This document shows, in pieces, positions 1 to 64,000 of a DNA stretch of 64,000 nt; the stretch's first letter is position 1, and each line of letters opens with the position of its first letter. The stretch comes from Defluviicoccus sp. (GTDB taxonomy: Bacteria; Pseudomonadota; Alphaproteobacteria; Rhodospirillales; Defluviicoccaceae). The notes beneath the pieces are model-generated. The model worked only from the letters and a program-made list of their open reading frames with translations. It was not told the origin of the DNA and made no database searches. Position numbers and translations under genes: made by a program. The DNA is taken from positions 186,001 to 250,000 of the forward strand of contig JARSSM010000022.1 of NCBI GenBank assembly GCA_029624735.1, written 5' to 3'.

Positions 1-1820
1 AGGCGGTTGCTGACCACAACCGGCTGCGGGACGCCGCGAACGGTGCCGATGCTGAACTGTTGTTCGGCGCGGATCGCCAGCATGCGGTGCCAGATCTCCT
101 CACGCCGGGCTGGATCCAGGGTCTTCAACCACGCGTCATACAGCTCCGCCAGCTCGCTTGCGGCCGGCATATCGACGGCCTCGCCTGATCGGCCACTGGT
201 TTCGTAGTACTGGCCCCACTTCGGCCAGGAAAGCTGCACCTGGCTGGTTGGCGCCAGTTCCGTCGGCAGCGTGTCGGCATTGGCCAAGCCGTTCTCCAGC
301 CCATACCAGGCCGACATCAGCGCGAGGCCGGCAAAGACGCGGTTGCGCAGGACCTGCCGCTCCTCCGGCTTGACCAGGAGACGAACGCCTGCCGCCTTCC
401 AAGTTTCGGTAACCAGCTGCAGGATCGCGACCTGGACGGGGTCTTCGCCCGACGTCTCGACCACGATCTCAAGCGGCGTACCGTCAGCGGCGAGCCGGAA
501 GCCGTCCGCTCCCCGCCGCAGGCCGAGCGCATCGAGCAAACCGTTGGCGCGGGCGAGGTCGAAAGCCGCGTGGCGCTCCTCGTAGTCCGGCTTAAACAGC
601 GGACTCGCCGGCAGCACCGTGTCGTTGCCCAAACGCGCCATGCCGTAATAGATGACTTGGCTGATCTCGTCGCGATTGATGGCAAGCGACAGCGCCTGGC
701 GAAAACGCGCGTCGCGAACGAGCGCACGCTGGGCCGGGTTCTCGACATTGAGATTGGGGAACAGCGCCAACTCCGAACCACGCGCCGAAGGCCAGAGCCG
801 CACCGCGTAGTTGTTGCGAGCCGCACCCTGCTTGAGAATCGTGAAATTCTCAAAGCTTAGGCCGCGCGCTTGCAGGTCGGCTTCGCCTGCGGCCGTCTTG
901 ACCGGGATCAGCTGCGGACTGACGATCGTGAGCGCGACCTCATCGATGTACGGCAGCTGCCGGCCATTGACATCGACCCGGTGATAGAACGGGTTACGGG
1001 CAAAGACGAAGCGGCTCGACGGCGGCGGGTTGGTCAGGACCCACGGGTCCAGCGTCGGCAGGTCGGGATTGTCGTTATGGTAGTGGTTGCTGATGCGCGT
1101 AAACAGGGCCGACCAATTGCGCTGCCCGGCCGCCGCAACCTTCTCAGCCAGCGCTGCTGCCTCCGCATAGCGCGGATGGAACGGTTTGAGGTAATGCGCC
1201 GGCTGGAAAATCTCGTCCGGGCGCGCCCCTGCGAGCGCCGGCAGGAAATGCGGATTGGGGCGCTCCCACGTGTAGCGCAGCGTCCGTGCGTCCACCACCT
1301 CGAACCGAGGCGGCTTGTCGTCGACGAGCAGGAAGCGGTCCAGGCCACCCGGCGACAGCTCCGGATTGTTGGCAACATCCTCCCAGTAGAAGCGGAAATC
1401 CTCGGCCGTGAACGGCTGGCCGTCCGACCAGCGGTGGCCTTTGCGCAGTGTCAACGTGAAGATGCGGCCTTCCTTGACATCGATCGCTTCAAGGATATCC
1501 GGCACCGGCCGCCAGTTCGTGTCGTAGCCGACGAGCCGGGCGTAGCCGTAGACGACCATCATCCGGGTGTCGCGCGACTGGCTCATCAGCAAGCGCAGTT
1601 GCCCGCCGTAGGCGCCCGGCCGCTGCCCGGCGCCTTCGAGGCGAACGACTGCCGGTGACTGCGGCAGCCGCTGCTCAATCTTCGGCAGGCTGCCATCGGC
1701 CACGCGCGCCGCAAGTGCCGGCGGTTCGATGGCGCCTGCGGCCGACGGCAATGGCGCGGCCGCGAGCCAAGCCAGCATCAAGACCGCCAACACACGGGCA
1801 AACCAGCAATCCACTTGCAT
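1..1820 (-). CDS. Extracellular solute-binding protein, family 5 (oligopeptide-type ABC importer), partial
   Basis: Open frame from the ATG at 1820-1818 runs off the left edge with about 606 codons and no stop. The N-terminus (MQVDCWFARVLAVLMLAWLAA..., small residues to about residue 30) is a Sec signal peptide, so the product should be periplasmic. The stretch RKGHRWSDGQPFTAEDF is the hallmark of SBP_bac_5 proteins (DppA/OppA/YejA), and LSLAINRDEI further on is also typical. The start lies one base after the stop of the ATPase gene (TGAGATG), so the two are translationally coupled. Permease genes are not visible and would be expected beyond the window. Family certain; the ligand (peptide, microcin C-like or other) is not readable. 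Confidence 0.9.
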   Translation of the reverse strand, partial: MQVDCWFARVLAVLMLAWLAAAPLPSAAGAIEPPALAARVADGSLPKIEQRLPQSPAVVRLEGAGQRPGAYGGQLRLLMSQSRDTRMMVVYGYARLVGYDTNWRPVPDILEAIDVKEGRIFTLTLRKGHRWSDGQPFTAEDFRFYWEDVANNPELSPGGLDRFLLVDDKPPRFEVVDARTLRYTWERPNPHFLPALAGARPDEIFQPAHYLKPFHPRYAEAAALAEKVAAAGQRNWSALFTRISNHYHNDNPDLPTLDPWVLTNPPPSSRFVFARNPFYHRVDVNGRQLPYIDEVALTIVSPQLIPVKTAAGEADLQARGLSFENFTILKQGAARNNYAVRLWPSARGSELALFPNLNVENPAQRALVRDARFRQALSLAINRDEISQVIYYGMARLGNDTVLPASPLFKPDYEERHAAFDLARANGLLDALGLRRGADGFRLAADGTPLEIVVETSGEDPVQVAILQLVTETWKAAGVRLLVKPEERQVLRNRVFAGLALMSAWYGLENGLANADTLPTELAPTSQVQLSWPKWGQYYETSGRSGEAVDMPAASELAELYDAWLKTLDPARREEIWHRMLAIRAEQQFSIGTVRGVPQPVVVSNR

Positions 1821-1821
1821 C

Positions 1822-3711
1822 TCAAGCCCTCCCCGGCACGGATGGCAGCTCGTGGGCACGCACGAAATGGCCGCCGCCCAGATCCAACAGATGCGGCCGT
1901 GTCGCGCCGTCGTCGGTAAACGGCGCTGGCCAAGCCTCAGGCGTCGAGGCGCGGCCGTCCATCACGGCCGAAAAGTCGAGCCGGCGCTCGGGATCGGGGA
2001 ACGGCACGGCTGCCAAGAGGGTGCGGGTGTAGGGGTGGACCGGATTGCGGAACAGGGCTTCCCGGCCCGCCTCTTCGACGATGCGGCCAAAGCACATCAC
2101 CGCGATCCGCTCCGCCATGTAGTCGACGACCGCAAGATTGTGCGAAATGAACAGGTAGGTGAGCCCCAGTTCGCTCTGCAGGTCCTTGAGCAGGTTCAGG
2201 ATCTGGGCCTGGACCGAGACGTCGAGCGCGGACACCGGCTCATCGCAGATAAGGAGATCCGGCTTTAGCGCAAGCGCTCGCGCAATGCCGATCCGCTGCC
2301 GCTGGCCGCCCGAAAAGCTGTGTGGGTGGCGGCCAACATCGCGCGGGTTCAAGCCAACCAGTTCCATCAGCTCGCGCACCATCTCCCGGCGGTAGGCGGT
2401 ATCGCCGATGCCGTGAATGATCAGCGGCTCGCTCAAGATGTCGTAGACCGTCATGCGCGGGTTGAGTGCGCTGAACGGGTCCTGAAACACGTACTGGATC
2501 TTACGCCGCACGGCCGCCAACGCGTCCGCTGGCAGCCGCGTCAGATCCACCACGCCGTCGCCGGCATCGAACAAGACGGTGCCGTTGTCCGCCCTGACGG
2601 CGCGCAAGATCAGCTTGCTCAAGGTGGATTTGCCGCAGCCGCTCTCCCCCACCAGGCCCAGGCAACTGCCGCGGGCGATGCGGAAACTCACGTCATCGAC
2701 GGCGCGCACGGTGCGTGTGTGCCGGGCGGCGAACAGCCCCGCGCCGCGGCGTGTGGTGAATACCTTGCTGAGATTGCGCACTTCCAGATGCGGCGGTGGC
2801 GGACCTGCGCGCGCTCCGCTGCCGGCCGGCCGGGCCAGGAGATGGCCCTTGCGCTTGCGGATCTCCCGGAGCGGCTTCAGCCGCTCGCCGCGGCGCATGT
2901 CAAAGTGCGGAACCGCGCCCAGCAGCGCCTTGAGGTAGGGATGGCGCGGATCACCGAAGATGTCATCGAGCGCGCCCGCCTCCATCACCCGGCCGCGGTA
3001 CAAGACGACGACCTCCTCGGCCATGTTGGCGACGACGCCGAGGTCGTGCGTGATCAGCAGCAGCGCCATGCCGAACTCAGCGCGCACATCCTGGATCAGT
3101 TTCAGGATCTGCGCCTGGATGGTCACGTCGAGGGCGGTCGTCGGCTCATCGGCAATCAGCACCGCCGGCCGACAGATGAGCGCCATCGCGATCATCGCCC
3201 GCTGGCGCAGGCCGCCGGAGAGCTCGAACGGATAGGTATTGAGCGCGCGCTCCGGTTCCGGAAAGCCGACCAGCCTCAGCATGCGCACCGTCGCGTCAAT
3301 CCGGTCGCGCCGGCTCAGCCGGCTATGCAGCTCAAGCATCTCGCTGACCTGATCGCCGACCGTGTGCAGCGGCGAGAGCGAGGTCATCGGCTCCTGAAAG
3401 ATCATCGAGATGTGGCGGCCGCGGATGCTGCGGTAGGCGGTGCCGGCCGGATCGAGGCCGGTCAGGTCGCTGGGCTCAGCGCCGGTGCGGCCGTCGTCAA
3501 AAAGGATCGAGCCGCTGCGAATGCGGCCGTTGGCCGGCAGGATGCCGAGAATGGCTTGCGCCGTGACCGACTTGCCGGAGCCGGACTCACCCACGAGCGC
3601 CACCGCCGAGCCGGCGTTGAGGCGAAAGCTGATCCCGTCGAGCGCGCGCACGAGACCGCCGCGGGTGTGAAACTCGACCGACAGATCCTCCACCCGCAAC
3701 ACCTCGCCCAT
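1822..3711 (-). CDS. Fused double ATP-binding subunit of an oligopeptide-type ABC importer (YejF/GsiA-like)
   Basis: 629 residues with two complete ABC ATPase domains in tandem, equivalent to DppD plus DppF. Domain 1 has Walker A GESGSGKS at residues 41-48 and signature LSGGLRQR; domain 2 has Walker A GESGCGKS at about 355-362 and signature FSGGQRQR. Both have DEP Walker B boxes ([18 protein letters not shown]). It energises uptake of peptides or similar solutes through the inner membrane with the binding protein encoded immediately downstream. Length is normal for fused ATPases of the YejF/GsiA type. The ATG at 3711 lies 41 bp past the end of the deacetylase-like gene, so it may be read through from the glycosyltransferase cluster or have its own start. 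Confidence 0.93.
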
Positions 3712-3752
3712 GGCTGCCTACCCGAGCCGGAACGATCGAGCGGCAGCAGCCA

Positions 3753-4502
3753 TCAGCCGAATACCTCGGTGGCGGCGAGCCAGCGGCAGGCGGGATGGGA
3801 ACGCGTCCGGCGCACGAACGCCTCGACGAACTGCCAGCAGCCTTCGTCGTGAAAAAGATGATGCGTCATCAGGCCGGTCGGCTCGTTGGCATCGGCGGTA
3901 CCGGCACGCCGCTGCCGCAAGTGGTCCAGCACCTGCGCCAGCGCTGCTTCGGTGCCGACGAAGCGGCCGCTCTGCCAGTTGACGATATCGACGTGAACGT
4001 TGGCATTGATCAGGCCGGGAACCGTCTCGCGCGCCGGCCGCGGCCCCAGAACCGACAACCCGGTCACGCCCGCGGCCGGTAACGCCGGCACGAAATCGGG
4101 ATCGATGCGGTTCCACGGCGCAACCAGCGCCGGAACATGGCGCGCGAAGGCGCTGACGCGGGCAACACTGCGCCGCAGCTCCGCCAGCATGACCTCGGGC
4201 GGACGGTGCCGTCCGTACTCGTTCTGCCGCTCATCGCCAGGCGCGTGGTTGTCGTGCCCCCAGCCGTGGACGAGCGCACAGCCGTGCGGCTGACCGGCGA
4301 GCCAGGCGACCAGCTGGTCCTCGGCATCGCGCGGGATGACCGCGAGCGCAACCGGCGTATCGGTCGCCCGTGCGAGCGCAAGCGTCCGATCGAGCTCGGG
4401 CGTCACGGTGCGCGCATCGTCGTCGCGCCACCAGAACGTGGCGGTGCGGCCGGCCATTCGCCAGGCATCGAGTTCGTCGTCGATCGCGTTCCAGTCGGGC
4501 AT
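3753..4502 (-). CDS. Polysaccharide deacetylase-like protein
   Basis: About 249 residues from ATG 4502; that start gives no overlap with the upstream gene and sits behind GATAGGGG, whereas an ATG at 4541 would overlap it by 31 bp. The metal-site motif of carbohydrate esterase family 4 is recognisable as WWRDDDAR near the N-terminus, with later histidines in HGWGHDNH and the C-terminal MTHHLFHDE. The barrel-like order (Asp pair, His, LVAPWNR, late His) fits NodB-type deacetylases, but the canonical HSxxH is not exact. Last gene of a five-gene minus-strand run with four glycosyltransferases, so it probably trims N-acetyl groups from the glycan they build. Substrate unknown. Confidence 0.75.
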   Translation of the reverse strand: MPDWNAIDDELDAWRMAGRTATFWWRDDDARTVTPELDRTLALARATDTPVALAVIPRDAEDQLVAWLAGQPHGCALVHGWGHDNHAPGDERQNEYGRHRPPEVMLAELRRSVARVSAFARHVPALVAPWNRIDPDFVPALPAAGVTGLSVLGPRPARETVPGLINANVHVDIVNWQSGRFVGTEAALAQVLDHLRQRRAGTADANEPTGLMTHHLFHDEGCWQFVEAFVRRTRSHPACRWLAATEVFG

Positions 4503-4510
4503 GCTTGCCC

Positions 4511-5674
4511 CTATCCCGCTCGTATTCCGGCGCAAAAGCAAGCCATCGCGCGTGCCGTCGCCTCGGCACCGTGCATGTCTAAGGGCAGGCAGGTGCGATC
4601 TCTTGTCAAGGCTTCGTCGATCGCGGCGGCGAGACGTTTCGGTGACAGATCGTCCGCGGCCACAAGCGTGATGGCGCCGCGTTCAGCCAGGATGCCGGCA
4701 CGGACCCCCTGCTCCGTCTCGGTCGGTGTTGCGAATGGAACCACGACCGCAGGCACGCGCGCCGACAGCACATCCATCATCGTGTTGTAGCCGGCCTGCG
4801 AGATGCAGAGCGCGGCATTGGCGAGCAGCTCCGGCACGTCGTCTCGCCAGCGTTCGATCACCACGCCGTCGGGGCAGGTCCAACGCAGCTCGTCGAAGGC
4901 TCGTTCGGCCAGGTTGGGCCCGGTGAGGAGACGCCAGACGTACCCGGCGGCGCAACTCAATGGCCGCGCTTCGAGCGCCGTCCGCAAGAGCGGCTCACCG
5001 ACGGCGCCGCCACCAACCATGACAACCACCTCGCCACGGCCGGTTTCGCTTGCGTTGCCAGCTTCGACGTCCGCTCCCGCTTCGGCGACATAGCCGGTGT
5101 AGATCAGCTTGTCCGCAATGGCGTCTGCTTCCGGGAACGAGGCGGTGAGCGGGATGAAGTCCGGATCACCATGCACGAGGACATGATCGAAAAATCGCTT
5201 CGCCAAGCCGATGATCGCGTGGTTGCGCTGCGGCTCGGCCTTCCTGATCAGGACGTCGCGGACCGAGGAGACGATGCAAGGGCGGTCCGGCCGCGCCCAG
5301 GCCTCCTGCAGCAAGGGCAGGAGTTCGAACCGGAACTGGCCGCGGCCAAACGGAAACATCTCGATCAGGAGCGCTCGCGGCTGGATTGCGTCGAACTCCT
5401 GCAGCAACCGCGCTGCACGCCGGTCGCGAAAGGCGTCGTCGATCGGCAGGCCGTTGGTATCGACCAGGGTCGAGAACGTCGCATCCAGCGTCCTCACCGC
5501 AGGAAGGAGGACCCGGCTGCAGCCATCGAAGGTGATGCCCGGTACCGGCGCGCCGCCGAGTACAACCGTGACGTCGAGACCGGCCGTCCGCAGGGCCGCG
5601 GCAATCAGCGAGGCACGCTTGACATGGCCAACGCCGAGCAGACTTTGCACATAGTAAAGGACACGCTTGCTCAC
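4511..5674 (-). CDS. MurG/GT28-like glycosyltransferase
   Basis: 387 residues, two Rossmann halves (GT-B fold). N-terminal MSKRVLYYVQSLLGVGHVKR is the acceptor-side glycine loop; the C-terminal half carries SQAGYNTMMDVL followed by PAVVVPF and TETEQGVRA, the nucleotide-sugar binding part of GT28/UDP-GlcNAc transferases. No membrane segments are evident. Its start overlaps the stop of the next gene upstream by 4 bp (ATGA), so it is translationally coupled. It resembles the gene at 8086-9318 in motif order but differs clearly in sequence, so the two are divergent paralogues placed at either side of two GT4 genes. Donor and acceptor unknown. Confidence 0.82.
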   Translation of the reverse strand: MSKRVLYYVQSLLGVGHVKRASLIAAALRTAGLDVTVVLGGAPVPGITFDGCSRVLLPAVRTLDATFSTLVDTNGLPIDDAFRDRRAARLLQEFDAIQPRALLIEMFPFGRGQFRFELLPLLQEAWARPDRPCIVSSVRDVLIRKAEPQRNHAIIGLAKRFFDHVLVHGDPDFIPLTASFPEADAIADKLIYTGYVAEAGADVEAGNASETGRGEVVVMVGGGAVGEPLLRTALEARPLSCAAGYVWRLLTGPNLAERAFDELRWTCPDGVVIERWRDDVPELLANAALCISQAGYNTMMDVLSARVPAVVVPFATPTETEQGVRAGILAERGAITLVAADDLSPKRLAAAIDEALTRDRTCLPLDMHGAEATARAMACFCAGIRAG

Positions 5675-6828
5675 CCGCCGGTTTTCCTGGTTGCCACGAG
5701 CGGCGTCAAGAACTTGTCGAGCGCGCGCGCAGCCGCATCGAGACTGTGGTGCTCGCCCACCGCGCGGGCGGCCTGCTGGCCGAGGAGCCGGCGCTCGTCC
5801 CCATTGTCGATCAGACGGGCAACGGCCTGGGCAAATGCGGCCGCATCAGCCACCGGCACCAGGAGGCCGGTCTCGCCGTCGGAGACGATATCGCCGACAC
5901 CACCGGTCAGGCCGGCGACCACCGGGACGCCGGCGGCTTGCGCTTCCAGGAGCACCATGCCGTAGGCCTCGCCGATCGCTGGCCAGACGTAGATGTCGGC
6001 GACCGGATACAACCGCGCGAGCGCATCTGGCTCGTAGGCGCCGAGCCAATGGACCCGCGGGCCGAGGTCGGCAAAGGCGGCCAGCACCTCTTCACGCGCC
6101 GGCCCGTCGCCTGCGATCAGGAGCTGCCAGCGACGCGCGGTTAGGTGTCCGAGAGCCTGCGCAAGAAGGCGGTAGGAGGCGAGCTTCGCGCCCGGCCGCA
6201 TCATCGCCACCGTGAGCAGCAGCACCGTACCGGCATCGAAGCCAAGGCTGTGCGCGAGCGATTGGCGGTGCGCCGCCGCTTCGGCCACGCCCACGCGCGC
6301 GCGCGCGGGATCGACGAACGGCGCCAGCGGCGCCCAGCGGGCCGGCGAGCGAAGGAGCGGCAGCACGCAGGCCCGGTCGGCCGTGTTGAGCCCGAGAACC
6401 AGATCGGCGGCGGCCAAGGCGGTGCGGGTGGCGGTACAGCCTTGCGCCCAGGGGCCCCTCTCCTGCTTGGGAGCGTAGGACGCCTCCGCGACGACATAGG
6501 GGATGCCGAGCGCATCGCTGACCGGCGGCCCAAGCCAGTCCGGCGCCTTGTGGTAGAGGTGATAGGTGAACCATAGCTGCGGCCGCAGGGATGGCGGTCG
6601 CAGCCGGTAGCGGCGAATGAGGGCGTTTGCGAGCCGCGCGCCCAGCCGCGCCAGGCGTTGCTGGCGATTGGGTTCGCCCGCGCCTTCGAAGCTCCGCATG
6701 CGGCTGGCGAGTTCGACCGTGTGCCCGGCCCGCTGCAGCGCAAGCCACAACAATCGCGCCATCGTCCGGTCGCCGGACGGCACCGGATCGTCGGGGGCCT
6801 TCAGGGGTGCGTAGAAGGCGATGCGCAT
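5671..6828 (-). CDS. GT4-family glycosyltransferase
   Basis: 385 residues with N-terminal MRIAFYAPLKAPDDPVPSGD (acceptor-domain start with a glycine/aspartate loop) and a C-terminal Glycos_transf_1 domain: LLIAGDGPAREEV, then ADIYVWPAIGEAYGMVLLE, which holds the E-x7-E donor-binding motif (GEAYGMVLLE). It should transfer a hexose or similar sugar from a nucleotide sugar in the cytoplasm. The start lies 28 bp inside the end of the preceding GT4 gene and its stop overlaps the next start, so it is central to one operon. Family assignment is firm; sugar specificity is not readable. Confidence 0.87.
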   Translation of the reverse strand: MRIAFYAPLKAPDDPVPSGDRTMARLLWLALQRAGHTVELASRMRSFEGAGEPNRQQRLARLGARLANALIRRYRLRPPSLRPQLWFTYHLYHKAPDWLGPPVSDALGIPYVVAEASYAPKQERGPWAQGCTATRTALAAADLVLGLNTADRACVLPLLRSPARWAPLAPFVDPARARVGVAEAAAHRQSLAHSLGFDAGTVLLLTVAMMRPGAKLASYRLLAQALGHLTARRWQLLIAGDGPAREEVLAAFADLGPRVHWLGAYEPDALARLYPVADIYVWPAIGEAYGMVLLEAQAAGVPVVAGLTGGVGDIVSDGETGLLVPVADAAAFAQAVARLIDNGDERRLLGQQAARAVGEHHSLDAAARALDKFLTPLVATRKTGG

Positions 6829-8150
6829 GGCACGCTCCGGGCGGCAACGGCGGGGCGGAACCGCGCATTCAAGCGCTCGATCGCCGCCCCAAAGGAGAAG
6901 TCCGTGCGCACCCGGGCGAGGCCGGCGAGACCAAGCCGCTGACGCTCATCGGGCGCCGCAATAAGCCGGCCGATCGCTTCTGCCAAGGCAACGGTGTCGT
7001 CGGGCGGAACGAGGAGGCCGGTCTCCCCGCTTACAATCAGCTCCGGGATCGCCGAAATGGTGGTCGAGACGCAGGGCAGCCGCTGGCTCTGCGCCTCCAT
7101 GAGGACATTGGGCAGGCCGTCGCGATCACCGTCGGCGGCGATGCGGCACGCCAGCACGAAAATGTCCGCTTCCCGATATGCCTGCAACACGTCGTCGTGG
7201 CTGCGCGGCCCCCGCCACTCGATCCGCTCCGCAAGGCCAAGGGCCTGCGCCATTGCCTTGAGGTTCTTCAAGAGCGGTCCGCCGCCGATGTGAACAAGCC
7301 GCCAGCAGCTAGAAGCCGGCAAGGCCGCGAGCGCGTGTAACAGAACATCGTAGCCCTTCTTTTCGACCGCGCGGCCGATTGAGAGCAGGCGCACCGGATC
7401 GCTCGGATCCGATCCGTCCCGGCGCCGGAAGCACGATGCAGGGCTTGGCAGTGCGGCGAACGCATGCAGATCGATGCCGTGATAGAGAAGCTCGACCGGC
7501 CGCTGCGGTGCCGCAAGCGTGCGCAGGTATGCGGCATTGCAGGCAGTGCAGGTGACGAGCCATTCACACGCAGCCAGTTTCTCGCGGATTTCCCATTCCG
7601 GCGTCGTCCAGACGTCCTTGGCGTGCGCCGAGACGCTCCATGGCAGCCCTGAGAGCATGGCCGCATAGCGGGTGACCGAGGCCGGCGTGTGCAGAAAGTG
7701 AGCGTGCAGCCACGTCACGTCCGCCGGCAGTTCGTGCGCCAGCACAATGGCCTGACCGAAGCGCCGCACGCGGTTGCGGGACGGATCACGCCTCAGATCG
7801 CGCAACCAAGCGGTGCGGGCGTGCTGATAGCGTGGCCAGCGCCGAACCGTGCGCCACGCCTGCCAGACCCGGAGGGGAGCGTGGTGGAGGTACTCGGGCA
7901 GGTAAACGACCGGCGCCTGGATGCGCCGATGCACCGGATGCACGGCCGCATCGGTCGGGTGGCGGAGCGAGAACAGGCGGAGATCGAGGCCGCCGCGCTC
8001 GAGTGCCAGGATCTCGTTGGCAATGAAGGTTTCCGAGAGGCGCGGATAGCCCTTGAGAATGACAGCGACGACCGGCGCCGCAGTCTCAGGGGACCTGGGC
8101 ACCTGCGGACAGCCGCGGCTGCTCAACAACGGGAGCACCAAGCCACGCAT
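6801..8150 (-). CDS. GT4-family glycosyltransferase (colanic-acid-type)
   Basis: About 449 residues from ATG 8150; GTG 8102 is an equally possible start, because the conserved N-terminal strand VVAVILKGYPRLSETFIANE begins just after it and the ATG start overlaps the upstream gene by 65 bp. The frame stays open upstream to 8276 but that extension lies within the preceding gene. KGYPRLSETFI is typical of WcaL/AmsK-type GT4 enzymes; the donor motif is RDGLPNVLMEAQ with the conserved glutamate, followed by PCVSTTISAIPELI. Part of the five-gene glycan run on the minus strand. Confidence 0.86.
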   Translation of the reverse strand: MRGLVLPLLSSRGCPQVPRSPETAAPVVAVILKGYPRLSETFIANEILALERGGLDLRLFSLRHPTDAAVHPVHRRIQAPVVYLPEYLHHAPLRVWQAWRTVRRWPRYQHARTAWLRDLRRDPSRNRVRRFGQAIVLAHELPADVTWLHAHFLHTPASVTRYAAMLSGLPWSVSAHAKDVWTTPEWEIREKLAACEWLVTCTACNAAYLRTLAAPQRPVELLYHGIDLHAFAALPSPASCFRRRDGSDPSDPVRLLSIGRAVEKKGYDVLLHALAALPASSCWRLVHIGGGPLLKNLKAMAQALGLAERIEWRGPRSHDDVLQAYREADIFVLACRIAADGDRDGLPNVLMEAQSQRLPCVSTTISAIPELIVSGETGLLVPPDDTVALAEAIGRLIAAPDERQRLGLAGLARVRTDFSFGAAIERLNARFRPAVAARSVPCASPSTHP

Positions 8151-9318
8151 CGACGAGGCGATTGATCGCCGGCAGCCCCTCCAACAGACCGTGGATGCGG
8201 ATTTCCGACGGCTTGCGCTGATGCGGCAGGCTGCGCAAGAGGGCCGCCATCGCCTGCGGCTGGCGGCGCCCGTCACCTGCCATCATACGCACAAGGCCGA
8301 GGCTGCTGGCGCGCTCGGCGCGGATATACTGCTCCATCCGCGGCGCGGTTCGCGGCACCAGGAGCGCCGGCTTATCGAACGACAGGATCTCGCAAAACGT
8401 ATTGTACCCGCCCATCGCGACGACGCCGGCTGCGGCGGCCATCAGGTCTTCCATTTTCGGCTCGAAGGTGATGGTTTCCACCGCCGGCAGGCGGGCGGCC
8501 CGTTCGATGAATCCGCCCTGCTCAGCGGACCGCATGAACGGCCCGAGCACGAGAAGCGCCGGATAGGGGATGCCGGGGTCCGCCTCGTAGGCCCGCAAGA
8601 CCCAATCGATCAGGAGCGCGCCGTCGCCGCCGCCGCCGGTCGTCACCAGAATGAAGGGCTCGCGCGGCATCGGCACGGGACGGCCAGCAACGCTCTCCGT
8701 CCCGGTGGTCGATCGGCGCAGATAGCCGGTGTAGTGAACCTTGGCGAGCGTCGAGGCGGGCAGCGCAATACCCTCGAGCGCGTTACAGATCTGCGGCAGC
8801 CCATAGACCCAGATGCTGTCGTAAAGATCGATCAGCGCCGGCGCCGCGTTCTTGCGCTCCCACTCCTCGGCCAACTGCGCCGGCTCGTCCATCACGTCGC
8901 GCAGGCCGAGAACGAGTCCCGCCCCCCGCGCCTTCAGCATGGTGAGCGTGTCCTTGACCTCGCCGCGCAGACCGAGCGGCTCCTTATCGACGAGGAAAAT
9001 GTCCGGACGGAAGGCTTCCGCCGTGCGGCGGATGATTTCGGCGCGGATGCCGAGCGTCTCCTCGATGCCGATATCGAGGTTGAGCGGCATGTAGTCGCCG
9101 TGCTGGAGCTTGATGATGCCGGGGATGCGGACAAAGTCGACCCGGTGGCAAAAGCTGAAGTTGCCAATAATAGGCGAGCCGGACAGAATGAGAACCGTCA
9201 GGTCGCGGCGGTGTTCGGCGAGGGCATGCGCAATCGTCTGGCACCGGCGCAAATGGCCGAGGCCAAAGCTGTCGTGGCTGTAGATCAAGACCCGGGAGTG
9301 TCCGTGATGCTCGCCCAT
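8086..9318 (-). CDS. MurG/GT28-like glycosyltransferase
   Basis: 410 residues, first gene of the glycan cluster. N-terminal RVLIYSHDSFGLGHLRRCQT is a glycine-rich acceptor loop; the C-terminal half has VVAMGGYNTFCEILSFDKPALLVP, the GT28 donor-binding signature (GGYNT...E), followed by QYIRAERASSLG. No signal peptide or transmembrane segment. ILVTTGGGGDGALLIDW is the linker strand of the second Rossmann domain. The promoter should lie in the 180-bp gap to the divergent ABC gene at 9499. Together with the paralogue at 4511-5674 it brackets two GT4 genes, suggesting a repeating-unit or glycolipid assembly line. Confidence 0.83.
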   Translation of the reverse strand: MGEHHGHSRVLIYSHDSFGLGHLRRCQTIAHALAEHRRDLTVLILSGSPIIGNFSFCHRVDFVRIPGIIKLQHGDYMPLNLDIGIEETLGIRAEIIRRTAEAFRPDIFLVDKEPLGLRGEVKDTLTMLKARGAGLVLGLRDVMDEPAQLAEEWERKNAAPALIDLYDSIWVYGLPQICNALEGIALPASTLAKVHYTGYLRRSTTGTESVAGRPVPMPREPFILVTTGGGGDGALLIDWVLRAYEADPGIPYPALLVLGPFMRSAEQGGFIERAARLPAVETITFEPKMEDLMAAAAGVVAMGGYNTFCEILSFDKPALLVPRTAPRMEQYIRAERASSLGLVRMMAGDGRRQPQAMAALLRSLPHQRKPSEIRIHGLLEGLPAINRLVDAWLGAPVVEQPRLSAGAQVP

Positions 9319-9498
9319 CGTGCCCCTTCCGGCCGCTTCTCATTGCCCGCCCATGGGCGGTGGCAGCGTTCCCTGGTGCAGCGTTGCGGCGCCATTAACC
9401 ATAGAAAGCGTCTGCAACGCAAGCGGGCGTTTCTGACAAGACGGTGAAACTGCGCAGGATCAAGGCGCCCACACAGGTTTTCGGAACGTAACAGCCCC
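9319..9498. promoter_or_regulatory. Divergent intergenic region between the glycan cluster and the ABC/cNMP pair
   Basis: 180 bp between two outward-facing operons, the only space in which both promoters can lie. I do not see convincing consensus -35/-10 boxes or a clear operator, so this is a positional call. The shared control region is the main reason to consider the two divergent operons as one locus. Confidence 0.4.
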
Positions 9499-12147
9499 AT
9501 GGAAGCAACGTTTTTCAAGTACATCATAAAACATAGCTGGCGCCAGCAGACGGCGTTGCTGGTCATAACTATATTGTCGTTTCCATTCCTGTATTATTCT
9601 CTTGAGTTGCCAAAGTTGATTATCAATAAGGCAATAGGGTCAAGCGATTTCCCGAGAAATATTCTTGGCTACGAATTTGCGCAAATCGAGTTCCTGGCGG
9701 CACTATGTCTTGTATTTTTGTTGCTGGTCGGAGTCAATGGAGCTTTCAAATACATCATAAATGTATACAAGGGACGCCTCGGCGAGCGCATGTTGCGCCG
9801 TTTGCGCTATCAATTGTTCGGTAATGCGCTGAGGTTTCCGCTGCACCGCTTCCGCCGCGTTTCCCAAGGCGAACTAGTTGCCATGATTACCTCCGAGGTA
9901 GAACCACTCGGCGGGTTCATCGGCGATGCGATCGCCCTGCCTGCCTTCCAGGGCGGGACCTTGCTGACCATCCTGGTTTTCATGTTCATCCAGGATCCGG
10001 TGCTTGGCGCAGCCGCCATCGCGCTCTATCCGCTGCAGATGTACGTGATTCCGAAGCTGCAGCGCCAAGTCAATGCGCTTGCCAAAGAGCGCGTGCGCAC
10101 GGTACGGCGGCTGTCGGAGCGGATCGGCGAGACCGTGACCGTGATCGAAGAAATCCGGGTCCACGACACCGCTGAACTGCACCGGGCCGAGTTCGCAGCA
10201 TTGCTGGGCCAAATTTATGAGATCCGCTTCAAGATCTATAAGAAAAAGTTTCTCATCAAGTTTCTCAATAACTTTATTGCGCAGCTAACGCCGTTCTTCT
10301 TCTTTTCGATCGGCGGCTATCTGGTTATCCAGGGAGACCTCACGTTCGGCGCCCTCGTCGCCGTGCTTGCCGCCTACAAGGACCTGTCGTCGCCCTGGAA
10401 GGAGCTGCTCGACTGGTATCAGATCCGCGAGGACAGCCGGATCAAGTACGACCAGCTACGCGAGCAGTTCGAGTTCCCGGACATGCTGGCGGAAGAACCG
10501 CTGACAGCCGCCGAGGGCACACCCGACCCGCTTGCAGGGCCAATCGAAGCCCTCAACCTGAGCGTCGAGGAAGAAGGTGGCGTCAAGCTGCTCGACGGCG
10601 CAAGCTTCCGCTTCGATCTCGGCGAGAAGGTCGGCTTTGCCGGCGGCAGCAGCTCCGGCGCCAGTACGGCCGCACGGGTGCTGGCGCGCCTCACCACGCC
10701 CAGTGCGGGGACGGTGCGGATCGGCGAGAACAACCTTGGGCAGTTGAGCGCCGCCGTTATCGGCCGGCGCATGGCTTATGTCGGCCCGAGCGCAACCCTC
10801 GTTCAAGGCACCCTGCGTGACAACCTCTTTTACGGGTTGAAGCACAAGCCGCTCTCGAGCGCGGAGCTTGGCAACGGCTTTGACCGGCAGGAAGCGGAGC
10901 GGACGGGCAACACGACCAGCCATCCGGCAGCCGACTGGATCGACTACGAAGCGGCCGGAGCGGCCGACACGACCGCGCTCGTTCAGCGCGCGATCGAGGT
11001 CTTGAAGTGGGTCGATCTCGAAGAGGATACATTCGATTTCGGGCTCAAGGGCACCATCAGCACCCGCGAACATGCGGCGCTTGCGCATCTGATCCTCGAG
11101 GCCCGCAAGGTTCTGCGGCATCGGCTTGAGGAACCGCGCTTCAAGGACCTGGTCGAGCCGTTCGAACGCGATAAGCTGAACCGAAACATGTCCGTCGCCG
11201 AGAACATCTTGTTCGGCCGGCCGGTCGGCGAGGTCTTCGGCTTGGACCGGATCGGCGACAATCCCTACATGCGTCAGATCCTCGATCAGGTCGGCTTGAC
11301 CGACGACTTCAGGCGCATGGGCTATCAGGTCGCCACCATCATGGTCGACCTGTTCGAGGGCCTGCCGCCTGGGCATGCGCTGTTCGAGCGCTTCAGCTTC
11401 ATCGACAGCACGACCTTGCCGGAACTGAAGGCGTTGCTGCCCGGGGTCGAGGCGGCCGGCATCGAGGCCGCCGAGCCGGCCGACGTCGCCCGCTTGATGG
11501 CGCTCCCATTTCAATTGATCCCGGCCCGCCACCGGCTCGGCATCGGGCTTTTGAGCGAGCAGATGGAGCGGCGCCTGCTCGATGCCCGGCACGCCTTTGC
11601 CGCCAACCTGCCCGCACAATACCGCAGTGCGATCGCCTTTTTTCAGGACGACGCCTTCAACACCGCCGCGACCATTCAGGACAACATCCTGTTCGGCAAG
11701 CTCGTCTACGGCCGCCAGCAGAGCCCGCGCGAGATCGGCGCCTTGATCGCCGAAGTCATCGGCGCGCTCGAGCTGCGCCGGCCGATCATCGAGGTCGGCC
11801 TTGATTTCGAGGTCGGCATCGGCGGCGGGAGGCTGTCGGCCTCGCAGCGGCAACGGCTGGCGCTCGCCCGCGCCCTGATTAAGCGCCCCGATATCCTGAT
11901 CCTGGATCGGGCAACCGCAGCCCTCGATCACCGCTCCCAGGCGACGGTGCGGGCAGCGCTTTCGGGCGACCCGGCACACAAAGGCGTTGTCTGGGTCGTC
12001 GACGATACCGACTCCGCCGGCACGCTCAACCGCATCATCCGCTTCGAGAGCGGCAGCGTGATCGAGGACACGCCATTGACGGAGAGACCGCCAACGCCTG
12101 CGGTCGAACCGGCAGCAGACCAAACGGTTGCCCCGATGTCGCGCTGA
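9499..12147 (+). CDS. Atypical ABC exporter with degenerate, expanded nucleotide-binding domain
   Basis: 882 residues. Residues about 1-330 form an ABC exporter membrane domain with several hydrophobic helices (LLVITILSFPFLYYSL, FLAALCLVFLLLVGV, FFFFSIGGYLVI) and a long cytosolic helix with LSERIGETVTVIEEIRV. The NBD is degenerate. Walker A is G382-GSSS-GAS (residues 382-389), with Ala388 in place of the lysine. The signature is LSASQ (779-783). Walker B is ILILD803 followed by Arg804 instead of the catalytic Glu. The H-loop histidine is replaced by Asp (VWVVDDTD). Walker A and signature are about 390 residues apart (normally about 100), and the 'NILFG' helix after the Q-loop occurs three times (about 439, 566, 726). 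Probably non-hydrolysing or regulatory; no frameshift or stop is present. Confidence 0.85.
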   Translation: MEATFFKYIIKHSWRQQTALLVITILSFPFLYYSLELPKLIINKAIGSSDFPRNILGYEFAQIEFLAALCLVFLLLVGVNGAFKYIINVYKGRLGERMLRRLRYQLFGNALRFPLHRFRRVSQGELVAMITSEVEPLGGFIGDAIALPAFQGGTLLTILVFMFIQDPVLGAAAIALYPLQMYVIPKLQRQVNALAKERVRTVRRLSERIGETVTVIEEIRVHDTAELHRAEFAALLGQIYEIRFKIYKKKFLIKFLNNFIAQLTPFFFFSIGGYLVIQGDLTFGALVAVLAAYKDLSSPWKELLDWYQIREDSRIKYDQLREQFEFPDMLAEEPLTAAEGTPDPLAGPIEALNLSVEEEGGVKLLDGASFRFDLGEKVGFAGGSSSGASTAARVLARLTTPSAGTVRIGENNLGQLSAAVIGRRMAYVGPSATLVQGTLRDNLFYGLKHKPLSSAELGNGFDRQEAERTGNTTSHPAADWIDYEAAGAADTTALVQRAIEVLKWVDLEEDTFDFGLKGTISTREHAALAHLILEARKVLRHRLEEPRFKDLVEPFERDKLNRNMSVAENILFGRPVGEVFGLDRIGDNPYMRQILDQVGLTDDFRRMGYQVATIMVDLFEGLPPGHALFERFSFIDSTTLPELKALLPGVEAAGIEAAEPADVARLMALPFQLIPARHRLGIGLLSEQMERRLLDARHAFAANLPAQYRSAIAFFQDDAFNTAATIQDNILFGKLVYGRQQSPREIGALIAEVIGALELRRPIIEVGLDFEVGIGGGRLSASQRQRLALARALIKRPDILILDRATAALDHRSQATVRAALSGDPAHKGVVWVVDDTDSAGTLNRIIRFESGSVIEDTPLTERPPTPAVEPAADQTVAPMSR

Positions 12148-12170
12148 CGGAAGAAGGGGAGGACAAGGAC

Positions 12171-12653
12171 GTGCAGTATGCCGAGGCCTTTGCGGTAATC
12201 CGGCGGATCCCGATCTTCCGGGCGCTCAGCCCGGGGGACCAGAAGCTCCTTGCCTTTTCCAGCGCCTATCTCGTGTTCGAAGCGGGCGAGGCCCTGTTTC
12301 ACGAGGGCGATCCGACCGACAGCGCATACCTGGTCGATGATGGACTGGTCGAAGTGTGCCTGCATCGGGGCACCGAGGAGATCGTCCTGGGGCAGCTGGG
12401 GAAGAACGAACTGGTCGGCGAGATGGGGATCATCCGCAATTCGCCGCGCTCGGCGACGGTCCGCGCGGTCGGCACGGTCAAGGTGCTGCGGATCGACGCC
12501 GACGTGTTCCTGCACGCGGTCACCAGCAACCCGGACGCCGCGCTCGGCGTGATGCGCCACCTGAGCGACAAGATCGCGGCCATTACGCAACGTTATGAAG
12601 CCATCAAGCGGCACGCGAGCGGCTGGGAGATGCCTGAGATCGTCGAGTGTTGA
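12171..12653 (+). CDS. Stand-alone cyclic nucleotide-binding domain protein
   Basis: 160 residues from GTG 12171, 23 bp after the ABC gene. A single CAP-type cNMP-binding beta-roll: FEAGEALFHEGDPTDSAYLV, then the phosphate-binding cassette LVGEMGIIRNSPRSATVRA with the conserved Glu and Arg that contact cyclic-nucleotide ribose and phosphate. No DNA-binding helix-turn-helix follows; the C-terminus is a short helix (RHLSDKIAAITQRYEAIKR). It is therefore more likely a sensory partner of a protein (the ABC exporter or a glycosyltransferase) than a transcription factor. Co-directional and nearly contiguous with the ABC gene, so probably co-transcribed. Confidence 0.85.
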   Translation: MQYAEAFAVIRRIPIFRALSPGDQKLLAFSSAYLVFEAGEALFHEGDPTDSAYLVDDGLVEVCLHRGTEEIVLGQLGKNELVGEMGIIRNSPRSATVRAVGTVKVLRIDADVFLHAVTSNPDAALGVMRHLSDKIAAITQRYEAIKRHASGWEMPEIVEC

Positions 12654-12744
12654 CGCATTTCGCCTGCTAACGGGTGTGGAAAGAAGGGCGCTGTGGTGGT
12701 AAGCTAACAGTGCAACTTATAATTAAGAAAAGGTGGGCGCAGAC

Positions 12745-13026
12745 ATGAGGGTATTTGGACGCGGCCTCGGCAAGCTGAAAGCGTGGCTGCTCGCACAGGT
12801 TCCCGTGGTCCCCCCTGGGATCGACGCGTGCGAGTTCGAATGCAGGGAGACATGGTGCCCTCCCGAACGGATGGACGACTGCCCGCGCCGGCTGCGTCGG
12901 GCGGCTCGGCGGCTCGCACAATTGGACAATCCGGACGAAATCGCTCCCGCCACCGCTGGCTCGCTTGTGGAACGGAAGCGAATCGCGTCGGATGCGCCAC
13001 TTGTGACGGGAAAGAGGGCGCTCTGA
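12745..13026 (+). CDS. Small protein with a four-cysteine motif, function unknown
   Basis: 93 residues from ATG 12745, behind AGGTGG at a good distance (an in-frame GTG at 12733 is the alternative). Visible: an amphipathic N-terminus (MRVFGRGLGKLKAWLLAQV) followed by CEFECRETWCPPERMDDC, that is C-x3-C-x4-C-x6-C, and a basic segment RRLRRAARRLAQLD. The cysteine spacing could bind a metal or Fe-S cluster, but I do not recognise the family with certainty. It lies 48 bp upstream of dgcN on the same strand; whether it belongs to that operon is open. Coding is supported by the RBS and the structured motif. Confidence 0.6.
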   Translation: MRVFGRGLGKLKAWLLAQVPVVPPGIDACEFECRETWCPPERMDDCPRRLRRAARRLAQLDNPDEIAPATAGSLVERKRIASDAPLVTGKRAL

Positions 13027-13074
13027 GCGTGCCGCAACGGCTTCGCGGCTAATCCCTGCAGCGGGCGAGACACC

Positions 13075-14073
13075 ATGCTAAAGCCCCCCTATGTGCTCTT
13101 TGTCGGCGATGCCCGCGATCAACTTGCGGCCAAGACGGCTGTCGGCGTCCAATACTGGCGACCGCAGCTGTGCATCGGCCAGATCCGCCTTGACGGCTGC
13201 CGGGCCAGCCTTGAGCTGCCGGTCATGACAGTCGCCGATGCTTGCGCTGCGGGCGCCCGGACGCTGATCGTCGGTCTCGCCAACGCCGGCGGCACCATCT
13301 CCGAGAGCTGGCTGCCAACGTTGACCGAAGCGCTCGCGGCCGGCCTCGACCTTTCGAGCGGCCTGCATCAGCGGCTGACGGACATCCCATCGCTGTGTGC
13401 CGCGGCAGCGGCATCCGGACGCAAGCTGATTGATGTCCGCCATCCGCACCAGACCTTCGCGGTCGGCACCGGCGCCCGGCGGTCGGGGCGGCGGCTGCTC
13501 ACCGTCGGTACCGATTGCTCCGTCGGCAAGATGTACACGGCGCTTGCGATCGAACGGGAACTGCAGCGGCGCGGCTTCGCCGCCGATTTCCGAGCCACCG
13601 GCCAGACCGGCATCTTTATCGCCGGCGCCGGCGTTTCCATCGATGCCGTTGTCGCCGATTTCATTTCCGGCGCCGTCGAGGAGCTGGCGCCTGCGAATGC
13701 GCCCGATCACTGGGACGTCATCGAGGGCCAGGGATCGTTGTTCCACCCGTCCTTCGCCGGCGTCAGTCTGGGCCTTCTGCACGGCGCCCAGGCCGACGCA
13801 CTCGTGATGTGCCACGAACCGACGCGGACGCACATGCGCGGCCTGCCGCACCAGCCGATGCCGGCGCTGAACCACTGCATTGCCGCCAACGAAGCCGCCG
13901 CGCGGTTAACCCAGCCCGATGCGCGCTGCATCGGCGTCGCCGTCAACACCAGCGGCCTGACCGCGGCAGCCGCAGCGGACACGCTTGAACGGCTCGCCGA
14001 TGCGAGCGGTCTCCCCTGCGTCGATCCGGTCGCGGGCAGTGTTGCGCCGCTGGTGGAGCGCCTACTCACGTGA
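13075..14073 (+). CDS. dgcN: DUF1611 protein, D-glutamate N-acetyltransferase DgcN
   Basis: 332 residues with the DUF1611 layout: N-terminal domain, then a P-loop-like GTDCSVGKMYTALAI at about residues 143-157, then FRATGQTGIFIAG and VIEGQGSLFHPSF. Members were long 'unknown'; in marine proteobacteria DgcN has been described as N-acetylating D-glutamate, which the partner DgcA then racemises to N-acetyl-L-glutamate. The next gene is exactly that partner and overlaps by 4 bp (GTGA), giving a translationally coupled pair. A dgcR-type regulator is not seen next to it. Family and pairing are solid; the specific substrate is inferred from the described pathway. Confidence 0.8.
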   Translation: MLKPPYVLFVGDARDQLAAKTAVGVQYWRPQLCIGQIRLDGCRASLELPVMTVADACAAGARTLIVGLANAGGTISESWLPTLTEALAAGLDLSSGLHQRLTDIPSLCAAAAASGRKLIDVRHPHQTFAVGTGARRSGRRLLTVGTDCSVGKMYTALAIERELQRRGFAADFRATGQTGIFIAGAGVSIDAVVADFISGAVEELAPANAPDHWDVIEGQGSLFHPSFAGVSLGLLHGAQADALVMCHEPTRTHMRGLPHQPMPALNHCIAANEAAARLTQPDARCIGVAVNTSGLTAAAAADTLERLADASGLPCVDPVAGSVAPLVERLLT

Positions 14074-15053
14074 CCCGCTCGCTGCGCGCCTGGGCGGAGA
14101 CCTGGCCACTCGCTCGGCCGTTCGCGATCTCCCGCGGAACCAAGACGCAAGCGCACGTGATCATCTGCGTGGTCGAGGGCGACGGCTGCATCGGCCGCGG
14201 CGAGTGCGTTCCTTATGGCCGCTACGGCGAAAGCACAGGTTCCGTCCTTGCCAGCATTCGTGAAGCCGCTCCCGCCATCGCTGCCGGCCTGGATCGCCCC
14301 GGCCTGTTGGAGCGGATGCCAGCGGGTGCGGCACGCAACGCCATCGACTGTGCGCTGTTCGACTGGGAAGCGAAGGTGCAACGCCGCCCGGCCTGGGACA
14401 TCGCTGGCGTGGCTGCGCCGACGGAGCAGACGACGGCTGAAACCATCGGCCTTGGCGATGTCGAGGCGATGGCGCGCACCGCGCGGGCGCTGAGCGATCG
14501 GCCACTCCTGAAAGTGAAGGTCGGACGCGACGACGTGATGGCCCGCGTCGCTGCGGTCCGACGCGAGGCGCCGCGCGCAAGCCTGATCGTCGATGCCAAC
14601 GAGGCGTGGGACCGGCAGACGCTCGACACGGTCTGCCAGCCGTTAGCCGATCTGGGCGTGGAGATGATCGAGCAGCCGCTTCCAGCCGCCGAGGACGACG
14701 CTTTGGCCGGCTACAGCGGTCTCGTGCCGCTGTGTGCAGATGAGTCCTTTCACACCGCAGCCGACATGGAGCGCCTGAAGCCCCTCTATCGGATCATGAA
14801 CATCAAGCTCGACAAGGCGGGGGGATTGACCGCCGCACTGGCGTTGGCGCGGGCGGTGCGCGCCGCGGGCTTGGAGGTCATGATCGGCTGCATGGTCGCA
14901 ACATCGCTGGCCATCGCGCCGGCTCTGCTGCTCGGCACGCTCGCAAAGGTGATCGACCTCGACGGCCCGCTATGGCTGGCACGCGACCGTACGCCGAGCC
15001 TTTCCATCCGCGCCGGCCGGATCCCCCCACCGCCGGCCGCGTTGTGGGGCTGA
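14070..15053 (+). CDS. dgcA: Enolase-superfamily racemase/epimerase DgcA (N-acetyl-D-Glu racemase / dipeptide epimerase)
   Basis: 327 residues from GTG 14070. Enolase superfamily, muconate-lactonizing subgroup: catalytic lysine pair LLKVKVG, Mg ligands in LIVDANEAW, EMIEQPLP and CADESFH, and the second catalytic lysine in MNIKLDKAGGL. All catalytic elements are present. Formerly annotated as L-Ala-D/L-Glu epimerase; coupling to dgcN favours the N-acetyl-glutamate racemase role in D-glutamate catabolism. Ends 56 bp before the convergent methyltransferase gene. Confidence 0.85.
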   Translation: MTRSLRAWAETWPLARPFAISRGTKTQAHVIICVVEGDGCIGRGECVPYGRYGESTGSVLASIREAAPAIAAGLDRPGLLERMPAGAARNAIDCALFDWEAKVQRRPAWDIAGVAAPTEQTTAETIGLGDVEAMARTARALSDRPLLKVKVGRDDVMARVAAVRREAPRASLIVDANEAWDRQTLDTVCQPLADLGVEMIEQPLPAAEDDALAGYSGLVPLCADESFHTAADMERLKPLYRIMNIKLDKAGGLTAALALARAVRAAGLEVMIGCMVATSLAIAPALLLGTLAKVIDLDGPLWLARDRTPSLSIRAGRIPPPPAALWG

Positions 15054-15109
15054 GCCTGCGCACCTGACGCAGGCCGTTCGCCGCTGCCGTCGGCGCCGCG
15101 GCCTCGCCC

Positions 15110-15811
15110 TTACGCCCGGCGCAGAACTGCGACCCGCATCGGTTGCTCGAACACCCAGCCATCTTCCGTCTGGGTGCCGAGTCGGGCGAAGTCGCGCCGG
15201 AGAACCTCCTCCTCCTCCTCGAACCGGGTCCGGATGTTGGGATTGATCGAGGTCAGACGATCGTGGAAGGCCTGGAAGTCCGCGAGTGCGACCGTGTCGA
15301 GATGGCTGAGTGACTTCTCCAGCAGCAAGCCGTACTCCGGCGCCCGCATCAAGGCGCGCTGGGCATTGTTACGCACGATCGTCTCATCGTGGATCGTTTT
15401 CATCAGCTCGAAGTATGGACCCTCGGGAAACGGCTCGGAGACGTAGAGAATGCCGCCGTGCTTGAGCACGCGCGCCGCCTCGTGCAGGGCTTGCTGCATA
15501 ACGGAGCCATCGACGTGGTGTAACGAGTTAAAGTAGATGACGATATCGGCGAACCGGTTCGGAAACGGCAGCTCCTCGGCGGAGCCTTGAATGTAGTCCT
15601 CGTCGGCGACCGCCTTTGCCGTACGGGCAAGCGCGAGCTGCCGCGGGCTGACCTCGACGCCGTGGACGTGCGCGCCGCGGCGGGTCATCTGCCGCGTCAG
15701 CCAGCCGTTGCCGCAGCCGACATCGATGACGGTGGCGCTCTCAAGGTGCAGAAACTCCTCGATCACCTCCAAGCTCGCCCGCTTTTCCATTTCTTTGCCC
15801 ACGTTGATCAC
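15110..15811 (-). CDS. Class I SAM-dependent methyltransferase
   Basis: 233 residues from GTG 15811; ATG 15790 (MEKRASLE) is an alternative. Motif I VIDVGCGNGWLTRQM binds SAM, followed by the acidic strand end GVEVSPRQL, IQGSAEELPFPNRFADIVIYF and an Arg/Gly motif VLKHGGILYVSEPF, all standard for Methyltransf_11/25. A Glu-rich stretch (RFEEEEEVLRRDF) is near the C-terminus. Substrate cannot be inferred. Divergent from the acyl-CoA dehydrogenase across a 77-bp gap. Confidence 0.85.
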   Translation of the reverse strand: MINVGKEMEKRASLEVIEEFLHLESATVIDVGCGNGWLTRQMTRRGAHVHGVEVSPRQLALARTAKAVADEDYIQGSAEELPFPNRFADIVIYFNSLHHVDGSVMQQALHEAARVLKHGGILYVSEPFPEGPYFELMKTIHDETIVRNNAQRALMRAPEYGLLLEKSLSHLDTVALADFQAFHDRLTSINPNIRTRFEEEEEVLRRDFARLGTQTEDGWVFEQPMRVAVLRRA

Positions 15812-15888
15812 TCGCTGGTCATCACTGTTCGGATTGGCTTAAAAAGCACCCGTAAGCCGATTTCGGGCCTTTGTAACGCATCTCAATC

Positions 15889-17040
15889 ATGACGGAAACC
15901 TACGACGAAATCCGCGCTTCGGTACGCGCCCTGTGTTCCCGCTTCCCCGACCCGTACTGGCGCCAACTCGACTTAGAACGCGCCTACCCGGACGCGTTCG
16001 TGCGTGCGCTGACCGAGGCCGGCTTTCTTGCCGCCCTGATCCCGCCTGAATACGGGGGCAGCGGCCTTGGCCTCGGCGCCGCTTGCGCGATCCTCGAAGA
16101 GGTGCAGCGTTCGGGCGGCAACGCCGCCGCCTGTCATGCCCAAATGTACACGATGGGGACGCTTCTGCGCTACGGCAATGCCGAGCAGAAGGCGACCTTC
16201 CTGCCAGCGATCGCATCGGGAGCGCTGCGACTGCAGGCGTTTGGGGTGACGGAACCCACCAGCGGCACCGACACCAGCCGCATCCGCACCACCGCCGTGG
16301 CCGATGGCAACAGTTACGTCATCAACGGCCAGAAGGTCTGGACGTCGCGGGCCGCGTATTCCGACCTGATGCTGCTCTTGGCCCGCACAACGCCGCGCGA
16401 GCAGGCGGCGCGTCCACACGACGGCATGTCGGTGTTTCTCGTCGACCTGCGGACCTGCCGCGACGGCGGGCTGACGATTCGGCCGATCCGGGCGATGCTC
16501 AACCACCATGCGACCGAGGTCTTTTTCGACAACCTGCGGATCCCGAAAAGCAGCCTGATCGGCGAGGAGGGAAAGGGGTTTCGCTACATCCTCGACGGCA
16601 TGAATGCGGAACGAATCCTGATCGCGGCCGAATGCATCGGCGATGCCCGCTGGTTCATCGACCGCGCGTCCGCTTATGCCAAGGAACGCCAGGTGTTCGG
16701 CCGGCCGATCGGCCAGAATCAGGGCATCCAGTTCCCGATCGCCCGCGCCTATGCCGCCACCGAGGCGGCCGCCCTGATGGTCCAGCGTGCCGCCAGCCTG
16801 TTCGACACCGGTGCCGCCTGCGGGACCGAGGCCAACATGGCAAAGCTGTTGGCGGCGGATGCCTCCTGGGCAGCGGCCGACATGTGCCTGCAGACGCACG
16901 GCGGCTTCGGATTCGCGGTCGAGTACGACGTCGAGCGCAAATTCCGCGAAACCCGGCTTTATCAGGTGGCGCCCGTGTCAACCAACCTGATCCTTGCGTA
17001 TCTCGCCGAGCATGTCCTCGGCCTGCCGCGCTCGTATTGA
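15889..17040 (+). CDS. Acyl-CoA dehydrogenase family protein
   Basis: 383 residues with the full ACAD architecture: N-terminal helical domain (GFLAALIPPEYGGSGLGL), middle FAD/acyl beta domain (FGVTEPTSGTDTSRIRTTA, GQKVWTSRA) and C-terminal helical bundle (RQVFGRPIGQNQGIQFPIA, MCLQTHGGFGFAVEYDVER). The usual C-terminal YEGT catalytic-glutamate motif is replaced by LYQVAPVSTNLI, so either another residue is the base or the reaction differs from standard beta-oxidation. No partner thiolase or CoA ligase is near. The stop TGA overlaps the ATG of the next gene by one base. Confidence 0.87.
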   Translation: MTETYDEIRASVRALCSRFPDPYWRQLDLERAYPDAFVRALTEAGFLAALIPPEYGGSGLGLGAACAILEEVQRSGGNAAACHAQMYTMGTLLRYGNAEQKATFLPAIASGALRLQAFGVTEPTSGTDTSRIRTTAVADGNSYVINGQKVWTSRAAYSDLMLLLARTTPREQAARPHDGMSVFLVDLRTCRDGGLTIRPIRAMLNHHATEVFFDNLRIPKSSLIGEEGKGFRYILDGMNAERILIAAECIGDARWFIDRASAYAKERQVFGRPIGQNQGIQFPIARAYAATEAAALMVQRAASLFDTGAACGTEANMAKLLAADASWAAADMCLQTHGGFGFAVEYDVERKFRETRLYQVAPVSTNLILAYLAEHVLGLPRSY

Positions 17041-17585
17041 TGGCTGGCCGCACACGGCCGGCAGCGCCGGTTGATGCGGTTATCGTGCTGGGCGCCGCTC
17101 TCGCCGGCCCCGGCGTCCCCGGCCCGGCGCTGATCCGCAGGCTCCACCACGGGCTCGCTGTGTTCCGCCGCTGCGAAGCCCGACATCTGGTGCTGTCCGG
17201 CGGGGTCGTCCAGTCAACCCCGGCCGAGGCCGTCGTCATGCGGACGCTGGCGCGCGCCGATGGTATCGCCGATGCGTGCATCATCGTCGAGGACCAGTCG
17301 CGCAACACCTTCGAGAACGGCGTCTATTGTGGCCGCCTGATGCGAGAGAACGGCTGGCGGAATGTGCTGATCGTCACCGACGGCTTTCACCTGCCGCGCG
17401 CCTTGCTGGTGTTTCGCTGTCTCGGCCTGCGCGTTCGCGGCGAAGGCGTACCGCGGCCGGCAACCATGCCGCGCTCGCGCTGGACCCGCCATTACGCGAT
17501 CGAGATGCTGCGCCTGATGCGCAGCGCCTACCTGTTCAGCCGCGGCACCCACAAACCCGTCCTCAAGGCGGTTTGGAAAAACTGA
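17040..17585 (+). CDS. YdcF-like (DUF218) protein
   Basis: 181 residues from the ATG that shares its A with the preceding TGA (TGATG), so translation is coupled to the acyl-CoA dehydrogenase gene. The same frame is open further upstream, but that part is only the antisense-free shadow of the dehydrogenase. DUF218 features: DAVIVLGAALAGPG at the N-terminus, HLVLSGGV, the acidic loop EDQSRNTFENG, and VLIVTDGFHLPRALLVF. Family members are linked to envelope metabolism and vancomycin sensitivity (SanA/YdcF), without a defined reaction. No transmembrane segment is visible, so this is a compact form. Confidence 0.83.
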   Translation: MAGRTRPAAPVDAVIVLGAALAGPGVPGPALIRRLHHGLAVFRRCEARHLVLSGGVVQSTPAEAVVMRTLARADGIADACIIVEDQSRNTFENGVYCGRLMRENGWRNVLIVTDGFHLPRALLVFRCLGLRVRGEGVPRPATMPRSRWTRHYAIEMLRLMRSAYLFSRGTHKPVLKAVWKN

Positions 17586-17827
17586 CGGCAGCCGCCAGCC
17601 TCTCCGTCGCAGCCGCCAGTTTCTTGCGGACGCACAGCAACCTTAAGACGACTACCAATCGACACTGCGTCCCGAAAAGGGTTGTTCGTCTGTGAGGCAC
17701 GGCATCGCCCTGCCATCAGCAATCGGGCGTGACTATTTTATCTGTTGTTTAATAGTATGTTATGAGATTGGGATACATCTGCCGGCCGACATGACAAATT
17801 CGCAGGCCAGAGTCACGAAAATCTCAT
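17586..17827. other. Intergenic stretch without a recognised gene
   Basis: About 240 bp between the YdcF-like gene and a candidate sRNA promoter. It is locally AT-richer (around 17730-17770) than the surroundings. Short open frames on both strands here lack an RBS, recognisable motifs or a sensible composition. Confidence 0.4.
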
Positions 17828-17856
17828 TTGCCTTTCACGTTGCGAACCATTATCTT
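17828..17856 (+). promoter_or_regulatory. Candidate sigma70-type promoter for a small RNA
   Basis: TTGCCT (17828-17833), 17-bp spacer, TATCTT (17851-17856). Each box has two departures from consensus, with ideal spacing, and it lies about 100 bp before a strong intrinsic terminator with no gene between. Confidence 0.4.
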
Positions 17857-17862
17857 TCCGTT

Positions 17863-17962
17863 TGTGCGGTGCAGCACGGTCATTCACGTGACGTCGGTGG
17901 TGGCCGCACTTCTTGGACGTTTCCTCCCAAAACTCGGGCCGCGCCATGCGGCCCTTTTTTTT
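17863..17962 (+). ncRNA. Candidate small RNA with exposed CCTCCC motif and Rho-independent terminator
   Basis: Predicted transcript of about 100 nt. Its outer stem is GTGCGG (17864-17869) with CCGCAC (17904-17909). Next comes an unpaired stretch containing TTTCCTCCC (17920-17928), which is complementary to Shine-Dalgarno sequences. It ends in the GC-rich terminator hairpin at 17936-17954 with eight Ts. Anti-SD loops of this kind are known from alphaproteobacterial trans-acting sRNAs. No protein-coding frame is convincing here. The start is inferred from the promoter call only. Confidence 0.45.
17936..17962 (+). terminator. Rho-independent terminator
   Basis: GGGCCGC (17936-17942), loop GCCAT, GCGGCCC (17948-17954), then eight Ts (17955-17962). 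Perfect 7-bp GC stem with U-tract on the plus strand. The nearest upstream plus-strand gene ends about 350 bp earlier, which suggests it terminates a separate short transcript. Confidence 0.85.
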
Positions 17963-17997
17963 GGTTCTTGACAGGAAACCGGAGCGGCGCCGGTCTG

Positions 17998-18040
17998 GGC
18001 CGGCCCGCTGAAAACTAGCGTGTCCGGATTGCGGCCGGCC
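17998..18040. repeat. 43-bp direct repeat, copy 1
   Basis: Identical over 43 bp to 18184-18226, and bounded by GGCCGGCC-like ends. A degraded third start (GGCCGGCCTGTTGAAAAC) overlaps its right end at about 18033-18050. Confidence 0.9.
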
Positions 18041-18049
18041 TGTTGAAAA

Positions 18050-18170
18050 CGAGTGCAGCGACCCAAGCGGGCGATTCACGCCCGAGCAAGGTTGTCGCTG
18101 CACAACAGTTTGAATCGCGTGCAGTTTCGGCACAAACAGGATGTAGGCTCTGTTTGTGCCAGTGCACTCG
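18050..18170. repeat. Nested inverted repeats between the direct repeats
   Basis: Outer pair CGAGTGCA (18050-18057) / TGCACTCG (18163-18170). Inside are GTGCAGCGAC (18053-18062) / GTCGCTGCAC (18094-18103) enclosing a CGGGCG-ATTCA-CGCCCG hairpin (18068-18084), and an 11-bp perfect arm pair GGCACAAACAG (18129-18139) / CTGTTTGTGCC (18150-18160). The whole block could fold into a branched structure as DNA or RNA. Confidence 0.8.
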
Positions 18171-18183
18171 CGCGGCCGGATGC

Positions 18184-18226
18184 GGCCGGCCCGCTGAAAA
18201 CTAGCGTGTCCGGATTGCGGCCGGCC
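18184..18226. repeat. 43-bp direct repeat, copy 2, forming the 3' end of a gene
   Basis: Exact match of 17998-18040 at a period of 186 bp. It overlaps the end of the N-formylglutamate amidohydrolase gene: the stop codon (18203-18201, read on the minus strand) and the last eight codons (GPAAIRTR) lie within it. Confidence 0.9.
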
Positions 18227-19088
18227 CGCGTACGACCAGCAGCTGGGTCAGCTGCGTCATCTGCTCGCGGATGCGGGCGAGACCCGCATGCGGCGTGATG
18301 GTCTCTTCATCCATGTAGAGCGCGCGGTTGATCTCGATCTGCAGCGTGTGCCTGCCTTCGGCCGGCCGGCCGTAATGGCTCGTGATATAGCCGCCGGCAT
18401 AGGGGACGTTGCGGCGCACCGAATAGCCAAGAGCGGTGAGGAAGCCCTCGACGAGCTGCGTGAGCACCGGGGCACACGACGTGCCGAAGCGATCGCCAAG
18501 CACGAAGTCTGCTCGGCGCAGGCCGGCATCGGCGTCGCAGATCCCGGCAACGGACGGCATCGAATGGCAGTCGATCAGCAGGTAGCAGCCGTATCGGGCA
18601 TGGGCCTGCCGCAGAAGGACGTCGAGCGCGGAGTGGAACGGGAAATAGTTCTGCTCCAAGCGCTGGACGATCAGCGGAAAGTCGAGCTTGCTGGCGTAAA
18701 TGGCATCCCCGCTCGCCACCACCCGCGGGACCGTCCCGAGGCCGGCGCGGACGCGCAGCGAGGTCGTGTTGACGTAGGCAGGCAGCGGCTGCACGAACAT
18801 CGTCGGGTCGAGTTCGTAGGCCTCCCGATTGGGATCGACATAGACGCGCGGGAAATGGGCCTTGAGAAAGCTGGCGCCAGAGCGCGGGACGGCAGCAAAA
18901 ATCTCATCGACGAAGGCATCCTCCGAGCGCCGCAGCGTCATGAGGTCGAGCTGCACCGAATCGATAAACTCGGGTAGGTATTTCCTGCCGCTGTGCGCCG
19001 ATGAGAAAACTAAAGGCGAGGCCGTATCAGAAAACGCTTCAATAGGTGGCGACCCAGCGGGGTCACTGACAGGAGAAACGGAGGCCAA
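18201..19088 (-). CDS. N-formylglutamate amidohydrolase family protein
   Basis: 295 residues of the FGase family, which hydrolyses N-formyl-L-glutamate (last step of one histidine degradation route) or related N-acyl amino acids. Diagnostic segments: SSAHSGRKYLPEF at the N-terminus, FPRVYVDPNREAYELDP, YLLIDCHSMPS and TLQIEINRALYMDEE, which carry the metal and substrate residues. No hut genes are adjacent. The C-terminal GPAAIRTR is specified by the 43-bp repeat copy, so the natural end of the protein may have been altered there. Start at ATG 19088. Confidence 0.88.
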   Translation of the reverse strand: MASVSPVSDPAGSPPIEAFSDTASPLVFSSAHSGRKYLPEFIDSVQLDLMTLRRSEDAFVDEIFAAVPRSGASFLKAHFPRVYVDPNREAYELDPTMFVQPLPAYVNTTSLRVRAGLGTVPRVVASGDAIYASKLDFPLIVQRLEQNYFPFHSALDVLLRQAHARYGCYLLIDCHSMPSVAGICDADAGLRRADFVLGDRFGTSCAPVLTQLVEGFLTALGYSVRRNVPYAGGYITSHYGRPAEGRHTLQIEINRALYMDEETITPHAGLARIREQMTQLTQLLVVRGPAAIRTR

Positions 19089-19240
19089 TTATTCTATCTT
19101 CACGCCAATCGTGTTGCCACATGCCGTTCATGCTGCCGCCTCAATTCCGACTTGGCAACCAACGCCCGTCCGCGCGGTTGGCGGCGCCAGCAAGATCGTT
19201 CAACTCATGGACCGTTCGGCCGCCGCGTGCAAGGGGCTAA

Positions 19241-19268
19241 TTGCCAAGGCGGATCCGTGTGCTAATAT
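19241..19268 (+). promoter_or_regulatory. Promoter of the tRNA-Val gene
   Basis: TTGCCA (19241-19246), 16-bp spacer, TAATAT (19263-19268), 14 bp upstream of the mature tRNA 5' end. Good match to a strong sigma70 promoter. Confidence 0.65.
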
Positions 19269-19282
19269 CCGCGGCCAAGGGC

Positions 19283-19357
<75 letters not shown>

Positions 19358-19526
19358 CCCTTTGGCCGATGAGCGCCGGTCCCGCCGGTGGTTTTCTGTT
19401 CCGCCCGGCCGCTCCTTAACGTGATGTTAACGGCACTCGGTCTCAATAGCGTGGCCGGTGCCGGCCGCAGAGGACCCCCTCCCCCGCGGACGGCGGCGGT
19501 TTGAACCGCCCGCAAGGGGACCCGTC

Positions 19527-19775
19527 ATGGCCTATGAACAAACGATCCTGCCGGAGCCGTTCAGCCCGCGGACCGGTGAGGCAGCATCAACGCCGGCTGC
19601 GGCGGCTGATGCGAGGCTCGGCATCTACCGTGCCGGCATGCTCTATATCGCGGCCGACCTGGAGCGCGTTGCCCGATTCGCGCCTCCCGCCCAGGCGAGC
19701 CAGGTGCTGGCGCTCAGTCGCCTCGTCGCGACGCTCGGCCACAACCAGGAGACACTCTCCGCCGACGCCGACTAG
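19527..19775 (+). CDS. Small hypothetical protein
   Basis: 82 residues from ATG 19527 with a good RBS (AAGGGGA, 7 bp away). The sequence opens MAYEQTILPEPFSPRTG, has an alanine-rich linker, and ends with a helical part (RAGMLYIAADLERVARF...VLALSRLVATLGHNQETL). No cysteines, signal peptide or membrane segment. I do not recognise it. It stands alone between tRNA-Val and nadK. Coding is supported by RBS and length; an upstream extension in the same frame to 19458 has no better start. Confidence 0.55.
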   Translation: MAYEQTILPEPFSPRTGEAASTPAAAADARLGIYRAGMLYIAADLERVARFAPPAQASQVLALSRLVATLGHNQETLSADAD

Positions 19776-19919
19776 AACCGCCGAAAACGGGCCGCCGGGC
19801 GCGGCCGCGTCGTCCGCATTCGCGCCCATGGCGGACCGGCCGCCGTCGGCTATACTGCCGCCGCATCCGCCTGCGCCCGGCTCCTCGGGAAGGCACAAGC
19901 TCGATCGGTGTGCATTCCC

Positions 19920-20690
19920 ATGAACCACGCCCTTCGCGTCGCCATCGTTGCATCGGCGCACGACGAAGCCCAAGCCGCTGCCGTGCGGATGAAGGCCGCC
20001 TACCCCACCGTAGCGCCCGAAGAGGCCGAGGTGATCGTCGCCCTGGGCGGCGACGGCTTCATGCTGGAAACGTTGCACCGCCACATGCAGCGTCATGTCC
20101 CCATTTTCGGCATGAACCGGGGCTCTGTCGGCTTCCTCATGAACACGTTCGAAGAGGCCGGCTTGATGGAACGGCTGCAGCGCGCCGAAGCCATTAAACT
20201 CAACCCGTTGCTGATGAGCGCGCACGATCGCGCCGGCCAAGTGCATCAGGCACACGCCATCAACGAGGTCTCGCTCCTGCGTGAAACCCGCTACGCCGCG
20301 AAGCTGCGCCTCGCAATCGACGGCATCGTCCGCATGCAGGAGATGATCTGCGACGGCGTTCTGGTCGCGACACCGGCCGGCAGCACCGCCTACAACTTCT
20401 CCGTCAACGGCCCGATCCTGCCTTTGAACGCCCGCGTTCTGGCGCTGACCCCAATCAGCGTCTTTCGGCCACGTCATTGGCGGGGCGCGATCCTGCCGCA
20501 TGATGTCCAGGTCCGGGTCGAGGTGCTGTTCCCGGAAACGCGGCCGGTGAGCGCGGTTGCCGACTATACCGAGGTGCGCTCCGTCGTCCGGGTCGAGATC
20601 CGCGAGGACCGGGCGGTCGCGCTGACGCTGCTGTTTGATCCGGAGCACAACCTTGAGGAACGGATCGTCAAGGAGCAGTTCCTGCTTTGA
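19920..20690 (+). CDS. nadK: NAD kinase
   Basis: 256 residues from ATG 19920 (GTG 19908 adds four). NAD + ATP to NADP in the cytoplasm. Motifs: [15 protein letters not shown] (the GGDG diphosphate loop with catalytic Asp), [22 protein letters not shown] and [19 protein letters not shown]. Length and order are those of short alphaproteobacterial NadK enzymes. Convergent with pyrD, with 27 bp between the ends. Confidence 0.95.
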
Positions 20691-20717
20691 CGGCGCGCAG
20701 GGCAGCCGAACCGTCGC

Positions 20718-21788
<1,071 letters not shown>

Positions 21789-21910
21789 ACGCCTCTCCGC
21801 GCCCAGGTCAGCGGGGCATTGCCGCCAGGATAGCCCACCGCACTCGACGATTGTACCCTGGCGTGGAAAACCTTTAGGGTGCACCCAAGCCGCTGGATGG
21901 GATACCCCTT

Positions 21911-22309
21911 TTGTCGGACGATGCTGCCGTTCTGTTCGCCAACGATGCCTTCTATACGGCGATTGCCGGGCGCGATTTCGCGGCCATGGAGCGGCTGTGG
22001 TCGGAACGGCCGGCGGTATCCTGCATCCATCCCGGCTGGCCGCCGATCGCCGGCCGCCAGGATGTCATGGAGAGTTGGCACGCCATCCTGACCGGCCAGC
22101 ACGCGCCCGAGATCGTGTGGCGGAATGCGCGCGCCTACCTTCTGGGCGAGACGGCTTACGTCATTTGCTACGAGATCCTCAAAGGCACGACACTGGTCGC
22201 GACCAACGTGTTCGTGCGCGAAGCGGGCCAGTGGCGGATGGCGCATCACCAGGCCGGGGCCGCGCCGCCGGTCTCGCTCGCGGACGACACGCCGGCCCGC
22301 TTGCAGTAG
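21911..22309 (+). CDS. SnoaL/NTF2-like (nuclear transport factor 2 fold) protein
   Basis: 132 residues from TTG 21911; no better start is visible. N-terminal helix pair AVLFANDAFYTAIAGRDFAAMERLW, then CIHPGWPPIAGRQDVMESW, and strands ending VATNVFVREAGQWRMAHHQAG: the cone-shaped SnoaL_3/DUF4440-type fold in which a Trp-rich HPGW...G loop is conserved. Such proteins bind small ligands or act in stress responses; no reaction is assigned. Divergent from pyrD. The IS66 element inserted 44 bp after its stop. Confidence 0.75.
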   Translation: MSDDAAVLFANDAFYTAIAGRDFAAMERLWSERPAVSCIHPGWPPIAGRQDVMESWHAILTGQHAPEIVWRNARAYLLGETAYVICYEILKGTTLVATNVFVREAGQWRMAHHQAGAAPPVSLADDTPARLQ

Positions 22310-22345
22310 CCGCGCAGAGTCCTTTTCGGCGCGCCTGTCAACACG

Positions 22346-22353
22346 GGTGACGG
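22346..22353. repeat. 8-bp target site duplication, left
   Basis: GGTGACGG immediately before the IS left end; identical copy at 23840-23847. Confidence 0.95.
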
Positions 22354-23839
22354 GTAACTGCTCACGGGGTTGGCATTTTCCAGCATTTTTCGCTTGCGCG
22401 GGCGGTGCGAATCTGACTCAACGTATGCGTGACTCCGCCATTTCGATACCGCCTGAGCGAGCGAGAGAAGGACGCCCTGCTGACCGAGCAGGCGGCGCTG
22501 ATCGATCGGCTGCTGGCGCGCGTTCAGGCCCTCGGCGCCCGGGTGGCGGAACTCGAGGCGCTGCTGGCGAAGCCGAAGAAGACGTCCAGGAACAGCCATA
22601 CGCCGCCGTCGCAGGACCAGAAACCCGGGGGTGGTGCAGGAAAGAGCGAGGCGAAGGCGCGCAAACCGCGGCCGTCGCGGCCCGGTGTCACCCGCCGGCT
22701 GAGCGATGCGCCCGACGAGACGGTCCAGCGCTTCGCCGCAACCTGTCCGCACTGCGCGGCCGACGTCTCGGGCGCGAGACAATACCGGCGGCGCTGCTAC
22801 GAGCACATCGACATCCCGCCGATCCGCCCGCAGGTCACCCGGATCGAGCTTTATGGCGGACGCTGCCGCTGCGGCAAGCGCTATTGCGCCGCGCCGCCCG
22901 AGGGCATGGCGCCGGGAACGCCATTCGGCACCCGGGTGCGGACGCTGCTGCTCTACTGGCACCACAGCCACCACGTCGGCTTCGCGCGCCTCGCGCAGAT
23001 GATGGCCGAGCTGTTCGGGCTGAAAATCTCCGAAGGGGCGATCGCCAACGCCTTTCGTGGCGCCGAAGCGTCGATGGCCGCCGAATGCGCGGCGATCAAG
23101 GAAACGCTCACGGCTGCGCTGGTGATCGCGTCTGATGAGACCACCACCCGCATCAACGGTGCCACCCACTGGCAGTGGGTGTTCGTCTCGACCAAGGCGG
23201 TGCTGCACCAGATCGCGCCCTCGCGGGGAAAAGCTGTCGCCCAGGACGTGCTGGGCGGTCATCGGCCCGGCGTCTGGGTCTCCGACCGCTACGCCGGCCA
23301 ACAAGACCTGGCCGAGACGCATCAGGTCTGCCTCGCCCATGTGCTGCGCGACGTCCAATACGCCATCGACTGCGGCGATACGGTGTTCGCGCCCCGGCTG
23401 CGCGAAGTGTTGCGCTGGGCGATCCGGATCGGCCGCCGCCGAGAAACGCTCAAGGACACCACCCTGCGCCATTACCATGCCTGCGCCGAACGCCGTCTCG
23501 ACGCGCTCGTCACCCTCCCGCCGGCGCACCCGGCCGGCCGCGACCTGCAAACCGCGGTCAAGGCGTGGCGGGGCAAGTTCTTCGTCTTCCTGCAAGACCG
23601 CGAGGTGCCGTCCACCAATAACGTCTCCGAGCGGGAAATCCGCTCCTCCGTAATCTTCCGCAAGGTCACCGGCGGCTTCCGCTCCGAATGGGGCGCGCGC
23701 ATCCATGCCGGCTACCGCTCCATCACCGGCACCGCCAAGCTCCACGGCAAAACCGCGCTCGAAGCCATCGGCCAACTCCTCATTGCAGCGCCCGAGCCCG
23801 CTCCGGCCACCTGAAAAAGCCAGGGCGGTGAGCAATTAC
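22354..23839 (+). mobile_element. IS66-family insertion sequence, complete, single-ORF type
   Basis: 1486 bp bounded by imperfect inverted repeats starting GTAACTGCTCAC (left) and GTAATTGCTCAC (right, read inward), 21 of 27 positions identical, and by a perfect 8-bp duplication GGTGACGG, as expected for IS66. It encodes only the transposase; the tnpA/tnpB accessory genes of classical IS66 are absent, which is known for the ISBst12-like branch. Intact target duplication and open frame suggest a recent insertion. Confidence 0.95.
22429..23814 (+). CDS. IS66-family transposase
   Basis: 461 residues. N-terminal leucine-rich helix (LSEREKDALLTEQAALIDRLLARV...ELEALL), a KPKKTSRNSHTPPS linker, a zinc-finger-like CPHCAADVSG...CRCGKRYC, then the DDE catalytic core: first Asp in IASDETTTR, second in GVWVSDRYAG, Glu in SEREIRSSVIFRK. 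All three are present, so it is probably active. The stop codon lies within the right inverted repeat. Confidence 0.96.
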   Translation: MTPPFRYRLSEREKDALLTEQAALIDRLLARVQALGARVAELEALLAKPKKTSRNSHTPPSQDQKPGGGAGKSEAKARKPRPSRPGVTRRLSDAPDETVQRFAATCPHCAADVSGARQYRRRCYEHIDIPPIRPQVTRIELYGGRCRCGKRYCAAPPEGMAPGTPFGTRVRTLLLYWHHSHHVGFARLAQMMAELFGLKISEGAIANAFRGAEASMAAECAAIKETLTAALVIASDETTTRINGATHWQWVFVSTKAVLHQIAPSRGKAVAQDVLGGHRPGVWVSDRYAGQQDLAETHQVCLAHVLRDVQYAIDCGDTVFAPRLREVLRWAIRIGRRRETLKDTTLRHYHACAERRLDALVTLPPAHPAGRDLQTAVKAWRGKFFVFLQDREVPSTNNVSEREIRSSVIFRKVTGGFRSEWGARIHAGYRSITGTAKLHGKTALEAIGQLLIAAPEPAPAT

Positions 23840-23847
23840 GGTGACGG
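23840..23847. repeat. 8-bp target site duplication, right
   Basis: GGTGACGG directly after the IS right end. Confidence 0.95.
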
Positions 23848-24172
23848 CTCACGCGCTCCTGCCGGGGAGCGGTCGGATGCGGCGATGGCGGCTTGGGGAG
23901 CACGGACGCCGCATCGAAAAATGGCGCTATCCGGCTCGGGCCAGAACGTGGCCCGTTAATGTTTCAACAACTTAGCCATCTTAAGCTGCCGGCGCTAGTG
24001 CACCGTCATAAACACAACATGCACCCTGTTTCAACCATAGGTGTACGCTACTCAAGGTCTTGTGTGGCGATAAGCGTGTTCGGGCGCAAGTCGCCCGACG
24101 TGGTCGCCGTACAAATGGATCTGCCTGCTTCACGCGCAGCAAGAAAATACTTTTGGCGTCAGGAAACGAATC
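23848..24172. other. Intergenic region upstream of the chemoreceptor
   Basis: About 325 bp holding the presumed promoter of the MCP gene. Visible: a hairpin CGGGCG-CAAGT-CGCCCG at 24081-24097 without a U-tract, and the MCP RBS AGGAAA at about 24161. No convincing gene or consensus promoter. Confidence 0.4.
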
Positions 24173-26482
24173 ATGAAAATTCTAAATAAACTATCGATTA
24201 CACGAAAGATATCGCTCGCTTTCGTTATCTCCAGCTTCCCGCTTTTTCTTCTCCTTTACCTATTGATCAGCGAGAAATTGATCGCCATCGACTTCGCGCG
24301 CAACGAAATCCGCGGCACCGAAGTCATCCGCCATGCCCAGGAGACGATGCTCGCGGTGGCCCGGCTGCGGCTTGAAAGCGAACCTTCCGCTACACTCGCA
24401 ACCATTGCTGCCTCGACGAACGAACTCGCCGCCAGCGTGGACGGCGGCAACGCAGATCTCCTCGACGCCGATCTGGCACAAGATTCTCTCAGCAAACTCC
24501 GCAATCTTGGGCGAGCGGCTGCGCCGGCGGCAGTCGATCAGGCCGTCGCGGCGATGGTAACGCTCATCGCCGATGTCGCCGACCGCTCCAACCTTACCCT
24601 CGATCCCGACCTCGACAGCTACTACACGATGGACGCGGTCACCGTCACGATCCCAACGATCGTCGACAAGGCGACGCAGCTGGCGGCGATGATGGAAACC
24701 GGAAGCGCCAGCGCCGGCCCGCGTTCGGCCAGTGATCTGGCGGCGGTGATGATGACGGTCGGAGGTCTTCGCGACGGCATCAACCGCCTGATCATCGATC
24801 GCGACAAGGCCATTGCAGGCAATCCGGATGGCTCCCTTCGCAGCGCCACTGCGACCAGCTATGAGGCGGCGCTTAAGGCTACGGCCGAGCTTGCCGCCCT
24901 CGTTGATCAAGCGATCAACCAAAACGAGAGCGCGAGCGCCAACAGCACGCGCACGGAGCAACAGGCCAGCAACGTTGTTGACCGCACCGCGACCCTGTGG
25001 AGAACGGCGAACGGTCAGCTGATCCAGCTCCTTGAGCGGCGGATCGACGGCTTCCAAGCCGGCATGCGCAACGCACTTGGCATGACGGCGGTCCTCATTG
25101 CGCTGACCGCAGGCGTGCTGCTGGTCATCATGCGCTCGATCTCCCGTCCGATCGCCCTGCTGACCGGGCAGATGGGCCAGCTGGCCCACAATGACCTCAC
25201 TGTCGAAATCGTCGGCGCCGCGCGCCGCGACGAAATCGGGGCGATGGCGCGTGCGGTCCAGGTGTTCAAGGACAACGCGCTCGACCGCGCGCGGCTTGAG
25301 GAGGCGCAGGTAGCCGAGCGCCAAGCCAAGGAGCGGCGGCAGAGGGCGGTCGACGCGCTGATCCGGGGCTTCAGCGAAAGCATGGCCGGCAGTCTCGGCG
25401 CTGTAAGCGAACACTCGCAGCAGATGCTGAGCACGGCGGGCAAGGTGTCGCAGGCGGCGGCGAACGCCAGGCGCGAGGTCGGCGAGACCAACCGGGCGGC
25501 AGCGGCGAGCACAGCTGCGGTCGGCGCGGTGGCGGCGGCGACAGAGGAGCTGTCGACATCGATCGACCAGATTGGCACCCAGGTGGTGCGCAGTGCCGAC
25601 GAGGCCGGTGAGGCAGCGCGCGACGCGGCGTTGTCGCGCTCGCGGGTGGCGGCGCTGGTCGAGAACTCCCAGCGCATCGGCCAGATCGTCGGCCTGATCA
25701 CGGACATCGCCGCCAAGACCAACCTTCTGGCGTTGAACGCGACAATCGAAGCGGCGCGTGCCGGCGAGGCGGGCCGCGGCTTCGCGGTGGTGGCAGGCGA
25801 GGTGAAGACGCTCGCCAATCAGACCGCCAAGGCCACCGAAGAGATCGTCCACCAGGTCTCCGAAATCCAGGGAGCAACCCGCGATACCGCCACCGTCATC
25901 GAAGGCGTGGCCAGCCGCATCGACGCGATCACCAGGATTGCGGAAGCTGTCGCCGCCGGCGTCCATCAGCAAGGCGCGGCGACGCGCGAGATCGCCGAGC
26001 GCGCGCAGGAGGTCGCCGCCAGCACCGCGCAGGTGACCGGCAGCATCGCCGAGGTCGAGAACGCCGCTGCCGTCTCCGACGGCGCATCGGCCGAGGTGAC
26101 CGAAGCCGCCACCGCCTTGAGCCAGGAGGCGGCGGACCTGCGGCGCGAGATCGAACATTTCCTTACCGCGGTGCGTAGTGCGGAGGACCAGCGCCGCTTC
26201 GAGCGGATCAAGGTCGACCTGGCCGTCACCGTCCACATCGGCGGCGCCGCGGTGAGCGATCGCCTGCGTAACATTTCGGCTGGCGGTGCCCTCCTGGCCC
26301 AGCGTCACCCGCTCGCCCCGGGCGCCGCCCTTGGCCTCGACATCGCCGGCTTCGGCGCCCCGATCCGGGCCAAGGTCGCCGGCACCAGCGCGTACGGCAC
26401 GCATGTCCAGTTCCCGCTGGAGCCGGCGCATATCCAGCGCGTCGAGGCCTTCATACGCCCCTTGCGCGCCGCCGCCGCTTGA
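24173..26482 (+). CDS. Methyl-accepting chemotaxis protein with C-terminal PilZ domain
   Basis: 769 residues. TM1 at about 13-33 ([19 protein letters not shown]), a helical periplasmic sensor of about 270 residues (with [15 protein letters not shown]), TM2 at about 303-321 ([17 protein letters not shown]), then HAMP ([21 protein letters not shown]). The MCP signalling domain has its hairpin tip in [20 protein letters not shown]. The last 100 residues form a PilZ domain: RRFERIKVD (RxxxR) and [12 protein letters not shown] (N-x-S-x-x-G), the c-di-GMP-binding residues. This resembles Azospirillum Tlp1, where c-di-GMP tunes motility. No che genes nearby. RBS AGGAAA before ATG. Confidence 0.93.
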
Positions 26483-26557
26483 GCGCCGGCCGCAGCATGG
26501 TCAAGCGCGTTCGCGGGCGGTATCGTGCCGCAGAGCGCGTCAAACGGAGAGTGCCGG

Positions 26558-26839
26558 GTGAAATACATCATCGTCCGCACGCCCAACGGCGAGGCCCCGG
26601 TGGTCTTTCCGCGCGCCTTCCTCCACCGCTACGTGGCCAGCCTGTTCGCACCAATGGAGGTGACCGCGGCGGGCTTCGTTGCGATGGCCGAAGGCCGTCT
26701 CCGCTGCTATGGCAAGAGCGCTGGTCTCCGGCTGCCGTCCCGGCCGGAGATCGACTCGGCCCTCGTCAATGCCGGTCTCGACGGCGCCCCAACCTCCCCC
26801 TGGACCGAACCGCCCGCCGACCCCCCTGCCGAACCTTAA
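26558..26839 (+). CDS. Small conserved-type protein of unknown function
   Basis: 93 residues from GTG 26558, preceded by GGAGAG. Starts MKYIIVRTPNGEAPVVFPRAFLHRYVA, continues VTAAGFVAMAEGRLRCYGKSAGLRLPSRPEIDSALVNAGL and ends in a proline-rich tail. It looks like small globular proteins seen in other alphaproteobacteria, with a CYGKS segment, but I cannot give a function. First gene of the accessory patch after the chemoreceptor. Confidence 0.6.
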   Translation: MKYIIVRTPNGEAPVVFPRAFLHRYVASLFAPMEVTAAGFVAMAEGRLRCYGKSAGLRLPSRPEIDSALVNAGLDGAPTSPWTEPPADPPAEP

Positions 26840-26842
26840 TGG

Positions 26843-27019
26843 TTGCAAGGCGAACTGGCCCGAGCGATCGCGTGCGAGGTGATTTTCTGGAACACGCTTG
26901 ACCCGTCGATCATCGAGGGCAGCTGCGAGACCCGCCTCGACGCCTACCGAAACGTGCGTGACAAGCTGTTCGCCCGTATCCGCGCGCAGTTCAGCCCGGC
27001 GATGATGACGGGGCTGTGA
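26843..27019 (+). pseudogene. 3' fragment of a low-molecular-weight tyrosine phosphatase / ArsC-type gene
   Basis: 58 codons in one frame to TGA 27019. The translation contains FWNTLDPSIIEGSCETRL and then DAYRNVRDKLFARIRAQF, which matches the C-terminal part of LMW-PTP/arsenate-reductase proteins (FWxxxDPS...EG....R..AYR.VRD.L..RI). The N-terminal CxxxxxR phosphate loop is missing because a different gene ends at 26839, so this is a decayed remnant unless a TTG at 26843 makes a short peptide. Confidence 0.5.
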
Positions 27020-27269
27020 GCGGGCGCGGCCTGGATCGTTGCGCGGTTACGTCCCGTCTCCCCCCGCCGTTATGGGCGCCCTCCCCTTCTCGTCGTACGC
27101 AGACGCATGCAGGCGCCAGGCCTCGCCTGGAAACCGCGCGACGCGGGCTCGGCGTGCGGTCGCCCAGGCCGCACCCGGGCTAAGGCTTACCGCTTGCTTT
27201 GCGCATCGTTGCCCGCGGCTTCGTCCGCTATACTGTTGAGAGCATTATCCGCGTGAGGTTAAGCGCGCG
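27020..27269. other. Intergenic region before the MNT/HEPN pair
   Basis: 250 bp without a credible gene. A TATACT -10-like box at about 27230 may belong to the promoter of the nucleotidyltransferase gene; the only upstream TTG hexamer is too close (14 bp) to be ideal. Confidence 0.35.
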
Positions 27270-27587
27270 ATGGCCGAGGCGGCAACGATGACCACGACGC
27301 GAGACGAGATTCTCAAGCGTTTGCGCGCCGACAAGGCGAGGCTGGATGCGTTCGGCATCCGCTCAGTGGCGGTGTTCGGATCGTGCGCGCGCGGCGAGGC
27401 ACGCACCGACAGTGATGTCGACGTTCTCGTCCACTACCGCGCCGACGTCCGTCCCGACCTGTTCGATTTCATCGACCTGCAGGATCATCTGCAAGGCCTG
27501 CTCGGCCGGCCGGTCGATCTGGTGACGCTGGCGGCCCTGTCCGATCCGCTGCGCACACGCATTCTCGCCGAGGCCATCTTTGCCTGA
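27270..27587 (+). CDS. MNT-domain nucleotidyltransferase (MntA-type antitoxin)
   Basis: 105 residues from ATG 27270; ATG 27288 with GAGGC upstream is an alternative. Minimal nucleotidyltransferase fold with the active-site motif VFGSCARGEARTDSDVDVLV (GSxxRG and the D-x-D metal pair intact). In the MntA-HepT systems this enzyme AMPylates and silences the HEPN RNase encoded downstream. Here the downstream hepT gene overlaps by 8 bp but is cut short, so the antitoxin may be an orphan. Confidence 0.85.
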   Translation: MAEAATMTTTRDEILKRLRADKARLDAFGIRSVAVFGSCARGEARTDSDVDVLVHYRADVRPDLFDFIDLQDHLQGLLGRPVDLVTLAALSDPLRTRILAEAIFA

Positions 27588-27765
27588 GCGCGATTGGAAC
27601 TTGCGCATCCGGCACATCGCGGTCGCCATCGACAAGATCGAACGCTACACGGCGACAATGACGTTCGCGGACTTCCAGGCGGACGAGCGCACGGTTGACG
27701 CTGTTCTCCGCAACTTCGAGATCATCGGCGAAGCGGCGCGCGCTCTGCCGGCGGGCTACCCGTCT
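27580..27765 (+). pseudogene. Truncated HEPN-domain (HepT/DUF86) toxin gene
   Basis: Starts at TTG 27580 inside the end of the MNT gene. About 60 residues match the N-terminal half of HepT: RDWNLRIRHIAVAIDKIERY, FADFQADERTVDAVLRNFEIIGEAARAL. Homology then stops near 27765, where the frame runs antisense into the 3' end of darG. The catalytic R-x4-6-H helix expected next (usually ...WREIAGMRN...VHEYF) is absent, and no remainder is found on the other side of darTG. The toxin is therefore probably dead. Confidence 0.75.
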
Positions 27766-28838
27766 CTTCGCCTACCATCGCAACCTTCTGTGTCCGCCCC
27801 TTCGGACAGCCAGCCCTTGCGCTTCAGCACATCCCAGGCAATGCCGATCTGCGCCGGCGTGAACATCTGCTTGCGCCGGTTCCAGGCATGCGTTGCGGCG
27901 ATCGTTTGATCGAGTGTCGCCGCGCGCTCGCGCGTCGCCACCCAGTGCACGGTCGCCAGCAGTTCCATGCCGAACGAGGTCTCGAAGCCCTCAACCAGAT
28001 CGACGACGCGATCAAACCGCTTGGCCGTCGCCGGATAACTATCCAGGAACGTCTGCGCCGCCGTGAGGGCCTCCGGTACCAGCTCGATTTGCTTGTCGGG
28101 CGCATCCCCCGCATCGGCATAGCCCTGGATGAAGTGCCCTTCGATCTCGCTCAAGACATGCCGCAGATTCTCGGCGTAGGGACCGTAGACGGCCTTGGTG
28201 AAGCGCAGCCGCAGCGGCTCGCCCTCTTCCTGCATGAAGTACATGAGCTTGTGGATTTCGAGCAGGGAGACGAACGGGTCCATCAGCGCCGCCAGATACC
28301 GGTTCATCAGCCCGAGCAGCGCGGCGCGGCCAACCGTCATCCTCGGAGCGACATCCGCCTTCGCCATCTCGGCCGGCATCGGCGCACCGGCCGGCTCATA
28401 GAGCAACACCTCGACTTCAGGCAGTTCGCCAAACGCCCGTTCGATCCGCGGCCGCACGTCTGACCAGTCGAGGCCGCCGAGACCACACCCCAGCGGCGGG
28501 ATGGCAATGGAACGGATGCCGAGCCGCCGCACTTCGTCGACGAGGGCGACGAGACCCGCGTCAATGTCCGTCAGGCGGCTCTTGCCCTTCCAGTGGTCTT
28601 TGGTCGGGAAATTGATGATGTACCGCGGGTTGGTCAGCTGGCCGGCTTCAAAAACGAACATCCGACCCGGCCGCAGCTCTTTGCGCTCGCAGACCGCCTT
28701 GTAGGCGGCGTAGTTCTCGGGGAACGCCTTGCGGAACTGCAGGGCCACGCCACGGCCCATCACGCCGACGCAGTTGACGGTGTTGACTAGCGCTTCGGCG
28801 TCTGCCGCCAGGATGTCGCCTCGTGTCCGCTCGATCAT
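27756..28838 (-). CDS. darG: DarG-type antitoxin: macrodomain DNA ADP-ribosyl glycohydrolase
   Basis: 360 residues. Residues 1 to about 150 are a macrodomain: GDILAADAEALVNTVNCVGVMGRGVALQF (ADP-ribose loop), NFPTKDHWKGKSRL with the lysine essential for removing ADP-ribose from thymidine, and IPPLGCGLGGLDW. The C-terminal part (from about 170, LLGLMNRYLAALMDPFVSLLEIHKLMYF) is the DarT-binding/neutralising domain. It lies 15 bp after darT on the same strand. The last ten or so residues (TEGCDGRRRDG) come from sequence reaching into the hepT remnant, so the natural C-terminus may have been exchanged. Confidence 0.9.
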   Translation of the reverse strand: MIERTRGDILAADAEALVNTVNCVGVMGRGVALQFRKAFPENYAAYKAVCERKELRPGRMFVFEAGQLTNPRYIINFPTKDHWKGKSRLTDIDAGLVALVDEVRRLGIRSIAIPPLGCGLGGLDWSDVRPRIERAFGELPEVEVLLYEPAGAPMPAEMAKADVAPRMTVGRAALLGLMNRYLAALMDPFVSLLEIHKLMYFMQEEGEPLRLRFTKAVYGPYAENLRHVLSEIEGHFIQGYADAGDAPDKQIELVPEALTAAQTFLDSYPATAKRFDRVVDLVEGFETSFGMELLATVHWVATRERAATLDQTIAATHAWNRRKQMFTPAQIGIAWDVLKRKGWLSEGADTEGCDGRRRDG

Positions 28839-28853
28839 GATCGGCCCCTCCCG

Positions 28854-29501
28854 TCAATAGTACCAATTTGTCTTGACTGTGACAGGGGGAACGTGCGCTG
28901 CGTTGGCAAGAACTTCAGTGACCTGGGCCTTCGCCGCAGCGTCGATAACGCCGACGTGCTCGACGAGGCACCACGGCAAGCGCTCGTGAAGGAGGAATTC
29001 GGCCTGCTTGCCTTCCTTGATCGGCGGGTCGCGGAAATCCGTGGCGTGAACAGCCTTCCAGTCGATCCGGTCCAGCCGACCGAGCGTGTTGAAGAACTCC
29101 GCGTAAGCGGCACCGGCGTTGCTCGTGCTGAACGCCCAACGCTGGCCGTTGACCTCTGCCCAGCTGACGACGGCTAGGAGGTCGGCTTGCAGATGAACGA
29201 TGGGCCGCTGGCCGGCGGTATACGTGATTCCGGGATGGTTGCCGCGATGCAGGATGTAGAGCATCACCGACCGGGGGCAGAAATAAAACGGCACGAAATC
29301 ACCGACCATGGTTTCGGGATGGCAGCGCACCGGCAGGCCGAGGCGGCGCTGCTTGATCGCCGTCATTCCAATATTCGTTTGGTTCTTGGTCTCGGCGATG
29401 CGCAGCGCGTCCGAGCAAAGCGCACCATCGGCGATGATCGAGGCAAGGTTGTCCACGTGCGTGATGTGGTAGATCTTTGGGTGGGCCGGCGGTGGGCTCA
29501 C
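28854..29501 (-). CDS. darT: DarT-type toxin: DNA ADP-ribosyltransferase
   Basis: 215 residues from GTG 29501. DUF4433/DarT fold: IYHITHVDNLASII (NAD-binding start, residues 10-23), IGMTAIKQRRL with the functional arginine, VPFYFCPRSVMLY, and KQAEFLLHERLPW with catalytic Glu168. These enzymes ADP-ribosylate thymidine in single-stranded DNA and stall replication; DarTG pairs also act against phages. All catalytic elements are intact. It precedes darG in the usual toxin-antitoxin order. RBS is not strong. Confidence 0.92.
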   Translation of the reverse strand: MSPPPAHPKIYHITHVDNLASIIADGALCSDALRIAETKNQTNIGMTAIKQRRLGLPVRCHPETMVGDFVPFYFCPRSVMLYILHRGNHPGITYTAGQRPIVHLQADLLAVVSWAEVNGQRWAFSTSNAGAAYAEFFNTLGRLDRIDWKAVHATDFRDPPIKEGKQAEFLLHERLPWCLVEHVGVIDAAAKAQVTEVLANAAHVPPVTVKTNWYY

Positions 29502-29553
29502 GGTTTAGCCTCTTGCAGCGGTGTCGCGGCCTGTGCCGGCCGGCACGCCGCCC

Positions 29554-30576
29554 TTACTCCCCGCGCAGGAGGCGGGCGGCGTCGAGCGCGGCGTAGGTCA
29601 AGACACCGTCGGCGCCGGCGCGCTTGAACGACAACAGCATTTCCAAGAGAGCGCGCTCGTAATCGAGCCAGCCGTTGAGGCAGGCCGCCTTCAGCATCGC
29701 ATACTCGCCGCTCACCTGGTAGGCGAAGGTCGGCATGCCGAACGCCTCCTTCACCCGGCGCACGACGTCGAGATACGGCAGGCCGGGCTTGACCATCACC
29801 ATGTCGGCGCCCTCCGCGATGTCGAGCGCCACCTCCCGCAAGGCCTCAAGGCCGTTGGCGGGATCCATCTGGTAGCTCTTCTTGTCGCCGACCAGGCAGC
29901 CGCCGGAACCGACGGCATCGCGGAACGGGCCGTAGAAGGCAGAGGCGTATTTCGCCGCGTAGGACATGATGAGCACGCGCTCGAAGCCTTCGGCATCAAG
30001 CGCATCGCGGATGGCACCGATGCGGCCGTCCATCATGTCCGAGGGCGCGATGATGTCGCAGCCCGCGCGCGCCTGCACGATCGCCTGTTGACAGAGGATG
30101 GCCACCGTCGCGTCGTTGGCAACCTCACCCTCGCAGACGATGCCGTCGTGGCCCAGGCTGTTGAAAGGGTCGAGCGCCGCATCACAGATGACGCCCATCG
30201 CCGGAAATGCGGCCTTGATCGCGCGGACCGCACGGCAGACGAGATTGTCCGGATTGATGGCTTCGCGCGCATCCGGTGTTTTCAGCGCCGCCTCGACGAA
30301 GGGAAAGACGGCGACCGCCGGAACGCCGAGCCCTGCGGCCTCGCCGACCGCCTGAACCAGGAGATCGCACGAGAGCCGCTCGACGCCTGGCATGGAGAGC
30401 ACCGACTCACGGCGGTTTTCCCCCTCGACGATGAACACCGGCCAGATGAGGTCATCGACGCAGAGACTGGACTCGGCAACCAGGCGGCGGATCCACGGAC
30501 TTTGCCGGTTCCGGCGCATGCGGATGCGCGGGTAGCCGCCAAGGGCTGCCGGAACCTGCGGGCGCGCGATTGTCAT
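29554..30576 (-). CDS. hemB: Porphobilinogen synthase (delta-aminolevulinic acid dehydratase)
   Basis: 340 residues from ATG 30576 (a GTG at 30579 is the alternative; both overlap the metY stop). Condenses two 5-aminolevulinates to porphobilinogen in tetrapyrrole synthesis. Active-site lysines in MSYAAKYASAFYGPFRDA and MVKPGLPYLD. The zinc triad is replaced by VICDAALDPFNSLGHDG, the aspartate-rich form seen in Mg/K-dependent alphaproteobacterial enzymes. Coupled to metY, an unusual pairing with no obvious metabolic link. Confidence 0.96.
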   Translation of the reverse strand: MTIARPQVPAALGGYPRIRMRRNRQSPWIRRLVAESSLCVDDLIWPVFIVEGENRRESVLSMPGVERLSCDLLVQAVGEAAGLGVPAVAVFPFVEAALKTPDAREAINPDNLVCRAVRAIKAAFPAMGVICDAALDPFNSLGHDGIVCEGEVANDATVAILCQQAIVQARAGCDIIAPSDMMDGRIGAIRDALDAEGFERVLIMSYAAKYASAFYGPFRDAVGSGGCLVGDKKSYQMDPANGLEALREVALDIAEGADMVMVKPGLPYLDVVRRVKEAFGMPTFAYQVSGEYAMLKAACLNGWLDYERALLEMLLSFKRAGADGVLTYAALDAARLLRGE

Positions 30577-31868
30577 CACGCCTGCTCAAGCGCCTGTGAG
30601 AGATCGGCCAGGATGTCGTCGCTGTGCTCGATGCCGATCGAGAGGCGGACGTAGCCCTCCGAGACGCCGGTCGCGAGGCGGTCCTCCTCCGAGAGCTGCG
30701 AATGGGTGGTCGTTGCCGGGTGGATCGCGAGTGTCCGGGCATCGCCGATGTTGGCGACGTGATAGACCATTTGGAGCGCATCGATGAACCGGCGCCCGGC
30801 CTCCCGGCCGCCCTTCAGCTCGAAGCCAACCAACGCGCCGTAGCCGCCGCTCAAATACTGATCGGCCCGCTTTCGCGCCTCGCCCGCCTGCAGACCCGGG
30901 TAGATCACGGCCGCGACCTTGGGATGGGCGGACAGGAAGGCCGCGACTTGGGCCGCGTTCTCGCAGTGCGCGCGCATGCGCAGCGCCAAGGTCTCCAGGC
31001 CCTGGATGAACATGAAGGCGTTAAACGGGCTCATCGAAGCGCCGATGTCGCGCAGCAGGATGACCCGTGCGCGCAGGATGTAGGCGATGGGACCCAACGG
31101 CTTCACCGCTTCCGTCCAGACGGCGCCGTGATAGCTGGGGTCCGGCTGGGTCAAGAGCGGGAAGCGTTCGGCATGCGCTTCCCAGTCGAAGTTGCCGCCG
31201 TCGATGATCAGGCCGCCAATCGAGGTGCCGTGGCCGCCGATGTACTTGGTCGTCGAGTACATGACGACGGCAGCACCATGGTCGAGCGGCCGGCAGATGA
31301 GCGGTGCGGCCGTGTTATCGACGATCAGCGGCACGCCCAGGGAGCGGCCGATCTCGGCGACCTCGCGGATCGGGAAGACCTGAAGCTTCGGGTTGGGCAG
31401 CGTTTCCGCGTAGTAGCAGCGGGTGCGCGCATCGGTGGCGCGCGCGAACGCTTGCGGATCAGCCGGATCGACGAAGCGGACCTCGACCCCCATGCTTTTC
31501 AGCGTGTTGGCAAACAGGTTCCAGGTGCCGCCGTAGAGGTCCGTGGAGCTGACGAAATTGTCGCCGCTCTGGCACAGATTCATGACCGCGAAGGTGGATG
31601 CCGCCTGGCCCGAGCCGACCGCAAGGCCGGCAGCACCGCCCTCGATCGCGGCAAAGCGCCGCTCAAGAACGTCGCAGGTGGGGTTCATGATGCGGCTGTA
31701 GATGTTGCCGAGCTCCTTCAGCGCGAACAGGTTTTCGGCGTGCTGGGTACCGCGGAACTGGTACGACGTCGTCTGATAGATCGGGACCGCAACGGCGCCC
31801 GTTGCCTCGTCCTGGCGATAGGCAGCGTGCAGGACCATGGTTTCCGGATGCATCCGACGTGTTGTCAC
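30576..31868 (-). CDS. metY: O-acetylhomoserine aminocarboxypropyltransferase (sulfhydrylase)
   Basis: 430 residues from GTG 31868, which sits 6 bp after GGAGG; an ATG at 31853 and one at 31928 are less well supported. Cys/Met metabolism PLP enzyme: IYQTTSYQF, NIYSRIMNPTCDVLE, GSGQAAS, PLIVDNTAAPLICRP and the PLP lysine in MYSTTKYIGGHG. The ~430-residue length with the insert before HYHGAV-like PSYHGAVW fits MetY rather than MetB/MetC. Makes homocysteine from O-acetylhomoserine and sulfide. No SAM riboswitch was recognised upstream. Confidence 0.93.
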   Translation of the reverse strand: MTTRRMHPETMVLHAAYRQDEATGAVAVPIYQTTSYQFRGTQHAENLFALKELGNIYSRIMNPTCDVLERRFAAIEGGAAGLAVGSGQAASTFAVMNLCQSGDNFVSSTDLYGGTWNLFANTLKSMGVEVRFVDPADPQAFARATDARTRCYYAETLPNPKLQVFPIREVAEIGRSLGVPLIVDNTAAPLICRPLDHGAAVVMYSTTKYIGGHGTSIGGLIIDGGNFDWEAHAERFPLLTQPDPSYHGAVWTEAVKPLGPIAYILRARVILLRDIGASMSPFNAFMFIQGLETLALRMRAHCENAAQVAAFLSAHPKVAAVIYPGLQAGEARKRADQYLSGGYGALVGFELKGGREAGRRFIDALQMVYHVANIGDARTLAIHPATTTHSQLSEEDRLATGVSEGYVRLSIGIEHSDDILADLSQALEQA

Positions 31869-32047
31869 CCCTTCCCTCCATTCATTCTGCGTGGCGAGAC
31901 GCAACGCTCGCGGGGGCGGAGGATACAAGTTTTTGCCTCGCCGACCATCCCTTTTGCCGCAGCGTGACGCCGGTTCACCAAGCGTTCATGGCATTGTGCT
32001 TGCATCGTTTCGCGACATGCGGCAAGCACGATTCGAGGACACACCCG

Positions 32048-32263
32048 TTGGCAACGCGAGGCGAGGACAAGGGCACCGTTGCGCTCGGCGATGCCTTGTT
32101 CGAATTGCGCCGCATCGGTCCCTCGGTGCGGGTGGCGGCGATCGACCCCAGGACCAACACCGAGGTGGTGGTGGTTGGTGCGGCAGCGGCCGGCGATGCC
32201 GCGCTCATGCGTCTCGCGCTGCGCAAGCTCAACACCGTGCTGGCAGGCCGCAGCGGCGGTTAG
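32048..32263 (+). CDS. Small DUF6898-like protein
   Basis: 71 residues from TTG 32048 with AGGA eight bases upstream; the frame is open further upstream but that part lies opposite the metY start. Core [52 protein letters not shown] matches my recollection of an alphaproteobacterial family of short alpha/beta proteins with RIG.S.KV.AID...GTEV and a C-terminal LA..KL helix. No known function. A perfect intrinsic terminator follows at 32276. Confidence 0.7.
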   Translation: MATRGEDKGTVALGDALFELRRIGPSVRVAAIDPRTNTEVVVVGAAAAGDAALMRLALRKLNTVLAGRSGG

Positions 32264-32275
32264 GGGCACGACCGC

Positions 32276-32298
32276 CAGCCCCGGCAGGGCTGTTTTTT
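32276..32298 (+). terminator. Rho-independent terminator after the DUF6898-like gene
   Basis: CAGCCC (32276-32281), loop CGGCA, GGGCTG (32287-32292) and six Ts. A TTGACA hexamer at 32300-32305 directly follows and may be the -35 box of the liv operon, though no good -10 lies at the right distance. Confidence 0.85.
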
Positions 32299-32476
32299 GT
32301 TGACACGGCAGGCGGTAACGACAACACGATTGGCACCGCAAGGACCACTGCAGGCAGCAAACGCGAAACGGCGGGACAGGTGGCGTTGACGACAGAAGGC
32401 TGCAAGGGACGGCAGGAGCGGCGTGACGGACCGGCGACGCCGCTGCGGCGCGACTGAGACGAAATAGCGGGGCCGC

Positions 32477-33391
<915 letters not shown>

Positions 33392-33395
33392 GCCC

Positions 33396-34718
33396 GTGAG
33401 CGGCGCTCGCCTCTTCGGTCCGGCCTGGCTCACTGAGGGCGTCAAGGAGGCCCTGCTGCAGGCGCTGGTTGCGCTCATCCTGGCGGTGCCGCTGATCGGC
33501 CTCAAGACGGTGCAGGAGCCAGGCGGGCTCGGGCTGCAGACGCGCTGGCCGGCGGTGGCAATCGCCGTCGCTTGCGTTTTCGTCGGCCGGCTGCTGCTCG
33601 TCATCGCGCGCCACGTCTGGCCGCCGCGGCCAAAGGCGGCACAGTCACCCGTGGTTGCGGCCCGCATCCGCCGCTTTGTCCGCCTGCTCGGCCCGGCCGC
33701 GATCGCGTTCGCACTTCTGTTGCCGTTCCTGCCGTTCGCCGACCGCTATGTGCTCGACGTCTCGATCCTCGTCCTCACCTATGTCATGCTCGGCTGGGGC
33801 CTCAACATCGTGGTTGGCCTGGCGGGCCTCCTGGATCTCGGCTACGTCGCCTTCTACGCCGTCGGCGCCTACAGCTATGCGCTGTTCGCTGCCAACTTCG
33901 GCCTGAGCTTCTGGGCGTGCCTGCCGATCGCGGGCGCGCTCGCGGCAACCTTCGGGATTCTCCTGGGCTTCCCGGTGCTGCGGTTGCGCGGCGATTATCT
34001 TGCCATCGTCACGCTCGGCTTTGGCGAGATGATCCGCGTGATCCTGATCAACTGGTCGTCGCTGACGAATGGGCCGCGTGGCATTTCCGGCATCCCGCGG
34101 CCTGATTTCTTTGGTGTGCCCTTCAACCCCAGTCCGGCACCGGATGCAAGCGCGTTCCATACCCTGTTCGGCATCGCCTATTCGCCGATCCAGCGCGTGA
34201 TCTTCCTCTACTACCTGATTTTGGTGCTGGCGCTGCTGACCAATCTGTTCACCTTGCGCATCCGCAAGCTGCCGGTTGGCCGCGCCTGGGAAGCCTTGCG
34301 CGAGGATGAGATCGCCTGCCGCTCGCTCGGCATCAATCCGACCAACACCAAGCTGACGGCATTTGCGATCGGCGCCATGTTTGCGGGCTTTGCCGGCTCC
34401 TTCTTCGCCACCCGGCAGGGCTTCATCAGTCCGGAGAGTTTCACCTTCCTTGAATCGGCGATCATCCTCGCGATCGTCGTGCTGGGCGGGATGGGCAGCC
34501 AGGTCGGCATCGTCATCGCGGCGATCGTCCTTATCGGTGGTCCGGAATTGGTGCGCGAACTGGAGGAGTACCGGATGCTGGCCTTCGGCGGCTTGATGGT
34601 ACTGATCATGGTTTGGCGACCGCGTGGACTGCTCGCCTTCCGCGAGCCGACGATCCGGCTTGCCGACTTCGATCGGACCGCACGCGCCCGGAGTGAGCCG
34701 GCGGCAACGGTGCCGTGA
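33396..34718 (+). CDS. livM: Branched-chain amino acid ABC transporter permease LivM
   Basis: 440 residues from GTG 33396, longer than the typical 330-residue form because of an N-terminal extension with two extra hydrophobic helices, as in E. coli LivM. The core has GLNIVVGLAGLLDLGYVAFYAVGAY, LRLRGDYLAIVTLGFGEMIR and AFAGFAGSFFATRQGF-like segments. Heterodimerises with LivH. Stop overlaps the livG start. Confidence 0.95.
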   Translation: MSGARLFGPAWLTEGVKEALLQALVALILAVPLIGLKTVQEPGGLGLQTRWPAVAIAVACVFVGRLLLVIARHVWPPRPKAAQSPVVAARIRRFVRLLGPAAIAFALLLPFLPFADRYVLDVSILVLTYVMLGWGLNIVVGLAGLLDLGYVAFYAVGAYSYALFAANFGLSFWACLPIAGALAATFGILLGFPVLRLRGDYLAIVTLGFGEMIRVILINWSSLTNGPRGISGIPRPDFFGVPFNPSPAPDASAFHTLFGIAYSPIQRVIFLYYLILVLALLTNLFTLRIRKLPVGRAWEALREDEIACRSLGINPTNTKLTAFAIGAMFAGFAGSFFATRQGFISPESFTFLESAIILAIVVLGGMGSQVGIVIAAIVLIGGPELVRELEEYRMLAFGGLMVLIMVWRPRGLLAFREPTIRLADFDRTARARSEPAATVP

Positions 34719-35611
34719 TGCCGCCTTTCGCGCCAGCGGCCAGGGGAGGAAATGAGCAGCCAACGGCACTGCTGAAAGTCGAACACCTGACGATGCGGTT
34801 CGGCGGCCTCGTTGCCGTCGACGATGTGTCGTTCGAAGCCCCGGATGCCGGCATCACCGCCATCATCGGGCCGAACGGGGCCGGCAAGACGACCGTCTTC
34901 AACTGCCTTACGGGGTTCTACAAACCGAGCGTCGGCCGCTTGACGCTCAGCCATCCCCGGCGCGGGCCGCTCTATCTCGAACGGATGGAGGGCTTTCGGA
35001 TTCCGCAGGTGGCGGGCGTGGCGAGGACATTCCAGAACGTGCGGCTGTTCGGCGGGATGTCGGTCCTGGAGAACCTGATTGTCGCCCAGCACAACGAGCT
35101 GATGCACGCCTCGTTCTTTTCGCTCGCCGGGCTGCTTGGCCTCGGCCGCTACCGCCGGGCCGAAGCGAAGGCGGTGGAACGGGCGCGCTACTGGCTCGAC
35201 CGGGTCGGGCTCACCGCGCGCGCCGACTGGGATGCCGCCAACCTGCCTTACGGCGAACAGCGCCGGCTTGAGATCGCACGGGCGATGTGCAGCCAGCCGG
35301 TGCTGTTGTGCCTGGATGAGCCTGCGGCCGGCCTCAATCCGCGCGAGAGCAGCGATCTCAACCGGCTCCTGATCGGCATCCGCGACGAGCAGCGGATCGG
35401 CATCCTCCTGATCGAGCACGACATGAGCGTCGTCATGGGGATTTCGGACAAGATTGTCGTCCTCGACCATGGCCGCCAGATCGCAGAAGGTGAACCGCGC
35501 CAGGTGCGCGCCGATCCGGCCGTCATCCGCGCCTACCTCGGCGAGGATGAGGACGAAGATCTGCCGCCGGAGGTCGCCCGCGATCTCGCCCGCGACGGCG
35601 GGGGTGCGTGA
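34718..35611 (+). CDS. livG: Branched-chain amino acid ABC transporter ATPase LivG
   Basis: 297 residues from ATG 34718 (a GTG at 34715 overlaps the livM stop equally well). Walker A GPNGAGKTT, signature LPYGEQRRLEIA, Walker B LLCLDEPAAGLNP and the H-loop in LIEHDMSVVM. An N-terminal tail of about 15 residues and a C-terminal acidic tail (GEDEDEDLPPE) are additions to the usual length of 255. Confidence 0.95.
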   Translation: MPPFAPAARGGNEQPTALLKVEHLTMRFGGLVAVDDVSFEAPDAGITAIIGPNGAGKTTVFNCLTGFYKPSVGRLTLSHPRRGPLYLERMEGFRIPQVAGVARTFQNVRLFGGMSVLENLIVAQHNELMHASFFSLAGLLGLGRYRRAEAKAVERARYWLDRVGLTARADWDAANLPYGEQRRLEIARAMCSQPVLLCLDEPAAGLNPRESSDLNRLLIGIRDEQRIGILLIEHDMSVVMGISDKIVVLDHGRQIAEGEPRQVRADPAVIRAYLGEDEDEDLPPEVARDLARDGGGA

Positions 35612-36324
35612 CGATGCTGCGGGTCGAGGGACTGCATACCTTCTACGGCAGTATCGAAGCCCTGCGCGGCGTCGACCTTGAGGTCTCGAGTGGCGAGATC
35701 GTGGCATTGATCGGCGCCAACGGCGCCGGCAAGTCGACACTCCTGATGACGATCTGCGGCCAGCCGCACGCCGCACGCGGCCAAGTCCGGTTCGGCGACG
35801 ACGACATCACGCAGTGGCCGACGCATGAGATCATCGCCGCCGGCATCGCCCAGGCGCCAGAGGGACGGCGCATCTTTGCCCGCATGTCGGTGCTGGAAAA
35901 CCTGTTGATGGGCGCGACCAGCGCCGATCCGCAGCACTTCGAGAGCGATCTCACGCGCGTCTTTACCTTGTTCCCGATCCTCAAGGAGCGGCGCGACCAG
36001 CGCGGCGGCACGCTTTCCGGCGGCGAGCAGCAGATGCTGGCGATTGCCCGCGCGCTGATGAGCCGGCCACGGCTGTTGCTGCTGGACGAGCCGTCGCTGG
36101 GACTGGCGCCAATGGTGGTCAAACAGATCTTTCGCGTGATTCAGGAGATCAACGAGCAGCAGCGGGTCACCGTCTTCCTCGTCGAACAGAACGCTTTTCA
36201 CGCCCTTCGCCTTGCTCACCGCGGCTACGTTCTCGTCAACGGGCGGGTGACGATGACTGGCACGGGCCGCGACCTCCTGGCCAACCCGGACATCCGCGCC
36301 GCCTATCTCGAGGGCGGGCACTGA
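35608..36324 (+). CDS. livF: Branched-chain amino acid ABC transporter ATPase LivF
   Basis: 238 residues from GTG 35608, overlapping the livG stop by 4 bp; ATG 35614 is the alternative. Walker A GANGAGKST, signature LSGGEQQMLAIA, Walker B LLLLDEPSLGLAP. Pairs with LivG to power import. Confidence 0.95.
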   Translation: MTMLRVEGLHTFYGSIEALRGVDLEVSSGEIVALIGANGAGKSTLLMTICGQPHAARGQVRFGDDDITQWPTHEIIAAGIAQAPEGRRIFARMSVLENLLMGATSADPQHFESDLTRVFTLFPILKERRDQRGGTLSGGEQQMLAIARALMSRPRLLLLDEPSLGLAPMVVKQIFRVIQEINEQQRVTVFLVEQNAFHALRLAHRGYVLVNGRVTMTGTGRDLLANPDIRAAYLEGGH

Positions 36325-36338
36325 AGGAGGGCCTGGTT

Positions 36339-36680
36339 ATGTCGCAGCTGGTCGGCTGCTCGCCGTGGGCGTATCTGGCGATCACGATCGTCCTTCTGGG
36401 CTTTGCCGCGTACATGACCGGCCAGGCGCTGGCGGCGACATGGCGGCCGGCGTGGCAGCTGCTCGTCTACGCCCCGCTGTTGGGCCTCGCCTCGCGCTTT
36501 CTCATTTATGCGCTTGCCGAGGGCCCTTTGTTGCTCTGGACCGGCTACCTCATTGATGTCGGCGTGCTGCTGATCATTATTTCTCTTGCCTATCGCCTGA
36601 CCCGCGCCCGGACCATGGCGCGCCAATATCCGTGGCTGTACGAACGCTCAGGTCTTCTCGGATGGCGGGCGCGACACTGA
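36339..36680 (+). CDS. DUF6867 small membrane protein in the liv operon
   Basis: 113 residues from ATG 36339 behind GGAGGG. Three hydrophobic segments (YLAITIVLLGFAAYMTGQAL, LLVYAPLLGLASRFLIYAL, GYLIDVGVLLIIISLAYRL) followed by a basic tail RTMARQYPWLYERSG. The family is found beside branched-chain amino-acid transport genes in alphaproteobacteria; its role is unknown, possibly an accessory of the permease. Located between livF and livK. Confidence 0.8.
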   Translation: MSQLVGCSPWAYLAITIVLLGFAAYMTGQALAATWRPAWQLLVYAPLLGLASRFLIYALAEGPLLLWTGYLIDVGVLLIIISLAYRLTRARTMARQYPWLYERSGLLGWRARH

Positions 36681-36793
36681 TGAGATAAGCGCAGTTGTCG
36701 GCAGCGGCCCGCCTTCGATGGTTGCGGACCGGCGCGCGTCAGGTTATTGACCGCAGATCAAGTTGTTTTCCTTGGCGGAAGGAGAGGACGCTG

Positions 36794-37903
36794 ATGAGGA
36801 AACTGTGTTCAGTCATGCTGGCAGCTGCCGGCATTATGATCGCGGGCACGCAATACAGCCATGCCGACGCCGTGATCGCAACCGTCGGTCCAATGACGGG
36901 CTCTGATGCCGCATTTGGTGCCCAGATGCGGGCCGGTTTCGAGCAGGCGGTGGCCGATCTCAACGCTGCCGGCGGCGTCTTGGGTCAGAAGCTGGTCGGT
37001 GAGGTCGGCGACGACGCTTGCGATTCCAAGCAAGCCGTGGCGGTTGCCAATCAAATGGCGGGCAAAGGAGTGAAGCTGGTTGCCGGGCATTTCTGCTCCG
37101 GCTCTTCGATTCCGGCCTCGGATGTCTATGCCGAGGAGAAGGTGATTCAGATCTCGCCCGGTTCAACCAACCCGAAGCTGACTGAACAGGGAAAAAGCAA
37201 CGTCTTCCGCGTCTGCGGCCGCGACGATCAGCAAGGTGCTGTCGCTGGTGATTTCATCGCGCAGCATTACAAGGGCAAAAAGGTAGCGATCGTCCATGAC
37301 AAGACCCAGTACGGACAGGGCCTTGCAGACGAAACAAAGAAGCAGTTAAACAAGCTTGGTGTTCAAGAGGTCCTCTTCGAGTCGATCAATCGCGGCGAGA
37401 AGGACTTCACAGCCCTCGTCAGCAAGCTTAAGGGGGCCAATGTTGACCTGTTGTACTTCGGCGGATACTATGTCGAGGCAGGTCTGATCGTGCGCCAGAT
37501 GCGGGATCAGGGCATGGATACGATCCTGATGGCCGGCGATGCGCTGGTCACCGACGAGTATTGGGCCATCACCGGCAAACTCGGCGAGGGCACGCTGATG
37601 ACCTTCAGCCCCGATCCGCGCAAGAACCCGGTCGCGGTGCCGGTGGTGGAGAAGTTCCGCGCCAAGGGGATCGAGCCTGAAGGCTACACGCTTTACACCT
37701 ACGGCGCAGTTCAGGCGTGGGCGCAGGCCGCCGCTCAGGCAAAGTCGCTCGATTCCGACAAGGTCGTTGCCGCGCTGCGTTCAGGAACCTTCGATACGGT
37801 GCTCGGCAAGATCGGCTTTGACGCGAAGGGCGACGTCACGGCGCCCGGGTATGTCGTCTACGTCTGGAAGGACGGCAAGTACGACTACGTTTCCAGCAAA
37901 TAG
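36794..37903 (+). CDS. livK: Branched-chain amino acid-binding protein LivK/J
   Basis: 369 residues from ATG 36794 with AGAGG upstream. Signal peptide MRKLCSVMLAAAGIMIAG..SHA, cleavage likely before DAVIATVGPMTG. Type I periplasmic-binding fold: GSDAAFGAQMRAGFEQAVADLN, GDDACDSKQAVAVANQM and AGHFCSGSSIPASDVY, with Ser/Thr residues that bind the amino-acid backbone. Scavenges Leu/Ile/Val or related amino acids for LivHMGF. A strong terminator follows. Confidence 0.95.
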   Translation: MRKLCSVMLAAAGIMIAGTQYSHADAVIATVGPMTGSDAAFGAQMRAGFEQAVADLNAAGGVLGQKLVGEVGDDACDSKQAVAVANQMAGKGVKLVAGHFCSGSSIPASDVYAEEKVIQISPGSTNPKLTEQGKSNVFRVCGRDDQQGAVAGDFIAQHYKGKKVAIVHDKTQYGQGLADETKKQLNKLGVQEVLFESINRGEKDFTALVSKLKGANVDLLYFGGYYVEAGLIVRQMRDQGMDTILMAGDALVTDEYWAITGKLGEGTLMTFSPDPRKNPVAVPVVEKFRAKGIEPEGYTLYTYGAVQAWAQAAAQAKSLDSDKVVAALRSGTFDTVLGKIGFDAKGDVTAPGYVVYVWKDGKYDYVSSK

Positions 37904-37951
37904 TCCCCCTCGGGCGCCTTGCGGCGCCGGTTGACTGTGCATGACAACAAC

Positions 37952-37990
37952 AACCCGGCAAGATGTCCATCTTGCCGGGTTGTTTCGTTT
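37952..37990. terminator. Strong, probably bidirectional, Rho-independent terminator
   Basis: Perfect 14-bp stem AACCCGGCAAGATG (37952-37965) / CATCTTGCCGGGTT (37968-37981) with a 2-base centre, followed on the plus strand by GTTTCGTTTT. It separates livK from the convergent mucR and can serve both, though the minus-strand tail (GTTGTTGTTG) is poorer. Confidence 0.85.
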
Positions 37991-38048
37991 TCGGGTGAGG
38001 CAGCTGCGCCGCTGAGGCCGCGAGCTGCAGCGGTTAACCCGCCGCGCC

Positions 38049-38468
38049 CTAGCCGGCCTTGCGACCGAGGCCGATCTTCTTGGCGAAATCCGAGCGCTGC
38101 CGGGCGTAATTCGGGGCGACCATCGGATAGTCCGGCGGCAAATTCCACTTCGCGCGGTACTCCTCGGGCGACATGTTGTAGGTCGTCCGCAGGTGGCGCT
38201 TCAGCATCTTCAGCTTCTTGCCGTCCTCAAGACAAACGATGTATTCGGGCGTCACGGACTTGCGCACGTTGACCGCTGGCTTCGGTGCCTCAACCGGGAC
38301 CTCTTCAGGCGGGAGGTCCAGAGTCAAAAGCGAAGTATAAACGCTGTTGATGATATCCGGAAGCTGCCCAGTCGAAACCTGGTTGTTGCCGACATAAGCG
38401 GCAACGACATCCACGGCCATCCTGAGCACATCATCACGGGATACTTTTTCGTTCGCTCTCTCGGTCAT
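38049..38468 (-). CDS. mucR: MucR/Ros family transcriptional regulator
   Basis: 139 residues. MucR family: N-terminal helices for oligomerisation (MAVDVVAAYVGNNQVSTGQLPDIINSVYTSLLTL) and the prokaryotic zinc finger with one clear cysteine and histidine: YIVCLEDGKKLKMLKRHLRTTYNMSPEEYRAKW. Members bind AT-rich DNA like H-NS and control exopolysaccharide, motility and cell-cycle genes in alphaproteobacteria. It could regulate the envelope-glycan locus in this window, but only as inference. The AT-rich tract just upstream of the gene (38540-38555) is a possible autoregulation site. Confidence 0.95.
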   Translation of the reverse strand: MTERANEKVSRDDVLRMAVDVVAAYVGNNQVSTGQLPDIINSVYTSLLTLDLPPEEVPVEAPKPAVNVRKSVTPEYIVCLEDGKKLKMLKRHLRTTYNMSPEEYRAKWNLPPDYPMVAPNYARQRSDFAKKIGLGRKAG

Positions 38469-38907
38469 CGAGTTCTCGTCCGGAAATACGTTGAATGCAA
38501 AGCGCGGTTCTTAAACACCCTGCTGGAACGCCATGTCAATGGAAAAAAAATATAAGCAGCGGTCTTCCTTTGAGTGTGCCTTGGAAGCATCAACAGAAGA
38601 CTTAAGCCCTTCCCGGCCTCATCAGCCGAGAGTGATCGAGGCACAGTTGTTGGAAGTGAATGCAGGAAGCCGGGGCGGCACCCGAAGTCCGCGCGGCAGC
38701 GGTCACCGGTGCGTGGCCTTCCTGGCCGTGATTGCGATCCTGGCGGCCATCCCTTGGAACCGATCGTTCGCCCGACTTTTTGTGCCGCTCTGGCCAAGGA
38801 TGGCGAGATGTGGTACACGGCACGCCGGCAAACCGAGGACCGCCCCACCGCCGATCGGTGGCGAGCGCGACCGGAATTAGCCAGCAAGAGACCCAGCGCG
38901 GGTGACC
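38469..38907. other. Long intergenic region between mucR and rpiB
   Basis: About 440 bp between divergent genes. It holds an A-tract at 38541-38555 next to the mucR promoter and otherwise GC-rich sequence. A 115-codon plus-strand frame (38533-38880) is present, but its composition and lack of RBS do not support a gene. No RNA gene recognised. Confidence 0.5.
38511..38539 (-). promoter_or_regulatory. Candidate mucR promoter
   Basis: On the minus strand TTGACA (38539-38534), 17-bp spacer, GTTTAA (38516-38511), about 43 bp before the mucR ATG. The -35 is perfect, the -10 poor. Confidence 0.35.
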
Positions 38908-39351
38908 ATGACACACGAGCCGATCGCTATCGCCAGCGATCACGCCGGCTACGAGCTGAAATTGCTGCTCAAGCACGAGCTTGAAGCGATCAACCGGCCC
39001 GTGGTCGATCTCGGCGCCAACGGCACCGAGCCAATTGACTATCCCGATATTGGCTTTGCGCTCGCCAATGCGTTGCGCGAGGGACGTGCCAAGCGGGGGG
39101 TGCTGATCTGCGGCAGCGGGATCGGCGTCAGCATCGCCGCCAACCGCTATGCCGAGATCCGCGCCGCACTGGTGCACGATGCGCTGGGGGCGCGACTAGC
39201 GCGCCAGCATAACGACGCCAATGTCATTTGCTTCGGCGGTCGCATGATCGGCGCCGAAGTCGCGCGGGACTGCCTGCGCGTTTTCCTGGAAACAGAGTTT
39301 GAGGGCGGCCGTCACCGCCAACGGGTGGACAAACTCGCCAAGCCGACGTGA
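38908..39351 (+). CDS. rpiB: Ribose-5-phosphate isomerase B
   Basis: 147 residues from ATG 38908 (GTG 38902 two codons earlier). RpiB/LacAB family: IAIASDHAGYELK, DLGANGTEPIDYPDIG, LICGSGIGVSIAANR with the catalytic cysteine, and ARQHNDANVICFGGRMIG. Interconverts ribose-5-P and ribulose-5-P. Followed after 36 bp by glyA; the rpiB-glyA-nrdR order is common in alphaproteobacteria. Confidence 0.95.
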   Translation: MTHEPIAIASDHAGYELKLLLKHELEAINRPVVDLGANGTEPIDYPDIGFALANALREGRAKRGVLICGSGIGVSIAANRYAEIRAALVHDALGARLARQHNDANVICFGGRMIGAEVARDCLRVFLETEFEGGRHRQRVDKLAKPT

Positions 39352-39387
39352 ACACCGCAATTCAACAAGCAAGAGAGCAAGTTGCCC

Positions 39388-40695
39388 ATGTCTCGTGCCC
39401 TTTCGACCGCGCCTGTGCCCAACGCCTATCGCTTCTTTGAGACCCCGCTCGCCGAGACCGATCCGGCGATCGCGGCGGCCATTCGCGGCGAACTGAAGCG
39501 CGAGCAGGAGCACATCGAGCTGATCGCGTCGGAGAACTACGTCTCGCGGGCCGTCCTCGAAGCCCAGGGCTCGGTGATGACCAACAAGTATGCCGAGGGC
39601 TATCCCGGCCGGCGCTATTACGGCGGCTGCGAGCATGTCGATATCGGCGAGCGACTGGCGATCGAGCGGGCGTGCGCCTTGTTCGACTGCAGCTATGCGA
39701 ACGTCCAGCCACACTCCGGTGCGCAGGCCAACGGCGCCGTCTTCATGGCACTCCTGAAGCCGGGCGAAACACTGATGGGGATGTCGCTGGCGGCAGGCGG
39801 CCATTTGACCCACGGCGCGGCACCGGCGCAAAGCGGCAAGTGGTTTCGCGCTGTTCAGTATGGGGTGCGCCGCCAGGACGGCATCATCGATTACGAAGAA
39901 GTCGAGCGGCTGGCACGCGAGCACATGCCGAAGCTGATCATCGCCGGCGGCTCGGCCTACTCGCGCATCATCGATTTTGCCGCTTTCCGCCGCATTGCCG
40001 ATGCCGTCGGCGCATACCTGATGGTGGACATGGCGCACTTTGCCGGCCTCGTCGCGGCCGGTGTGCACCCGAGTCCGTTTCCGCATGCGCACGTCGTCAC
40101 CACCACGACCCACAAGACCCTGCGCGGGCCGCGCGGTGGCATGATCCTCAGTCAGGATGAGGACCTCGGCAAGAAAATCAACGCTGGCGTCTTTCCGGGC
40201 CTGCAGGGCGGGCCGCTGATGCACGTCGTCGCGGCCAAGGCGGTGGCCTTCGGCGAGGCGCTGCGGCCCGAGTTCCGCGACTATGCCGGCGCCATTGTGG
40301 GCAACGCCAAGGAACTGGCGGCGACGCTCAACGGACGCGGGTTCGACATCGTTTCCGGCGGTACCGACACGCACCTGATGCTGGTCGACCTGCGCAGCCG
40401 AGACCTGACCGGCAAGGCCGCGGAGGAAAGCCTGGGCCGCGCCTACCTGACCTGCAACAAGAACGGCATTCCCTTCGACAGCCAGAAGCCGACGATCACG
40501 TCAGGGATCCGGCTGGGAACGCCGGCCGGCACGACGCGCGGGTTCGGCACGCGGGAATTCCGCCGCGTCGGCGAACTGATTGCCGACGTCCTCGCGGGGC
40601 TGGCAACGCGGCCCGATGACAACACCGAGGCTGAGAATGCGGCGCGCGCGGAGGTGCTCGATCTGTGCCGGCGCTTTCCGATCTATCCAAGCTGA
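39388..40695 (+). CDS. glyA: Serine hydroxymethyltransferase
   Basis: 435 residues from ATG 39388. PLP enzyme making glycine and methylene-THF from serine. Motifs: [54 protein letters not shown], and the PLP lysine in [16 protein letters not shown]. Full length. No glycine riboswitch is visible upstream. Confidence 0.97.
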
Positions 40696-40764
40696 TTGGC
40701 CGAGCTGTTGGGGAGAGCTGGGACCAAGCGGCACTTATAAGCGAGTGGCGAGGAAAAAAACGCG

Positions 40765-41229
40765 ATGCGCTGCCCCTTCTGCGGTCACGACGATACCCAG
40801 GTCAAGGACTCCCGGCCAACGGATGACCACGCGGCAATTCGCCGTCGCCGCTACTGTCCCGCCTGCGGCGCGCGCTGGACAACCTTCGAGCGGGTCTACC
40901 TGCGCGAACTGACGGTGGTAAAGAAGAACGGCGACAAGGCGCCGTTCGATCGCGAGAAGCTGTCGCGCTCGCTCAAGATCGCGCTGCGCAAGCGGCCTGT
41001 GGACGACGAGCGGATCGAACGCATCGTCAACAGCATCCAGCGCCGGCTGGAGACGCTGGGCGAGGCGGAGATTCCGTCCAAGGTCATCGGCGAAATGGCG
41101 ATGGAACAGCTGGCACAGCTCGACCAGGTCGCGTATGTGCGGTTCGCGTCGGTCTACCGCAATTTCCGCGAGGCAAAGGACTTCGAGCAGTTTGTGGAAA
41201 ACCTCGGTGACCGAGGCTCCGCATCCTGA
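40765..41229 (+). CDS. nrdR: Transcriptional repressor NrdR
   Basis: 154 residues. Zinc ribbon [18 protein letters not shown]...[14 protein letters not shown], followed by the ATP-cone ([20 protein letters not shown]). Represses ribonucleotide reductase genes according to ATP/dATP. Its position as first gene of the riboflavin operon is conserved in many proteobacteria. Confidence 0.97.
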
Positions 41230-42388
41230 AGCCGCATCTCCAGCTGCCGCGGCCAATCCGACCGACGATCTGAGCTTCATGGCCCTGGCGCTGCGGCTGG
41301 CGCAGCGCGCACTCGGCTCCGTCTGGCCCAATCCTGCGGTCGGCTGCGTACTGGTCCGCGCGGGCGTCATCGTCGGCCGCGGGTGGACGCAGGCCGGCGG
41401 CAGGCCGCATGCCGAAACGGTTGCCCTCAGCCGGGCCGGCGCGGCCGCTGCGGGAGCGACGGCGTACGTGAGCCTGGAGCCGTGCGCCCATTTTGGCGTG
41501 ACGCCGCCATGCACCGATGCCCTGATCGCGGCCGGTGTCGCCCGTGTCGTCGTCGCGATCGAAGATCCCGACCCGCGTGTTTGCGGGCAGGGGATCCGGC
41601 GCCTGCGCGAGGCCGGAATCGCGGTCACGACCGGCGTGCTGGCGGCGGCGGCGGCGCGCCTGAACCGTGGCTTCTTGTTGAAGGTCGAAGCGAACCGGCC
41701 GTTGTTCACCCTCAAAGCGGCGACCAGCCTCGACGGCCGGATCGCGACGCGGACGGGTGATAGCCACTGGATCACTGGCGAAGCGGCACGTCGCGCCGGC
41801 CACGGCCTGCGCGCCTGCCACGACGGCATCCTGGTCGGCATCAACACGGTAATTGCCGACGATCCGGCGCTCGACTGCCGGCTGCCGGGGATGGCTGGGC
41901 GCTCGCCGGTCCCCATCATCGCCGATAGCACGCTGCGCCTGCCGGCCGCGGCGCGGGTCGTCGAGCGGGCGCGTGAACGGCCGTGCTGGGTAATGCTGAC
42001 GGATCGCGCAGCCCTGGACAAACGCCGCCTTCTGGAAGAGAAGGGGGTGCGGCTGATCGAGGTCGAAAGCGACCGCGATGGCAGGCCGGCGCCGAACGCC
42101 ATGGCAGCGGCGCTTGCCGGGCTTGGCTTGACGCGGGTACTGATCGAGGGCGGCGGGACCATCGCGGCCGCCTTCCTTGCCGCCGGTCTGATCGACCAGG
42201 TGGCCTGGTTCCACGCGCCGCTACTGATTGGCGGTGACGGCCGCGCCAGCCTTTCGCCGTTCGGGATTGAGCGGCTGGCGGACGCGCCGCGGTTATTGCC
42301 ACGGGAAACGCGGGCGGTGGGGGGCGACCGTTTCAGCTGCTTCGACAGCTCAGGTGACGAGGACAAAGCGTGTTTACCGGAATTGTGA
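41207..42388 (+). CDS. ribD: Bifunctional riboflavin deaminase/reductase RibD
   Basis: 393 residues from GTG 41207 (overlaps nrdR by 23 bp); ATG 41279 ([13 protein letters not shown]) would match E. coli RibD more tightly. N-terminal deaminase with zinc site PHAETVAL and [12 protein letters not shown]-terminal reductase with [20 protein letters not shown] and [12 protein letters not shown]. Catalyses the second and third steps of riboflavin synthesis. Confidence 0.95.
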
Positions 42389-42957
42389 GTGACATCGGCA
42401 CGGTGCGGGCGCTGGAGCGGCCGGGCGATCTGCGGCTGACCATCGCCACCGCCTACGATCCGGCGTCGATCGCGCTTGGTGCCTCGATCGCCTGCTCCGG
42501 CGTCTGCCTGACGGTGATTGCGGTCGCGGCAGATACGTTTACGGTCTCGGCTTCGGCGGAAACGCTTGCCTGCACCACCCTTGGCGACTGGCGCGTCGGC
42601 CAGCGCGTCAACCTCGAGCGCGCGCTCCGCGTCGGCGACGAACTCGGCGGGCACTTCGTGTTCGGCCATGTCGATGCGGTTGCGACCGTCCACTCAGTCG
42701 CGCCGGAGGGCGAGTCGCGACGGATCGTCTTTGAAGCCCCGGCGGCGTTGGCGCGCTATTTCGCGCCGAAAGGCTCGGTCGCCCTTGACGGCGTTTCGCT
42801 CACCATCAATGAGGTCGAAGGTGCGCGCTTCGGCGTCAATCTCATTCCGCATACCCTCACCGCCACCACGTTCGGTCAGGCGCAGCCGGGGGATCGCGTC
42901 AACCTGGAAATCGACATGCTCGCACGGTATGTTGCGCGCCTTTTTGAGAAGCCATGA
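42370..42957 (+). CDS. ribE: Riboflavin synthase, alpha subunit
   Basis: 195 residues from GTG 42370, overlapping ribD by 19 bp. Two lumazine-binding repeats, beginning [15 protein letters not shown] and MFGHVDAV-like FVFGHVDAVATV; GASIACSGVCLTV and KGSVALDGVSLTIN are the paired substrate motifs. Makes riboflavin from two 6,7-dimethyl-8-ribityllumazines. Confidence 0.95.
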   Translation: MFTGIVSDIGTVRALERPGDLRLTIATAYDPASIALGASIACSGVCLTVIAVAADTFTVSASAETLACTTLGDWRVGQRVNLERALRVGDELGGHFVFGHVDAVATVHSVAPEGESRRIVFEAPAALARYFAPKGSVALDGVSLTINEVEGARFGVNLIPHTLTATTFGQAQPGDRVNLEIDMLARYVARLFEKP

Positions 42958-44093
42958 CACCCGAAGGATCCGCCAGTGGGGCAACGGTGACGCGCTCGGA
43001 GCAGTTCTCGGCGATCGAAGCCATCATCGAGGATGCACGCAACGGCCGCATGTTCATCCTCGTCGATGACGAGAACCGCGAGAACGAGGGCGATCTCGTC
43101 ATCCCGGCGCACATGTGCACGCCGGAAGCGATCAACTTCATGGCCCGTTATGGCCGCGGCCTGATCTGCTTGGCACTCAGCCGCGAGCGCGTCAGTCACC
43201 TCAAGCTGCCGCTGATGCCGCGCCGCCACGAATCCCGGCACGAAACGGCGTTTACCGTTTCGATTGAAGCGCGCGAGGGGGTCACCACCGGGATCTCGGC
43301 CTCGGACCGTGCCCGCACCGTCATGGTGGCGATCGATCCGGCCAAGGGCCCGGGCGACATCGTCTCGCCCGGCCATGTCTTTCCACTGGAAGCACGCGAC
43401 GGCGGCGTTCTCGTGCGTGCCGGACACACCGAAGCCGCGGTCGACATCGCCCGGCTTGCCGGCCTCAATCCGTCAGGCGTCATCTGCGAGATCATGAACG
43501 ATGATGGCACCATGGCGCGCACGCCGGACCTCTTGCGCTTCGCTGAACGGCACCGCTTGAAGATCGCCACGATCGCCGATCTGATCGCCTACCGTTTGCG
43601 CCACGACCGGATCATCGACCGGATCTTGCACACGCCGTTCGTGAGCTCGAATGGCGGGGCATTCGAGCTGTTCATTTATGTCAACCGGGTCGCCTATGCC
43701 GAGCATCTTGCGCTCGTCAAAGGTGACATCAGCCGCGACGGCCCCGTGCTCGTGCGCATGCACGCGCTGAACATCCTCGACGATGTCCTCGGTGATACCC
43801 ACGAGGGCAAGGCCGGCGAACTGCAAAAGGCGATGCAGATCATCGCTGCCGAGGGCCGGGGCGTCATCGTCCTGATCCGCGAGCCGCACCGGTCCAGCCT
43901 CTCGGAGCGGGTTCGCGCCCGGGTCGAAGGGAACGACGACGGCACCCCGCAGCTGCGCGACTATGGCGTCGGTGCGCAGATCCTGTTAGATCTCGGTGTC
44001 AAGGAAATGACACTTTTGTCCAACAGCCAGCGGACCATCATCGGTCTGGAAGGCTACGGTTTGGCCATTGCCGGCCGTCGTTCAATCGACTGA
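42954..44093 (+). CDS. ribB: RibBA-like protein: active DHBP synthase domain, degenerate GTP cyclohydrolase II domain
   Basis: 379 residues. RibB half (about 1-215) is complete: DDENRENEGDLV (residues 38-49), RRHESRHETAFTVSIEAREGVTTGISASDR, HVFPLEARDGGVLVRAGHTEAAVDI. It makes 3,4-dihydroxybutanone 4-phosphate. The RibA half keeps the fold (LVRMHALNILDDVLGD, AAEGRGVIVLIRE) but lacks the zinc cysteines of C-x10-C-x-C, replaced by non-cysteine residues, so GTP cyclohydrolase II activity is unlikely. ATGA-type overlap with ribE. Confidence 0.93.
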   Translation: MTPEGSASGATVTRSEQFSAIEAIIEDARNGRMFILVDDENRENEGDLVIPAHMCTPEAINFMARYGRGLICLALSRERVSHLKLPLMPRRHESRHETAFTVSIEAREGVTTGISASDRARTVMVAIDPAKGPGDIVSPGHVFPLEARDGGVLVRAGHTEAAVDIARLAGLNPSGVICEIMNDDGTMARTPDLLRFAERHRLKIATIADLIAYRLRHDRIIDRILHTPFVSSNGGAFELFIYVNRVAYAEHLALVKGDISRDGPVLVRMHALNILDDVLGDTHEGKAGELQKAMQIIAAEGRGVIVLIREPHRSSLSERVRARVEGNDDGTPQLRDYGVGAQILLDLGVKEMTLLSNSQRTIIGLEGYGLAIAGRRSID

Positions 44094-44096
44094 CGC

Positions 44097-44555
44097 ATGA
44101 GCACCTCGCCCACTGTCCTGATCGTCGAAGCGCGGTTTTACCCGGAGATTGCCGACCAGATGGCTGCCGGCGCCACCGCTGTGCTGGATGCAGCCGGGGT
44201 CGCGTGGGTGCGCGAAGCGGTGCCGGGGTGCTTCGAGCTGCCGGCAGCGATCCGGTATGCGGTCACAGGCGCGAGCCGAGCGCAGGCACCTCGGTTCGCG
44301 GGCTTCATCGCGCTTGGATGCGTCATTAAAGGCGAGACGGACCATTACGAGCACATCTGCCGCGAGGCGTGCCGCGGGCTAATGGACCTGAGCGTGCAGC
44401 ACGAGATCGCCCTCGGTTTTGGCGTACTGACCTGCCAATCCTACGAACAGGCGTGGGTACGCGCGGCCGTCGCGCAGAAGAACAAGGGTGCGGACGCGGC
44501 AAACGCATGCGTTCGCATGATGGCGCTGCAACGCCAGTTGCGCGGATCCGCTTGA
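44097..44555 (+). CDS. ribH: 6,7-dimethyl-8-ribityllumazine synthase
   Basis: 152 residues. VLIVEARFYPEIADQM start, VPGCFELPAAIRYA, LGCVIKGETDHYEHICREA with the catalytic histidine, then GFGVLTCQSYEQAWVRA. Penultimate step of riboflavin synthesis; forms icosahedral or decameric shells in relatives. Three bases after ribBA and 11 before nusB. Confidence 0.95.
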   Translation: MSTSPTVLIVEARFYPEIADQMAAGATAVLDAAGVAWVREAVPGCFELPAAIRYAVTGASRAQAPRFAGFIALGCVIKGETDHYEHICREACRGLMDLSVQHEIALGFGVLTCQSYEQAWVRAAVAQKNKGADAANACVRMMALQRQLRGSA

Positions 44556-44566
44556 AGGATAAACGA

Positions 44567-45055
44567 ATGCCACCTCCAGCCGGCCGCCGGCGGACTGCGG
44601 CCAGGCTCGCGGCGGTTCAGGCGCTTTACCAGATGGATTTGACCGGCGCGGCGCCGGAAATCGTGATCCGCGATGTTCTGCAGGCGGAGCGAGCCCAGCC
44701 GGCCGGCGAGAAGGGCGGGCTCCCGGCTCCGGATCCTTCGACCGTCAGCCGGCTCGTCAGCGGTGTTGCGGAAAATCTCGAACTGCTCGATCGGCATCTT
44801 GCCACCGCGCTCAGTGGCGATCTGATGCTCGACCGGCTCGAAGTGCTGTTGCGGGCGATCCTGCGTGCCGGCGCCTACGAGCTCCTGCTGCGCCCCGACA
44901 TTCCCTTGAAGGTGATCATCAACGAGTACGTCGATCTCGCCCATGCCTTCTTCGCCGAGCGAGAGCCGCCGCTGGTGAACGCCGTGCTCGACCGTCTGGC
45001 TGCAGCGCGGCGGGCAGACGAAGAGCCGGCGTCGAAAGCCGTCAACGGAGCCTGA
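44567..45055 (+). CDS. nusB: Transcription antitermination protein NusB
   Basis: 162 residues from ATG 44567 behind AAGGAT (the frame is open further upstream, inside ribH). NusB helical fold: RRTAARLAAVQALYQMDLTG, LLRAILRAGAYELLLRPDIPLKVIINEYVDLAHAF. Acts with NusE/NusG on rRNA antitermination. ribH-nusB-thiL order is conserved. Confidence 0.95.
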   Translation: MPPPAGRRRTAARLAAVQALYQMDLTGAAPEIVIRDVLQAERAQPAGEKGGLPAPDPSTVSRLVSGVAENLELLDRHLATALSGDLMLDRLEVLLRAILRAGAYELLLRPDIPLKVIINEYVDLAHAFFAEREPPLVNAVLDRLAAARRADEEPASKAVNGA

Positions 45056-45057
45056 GG

Positions 45058-46065
45058 GTGGACGAGTTCGCCCTCATCGCCCACTTCTTCGCACCGCTGG
45101 CAGCAGCCGAGCCCGGTGCATTCGGCCTGACCGACGACGCTGCCGTACTCGCGCTTGGTTCCGATCAGGCGTTGGTGGCAACGATCGACACCTTGGTCGA
45201 AGGCGTCCACTTCCGCGCCGAGGATCCGCCAGAGAGCGTCGGCGTCAAGCTGCTGGCGGTCAATCTTTCCGACTTGGCCGCCATGGCCGCCCGCCCCCGC
45301 GGTTATCTGCTGTCGCTCGCCCTGCCTGCCGCATGGGCAATGGACCGCCGCGAGGCTTGGCTTGGCGGTTTCGTTGCCGGACTGACAGCAGCGCAGGCAC
45401 AAGCCGGGGTCGATCTGGTCGGCGGCGATACCGTCGGCACGCCGGGGCCGCTGACGCTCACGGTAACCGCCCTCGGCACGGTTGCGCACGGCCAGGCCGT
45501 GCGCCGGGCGGGGGCGCAAGTGGGCGATGATGTGTACGTATCCGGCAGCATCGGCGATGCCACGCTCGGGCTGCTGCTGCTGCAGGGAAGGCTCGCGGGC
45601 GCTTCGGCAGCGGATGCCAGCCTCCTGATCGAGCGCTACCAGCGACCCACGCCGCGCCTCGGCGTCGGACACGGTCTGCGCGGTCTGGCGCACGCGGCAG
45701 CCGACGTTTCCGATGGCTTGATTGCCGATCTCGGCCATATCTGCCAAGCCTCTGGGGTCGGCGCAACGATCGAATCGCAGCGCATTCCGCTGTCCGCACC
45801 GGCCTCTGCCATTCTCAGGCGCGATCCGGATATGTTCATGGATCTGCTGCGTGGCGGCGACGACTACGAACTGGTGTTCACCGCGGCGCCGGAGCGCGCT
45901 GCCGATGTCGCCCGGCTGGCCGCCGCGACCGGCGTACCCCTCACCGCCATCGGGAAGATTGCCAGGACCCATATCGCCCAGGACGCGCATTCTGTGCGCG
46001 TCACGGATCCCTCAGGGCGAGACCTTGTGGTTGTCGGCTCCGGCGGCTACTGCCACTTTACATAG
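45058..46065 (+). CDS. thiL: Thiamine-monophosphate kinase
   Basis: 335 residues from GTG 45058. Motifs: MDEFALIAHFFAP, FGLTDDAAVLALG (metal and ATP), ATIDTLVEGVHF, VGVKLLAVNLSDLAAMAARP, GGDTVGTPGPLT, AADVSDGLIADLGHI. Forms thiamine pyrophosphate. Last gene of the nrdR-rib-nusB-thiL run. Confidence 0.95.
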   Translation: MDEFALIAHFFAPLAAAEPGAFGLTDDAAVLALGSDQALVATIDTLVEGVHFRAEDPPESVGVKLLAVNLSDLAAMAARPRGYLLSLALPAAWAMDRREAWLGGFVAGLTAAQAQAGVDLVGGDTVGTPGPLTLTVTALGTVAHGQAVRRAGAQVGDDVYVSGSIGDATLGLLLLQGRLAGASAADASLLIERYQRPTPRLGVGHGLRGLAHAAADVSDGLIADLGHICQASGVGATIESQRIPLSAPASAILRRDPDMFMDLLRGGDDYELVFTAAPERAADVARLAAATGVPLTAIGKIARTHIAQDAHSVRVTDPSGRDLVVVGSGGYCHFT

Positions 46066-46268
46066 AACGCGCCGGGATTATCCGGCCCTTCCACCGCCGC
46101 TTCATACCCGCAAAACGCATTGCTGCAGCGCAACGCTGAAGGTTGCGTTATTCGGCGGCATCTGTCATTTTTTTCAGGTGGCTTTCTCGGTGGATAGCCG
46201 ACCAGACGCTCTGCGAGGAGGAGTCGGATCGCACCGCAGCTGCGTCGAACAACCAAGGGGCAATCCGG

Positions 46269-48371
46269 ATGATACACACTTTTGCCATCGCATGTGGGCT
46301 GTTGGCTTTGGCCTACGGCATCTATGCAAGCCGGTCCGTGCTGTCCGCCGGAGCCGGTACTCCCAGGATGCAGGAAATCTCGGGTGCCGTGCAGGAGGGG
46401 GCGGCAGCCTATCTCAACCGTCAGTACACGACGATCGGCATCGCCGGTATCGTTGTGGCTGTCATTCTATTCATCGTTCTCGGCTGGAAGGTAGCCCTCG
46501 GCTTTGTCATCGGGGCCGTCCTTTCCGGTGCGGCCGGCTACATCGGCATGAACATCTCGGTCCGCGCCAACGTTCGCGTCGCCGATGCAGCGCAGGGCGG
46601 CCTCGCCCAGGGGCTCGGACTTGCGTTCAAGGCCGGGGCCGTCACGGGCATGCTGGTCGCGGGCTTGGCTCTGCTCGCGGTCGCGGTCTATTACGCGATC
46701 CTGCTCGGCCTCGGTGCGACCGGCCGTGACCTGATCGATCCTCTCGTCGCACTGGGCTTCGGTGCCTCGCTGATTTCGATCTTCGCCCGGCTTGGCGGCG
46801 GCATCTTCACCAAGGGCGCCGATGTCGGTGCCGACCTGGTCGGCAAGGTTGAGGCGGGGATCCCGGAAGATGACCCGCGCAATCCGGCGGTGATCGCAGA
46901 CAACGTCGGCGACAACGTCGGTGACTGTGCCGGCATGGCGGCGGACCTTTTCGAAACCTACGTCGTGACCGTCGTCGCGACGATGGTGCTGGCGTCGATC
47001 TTCTTCCATGACTCGTCGTCGCTCTCTAACCTGATGATCTACCCGCTCGCCATTGGCGGCGCCTGCATCATCGCTTGCGTGGCGGGCACGTTCCTCGTCA
47101 AGCTGCCGGCGAGCCAGAATATCATGGGAGCGCTTTATCGTGGTTTCATCGCCAGTGCAGTGATCTCCGCCGTTCTGTTGCTGCCGATCACGGCGATAAC
47201 GGTTGGCATGGGAACCAAGCTCACCGTCGGCAGCCATGTCTTTAACGGCTGGGATCTGTTTTTCTGCGGCCTGATCGGGCTGATCACCACCGGTCTGCTG
47301 GTCTGGATTACTGAATACTACACCAGCACCGAGTTTCGCCCGGTTCGCGCGATCGCTTCCTCCTGTCAGACGGGGCATGCGACCAACATCATCCAGGGCC
47401 TCGCCATCTCGATGGAAGCGACGGCGATCCCGGCGCTGATCATCTGCGGCGCGATCATCGCCACCTACTTGTTGGCGGGCCTGTTCGGGATCGCGATCGC
47501 CGTGAGCTCGATGCTGGCGCTGGCCGGCATGGTGGTGGCGCTCGATGCCTACGGACCGGTGACGGATAACGCCGGCGGCATCGCGGAGATGGCCGATCTC
47601 CCGGCCGACGTCCGCAAGACGACCGATGCGCTGGACGCAGTCGGTAACACCACGAAGGCGGTGACCAAGGGCTACGCAATCGGCTCGGCCGGTCTCGGTG
47701 CTCTGGTGCTGTTCGCCGCGTACACTCAGGACATCTTGTTCTTCAGCGCCAGGCCCGACATCTATCCCTACTTCGCGGGCGTCAACATCGACTTCTCGTT
47801 GTCAAACCCATTTGTCGTTGTCGGCTTGTTCGTCGGCGGCTTGTTGCCGTACCTGTTCGGCGCAATGGGGATGATGGCGGTCGGCCGGGCAGCCGGCTCA
47901 GTGGTCGTCGAGGTCCGGCGCCAGTTCAAGGAGATCAAGGGCATCATGGAAGGCACGGCCAAGCCAGAGTACGGCCGCTGTGTCGACATGCTGACCCGGG
48001 CCGCGATCAAGGAGATGATGATCCCGTCGCTGCTGCCGGTGCTGTCACCGCTGGTCCTGTACGTCGTCATTCTTGTCATTGCCGGCAAGTCGGCGGCGTT
48101 CGCGGCCGTCGGCGCCATGTTGCTGGGCGTCATCGTGACGGGGCTGTTCGTCGCCATCTCGATGACGGCGGGCGGCGGCGCCTGGGATAATGCCAAGAAG
48201 TACATCGAGGATGGCCACTACGGCGGCAAGGGCTCGGACGCCCACAAGGCTGCCGTGACCGGCGATACCGTCGGTGATCCCTACAAGGACACCGCCGGCC
48301 CGGCTGTCAACCCGATGATCAAGATCACCAATATCGTCGCCCTGCTGCTGCTGGCGATGTTGGCCCACTGA
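46269..48371 (+). CDS. hppA: Membrane-bound proton-translocating pyrophosphatase
   Basis: 700 residues from ATG 46269 behind AGGGGC. About 16 membrane helices. PPi-binding loop [20 protein letters not shown] and [35 protein letters not shown] has lysine at the position that distinguishes K+-independent H+-PPases. [19 protein letters not shown] is the C-terminal PPi motif. Converts PPi energy into a proton gradient, common in Rhodospirillum relatives. Confidence 0.97.
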
Positions 48372-48429
48372 CCACGCGAACGCTCCAGCCGGCGTCAAGC
48401 CGGCCGGACGTTTTGGCTGCTGAGACCCG

Positions 48430-48474
48430 AACCCCGCGGGGCGCACAGTTCGCCGCCTCGCGGGGTTTTTCTTT
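48430..48474 (+). terminator. Rho-independent terminator of hppA
   Basis: AACCCCGCG (48430-48438) pairs with CGCGGGGTT (48459-48467), followed by TTTCTTT. Nine perfect base pairs with a 20-nt loop. Confidence 0.8.
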
Positions 48475-48522
48475 GCGGTCGGTGCGTAGGCCCTGCGTCG
48501 CTACTTTGGGGCGCCGCCCTGC

Positions 48523-49956
48523 TCAGTTGGTGGCCGGCAGGTTGACGGGCACCGCAGCGACCGTGTCGGCCGCCGCCGCGTCAACGGGCCCCTCGACACG
48601 CGGTGCTGCTTTTTCGATCTCCAACACAAGAATGCCGCCCGCTGCCTGCGGCGCCGCCGCCGTCGGCCGGCCTGGCTGCGACGGCTCGATGAAGCTGAAA
48701 CCGAGGCCGGTATTCGTGGCCGCGGATCCGCTCGGCCGGGATGTGCCGCCGCGCAAGGTGACCGGCAGCACGAGCGGCTCCGCCGGCGCCGGCAGCACCG
48801 GGTCGGTGGCGGGATCATGGGCGGCCACGGCCTTGGGCAGGGTGAGCGGTGCGGCGCTTGCAGTCACCTCGTTGGTAGCATCGGTGCCGGTGTTGGCGCC
48901 TGCGGGTATGCGCACCGGGGCAACCTTGATGGGCGCAGACGCATCGGCCGCTGAAGCCGGTGCCGCAGACTCTTCGCTGTTCTGCATAAGCACTTCGGCC
49001 TCGCCACGGCTGACATCGGGCACGAGTACGCCCGGGGCCTGCCCTTGCAGCGCCCGCTTGCGGACTCGCGCGGATCCCGTATCGCCCGGTGCGAGGCTGG
49101 CAAGGTTGGCACTGCTGCCACCGGAGCGGCCGGCGATCCCGAATACGACTGCTGCCCGCTCCTGCTGCGGCATCTTCGCAAGCGAGCGGTAAAGCGCCAT
49201 GACCTTGCGGAGTTCGGCTTCGCTCAAATCCCGCGATGCCGTGCGTGCGGCGTCGGCAATCTGGCCTCTCATGGCCAGCGCGAGGGCAAGGTTCTGCCGC
49301 GTGCGCGCGTCGGCCGAAGGCTCTGTGGCAAGCTGGGTCAGGAGGGCGACCGCTTCGTCATGCTCGCCGGCCAGGGCTTTCGACAGGGCGAAATTGCTGC
49401 GGACGCCGGCATCGTGCGGTGCGAGCGCAAGCGCACGCGTGTAGGCCTCGCGCGCCTCGTCCGGCTTCCCCAAGAGATCGAGGCTGACAGCAATGCCGTT
49501 CAACGCCTTGCCGTCACCTGAATCAAGCGCCAGGGCCTCGCGGTAGGCCTCGAGGGCCTGTTCCGGCCGGCCCGACTTGAGTAGGAGGCCGGCATACTTG
49601 CGGCGAATGGCGCTGTCGTTGCCGGAGCGGGTTATCGCTTCGCGCCACAACTCCAGCGCCTTCTCGGTGGAGCCGAGTGCGGTGGCCGTTTCAGCCAAGC
49701 CGATCAGCGGCGCCGGCTGCGACGGATCCACCTCGTGCGCACGGCTATAGAAGATGGAGGCCGATGCCAAGTCGCCGCCGGCACGAACGCTGTCTGCCAT
49801 CCGCATCGCCTGCACATACTTGCTGTCAGCGCTGCCCAGCTTCCCCTTCGCGCCACCGGCCTCGAATGCGGCACACCCTCCAAGCAGAAGCGAAAGCGCA
49901 ACGAGCGCGATGACAGCAGAGGGAGGGGCGGTTCGACGATGATGAGATGGCCTCAT
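48523..49956 (-). CDS. Tetratricopeptide-repeat lipoprotein (TadD-like)
   Basis: 477 residues. Lipoprotein signal peptide VALSLLLGGCAAFEAG with lipobox LGGC. TPR helices from about 50 to 250 (AMRMADSVRAGGDLASASIFYSRAHEVDPSQPAPLIGLAE, KALELWREAI, ALEAYREALALDSGDGKALNGIAVSL, EAYTRALALAPHDAGVR). The second half is a low-complexity Ala/Pro/Ser-rich tail. TadD-type proteins assist Flp pilus assembly, but no tad genes are near; a generic envelope role is safer. Confidence 0.85.
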   Translation of the reverse strand: MRPSHHRRTAPPSAVIALVALSLLLGGCAAFEAGGAKGKLGSADSKYVQAMRMADSVRAGGDLASASIFYSRAHEVDPSQPAPLIGLAETATALGSTEKALELWREAITRSGNDSAIRRKYAGLLLKSGRPEQALEAYREALALDSGDGKALNGIAVSLDLLGKPDEAREAYTRALALAPHDAGVRSNFALSKALAGEHDEAVALLTQLATEPSADARTRQNLALALAMRGQIADAARTASRDLSEAELRKVMALYRSLAKMPQQERAAVVFGIAGRSGGSSANLASLAPGDTGSARVRKRALQGQAPGVLVPDVSRGEAEVLMQNSEESAAPASAADASAPIKVAPVRIPAGANTGTDATNEVTASAAPLTLPKAVAAHDPATDPVLPAPAEPLVLPVTLRGGTSRPSGSAATNTGLGFSFIEPSQPGRPTAAAPQAAGGILVLEIEKAAPRVEGPVDAAAADTVAAVPVNLPATN

Positions 49957-50153
49957 TTGCGATCTCTCCTCACGCCAGCCTGCAAGAGTCTAGCTCAAGA
50001 CGTCCAATCCGAATGTGGACTCGGCCACATTCGTGTCAGGGCGAATAATGCCTGCTCTGCGTTAACAGGAAGTTTGCAATTTTGTGGTGTTTTATGCGCA
50101 CCGTAGTCCGGAACCAGGCTCTCCGGGGTGCTAGGCGTGAAAGGCATCGACGC
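49957..50153. promoter_or_regulatory. Divergent intergenic region between the TPR lipoprotein and ldtR
   Basis: 197 bp with locally AT-rich sequence at 50040-50100, presumably holding the promoters of both genes and possibly the LdtR site. No clear palindrome recognised. Confidence 0.35.
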
Positions 50154-50651
50154 ATGAAGAAAGAGTATCTTGAGTTCACGCGGCTGATCGAGCGGCTGCA
50201 CCGGCGCTTTCTTGATCTCCTGCGCGCCGAGCTGAACCATCTCAGCATTCGTGACATCAATAGTGTTCAGGCGCTGCTGCTCGCCAACATCGGCGAGGAG
50301 CAGATTGCTATCCGCGATCTCGTCGAGCGTGGCTACTACCAAGGCTCGAACGTGTCGTATAACATCAAGAAGCTGGCGGAAATGGGCTACCTGGAACAGG
50401 AACGTTCCGCGCATGATCGCCGTTCGGTGAGCATCCGGCTGACCGCCAAGGCCATGAACGTGGTCGAGCGGATCCGTGAGCTGGAGCAGCGGATCGCCGG
50501 CGAGCTCGACCAGCAGGACTTCGGCAGCACCGAGATCGAAACCGTTTGCCAGGCACTGCGGCGGGTCGAGCGGACGTGGACGGACTACGTCCACTACGGG
50601 CGCTCATACCGCGGGGGGAGCGACGTTCCCGAGGTTGTCGCCGCCGAATAG
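50154..50651 (+). CDS. ldtR: LdtR-type MarR family regulator
   Basis: 165 residues from ATG 50154. MarR winged helix: FTRLIERLHRRFLDLLRAEL, IRDINSVQALLLANIGEEQIAIRDLVERGYYQGSNVSYNIKKLAEMGYLEQERSAHDRRSVSIRLT. The RGYYQGSNVSYN recognition helix is that of LdtR from Liberibacter/Sinorhizobium, which controls L,D-transpeptidase and stress genes. Ends convergent with and 48 bp inside the gmhB-like gene. Confidence 0.87.
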   Translation: MKKEYLEFTRLIERLHRRFLDLLRAELNHLSIRDINSVQALLLANIGEEQIAIRDLVERGYYQGSNVSYNIKKLAEMGYLEQERSAHDRRSVSIRLTAKAMNVVERIRELEQRIAGELDQQDFGSTEIETVCQALRRVERTWTDYVHYGRSYRGGSDVPEVVAAE

Positions 50652-51326
50652 CGGCAGCCGTGCCAGCGCCGTTGCGATTGAGCCGCCCAGGATCACCTCG
50701 AACCGGCCGACGGACTGCTGCTGCAGGGCCGCCTCCCGCTCCGACGGCCGGGATCCGACGCCGGTTGCGACCAGCAGCCCGCCAGCGAGGCCGGCACGGG
50801 CGGCAGCGATGATGTCGGACGCGCGGTCGCCGATGAGCCAGGACTGCGCGAGCGCGATCGGCAACAGACCGGCAGCGCGGCGGACGAGGCCGGGGTTCGG
50901 CTTGCGGTCCGGATGGTCGGGATGATTGTAGGGGGCGCGGCCGCTGGGATGATGCGGACAGGCCAGGACCGCATCGATGAAAGCGCCGGCGTCTGCCAGC
51001 TCGGTCAGCATGCGCGCCTGAACGGCGGCGAAATCCGCCCACTCGAACAGGGAACGCGCGATCCCTGACTGGTTGGTGACGATGACGACCGCCACCTCGT
51101 TGCGGTTGGCGGACGCGATCACCTCGGCGGCGCCGGGAATGAGGCGAACCTCCTCCGCCCGGCTGATGAATCCCACCTCCTCGATGATCGTGCCATCACG
51201 ATCGAGAAACAGGGCCGGCCGAGGCGCCTGCGATCGCGTCGGCCGTAAGATCTCGACCCATGCGCCGTCCGCGTCAAGCGGAACTGCGGTCGTCGTAGCG
51301 CCACCCCCCGAGGGATCAGATGCCAT
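50604..51326 (-). CDS. gmhB: HAD-family D-glycero-D-manno-heptose bisphosphate phosphatase-like (GmhB)
   Basis: 240 residues. HAD motif I ALFLDRDGTIIEE, motif II VVIVTNQSGIAR, the Cys/His zinc loop ACPHHP..., and motif III/IV RKPNPGLVRRAA...SWLIGDRASDIIAA. GmhB dephosphorylates heptose-1,7-bisphosphate for LPS core or glycan heptose. Only part of the four-ligand zinc loop is visible (CPHHPSG), so histidinol-phosphatase-like specificity is not excluded. About 38 residues precede motif I, longer than E. coli GmhB. Confidence 0.83.
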   Translation of the reverse strand: MASDPSGGGATTTAVPLDADGAWVEILRPTRSQAPRPALFLDRDGTIIEEVGFISRAEEVRLIPGAAEVIASANRNEVAVVIVTNQSGIARSLFEWADFAAVQARMLTELADAGAFIDAVLACPHHPSGRAPYNHPDHPDRKPNPGLVRRAAGLLPIALAQSWLIGDRASDIIAAARAGLAGGLLVATGVGSRPSEREAALQQQSVGRFEVILGGSIATALARLPLFGGDNLGNVAPPAV

Positions 51327-51341
51327 CGCCGGAACCCGCCC

Positions 51342-51674
51342 TCAAACGCCGCTGGCGACGCGCTCCGAAAGGTGTAGTCCAACCACGCCGATGACGATCA
51401 GGGCCAGGAAAAACACCTTGAGCGCGGTGAGTGGCTCGCCGAAATAAAGGACACCGACGCCGGCAATGATGGCGGTACCGGCGGCCGACCACACGGCGTA
51501 GGCAACGCTAATCGGGATGATCTTTACCGCCAGCGCGAGAAGCGCAAAACTGATCACGTACGTGGGAAGGATCAGGAGCGACGGCACCAGCCGGCTGAAG
51601 CCGTCCGACAGCTTCAGGCAGGTCGTACCCATGGTCTCGAAGATGATGGCAAGTGCAAGATACACCCACTCCAT
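51342..51674 (-). CDS. Small multidrug resistance (SMR) family transporter
   Basis: 110 residues, four membrane helices: MEWVYLALAIIFETMGTTCLKLSDGF with the essential membrane glutamate, SLLILPTYVISFALLALAVKII, VAYAVWSAAGTAIIAGVGVLYF, TALKVFFLALIVIGVVGL. EmrE/QacE/Gdx family proton-coupled exporter of quaternary cations or guanidinium; the WSAAGT and ESAE-like signatures favour the EmrE branch. Divergent from the DUF924 gene with 20 bp between starts. Confidence 0.93.
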   Translation of the reverse strand: MEWVYLALAIIFETMGTTCLKLSDGFSRLVPSLLILPTYVISFALLALAVKIIPISVAYAVWSAAGTAIIAGVGVLYFGEPLTALKVFFLALIVIGVVGLHLSERVASGV

Positions 51675-51694
51675 GGCTTAAGTCCCTCCCCCGC

Positions 51695-52231
51695 ATGGTC
51701 GATGCTGTGCTGGGCTTCTGGTTCGACGAGCTGACACCGGCGCACTGGTTCGTCGCCAACGCCGAGCTTGATCGCACGATCGCGCAGCGCTTTGGTGACG
51801 TGTACGCACTCCTGGCGGTGGCGCTGCCCGAGGGGTGGCCGGCAACAGCGCGCGGCCAGCTCGCGGCCGTGATCGCACTTGATCAGTTTCCACGCAACAT
51901 GTTTCGCGGCACCGCGCAAGCCTTCGCAACCGATGCAAGCGCCCTGCGCATCGCTCAAGCCGCCATCGATGCGGGGTTCGACCGGCAACTGCCGGCCGTT
52001 CAACGGCAGTTTCTCTACCTGCCGTTTCAGCACAGCGAGCAGGCCCCGGATCAGGAACGCTCGGTCGCCTTGTACGCGGCCCTCGGTAACGAGCAAGCCT
52101 TCGATTTCGCCCGGCGCCACAAGGCGATCATCGACCGCTTCGGCCGCTTTCCACACCGCAACCGCGCGCTCGGCCGCCCCTCGACGGCCGAGGAGACGGC
52201 TTTTCTCGCGACGCCCGGTTCCTCGTTCTGA
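51695..52231 (+). CDS. DUF924 family protein
   Basis: 178 residues from ATG 51695 (GTG 51653 would overlap the divergent SMR gene). AVLGFWFDELTPAHWFVANAELDRTIAQRFGD, LAAVIALDQFPRNMFRGTAQAFATDASALRIA, LPFQHSEQAPDQERSVALYAAL and FGRFPHRNRALGRPSTAEE are the full family pattern, an all-helical TPR-like fold of unknown function. No operon partner. Confidence 0.9.
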   Translation: MVDAVLGFWFDELTPAHWFVANAELDRTIAQRFGDVYALLAVALPEGWPATARGQLAAVIALDQFPRNMFRGTAQAFATDASALRIAQAAIDAGFDRQLPAVQRQFLYLPFQHSEQAPDQERSVALYAALGNEQAFDFARRHKAIIDRFGRFPHRNRALGRPSTAEETAFLATPGSSF

Positions 52232-52237
52232 GGCCGC

Positions 52238-53242
52238 TTACGTTGCGTAGGGGCTCTTGTAGCTCTGCAGCACCTTGATGTAGTTGGCGCGCTCGAAGGC
52301 CGACGGATCGGCGACCTTGAGCTGGCTCATCGAGCCCTTCATCTGCGCGATCGAGTCGTAGTTGTGCCGCTCCATCCACTCCCTGGTCTGGTTGAGCAAG
52401 GTTTGCAAGTGGCCAACGCCGTTGCGCAGCAGGGCCGAGGTCGTCATCACGGCATCGGCACCGGCCATCACGTACTTGATGACCTCCTTGCCCGTCTCGA
52501 CACCGCGCGTCGCCGCCAGTGAGCATTTCAGCCGGCCGTGCAGCACGGCGATCCACAACAACGGCAGGCGAATTTCGCTCGCCGAGCTGAGCTCGAGATC
52601 CGGCACCACCTCAAGCTCCTCCAAGTCGAAGTCCGGCTGGTAGAAGCGGTTGAACAGGACCAAACCATCGGCTCCGGCTGCGACACACCGCTTCGCCATG
52701 TCGCCGAAGGCACTGAAGAACGGATTCAGCTTGACGGCGACGGGTACCGAGACCGCGGCGCGCACGGCCTGGATGACGTCGACATAGCGTTGCTCGACGT
52801 CCCGACCGCTCGTCTCCAGATCGGCCGGGATGTAATAAACGTTGAGCTCGATGGCCTTGGCGCCGGCTTCGGCCATCAGGCGGGCATAGTCCGTCCAACC
52901 GGCATTCGTGGTCCCGTTCAGGCTGGCGATGATCGGGACTTGGCAGGCGGCACTCGCCTTGCGGATGAGCTCCAGGTAGGAATCCGGGCCGACGCGGTAA
53001 TCGGCGACGGCAGGAAAGTAGGAGAGCGACTCTGCAAAGCTCTCGGTTCCAGCCTCCGACAGAAAGTCGAACGACTCATTCTCGAAGCGGATCTGTTCCT
53101 CGAACAGCGAGAACAGGGTAATCGCTGCCGCGCCCGCGTCCTCCATGCGCTTGATGCCGTCAAGAGACCGCGAGATCGGCGACGAGGAAGCGACGATCGG
53201 GTGTTTGAGTTTCAGACCCAAATAGGTTGTCTGTAAGTCCAT
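52238..53242 (-). CDS. Dihydroorotate dehydrogenase-like FMN protein linked to nifJ
   Basis: 334 residues with the DHOD-type barrel start MDLQTTYLGLKLKHPIVASSSPISR and SLNGTTNAGWTDYARLMAEAGAKAIELNVYYIP, AVKLNPFFSAFGDMA, AGADGLVLFNRFY. It lacks the quinone-binding N-terminal helix of PyrD, and pyrimidine synthesis is served by pyrD at 20718. This family occurs next to pyruvate:ferredoxin oxidoreductase genes; the true substrate is not established. Separated from nifJ by 22 bp, so likely one operon. Confidence 0.85.
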   Translation of the reverse strand: MDLQTTYLGLKLKHPIVASSSPISRSLDGIKRMEDAGAAAITLFSLFEEQIRFENESFDFLSEAGTESFAESLSYFPAVADYRVGPDSYLELIRKASAACQVPIIASLNGTTNAGWTDYARLMAEAGAKAIELNVYYIPADLETSGRDVEQRYVDVIQAVRAAVSVPVAVKLNPFFSAFGDMAKRCVAAGADGLVLFNRFYQPDFDLEELEVVPDLELSSASEIRLPLLWIAVLHGRLKCSLAATRGVETGKEVIKYVMAGADAVMTTSALLRNGVGHLQTLLNQTREWMERHNYDSIAQMKGSMSQLKVADPSAFERANYIKVLQSYKSPYAT

Positions 53243-53264
53243 TTTCCGTTCCTCCCACCAGGGC

Positions 53265-56200
53265 CTAGCTCATCGACGCCATTTCTTCGTAAAGCTTCCA
53301 CTTCCGGTCGACCATAGCCTGCGCCATGCTCATCAGCTGGTCGGCCGCCTTGGGGTTGGTGCGATACAGCATCCGATAGCGCAGCTCGTTCTCGACGTAC
53401 TCCTTGAGCTTTATGGTCGGCCGCGGCGAGTCGAGCACAAACGGGTTTTCGCCCGACTGCCTGACCTCGGGGTTGAAGCGGATCAGCGGCCAGTGCCCGG
53501 ACTGAACGGCGCGGGTTTGCTGATCGAGCCCCTTCTGCATATTGATGCCATGGGCGATGCAGTGGCTGTAGGAAAGGATCAGCGACGGACCCGAGTAGGC
53601 TTCGGCCTCGCGCAGAGCCAGAAGGGCTTGCTGCGGATTGGCGCCCAAGGCGATGCGTGCGACGTAGATGTTGCCGTACGAGATCGCCTGCAGGGCGATG
53701 TCCTTCTTGCCGATCTGCTTGCCGGCGTTGGCGAACTTGGCAACCGCCGCGAGCGGCGTCGATTTGGACGCCTGGCCGCCGGTGTTCGAGTAGACCTCGG
53801 TATCCAGCACGAGGATGTTAACGTCGCGACCGCTCGCCATCACGTGGTCGACGCCGGATGAGCCGATATCGTAAGCCCAGCCGTCGCCGCCGATGATCCA
53901 CACGGAGCGCCGGACCAAGTGATCAGCGACCGACATCAAGGTCTTGGCGTCCTCGGACTTGATGCCGGTGAGCACCTCCTTCAGGGCCGCCACGCGCGCC
54001 CGCTGCTGGCGGATCTGCGATTCGGTCCGCTGCGGAGCGTTGATGAGTTCGTCCACCAGCGTTTCGCCGATCTGGCCGGCAAGGCGGACCAGCGTCTGCT
54101 TGGCAACCGTCATGTGGCGGTCGGCAGCCAGACGCATGCCGAGGCCGAACTCTGCATTGTCCTCGAACAAGGAATTGGACCACGCCGGGCCGCGGCCTTC
54201 GCTGTTCACCGACCACGGCGTGGTCGGCAGGTTGCCGCCATAGATCGACGAGCAGCCGGTTGCGTTCGCGACCACCAGCCGGTCGCCGAACAACTGCGAA
54301 ACCGCCTTGACGTAGGGCGTCTCGCCGCAGCCGGCACAGGCGCCGGAGAACTCGAACAGCGGTTCAAGGAACTGCACGCCGCGCACGGTCGAGAAATCGA
54401 CGCGGGAGCGGTCGTTGACCGGCAGCGTCTCGAAGAAGTCGACGTCGGCCTTGGCGCTCTCAAGGATCGGATCCTTCCAGCCCATATTGATGGCCTTCTT
54501 GCCGGACTCTTCCTTGCTCTTGGCCGGACAGACCTCCACGCACAGGCCGCAGCCGGTGCAATCCTCGACGTAAATCTGCAGCGTGTAGCGGGTTTCGGGG
54601 AAGCCGCGGGCATCGATCGGCGCGTGCTTGAAGGTTGCCGGGGCGGCCTCGAGCCGGTCCTGATGGTACAGCTTGGAGCGAATGACGCCGTGCGGGCAGA
54701 CAAAGCTGCAGTTGCCGCACTGGATGCAGATTTCCGGTTCCCACGCCGGCACGAACGGGGAGATGTTGCGCTTCTCCCAGCGAGTCGTGCCTGATGGGTA
54801 GGTGCCGTCAACCGGCAGCGCGCTCACCGGCAATTCATCGCCGCGGCCCGCCATCATCATCGCGGTGACGTTCTGCACGAACTCAGGCGCCTTTGCCGGC
54901 ACCACTGCCCGCATCTCCTGGGAGCTGGTCACGGCTTCGGGGACCTTGGCTTCGTGCAGATGCGCGAGCGTCACGTCAACCGCCTCGAAGTTCTTGCGGA
55001 CGATCTCCTCGCCCTTCTTGCCGTAGGTCTTGCGGATCGACTTCTTGATGCGGTCGATCGCTTCCTCGCGCGACAGAACGCCCGAGATGGCGAAGAAGCA
55101 GGTCTGCATGATGGTGTTGGTGCGCGTCCCCATGCCGGTTTCGCGCGCGACCTTGAGCGCATCAATGACGTAGAACTTGAGCTTCTTGCTGACCATCTCC
55201 TCCTGGATCAGGCGCGGCAGCTTGTTCCAGACCTCGTCCGGGCCGTATGGGCTGTTGAGAAGGAAGGTGGCACCCGGCAGCGCCAGGGCCAGAACATTGG
55301 TCTTCTCGACGAAGTTGAACTGATGGCAGCCGATGAAGTTCGCGGCCTGGATCAGGTAGGCAGACCGGATCGGCTGCGGCCCGAAACGCACGTGTGAGAC
55401 CGTCTGCGAGCCGGATTTCTTGGAGTCGTAGACGAAATATCCTTGTGCGTGGAGGTCGCCCTCCTCGCCGATGATCTTGATCGTGTTCTTGTTCGCGCCG
55501 ACCGTGCCGTCGGCACCCAGCCCGTAGAACAGGGCACGGTGTACGGACTCGGGCTCGGTCGAGAAGCTGCGGTCGTAGGCGATGCTGGTATGCGCGACAT
55601 CGTCGTTGATGCCGATCGTGAAGTGGTTTTTCGGCGTCTCTTTGGCGAGTTCGTCAAACACCCCCTTGACCATGGCGGGGTTGAACTCTTTCGACGATAG
55701 GCCATACCGGCCGCCGATAATCTTCGGCATCGCCGCGGTCGGCACCTTGCCGGCCGCAAAGCTCTCGAAGAAGGCCGTTACCACATCGGTATACAAGGGC
55801 TCGCCGGTTCCACCCGGCTCCTTGGTGCGGTCGAGCACGGCGATCGCCTTGGTCGTCGAGGGGATCGCGGCCAGCAAGTGCGACGCCGAGAAGGGACGGA
55901 ACAGGTGGACCTGGACGAGGCCGATCTTTTCTCCGCGCGCATTCAGGTAATCGACGGTTTCCCTGGTCGTATCGGCCGCAGACCCCATGACGATGACGAT
56001 CCGCTCGGCGTCTGGGGCACCGAAGTAGTCGAACAGCTGGTAGCGCCGGCCGACCAGCCCGGCAAACTTGGCCATCGCGTTCTCAACGATGCCGGGGACG
56101 CGCTGGTAGAAGATGTTGACGGTTTCGCGGGACTGGAAATAAGTGTCCGGGTTCTGCGCCGTGCCGCGAATGAACGGGTTGTCCGGATTGAGCGCCCGGC

Positions 56201-56816
56201 GGCGATGGGCGATGACGAGATCAACATCGATCATGGCCCGCATCTGGTCTTCGCTGATGAGCGAAATCTTGTTGACCTCGTGCGAGGTGCGGAAACCATC
56301 GAAGAAGTGAATGAACGGGATCCGCGATTCCAAGGTGGCGGTCTGGGCGATCAGCGCCATGTCGTGCGCTTCCTGCACCGAGCTTGAGGCGAGCTGCGCG
56401 AAGCCGGTGGGCAGCACCGCCATCACGTCTTGGTGATCGCCGAAGATGGAGAGGCCCTGAGTCGCCAGCGAGCGCGCGGCAACATGGATGACGCACGGCG
56501 TCAGTTCGCCTGCGATCTTGAACATGTTGGGGATCATGAGCATGAGCCCCTGCGACGCGGTGAAGGTGGTTGTGAGCGCACCACCCTGCAGCGAGCCGTG
56601 AACGGTGCCGGCGGCACCGGCCTCGCTCTGCATTTCGACGACTTCCGGGATCGTGCCCCAGATGTTCTTCTTGCCTTCGCTCGCCCACTGATCCGCCAGC
56701 TCGGCCATGGTGGACGAGGGGGTGATCGGATAAATGGCGCAGACCTCGTTGACGCGATAGGCGACGTACGCAGCCGCCTCGTTGCCGTCGATTGTTACCA
56801 CCTGAGCTTCGCCCAT
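53265..56816 (-). CDS. nifJ: Pyruvate:ferredoxin (flavodoxin) oxidoreductase
   Basis: 1183 residues from ATG 56816, with a near-perfect GGAGG RBS. Single-chain PFOR: domain I [34 protein letters not shown], domain III gamma ([19 protein letters not shown]), two [4Fe-4S] ferredoxin motifs ([17 protein letters not shown] and [18 protein letters not shown]), then the TPP domain with [12 protein letters not shown] and [31 protein letters not shown]. Oxidises pyruvate to acetyl-CoA with low-potential electrons, useful anaerobically or for nitrogen fixation. All domains complete. Confidence 0.97.
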   Translation of the reverse strand: [1183 protein letters not shown]

Positions 56817-56940
56817 CAACTTCCTCCACTACCGCCGGCGCGCGATGGCCGCTTGCCCGCGACCGGCGTTCTCTTGGTCTGTTCGTGTCGTTCCCTTGGT
56901 CCGGTCAGGCCCTTGGCCGGTCAGGCGCTGTCCGCCACAC

Positions 56941-58575
56941 TCAACTCTGGCCGCCCGGTTCCGGGGTCATGACGATGGCGTGGCAGGGGCACTGCTCGAA
57001 GCAGACGGCACAGCCGGTGCACCGGTCATAATCGTAGCGGTACCGGTTGCCCGGCCCGAGCTTGATGATCGCATCCTCGGGGCAGGCGCCGTAGCAGCCG
57101 TCGCACTCGAAGCAGTTGCCGCACGACAGGCAGCGCTTGGCCTCGAAGGTCGCCTCCTTCTGCGTCAAGCCCTTCACGACTTCCTCGAAGGAGGACTGCC
57201 GCTTGCCAATCTCGATATGCCCCTGGGGCCGCTGACCGGCGTCGGTATAGAACCACAGGTGCAGCTTCTCGAAGGATGCGATGTCCTTTTTCGGCGGCTT
57301 GGCGTAGCTATCGCCGCGCAGGTAGGCGTCGATGTTGCGCGCCGCCTTCTTGCCGTGGCCGACGGCGATCGTCACTGTCCGTTCCGAGGGCACCATGTCG
57401 CCGCCGGCGAACAGGCCCGGGTAGCCCGTCATCATGTTGGGCGCGACCTCGACGACACCGTCACTCTTGAACGTGATGCCCGGGATCTGACGCAGGAAAG
57501 AGGTATCCGTGTCCTGGCCAAGCGCCAGGATCAGGTCGTTGGCTTCGACGGTCTCGAACTGACCTGTCGGCTGCGGCCGGCCCTTGTCGTCGACCTCCAT
57601 CACTTCGACCGTGAAGGTGGTTTCATCAATCGATTTGATGGTCCGCAGCCAGTGGATCTTGATCCCTTCTTCGAGCACCTCATCGGCCTCGAAGTCGTGC
57701 GCCGGCATGTGTTCGCGGTCACGCCGATAGATGATCATCGGCTCGTGGCCCAAGCGCAGAGCGACGCGCGCGGCATCCATGGCGGTGTTGCCGCCACCGT
57801 AGATGGCAACCCGGCGGCCTAGCTTCGGCGCATTGCCGGTTTCGACATCACGCAGGAAGCTGACCGCGTCCAGGACCTTGCCGGCGTCGCGCGATGGGAT
57901 CTCGGTCCGCTTGCCGAGATGGGCCCCGACCGCGACGAAAATGGCGTCGAATCGGCCTTCCTTCTGCAGGGTCACCACGTCCTCGACCTTATGGTTGAGG
58001 ACGATTTTGACCCCCATCGCCTCAATCCGCTGGATCTCACCGTCCAGGACGTCGCGCGGCAGGCGGTAGGCCGGAATACCGAAGTGCATCATTCCGCCGG
58101 CGAGCGGGCCGGCTTCGTGAATTTCGACCTCATGTCCCATCAGCCGGAGATGGTGAGCGCAGGACAGCCCGCTCGGGCCGGCGCCGATGATGAGGACCCG
58201 CTTGCCGCTCGGTGGCGCGCTGACGGTGGGCACCCATTTTTCGGCCAGCGCCATGTCACCAAGGAAGCGTTCGACAGCATGGATGCTGACGGTGCCGTCC
58301 AGGTTCTTACGATTGCAGTTGTCCTCGCACGGGTGATAGCAGACGCGCCCGTGCACGGCCGGCATCGGGTTATCCTGGACGATGGTTTCCCATGCTTCGC
58401 GGAAACGACCACCTTGGGCGTGTGCCAGCCAGGCCTGGATGTTTTCGCCAGCGGGACAGGCATTGTTGCAGGGCGGCAGCAGGTCCAGGTAGAGCGGTCG
58501 CTGGGTGCGAAACGGCCCCGTCCGGCGCTCGTGCGTCAGATCAGGTGGGCGGGTCAGATCGGCTGGTTGGCTCAT
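56941..58575 (-). CDS. FAD/NAD(P)H Fe-S oxidoreductase (GltD-like) linked to nifJ
   Basis: 544 residues from ATG 58575 behind GGAGAGGAG. N-terminal PPCNNACPAGENIQAWL and GRVCYHPCEDNC bind [4Fe-4S]. The FAD and NAD(P)H Rossmann motifs are VLIIGAGPSGLSCAHHLRL and VAIYGGGNTAMDAARVALRL. The C-terminal ferredoxin domain has CLSCGNCFECDGCYGACPEDAI and CTGCAVCFEQCPCHAIVM. Glutamate synthase small-subunit family, but no large subunit is adjacent. Beside nifJ it probably moves electrons between reduced ferredoxin and NAD(P)H. It lies 124 bp upstream of nifJ on the same strand. Confidence 0.88.
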   Translation of the reverse strand: MSQPADLTRPPDLTHERRTGPFRTQRPLYLDLLPPCNNACPAGENIQAWLAHAQGGRFREAWETIVQDNPMPAVHGRVCYHPCEDNCNRKNLDGTVSIHAVERFLGDMALAEKWVPTVSAPPSGKRVLIIGAGPSGLSCAHHLRLMGHEVEIHEAGPLAGGMMHFGIPAYRLPRDVLDGEIQRIEAMGVKIVLNHKVEDVVTLQKEGRFDAIFVAVGAHLGKRTEIPSRDAGKVLDAVSFLRDVETGNAPKLGRRVAIYGGGNTAMDAARVALRLGHEPMIIYRRDREHMPAHDFEADEVLEEGIKIHWLRTIKSIDETTFTVEVMEVDDKGRPQPTGQFETVEANDLILALGQDTDTSFLRQIPGITFKSDGVVEVAPNMMTGYPGLFAGGDMVPSERTVTIAVGHGKKAARNIDAYLRGDSYAKPPKKDIASFEKLHLWFYTDAGQRPQGHIEIGKRQSSFEEVVKGLTQKEATFEAKRCLSCGNCFECDGCYGACPEDAIIKLGPGNRYRYDYDRCTGCAVCFEQCPCHAIVMTPEPGGQS

Positions 58576-58997
58576 CGTTCTCCTCTCCTCCGGTTCGCAA
58601 CAGTTCGGGCCGCTGACCCGCCTCTGCATTTGATGGCACGCCACCGGGCCGGCCGGCACAGCGGCGGCTCAGCGAAAAAAAGGGATGCTCGAACGTCTCC
58701 CGGCTATGCCGGTCGGACCGCGCGTTGGCAAGACCAGCGCTGCCAGAGCCGCTTGCGAAGCGAATCATCCGGCGGCCGCTGTGACGGGTGAGGCCTCTTG
58801 TTCGTGTGTCCGGCCTCGGTTGAAACCGATATGCCTTTCTTGCCCGCCGCGATCGTGCGAGATGGTCATGAAGCTCCCAGGGCGCGACCATAGCGCTGGC
58901 GGCGCCGGCAAACAAGATTGCGAACGCATAGCTCGCGTGCATTGTATGCATGGACGTCAGAGGCGGGGGAGCCGGCGTTGGAAAAGGAGATCACGGC
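58576..58997. other. Intergenic region between the oxidoreductase and nnrU
   Basis: 422 bp upstream of both divergent genes. GC-rich, no credible gene, repeat or terminator seen; presumably contains both promoters. RBS elements of the two genes lie at its ends. Confidence 0.45.
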
Positions 58998-59693
58998 ATG
59001 ACCGGTTCGCTGGCTGGGCTCGGCCTCAGCGTGACCGCTTTCGTCGGTAGTCATTTCCTGCTCTCAAGCCGGCGCGTCCGCCATACGTTGGTCGCGTGGG
59101 TGGGTGAGATGGCCTTCCTCGGCCTCTACTCCTCGATCGCGCTTGCGACCTTCGTCTGGATGGTCGAGGCATACGCGGATGCGCCTTATCTGGAGCTTTG
59201 GCTGCCGCCGACCGCGCTCAAGCACCTGGCCCTGTCCGTCATGCCGTTCGCGTGCATCCTTGTGATTTGCGGTTTGACGACACCAAGCCCGGCCGCGGTC
59301 TCGCTCGATCCGCAGGCACTCGCCCAGCGCGCGCCGGTCGGCATTCAGAAGGTGACCCGTCATCCCGTGCTATGGGGCTTCGCGCTCTGGGGCGTGGTGC
59401 ACCTGCTCGCGAACGGCGATGCGGCGTCCCTCCTTCTGTTCGGCGGCAATACCGTGCTGGCGCTGCTGGGAGCGCTGCACATCGATGCGCGCAAGCACGT
59501 GCTGCTCGGCCACCACTGGCAGCGCTTCGCCGCGGCAACTTCGTTCGTGCCGCTTGCGGCCCTCATCGACGGACGCGCGACGCTGAGGGTCGGCGAGATC
59601 GGCTGGTGGCGGATCGGCCTCGGTGTCGCCCTTTATGCCGTCCTAATTGTCGCGCATCCGTGGTTGTTCGGGATCGCCGTCTGGCCGTTGTGA
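58998..59693 (+). CDS. nnrU: NnrU family membrane protein
   Basis: 231 residues from ATG 58998 behind AAGGAG (a start at 58950 is open but unsupported). Six hydrophobic segments; GSHFLLSSRRVRH and VTRHPVLWGFALWGVVHLLANGD are the family signature shared with isoprenylcysteine carboxymethyltransferase-like proteins. NnrU is linked to denitrification genes in Rhodobacter but occurs widely; no nitrogen-oxide genes are adjacent here. Confidence 0.9.
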   Translation: MTGSLAGLGLSVTAFVGSHFLLSSRRVRHTLVAWVGEMAFLGLYSSIALATFVWMVEAYADAPYLELWLPPTALKHLALSVMPFACILVICGLTTPSPAAVSLDPQALAQRAPVGIQKVTRHPVLWGFALWGVVHLLANGDAASLLLFGGNTVLALLGALHIDARKHVLLGHHWQRFAAATSFVPLAALIDGRATLRVGEIGWWRIGLGVALYAVLIVAHPWLFGIAVWPL

Positions 59694-59721
59694 GCGGGGG
59701 CCGCTCGGCAGGCGATCAACT

Positions 59722-60966
59722 TCAAGCGAGGGTGAAGATCTCCATTGGCTGGCTGATCCCGCGCAGCGCGTGCTGGCCCAGCGAGGTGAGCCGGTCGCCG
59801 GCAGCGCCGGGGCGGACCAGGCCGGCGAACGCCGCCGAGAACAGAAGCGGCCGCCCCAACGTTCGGCACAGCCCCTCGATCCGCGCGGCTTCGTTGGTTG
59901 CCGAGCCGATGACGGTAAAGGCAAGCCGCTTCGGCGTCCCGATGTTGCCGTACATCACGTCGCCCAGATGCAGGGCGATGCCGAAGCCAAGCGATGGCAG
60001 ACCGGCCGCAGCCCGCTCCATGTTCAGCGCATCGATGCGGCCGATCGCATCGAGGGCGGCTTCGAGCGCGCGGGCAGCAACCGCTTGATGCTGCGGGCAA
60101 TCCTCGCAGGGGCCACGCGCGCCGGCGACGGGGAAAATCGCAAGCGCGCCGTCACCGATAAAGCTCAAGACCTCGCCCTGATGCTCGATGATGGCGCCGG
60201 CCATGGCGTCGAAGAACGCGTTCAGGATCGCGAGGTAGTCCCGGCGCGGCAGGGTGTCCGCCAACGCCGTCGATCCACGCAGATCGCAGAACCAGATGAC
60301 GGCGTGGATCTCCTCGCCATCGCCGCGGCGGATGAGGCCCTTCAGCACCTGCTCGCCGGTCTGCGGGCCGAGGTAGGTCTCGAGAATCGCCGTCGCTGAA
60401 AGGCGCAGCGTGTGCAGTTCATAGAGATGGGCGAGCATGGGCAGGGCTTCGTCCAGGCGCTCAAGCTCGGCCGAACCGAAGCCGCCCGGCTGGTCGGACG
60501 TGACCGTCAAGGCGCTGATCCGGCCGTCGCTGAAGCGTAGCGGCATGGCAACGTAATCGGTCCCGCCCTGCTCCTTGAGATCGAGCAGCACCGGGTAGTC
60601 AAGGGCAGCGGCCGGTCCTTCCAGGCGGCGGCGAATGGCGCCCGCGCCCTCGAACAGCGCCGCGTACGGGCTCTTGATGAAGCGTTCCTCCTGCACGATC
60701 GAATGCTGCGGCAGGAGCGTCTCCACGGCATCACTGCCGCGCTGCCACAGGTAGCTCGCGCCCAGGTACTGCGGATGCAAGGTGCGGATGAGAACGCGCA
60801 GGCGGAACAGTCGAATGCCGGCCGCGATAAGGCAGTTCCCCAGCCCCGCCGTCAATGCTTCGGGTGTGGCGATCTCCCAGCCCTCGGTCAGCGCCCAGGC
60901 GACAACGGGGTTGGGTGAAATCGGCCGCAGCGGAAACGTCAGCGGCGGGGCGGCGGGCAGATCCAT
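59722..60966 (-). CDS. Class III adenylate/guanylate cyclase
   Basis: 414 residues from ATG 60966; the frame is open to 61122 but that would overlap the divergent M20 gene. N-terminal 200 residues are a GAF-like sensor region without transmembrane helices. Catalytic domain: metal Asp in VIWFCDLRGSTALAD, second in SFIGDGALAIFP, LGFGIALHLGDVMYGNIGTPKRLAFTVIG, and NEAARIEGL with the transition-state Asn and Arg. All catalytic residues are present, so it should make cAMP in the cytosol. Confidence 0.92.
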   Translation of the reverse strand: MDLPAAPPLTFPLRPISPNPVVAWALTEGWEIATPEALTAGLGNCLIAAGIRLFRLRVLIRTLHPQYLGASYLWQRGSDAVETLLPQHSIVQEERFIKSPYAALFEGAGAIRRRLEGPAAALDYPVLLDLKEQGGTDYVAMPLRFSDGRISALTVTSDQPGGFGSAELERLDEALPMLAHLYELHTLRLSATAILETYLGPQTGEQVLKGLIRRGDGEEIHAVIWFCDLRGSTALADTLPRRDYLAILNAFFDAMAGAIIEHQGEVLSFIGDGALAIFPVAGARGPCEDCPQHQAVAARALEAALDAIGRIDALNMERAAAGLPSLGFGIALHLGDVMYGNIGTPKRLAFTVIGSATNEAARIEGLCRTLGRPLLFSAAFAGLVRPGAAGDRLTSLGQHALRGISQPMEIFTLA

Positions 60967-61081
60967 CGGTGCAGTCGTGACGGACAGACGAGCTGTGTGC
61001 ACACAGGGATTAACGGCCCTGGCACAGCGCTTTCGCCACATTATGTAACAGCAGGGAACGGTCTCGGAAAGGGATGCAGCG

Positions 61082-62242
61082 ATGCCGGTCGAAGACGGGA
61101 TTGCGGCACTGAAGCCCGACATGACGGACTGGCGGCGGTACTTGCATGCCCACGCCGAAACCGCCTTTCAGGAGCGTGAGACGGCAGCCTTCGTCGCAGC
61201 CCGGTTGCGAGAGTTCGGCATCGAGGTGCATGAAGGTCTGGCCGGGACCGGTGTCGTCGGCACGCTCCGCAACGGCGACGGCCCCGCGATCGGCCTGCGC
61301 GCGGATCTCGACGGCTTGCCGATTGCGGAAGAGACAGGACTCCCCTACGCGTCGAAGCACGCTGGCCGCATGCATGCCTGCGGCCACGACGGCCATACCG
61401 CGATGCTGCTGGGCGCCGCACGCTACCTTGCGCAAACGCGCCGCTTTGCCGGCACTGTTCATTTCATCTTTCAGCCGGCGGAGGAAAACGAGGGCGGCGC
61501 CCGGGTGATGATCGAACAGGGGCTGTTCGAGCGCTTTCCCGTCCGCCAGGTCTTCGGCATGCACAACTGGCCAGCCATGCCGGCCGGCCATTTCGCGGTG
61601 CGGGCCGGGCCGATGATGGCGGCGTGCGACACCTTCGAAATCACGGTCAGCGGTACGGGCTGCCACGGGGCAATGCCGCACTTCGGCTTCGACGCGATCG
61701 TGGCGGCGGCTGCCCTCGTCTCCACCCTGCAGACGATCGTGAGCCGCGCCGTCGATCCACTGGAGGCGGCGGTGGTTTCGGTCACGCAGATTCACGCCGG
61801 CGATACCTGGAACGTCCTGCCAGCGCGTGCGGTGCTGAAGGGGACGATCCGCAGCTTCCAGCCGGCTGTGCGCGCGCGGATCGAAGCCGCCCTGAAGCGC
61901 ATTGCCGAAGGAACGGCGGCCGCCCATGGCTGTCGCGCCGACGTGCACAACCTCAGGCATTATCCGGCAACGGTGAACGCCGACGCTGAAACCGAGCTGG
62001 CGGCCGCGGTGGCCGAGCGGGTTGTCGGTAAGGAGCGCGTCATCCGCAATCCGCCGCCAACCACGGGCTCGGAAGACTTTGCCTTCATGCTGCAGGCGAC
62101 ACCCGGCTGCTACATCTGGATCGGCAGCGGGCGGGGAAAAGAGGATCCGTCCCTGCATAGCCCGCACTACGACTTCAATGACGATATTTTGCCCGTAGGA
62201 GCCAGCTATTGGGCAAAGCTGGTCGAAACGGGCCTTGCCTGA
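61082..62242 (+). CDS. M20 family amidohydrolase (hippurate hydrolase-like)
   Basis: 386 residues, RBS AAAGGGA. Zinc ligands: ADLDGLPIAEETGLPYASKHAGRMHACGHDGH (Cys and His), PAEENEGGARVMIE (Glu), VFGMHNWPAMPAGHFA (His) and LHSPHYDFND (His). HipO/IAA-amino acid hydrolase branch; cleaves N-acyl amino acids such as hippurate, N-acetyl amino acids or IAA conjugates. Specificity not readable. Divergent from the cyclase gene. Confidence 0.93.
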   Translation: MPVEDGIAALKPDMTDWRRYLHAHAETAFQERETAAFVAARLREFGIEVHEGLAGTGVVGTLRNGDGPAIGLRADLDGLPIAEETGLPYASKHAGRMHACGHDGHTAMLLGAARYLAQTRRFAGTVHFIFQPAEENEGGARVMIEQGLFERFPVRQVFGMHNWPAMPAGHFAVRAGPMMAACDTFEITVSGTGCHGAMPHFGFDAIVAAAALVSTLQTIVSRAVDPLEAAVVSVTQIHAGDTWNVLPARAVLKGTIRSFQPAVRARIEAALKRIAEGTAAAHGCRADVHNLRHYPATVNADAETELAAAVAERVVGKERVIRNPPPTTGSEDFAFMLQATPGCYIWIGSGRGKEDPSLHSPHYDFNDDILPVGASYWAKLVETGLA

Positions 62243-62311
62243 ACCCTGCCTGTTGGGTCCCAATTGGCAGCGGCGTTAACGCCGGGGCGGGCGCAGTGGA
62301 CATGGTTTTTC

Positions 62312-62334
62312 CCCGATGGATTATCGGGTATAGT
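62312..62334 (+). promoter_or_regulatory. Palindrome adjoining the -10 box upstream of clpS
   Basis: CCCGAT-GGATT-ATCGGG (62312-62328) immediately followed by TATAGT (62329-62334). A 6-bp hairpin without a U-tract, so not a terminator; its position suggests an operator over the promoter. The -35 is poorly defined. Confidence 0.35.
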
Positions 62335-62403
62335 TGCGGACGAGGGATCAGGGGGCGCTGGTCCTGATCTTGCTAAGCACTGGTCAAGAGGAACGAAGAG
62401 GCG

Positions 62404-62748
62404 ATGAGCCGACCGGAAAAGCGAAGCTCGGATGGGACACCCACAACCAGCGTCGTCACCCGGCCGCGCGCGCGGACCAAGCGGCCCGCGATGTACAGGG
62501 TGTTGATGCTGAACGACGATTACACGCCGATGGAGTTCGTCGTTCATGTGTTAGAGCGGTTTTTTGCCAAGAACCACGAGGAAGCCGTCCGCATCATGCT
62601 GCACGTCCATCACCGTGGCGTCGGCGTCTGCGGGGTGTTCACCTACGAAGTCGCTGAGACCAAGGTGAACCAGGTAATGGATCTGGCGCGGCAGCGTCAG
62701 CATCCGCTGCAATGCACGATCGAAAAAGATGGCGGTGAAAGCGAATAG
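62404..62748 (+). CDS. clpS: ATP-dependent Clp protease adaptor ClpS
   Basis: 114 residues. Core [23 protein letters not shown] (N-degron pocket Asp-Asp-Tyr-Thr) and [28 protein letters not shown]. Delivers N-end-rule substrates to ClpA. Nine bases... the short gap to clpA fits translational coupling. A disordered N-terminal tail is normal. Confidence 0.96.
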
Positions 62749-62756
62749 GTGAGGCC

Positions 62757-64000
62757 GTGCTGTCAAAGAACCTCGAGCAGACCCTGCACCGCGCCCTCGC
62801 GCTCGCAACCGAGCGGCGCCACGAGTACGCCACGCTTGAGCACCTGCTGCTCGCCTTGACCGAAGACCCGGAAGCGGTCCCTGTCCTCAAGGCGTGCGGC
62901 GTCGACATTGCCCAGCTCGGCCGCGACCTGCTGCATTTCGTCGATGTCGAACTGCGCAGCCTCAAGACCGCGCTTGCCGCCGATCCGAAGCCGACCGCCG
63001 GTTTCCAGCGTGTCGTCCAGCGCTCGGTGATCCACGTCCAGTCGTCGGGCCGCGACGAAGTGACGGGCGCCAACGTCCTGGTCGCTCTTTTCTCTGAGAG
63101 AGAGTCGCACGCGGTATACTTCCTGCAAGCACAGGAGATGACCCGGCTCGATGCGGTCAACTTCATCGCGCACGGGATCGCCAAGGTTGCCGGGGAGTCG
63201 CGCAAGCGGCCTGTCCAGGGCGCCGATGAAGAGGCGGGCGCGGAGAAGGTGGTGCGTAAGGGACACGAGGCCTTGGAAACCTACTGCGTTGACCTCAATC
63301 GCAAGGCCAAGGACGGACGCATCGACCCGCTGATCGGCCGTGAGCTCGAAATCGAGCGGACGATCCAGATCCTGTGCCGGCGCAACAAGAACAATCCGTT
63401 GTTCGTCGGCGACCCCGGCGTCGGCAAGACGGCGCTGGCCGAAGGACTGGCGTGGCGCATCGTCCGCGGCGAAGTCCCGGACGTGCTGAAAAATGCGACG
63501 ATCTATGCTCTCGACATGGGCACGCTCCTGGCCGGCACCCGCTACCGCGGCGACTTCGAGGAGCGCCTCAAGAACGTCATGTCGGAACTGGAAGCGATCC
63601 CCGGCGCGGTCCTGTTCATCGATGAGATCCACACCGTTGTCGGCGCCGGTGCGACCAGCGGCGGATCGATGGACGCTTCCAACATCCTGAAGCCCTCGCT
63701 GGCATCGGGTACCCTGCGCTGCATCGGCTCGACGACCTACAAGGAATACCGCAACCACTTCGAGAAGGACCGCGCGCTGGTCCGAAGGTTCCAGAAAATC
63801 GACATCTACGAGCCGTCGATCGATGACTCGATCAAGATCCTGCAGGGACTGAAGGGCTGCTTCGAGGGCCATCACGGCGTCAAGTATACGGCCGAGGCGT
63901 TGCGCGCGGCGGTCGAGCTGTCGGCCCGCTACATCAATGACCGCAAGCTGCCGGACAAGGCCATCGACGTCATCGACGAAGTGGGTGCGGCGCGCATGCT
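62757..64000 (+). CDS. clpA: ATP-dependent Clp protease ATPase subunit ClpA, 5' part
   Basis: Open from GTG 62757 to the right edge (414 codons seen; full ClpA is about 750-770). Clp repeat N-domain ([36 protein letters not shown]), then AAA+ module D1: Walker [30 protein letters not shown] (pore loop), Walker [15 protein letters not shown], arginine finger region [16 protein letters not shown]. Unfolds substrates for ClpP with ClpS as adaptor. Start chosen at GTG because no ATG precedes the conserved LSKNLEQTL. Confidence 0.95.

Follow-up and report, generated by a model that had tools for sequence, protein, structure and literature searches.

The window, a stretch of 64,000 nucleotides from a Defluviicoccus sp. 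contig (JARSSM010000022.1, positions 186,001 to 250,000), contains near its beginning a gene for an ABC exporter-like protein, termed pseudo-ABC here. It is followed by a gene for a cyclic-nucleotide-binding (cNMP) protein, and the opposite strand carries a set of glycosyltransferase and other genes. Their occurrence near relatives of the pseudo-ABC gene was counted in 81 loci. The genes at the locus are as follows.

1822-3711, reverse strand: peptide-importer-type double ABC ATPase with two ABC_tran domains and oligo_HPY; neighbour in 51/81 loci
3753-4541, reverse strand: neighbour without a Pfam match, annotated elsewhere as polysaccharide deacetylase family; near 45/81 loci
4511-5674, reverse strand: glycosyltransferase, GT28_C/MurG-like (Pfam PF04101); conserved neighbour
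5671-6828, reverse strand: glycosyltransferase group 1, GT4-like (Pfam); conserved neighbour
6801-8276, reverse strand: glycosyltransferase group 1, GT4-like (Pfam); conserved neighbour in 69/81 loci
8086-9318, reverse strand: glycosyltransferase, GT28_C/MurG-like (Pfam PF04101), divergent from the pseudo-ABC gene; family near 70/81 loci
9499-12147, forward strand: pseudo-ABC exporter of 882 residues (open frame, Pfam, AlphaFold2/Foldseek)
12171-12653, forward strand: stand-alone cNMP-binding protein of 160 residues (Pfam PF00027, E 4e-22)

Translation of 9499-12147 on the forward strand confirmed the originally predicted coordinates and a frame of 882 codons without a frameshift or internal stop. 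A promoter scan around the gene gave no signal above chance. Pfam assigned an ABC_membrane domain (PF00664) to residues 64-291 with an E value of 1.6e-23, and an ABC_tran domain (E 7e-18) that is broken over two stretches. The protein was modelled with AlphaFold2, which gave a mean pLDDT of 81 and values mostly around 90 in the ATPase domain (NBD). When the model was compared with the PDB by Foldseek, it matched type IV exporters with a probability of 1.0 (MsbA, PCAT1, TmrAB and P-glycoprotein). The following parts were distinguished within the gene, all on the forward strand.

9499-10488: transmembrane domain (TMD), residues 1-330, the most constrained part (dN/dS 0.03)
10564-10575: A-loop region, residues 356-359, aromatic residue absent; 358/359 acidic in nearly all members
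10642-10668: degenerate Walker A GGSSSGAST, residues 382-390, Lys replaced by Ala388
10750-11142: repeat copy 1, residues 418-548, with RDNLFYG at 440-446
11125-11607: repeat copy 2, residues 543-703, with AENILFG at 567-573
11596-11898: repeat copy 3, residues 700-800, with QDNILFG at 727-733, running into the signature helix
11833-11847: degenerate signature LSASQ, residues 779-783
11893-11910: degenerate Walker B ILILDR, residues 799-804, D803 present, Glu replaced by Arg804
11983-12012: H-loop region, residues 829-838, WVVDDTD without His, Asp at 835/836

The ATPase motifs of the window copy were read from the translation. The replacements named in the original prediction, Lys to Ala388, Glu to Arg804 and the H-loop His to Asp, were all seen, and the Walker B Asp (D803) and the LSxSQ signature are retained as stated there. 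This list of losses was correct and incomplete, since the A-loop aromatic residue and the Q-loop Gln are also gone and the signature is altered. P430 takes the place of the Q-loop Gln, a conserved acidic pair at 358/359 is found at the A-loop, and the signature reads LSASQ instead of LSGGQ. The spacing between Walker A and the signature, predicted as about 390 residues, was measured as 391. In canonical exporters it is about 100 residues.

The motif census was carried out with 106 non-redundant family members that are less than 90% identical, and seven elements were scored: the Walker A Lys, the Walker A Ser/Thr, the Q-loop Gln, LSxGQ, the Walker B Asp, the Walker B Glu and the H-loop His. All seven were kept in none of the 106 members, so that no intact homologue was observed that would expose the window copy as a single decaying one. 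The best-preserved members kept five elements (3/106), most members had one to three and the window copy has two. At the Walker A Lys position, K was found in 60 members, R in 28 and A in 6, besides other residues. The Walker A Ser/Thr was kept in 14 members and was Asp or Glu in 71, the Walker B Asp was kept in 19 and was Asn in 64, and the H-loop His was kept in 41. The L-S-x-x-Q residues of the signature were present in 105 (L), 82 (S) and 103 (Q) members, and the D-loop Asp was retained in 101. The subset of lost motifs varied from member to member, the commonest losses being the Walker A Ser/Thr and the Walker B Asp. Ala388 and Arg804, for which a general occurrence had been considered, are not common to all homologues; each member has different losses.

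Judged from these motifs, the ATPase domain in the window is almost certainly non-catalytic, which supports the predicted non-hydrolysing domain. Taken singly, the statement that the protein is not an ATPase is very probably correct. Because none of the 106 members keeps all motifs and the losses are family-wide, we infer that the whole family would be incapable of a normal ATPase cycle. Nearly all annotated full-length copies are named ABC transporter ATP-binding or transmembrane domain-containing proteins, and the present label 'ABC transporter ATP-binding protein' is misleading for a pseudo-ABC family.

The NBD is expanded by about 250 residues. The three xDNILFG motifs that had been noticed in this region are real and lie at residues 440-446, 567-573 and 727-733. 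When the repeat segments were compared by HMM-HMM alignment, copies 2 and 3 matched each other with an E value of 2.7e-11, copies 1 and 2 with 2.8e-5 and copies 1 and 3 with 7e-5. For a control, 30 comparisons with TMD segments were made, of which the best gave an E value of 0.02. Since the values of the copies are far below this control, the xDN/xEN-ILFG repeats are beyond chance. Copy 2 modelled alone was all-helical (pLDDT 88.8), and neither Pfam nor a fold comparison with the PDB (E ≤ 0.001) gave a match to it. A foreign domain as the insert was ruled out, since copy 2 is without a Pfam or PDB match and the copies match one another. The repeats in the predicted huge insert were confirmed, and its description can be refined: by its sequence, it is made up of three tandem copies of the protein's own post-Q-loop stretch, which normally occurs once between the Q-loop and the signature. 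The residues E568, N569, R677 and H678 are invariant in the duplicated stretches.

Of 150 related genomes, 67 encode a protein of the same architecture at E ≤ 1e-60, and so do 97 of 289 genomes from the class as a whole. When 398 genomes were drawn from the entire phylum, 30 had a match at E ≤ 1e-40, all but one in the class of the window; the exception (G542) is an NBD-less match. In a scan of named genomes at least 531 relatives were confirmed, and the loci of the best 80 of these include Azospirillum, Skermanella, Nisaea, Tistrella, Inquilinus, Sneathiella and Defluviicoccus. Another 344 plasmid records matched, mostly from Rhizobium and Sinorhizobium, and some plasmid matches (roseobacter, Defluviicoccus vanus) cover the membrane domain only. 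Selection was measured against a sibling of 95% identity. The dN/dS ratio was 0.03 for the TMD, 0.12 for the amino-terminal part of the NBD (NBD-N), 0.17 for the insert and 0.20 for NBD-C, showing that purifying selection acts on every segment and most strongly on the TMD. These values and the open frame agree with the earlier statement that the protein is maintained. Going by the motif counts, the degenerate ATPase is a trait of a widespread alphaproteobacterial family and not of one odd copy.

The 160-residue protein encoded downstream has the phosphate-binding cassette GEMGIIRNSPRSATVRA (GE...PRSAT) at residues 83-99, and among its best sequence matches in the PDB are PKA regulatory subunits and the Mesorhizobium CNG channel domain. 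In the separate cNMP homologues the cassette is intact, with the Glu in 65/68 and the Arg in 68/68. The neighbourhood survey placed a cNMP gene downstream of the pseudo-ABC gene in 68/81 loci with a median gap of 36 bp, and in 9 of the 13 loci without a separate gene the pseudo-ABC protein is lengthened by a fused C-terminal part. The long member L037, the only one run through Pfam, carries in this part a cNMP domain and, behind it, a GGDEF-like domain, and a pattern search found the cassette in 20 of the 22 members of at least 1000 residues. The genome of the window encodes six class III cyclases, one of them inside the window at 59722-61122. Cyclase genes occurred within the retrieved stretch in 17/93 loci, and the pseudo-ABC gene shares its cluster with a cyclase gene in Sinorhizobium, Rhizobium and Mesorhizobium. 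The counts of adjacency and fusion support the predicted tie between the two proteins, and functional coupling, taken singly, is highly probable. They are the strongest functional clue and suggest that the pseudo-NBD works with a cyclic-nucleotide receiver.

The glycosyltransferases of the cluster accompany 77 of the 93 full-length loci, and relatives of a histidine phosphatase (59/93) and of the polysaccharide deacetylase (51/93) are also found near them. A relative of the 3753-4541 protein is annotated as polysaccharide deacetylase family in Shinella. On a Sulfitobacter plasmid, a nucleotide sugar dehydrogenase, glycosyltransferases, a phosphatase, a deacetylase and the pseudo-ABC form a compact island, and some roseobacter members (Ruegeria) have no adjoining glycosyltransferase cluster. 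The motifs of the 1822-3711 ATPase look intact, and it belongs to a conserved peptide ABC importer set. Since no other flippase or exporter is evident in the glycan island, the pseudo-ABC would be the obvious candidate transporter of what the cluster makes. A defence system was considered and rejected, as the PADLOC matches are those generally given by ABC ATPases and cNMP domains.

The genome of the window also encodes two TMD-only paralogues of 417 and 434 residues (L002 and L003), so that full-length forms with a pseudo-NBD and NBD-less forms occur side by side in this family and even in a single genome. In the tree, 11 NBD-less proteins form one clade with a support of 100/100. The full-length and NBD-less forms together are split from the canonical exporters with 100/99, in a tree that has these outgroups on very long branches and a base that accommodates the NBD-less proteins either within or beside the full-length ones. 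The NBD-less proteins have the coupling-helix stretches, the docking place of an NBD, deleted or shortened, keep the other conserved TMD positions and possess an extra N-terminal hydrophobic segment with histidines. The coupling helices are present in the full-length members. K294-D295, located at a break in the last TMD helix, is conserved in the NBD-less paralogues as well. Because these paralogues keep the rest of the membrane domain, the TMD of the family can persist without any ATPase. A CopA multicopper oxidase is encoded at 11 of 12 NBD-less loci, usually with CopB and a cupredoxin, and at none of the 93 full-length loci.

The protein was compared with known systems. It shares the PF00664 membrane domain and recognisable NBD halves with the type IV (MsbA/ABCB-like) exporters and differs from them by the lost catalytic motifs and an NBD that is larger by about 250 residues. 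The score with the model of the lipid A flippase MsbA (TIGR02203) was 178.8 bits, below the cut-off of 602. By its sequence, the pseudo-ABC would lie outside the active ABC exporters, as the Walker A Lys, the Walker B Glu, the H-loop His and the A-loop aromatic residue that define them are absent. NHLP-type ABC exporters are associated with a cNMP-binding domain, and their NBDs are intact; the models TIGR03797 and TIGR03896 gave only weak matches (121 versus a cut-off of 709 and 39 versus 161, respectively).

An exporter-type membrane domain that has no functioning ATPase is also found in the SbmA-like peptide transporters (SLiPT; SbmA/BacA). SbmA has such a domain without an NBD and is proton-driven, and the secondary transporters of the SbmA type are described as descendants of full ABC exporters that lost the NBD and the coupling helices (PMC13316013). 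A glutamate ladder is a further trait of SbmA. The NBD-less paralogues resemble them in missing the NBD and the coupling-helix stretches and in having an added N-terminal segment (PMC13316013). In contrast, the window protein keeps the coupling helices and has a pseudo-NBD, which is linked with a cNMP domain. The SbmA/BacA family does not occur among the Pfam matches listed for the proteins searched. By this comparison the pseudo-ABC appears to be outside the SbmA family, though it may work alike. The heterodimeric exporters with one degenerate site (TM287/288, TAP, Pdr5) have likewise lost residues of Walker A, Walker B, the H-loop and the signature from one NBD; in Pdr5, NBS1 is altered in all motifs (PMC7756269). 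Their degenerate NBD pairs with a canonical one, whereas no linked partner was seen for the pseudo-ABC and its NBD is rebuilt.

MsbA2 of S. meliloti (SMb21191) is homologous to ABC exporters, and its gene belongs to a glycosyltransferase operon of pSymB (PMC3687685, PMC12239276). The pseudo-ABC relative of S. meliloti 1021 is located at 841723-844432 of pSymB, and the msbA2 operon region has its first gene, SMb21188, at about 938 kb. No pseudo-ABC relative was found within 930-980 kb of pSymB, and identity with MsbA2 was ruled out by position. Searches of an open-access library yielded no description of dead ABC exporters with cNMP domains, in line with the original remark that no characterised protein of such a layout was known.

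We favour the proposal that the pseudo-ABC exports or flips the glycan of the cluster independently of ATP and is gated by a cyclic nucleotide, a chain of steps that we regard as evenly poised between right and wrong when taken as a whole. A type IV exporter membrane domain, presumably as a homodimer, would carry the non-hydrolysing NBD, which was rebuilt by the triplication and would rest on the coupling helices. The pseudo-NBD may then serve as a regulatory lever or a docking platform. The downstream or fused cNMP protein would bind the cyclic nucleotide and, via the pseudo-NBD, open or close the membrane domain, which would move, flip or pass a lipid- or phosphate-linked glycan of the adjacent glycosyltransferases. 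Such transport would need no ATP and would be either facilitated or, as in SbmA, coupled to the membrane potential. The three members with five of the seven elements and the Ruegeria loci without glycosyltransferases stand against this mechanism, and so does the remaining L-S-x-x-Q, which is more conserved than expected for an NBD without any role at a nucleotide site.

The constant linkage to a cNMP domain, sometimes with a degenerate GGDEF-like domain, the constant linkage to glycosyltransferases and the loss of the ATPase would also suit a membrane cNMP receptor or scaffold that does not transport, in which the exporter fold would act as a conformational sensor to organise the glycosyltransferases or switch them. 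The TMD, however, is the most conserved part and its invariant charges are also present in the NBD-less paralogues, which fits a transport path better than an anchor. Furthermore, the glycosyltransferases appear to be soluble proteins, another exporter or flippase is not evident in the cluster, and we consider a receptor rather unlikely. The remaining L-S-x-x-Q is the best argument for two further explanations. The protein could be the degenerate half of a heterodimer and lend its signature motif to an active half-exporter encoded elsewhere. The L-S-x-x-Q and the D-loop Asp (101/106) remain while Walker A, Walker B and the H-loop are lost, and the pairing of a degenerate with a canonical site is described in a review (PMC7756269). 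This is improbable, as a half-exporter is absent as a conserved neighbour in the 81 loci, where the linked ABC genes are those of the peptide importer set. In addition, the spacing of 391 residues would shift the signature helix, and the NBD-less branch cannot operate in this way.

Slightly more doubtful still is a non-canonical binding or hydrolysis of ATP with residues supplied by the duplicated stretches. The invariant E568, N569, R677 and H678 and the Walker A Lys kept in 60/106 members point in this direction, but the Lys is missing in the window copy, and the Asp or Glu in Walker A (71/106) and the acidic A-loop region would repel a nucleotide. That the window holds a decaying gene copy is hardly credible. 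The degenerate motifs would be expected of one, yet purifying selection throughout, hundreds of open homologues of the same architecture and a family-wide degeneracy contradict it; a frameshift or decay was ruled out by the open frame, the dN/dS values and the family survey.

Movement driven by ATP is what defines ABC transporters. A large, conserved family that has the full architecture minus the catalytic residues, with an NBD enlarged by internal duplication and a cNMP sensor attached, offers a natural test of non-hydrolytic roles of an NBD. The gated exporter or flippase proposed above can be extended, as a tentative and rather improbable generalisation, to an ABC-fold family across the class that has abandoned ATP. 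Its members would be cNMP-gated flippases driven by the membrane potential or a gradient, the NBD would have become a triplicated ligand relay, and a sister branch would have lost the NBD and been recruited to copper resistance. If true, primary transport would have given way to secondary transport by two independent routes, that of SbmA and this one, and the intermediate stage would still be living. Members are present in genetically tractable bacteria, the full-length form in S. meliloti (pSymB), Rhizobium and Azospirillum and the NBD-less form in Phaeobacter.

In the relatives L037, L033 and L039 the pseudo-ABC protein is extended by a C-terminal fusion (coordinates count within each locus).

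L037 1498-5118, pseudo-ABC with C-terminal fusion

All three carry a cNMP and a GGDEF-family domain at the C-terminus. The GGDEF motif looks degenerate, e.g. DDLEF, so this GGDEF-family domain may be a second pseudo-enzyme module. The Mesorhizobium pWSM1497 locus (L203) has, in the 31 kb surrounding its pseudo-ABC/cNMP pair, four genes for adenylate/guanylate cyclases and one of the DUF3095 family.

The membrane domain was also found without the nucleotide-binding domain (NBD).

L002 1459-2709, NBD-less exporter membrane domain
L003 1219-2520, the same
L174 11773-13077, the same
L177 10946-12208, the same
L187-L195 and L208, the same

These proteins have an extra N-terminal hydrophobic segment with histidines. 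Their genes are adjoined by CopA/CopB/cupredoxin copper-resistance genes, in Defluviicoccus by DUF305 instead, and several loci lie on conjugative plasmids. The NBD-less protein is a candidate copper-related membrane protein. Genomes of genus g35 (L199 and L200) encode full-length members of 1059-1087 residues and also an NBD-less paralogue inside a copper island.

L198 7013-7954, membrane-domain-only protein, 314 residues

This protein shares about 29% identity with the window protein, lacks the extra N-terminal segment and branches outside the pseudo-ABC family; no NBD gene was evident beside it.

NC_003078 841723-844432, relative on pSymB of S. meliloti 1021
NC_020560 841727-844435, relative on pSymB of S. 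meliloti 2011

The match spans 2710 bases in 1021, but 2709 in 2011 and other strains, possibly a one-base indel or a sequencing difference in the 1021 record.

Window 13075-14073, DUF1611 protein
Window 14070-15053, enolase-superfamily-like protein, dipeptide epimerase-like by eye

These two genes follow each other in this order and apparently form a separate operon downstream.
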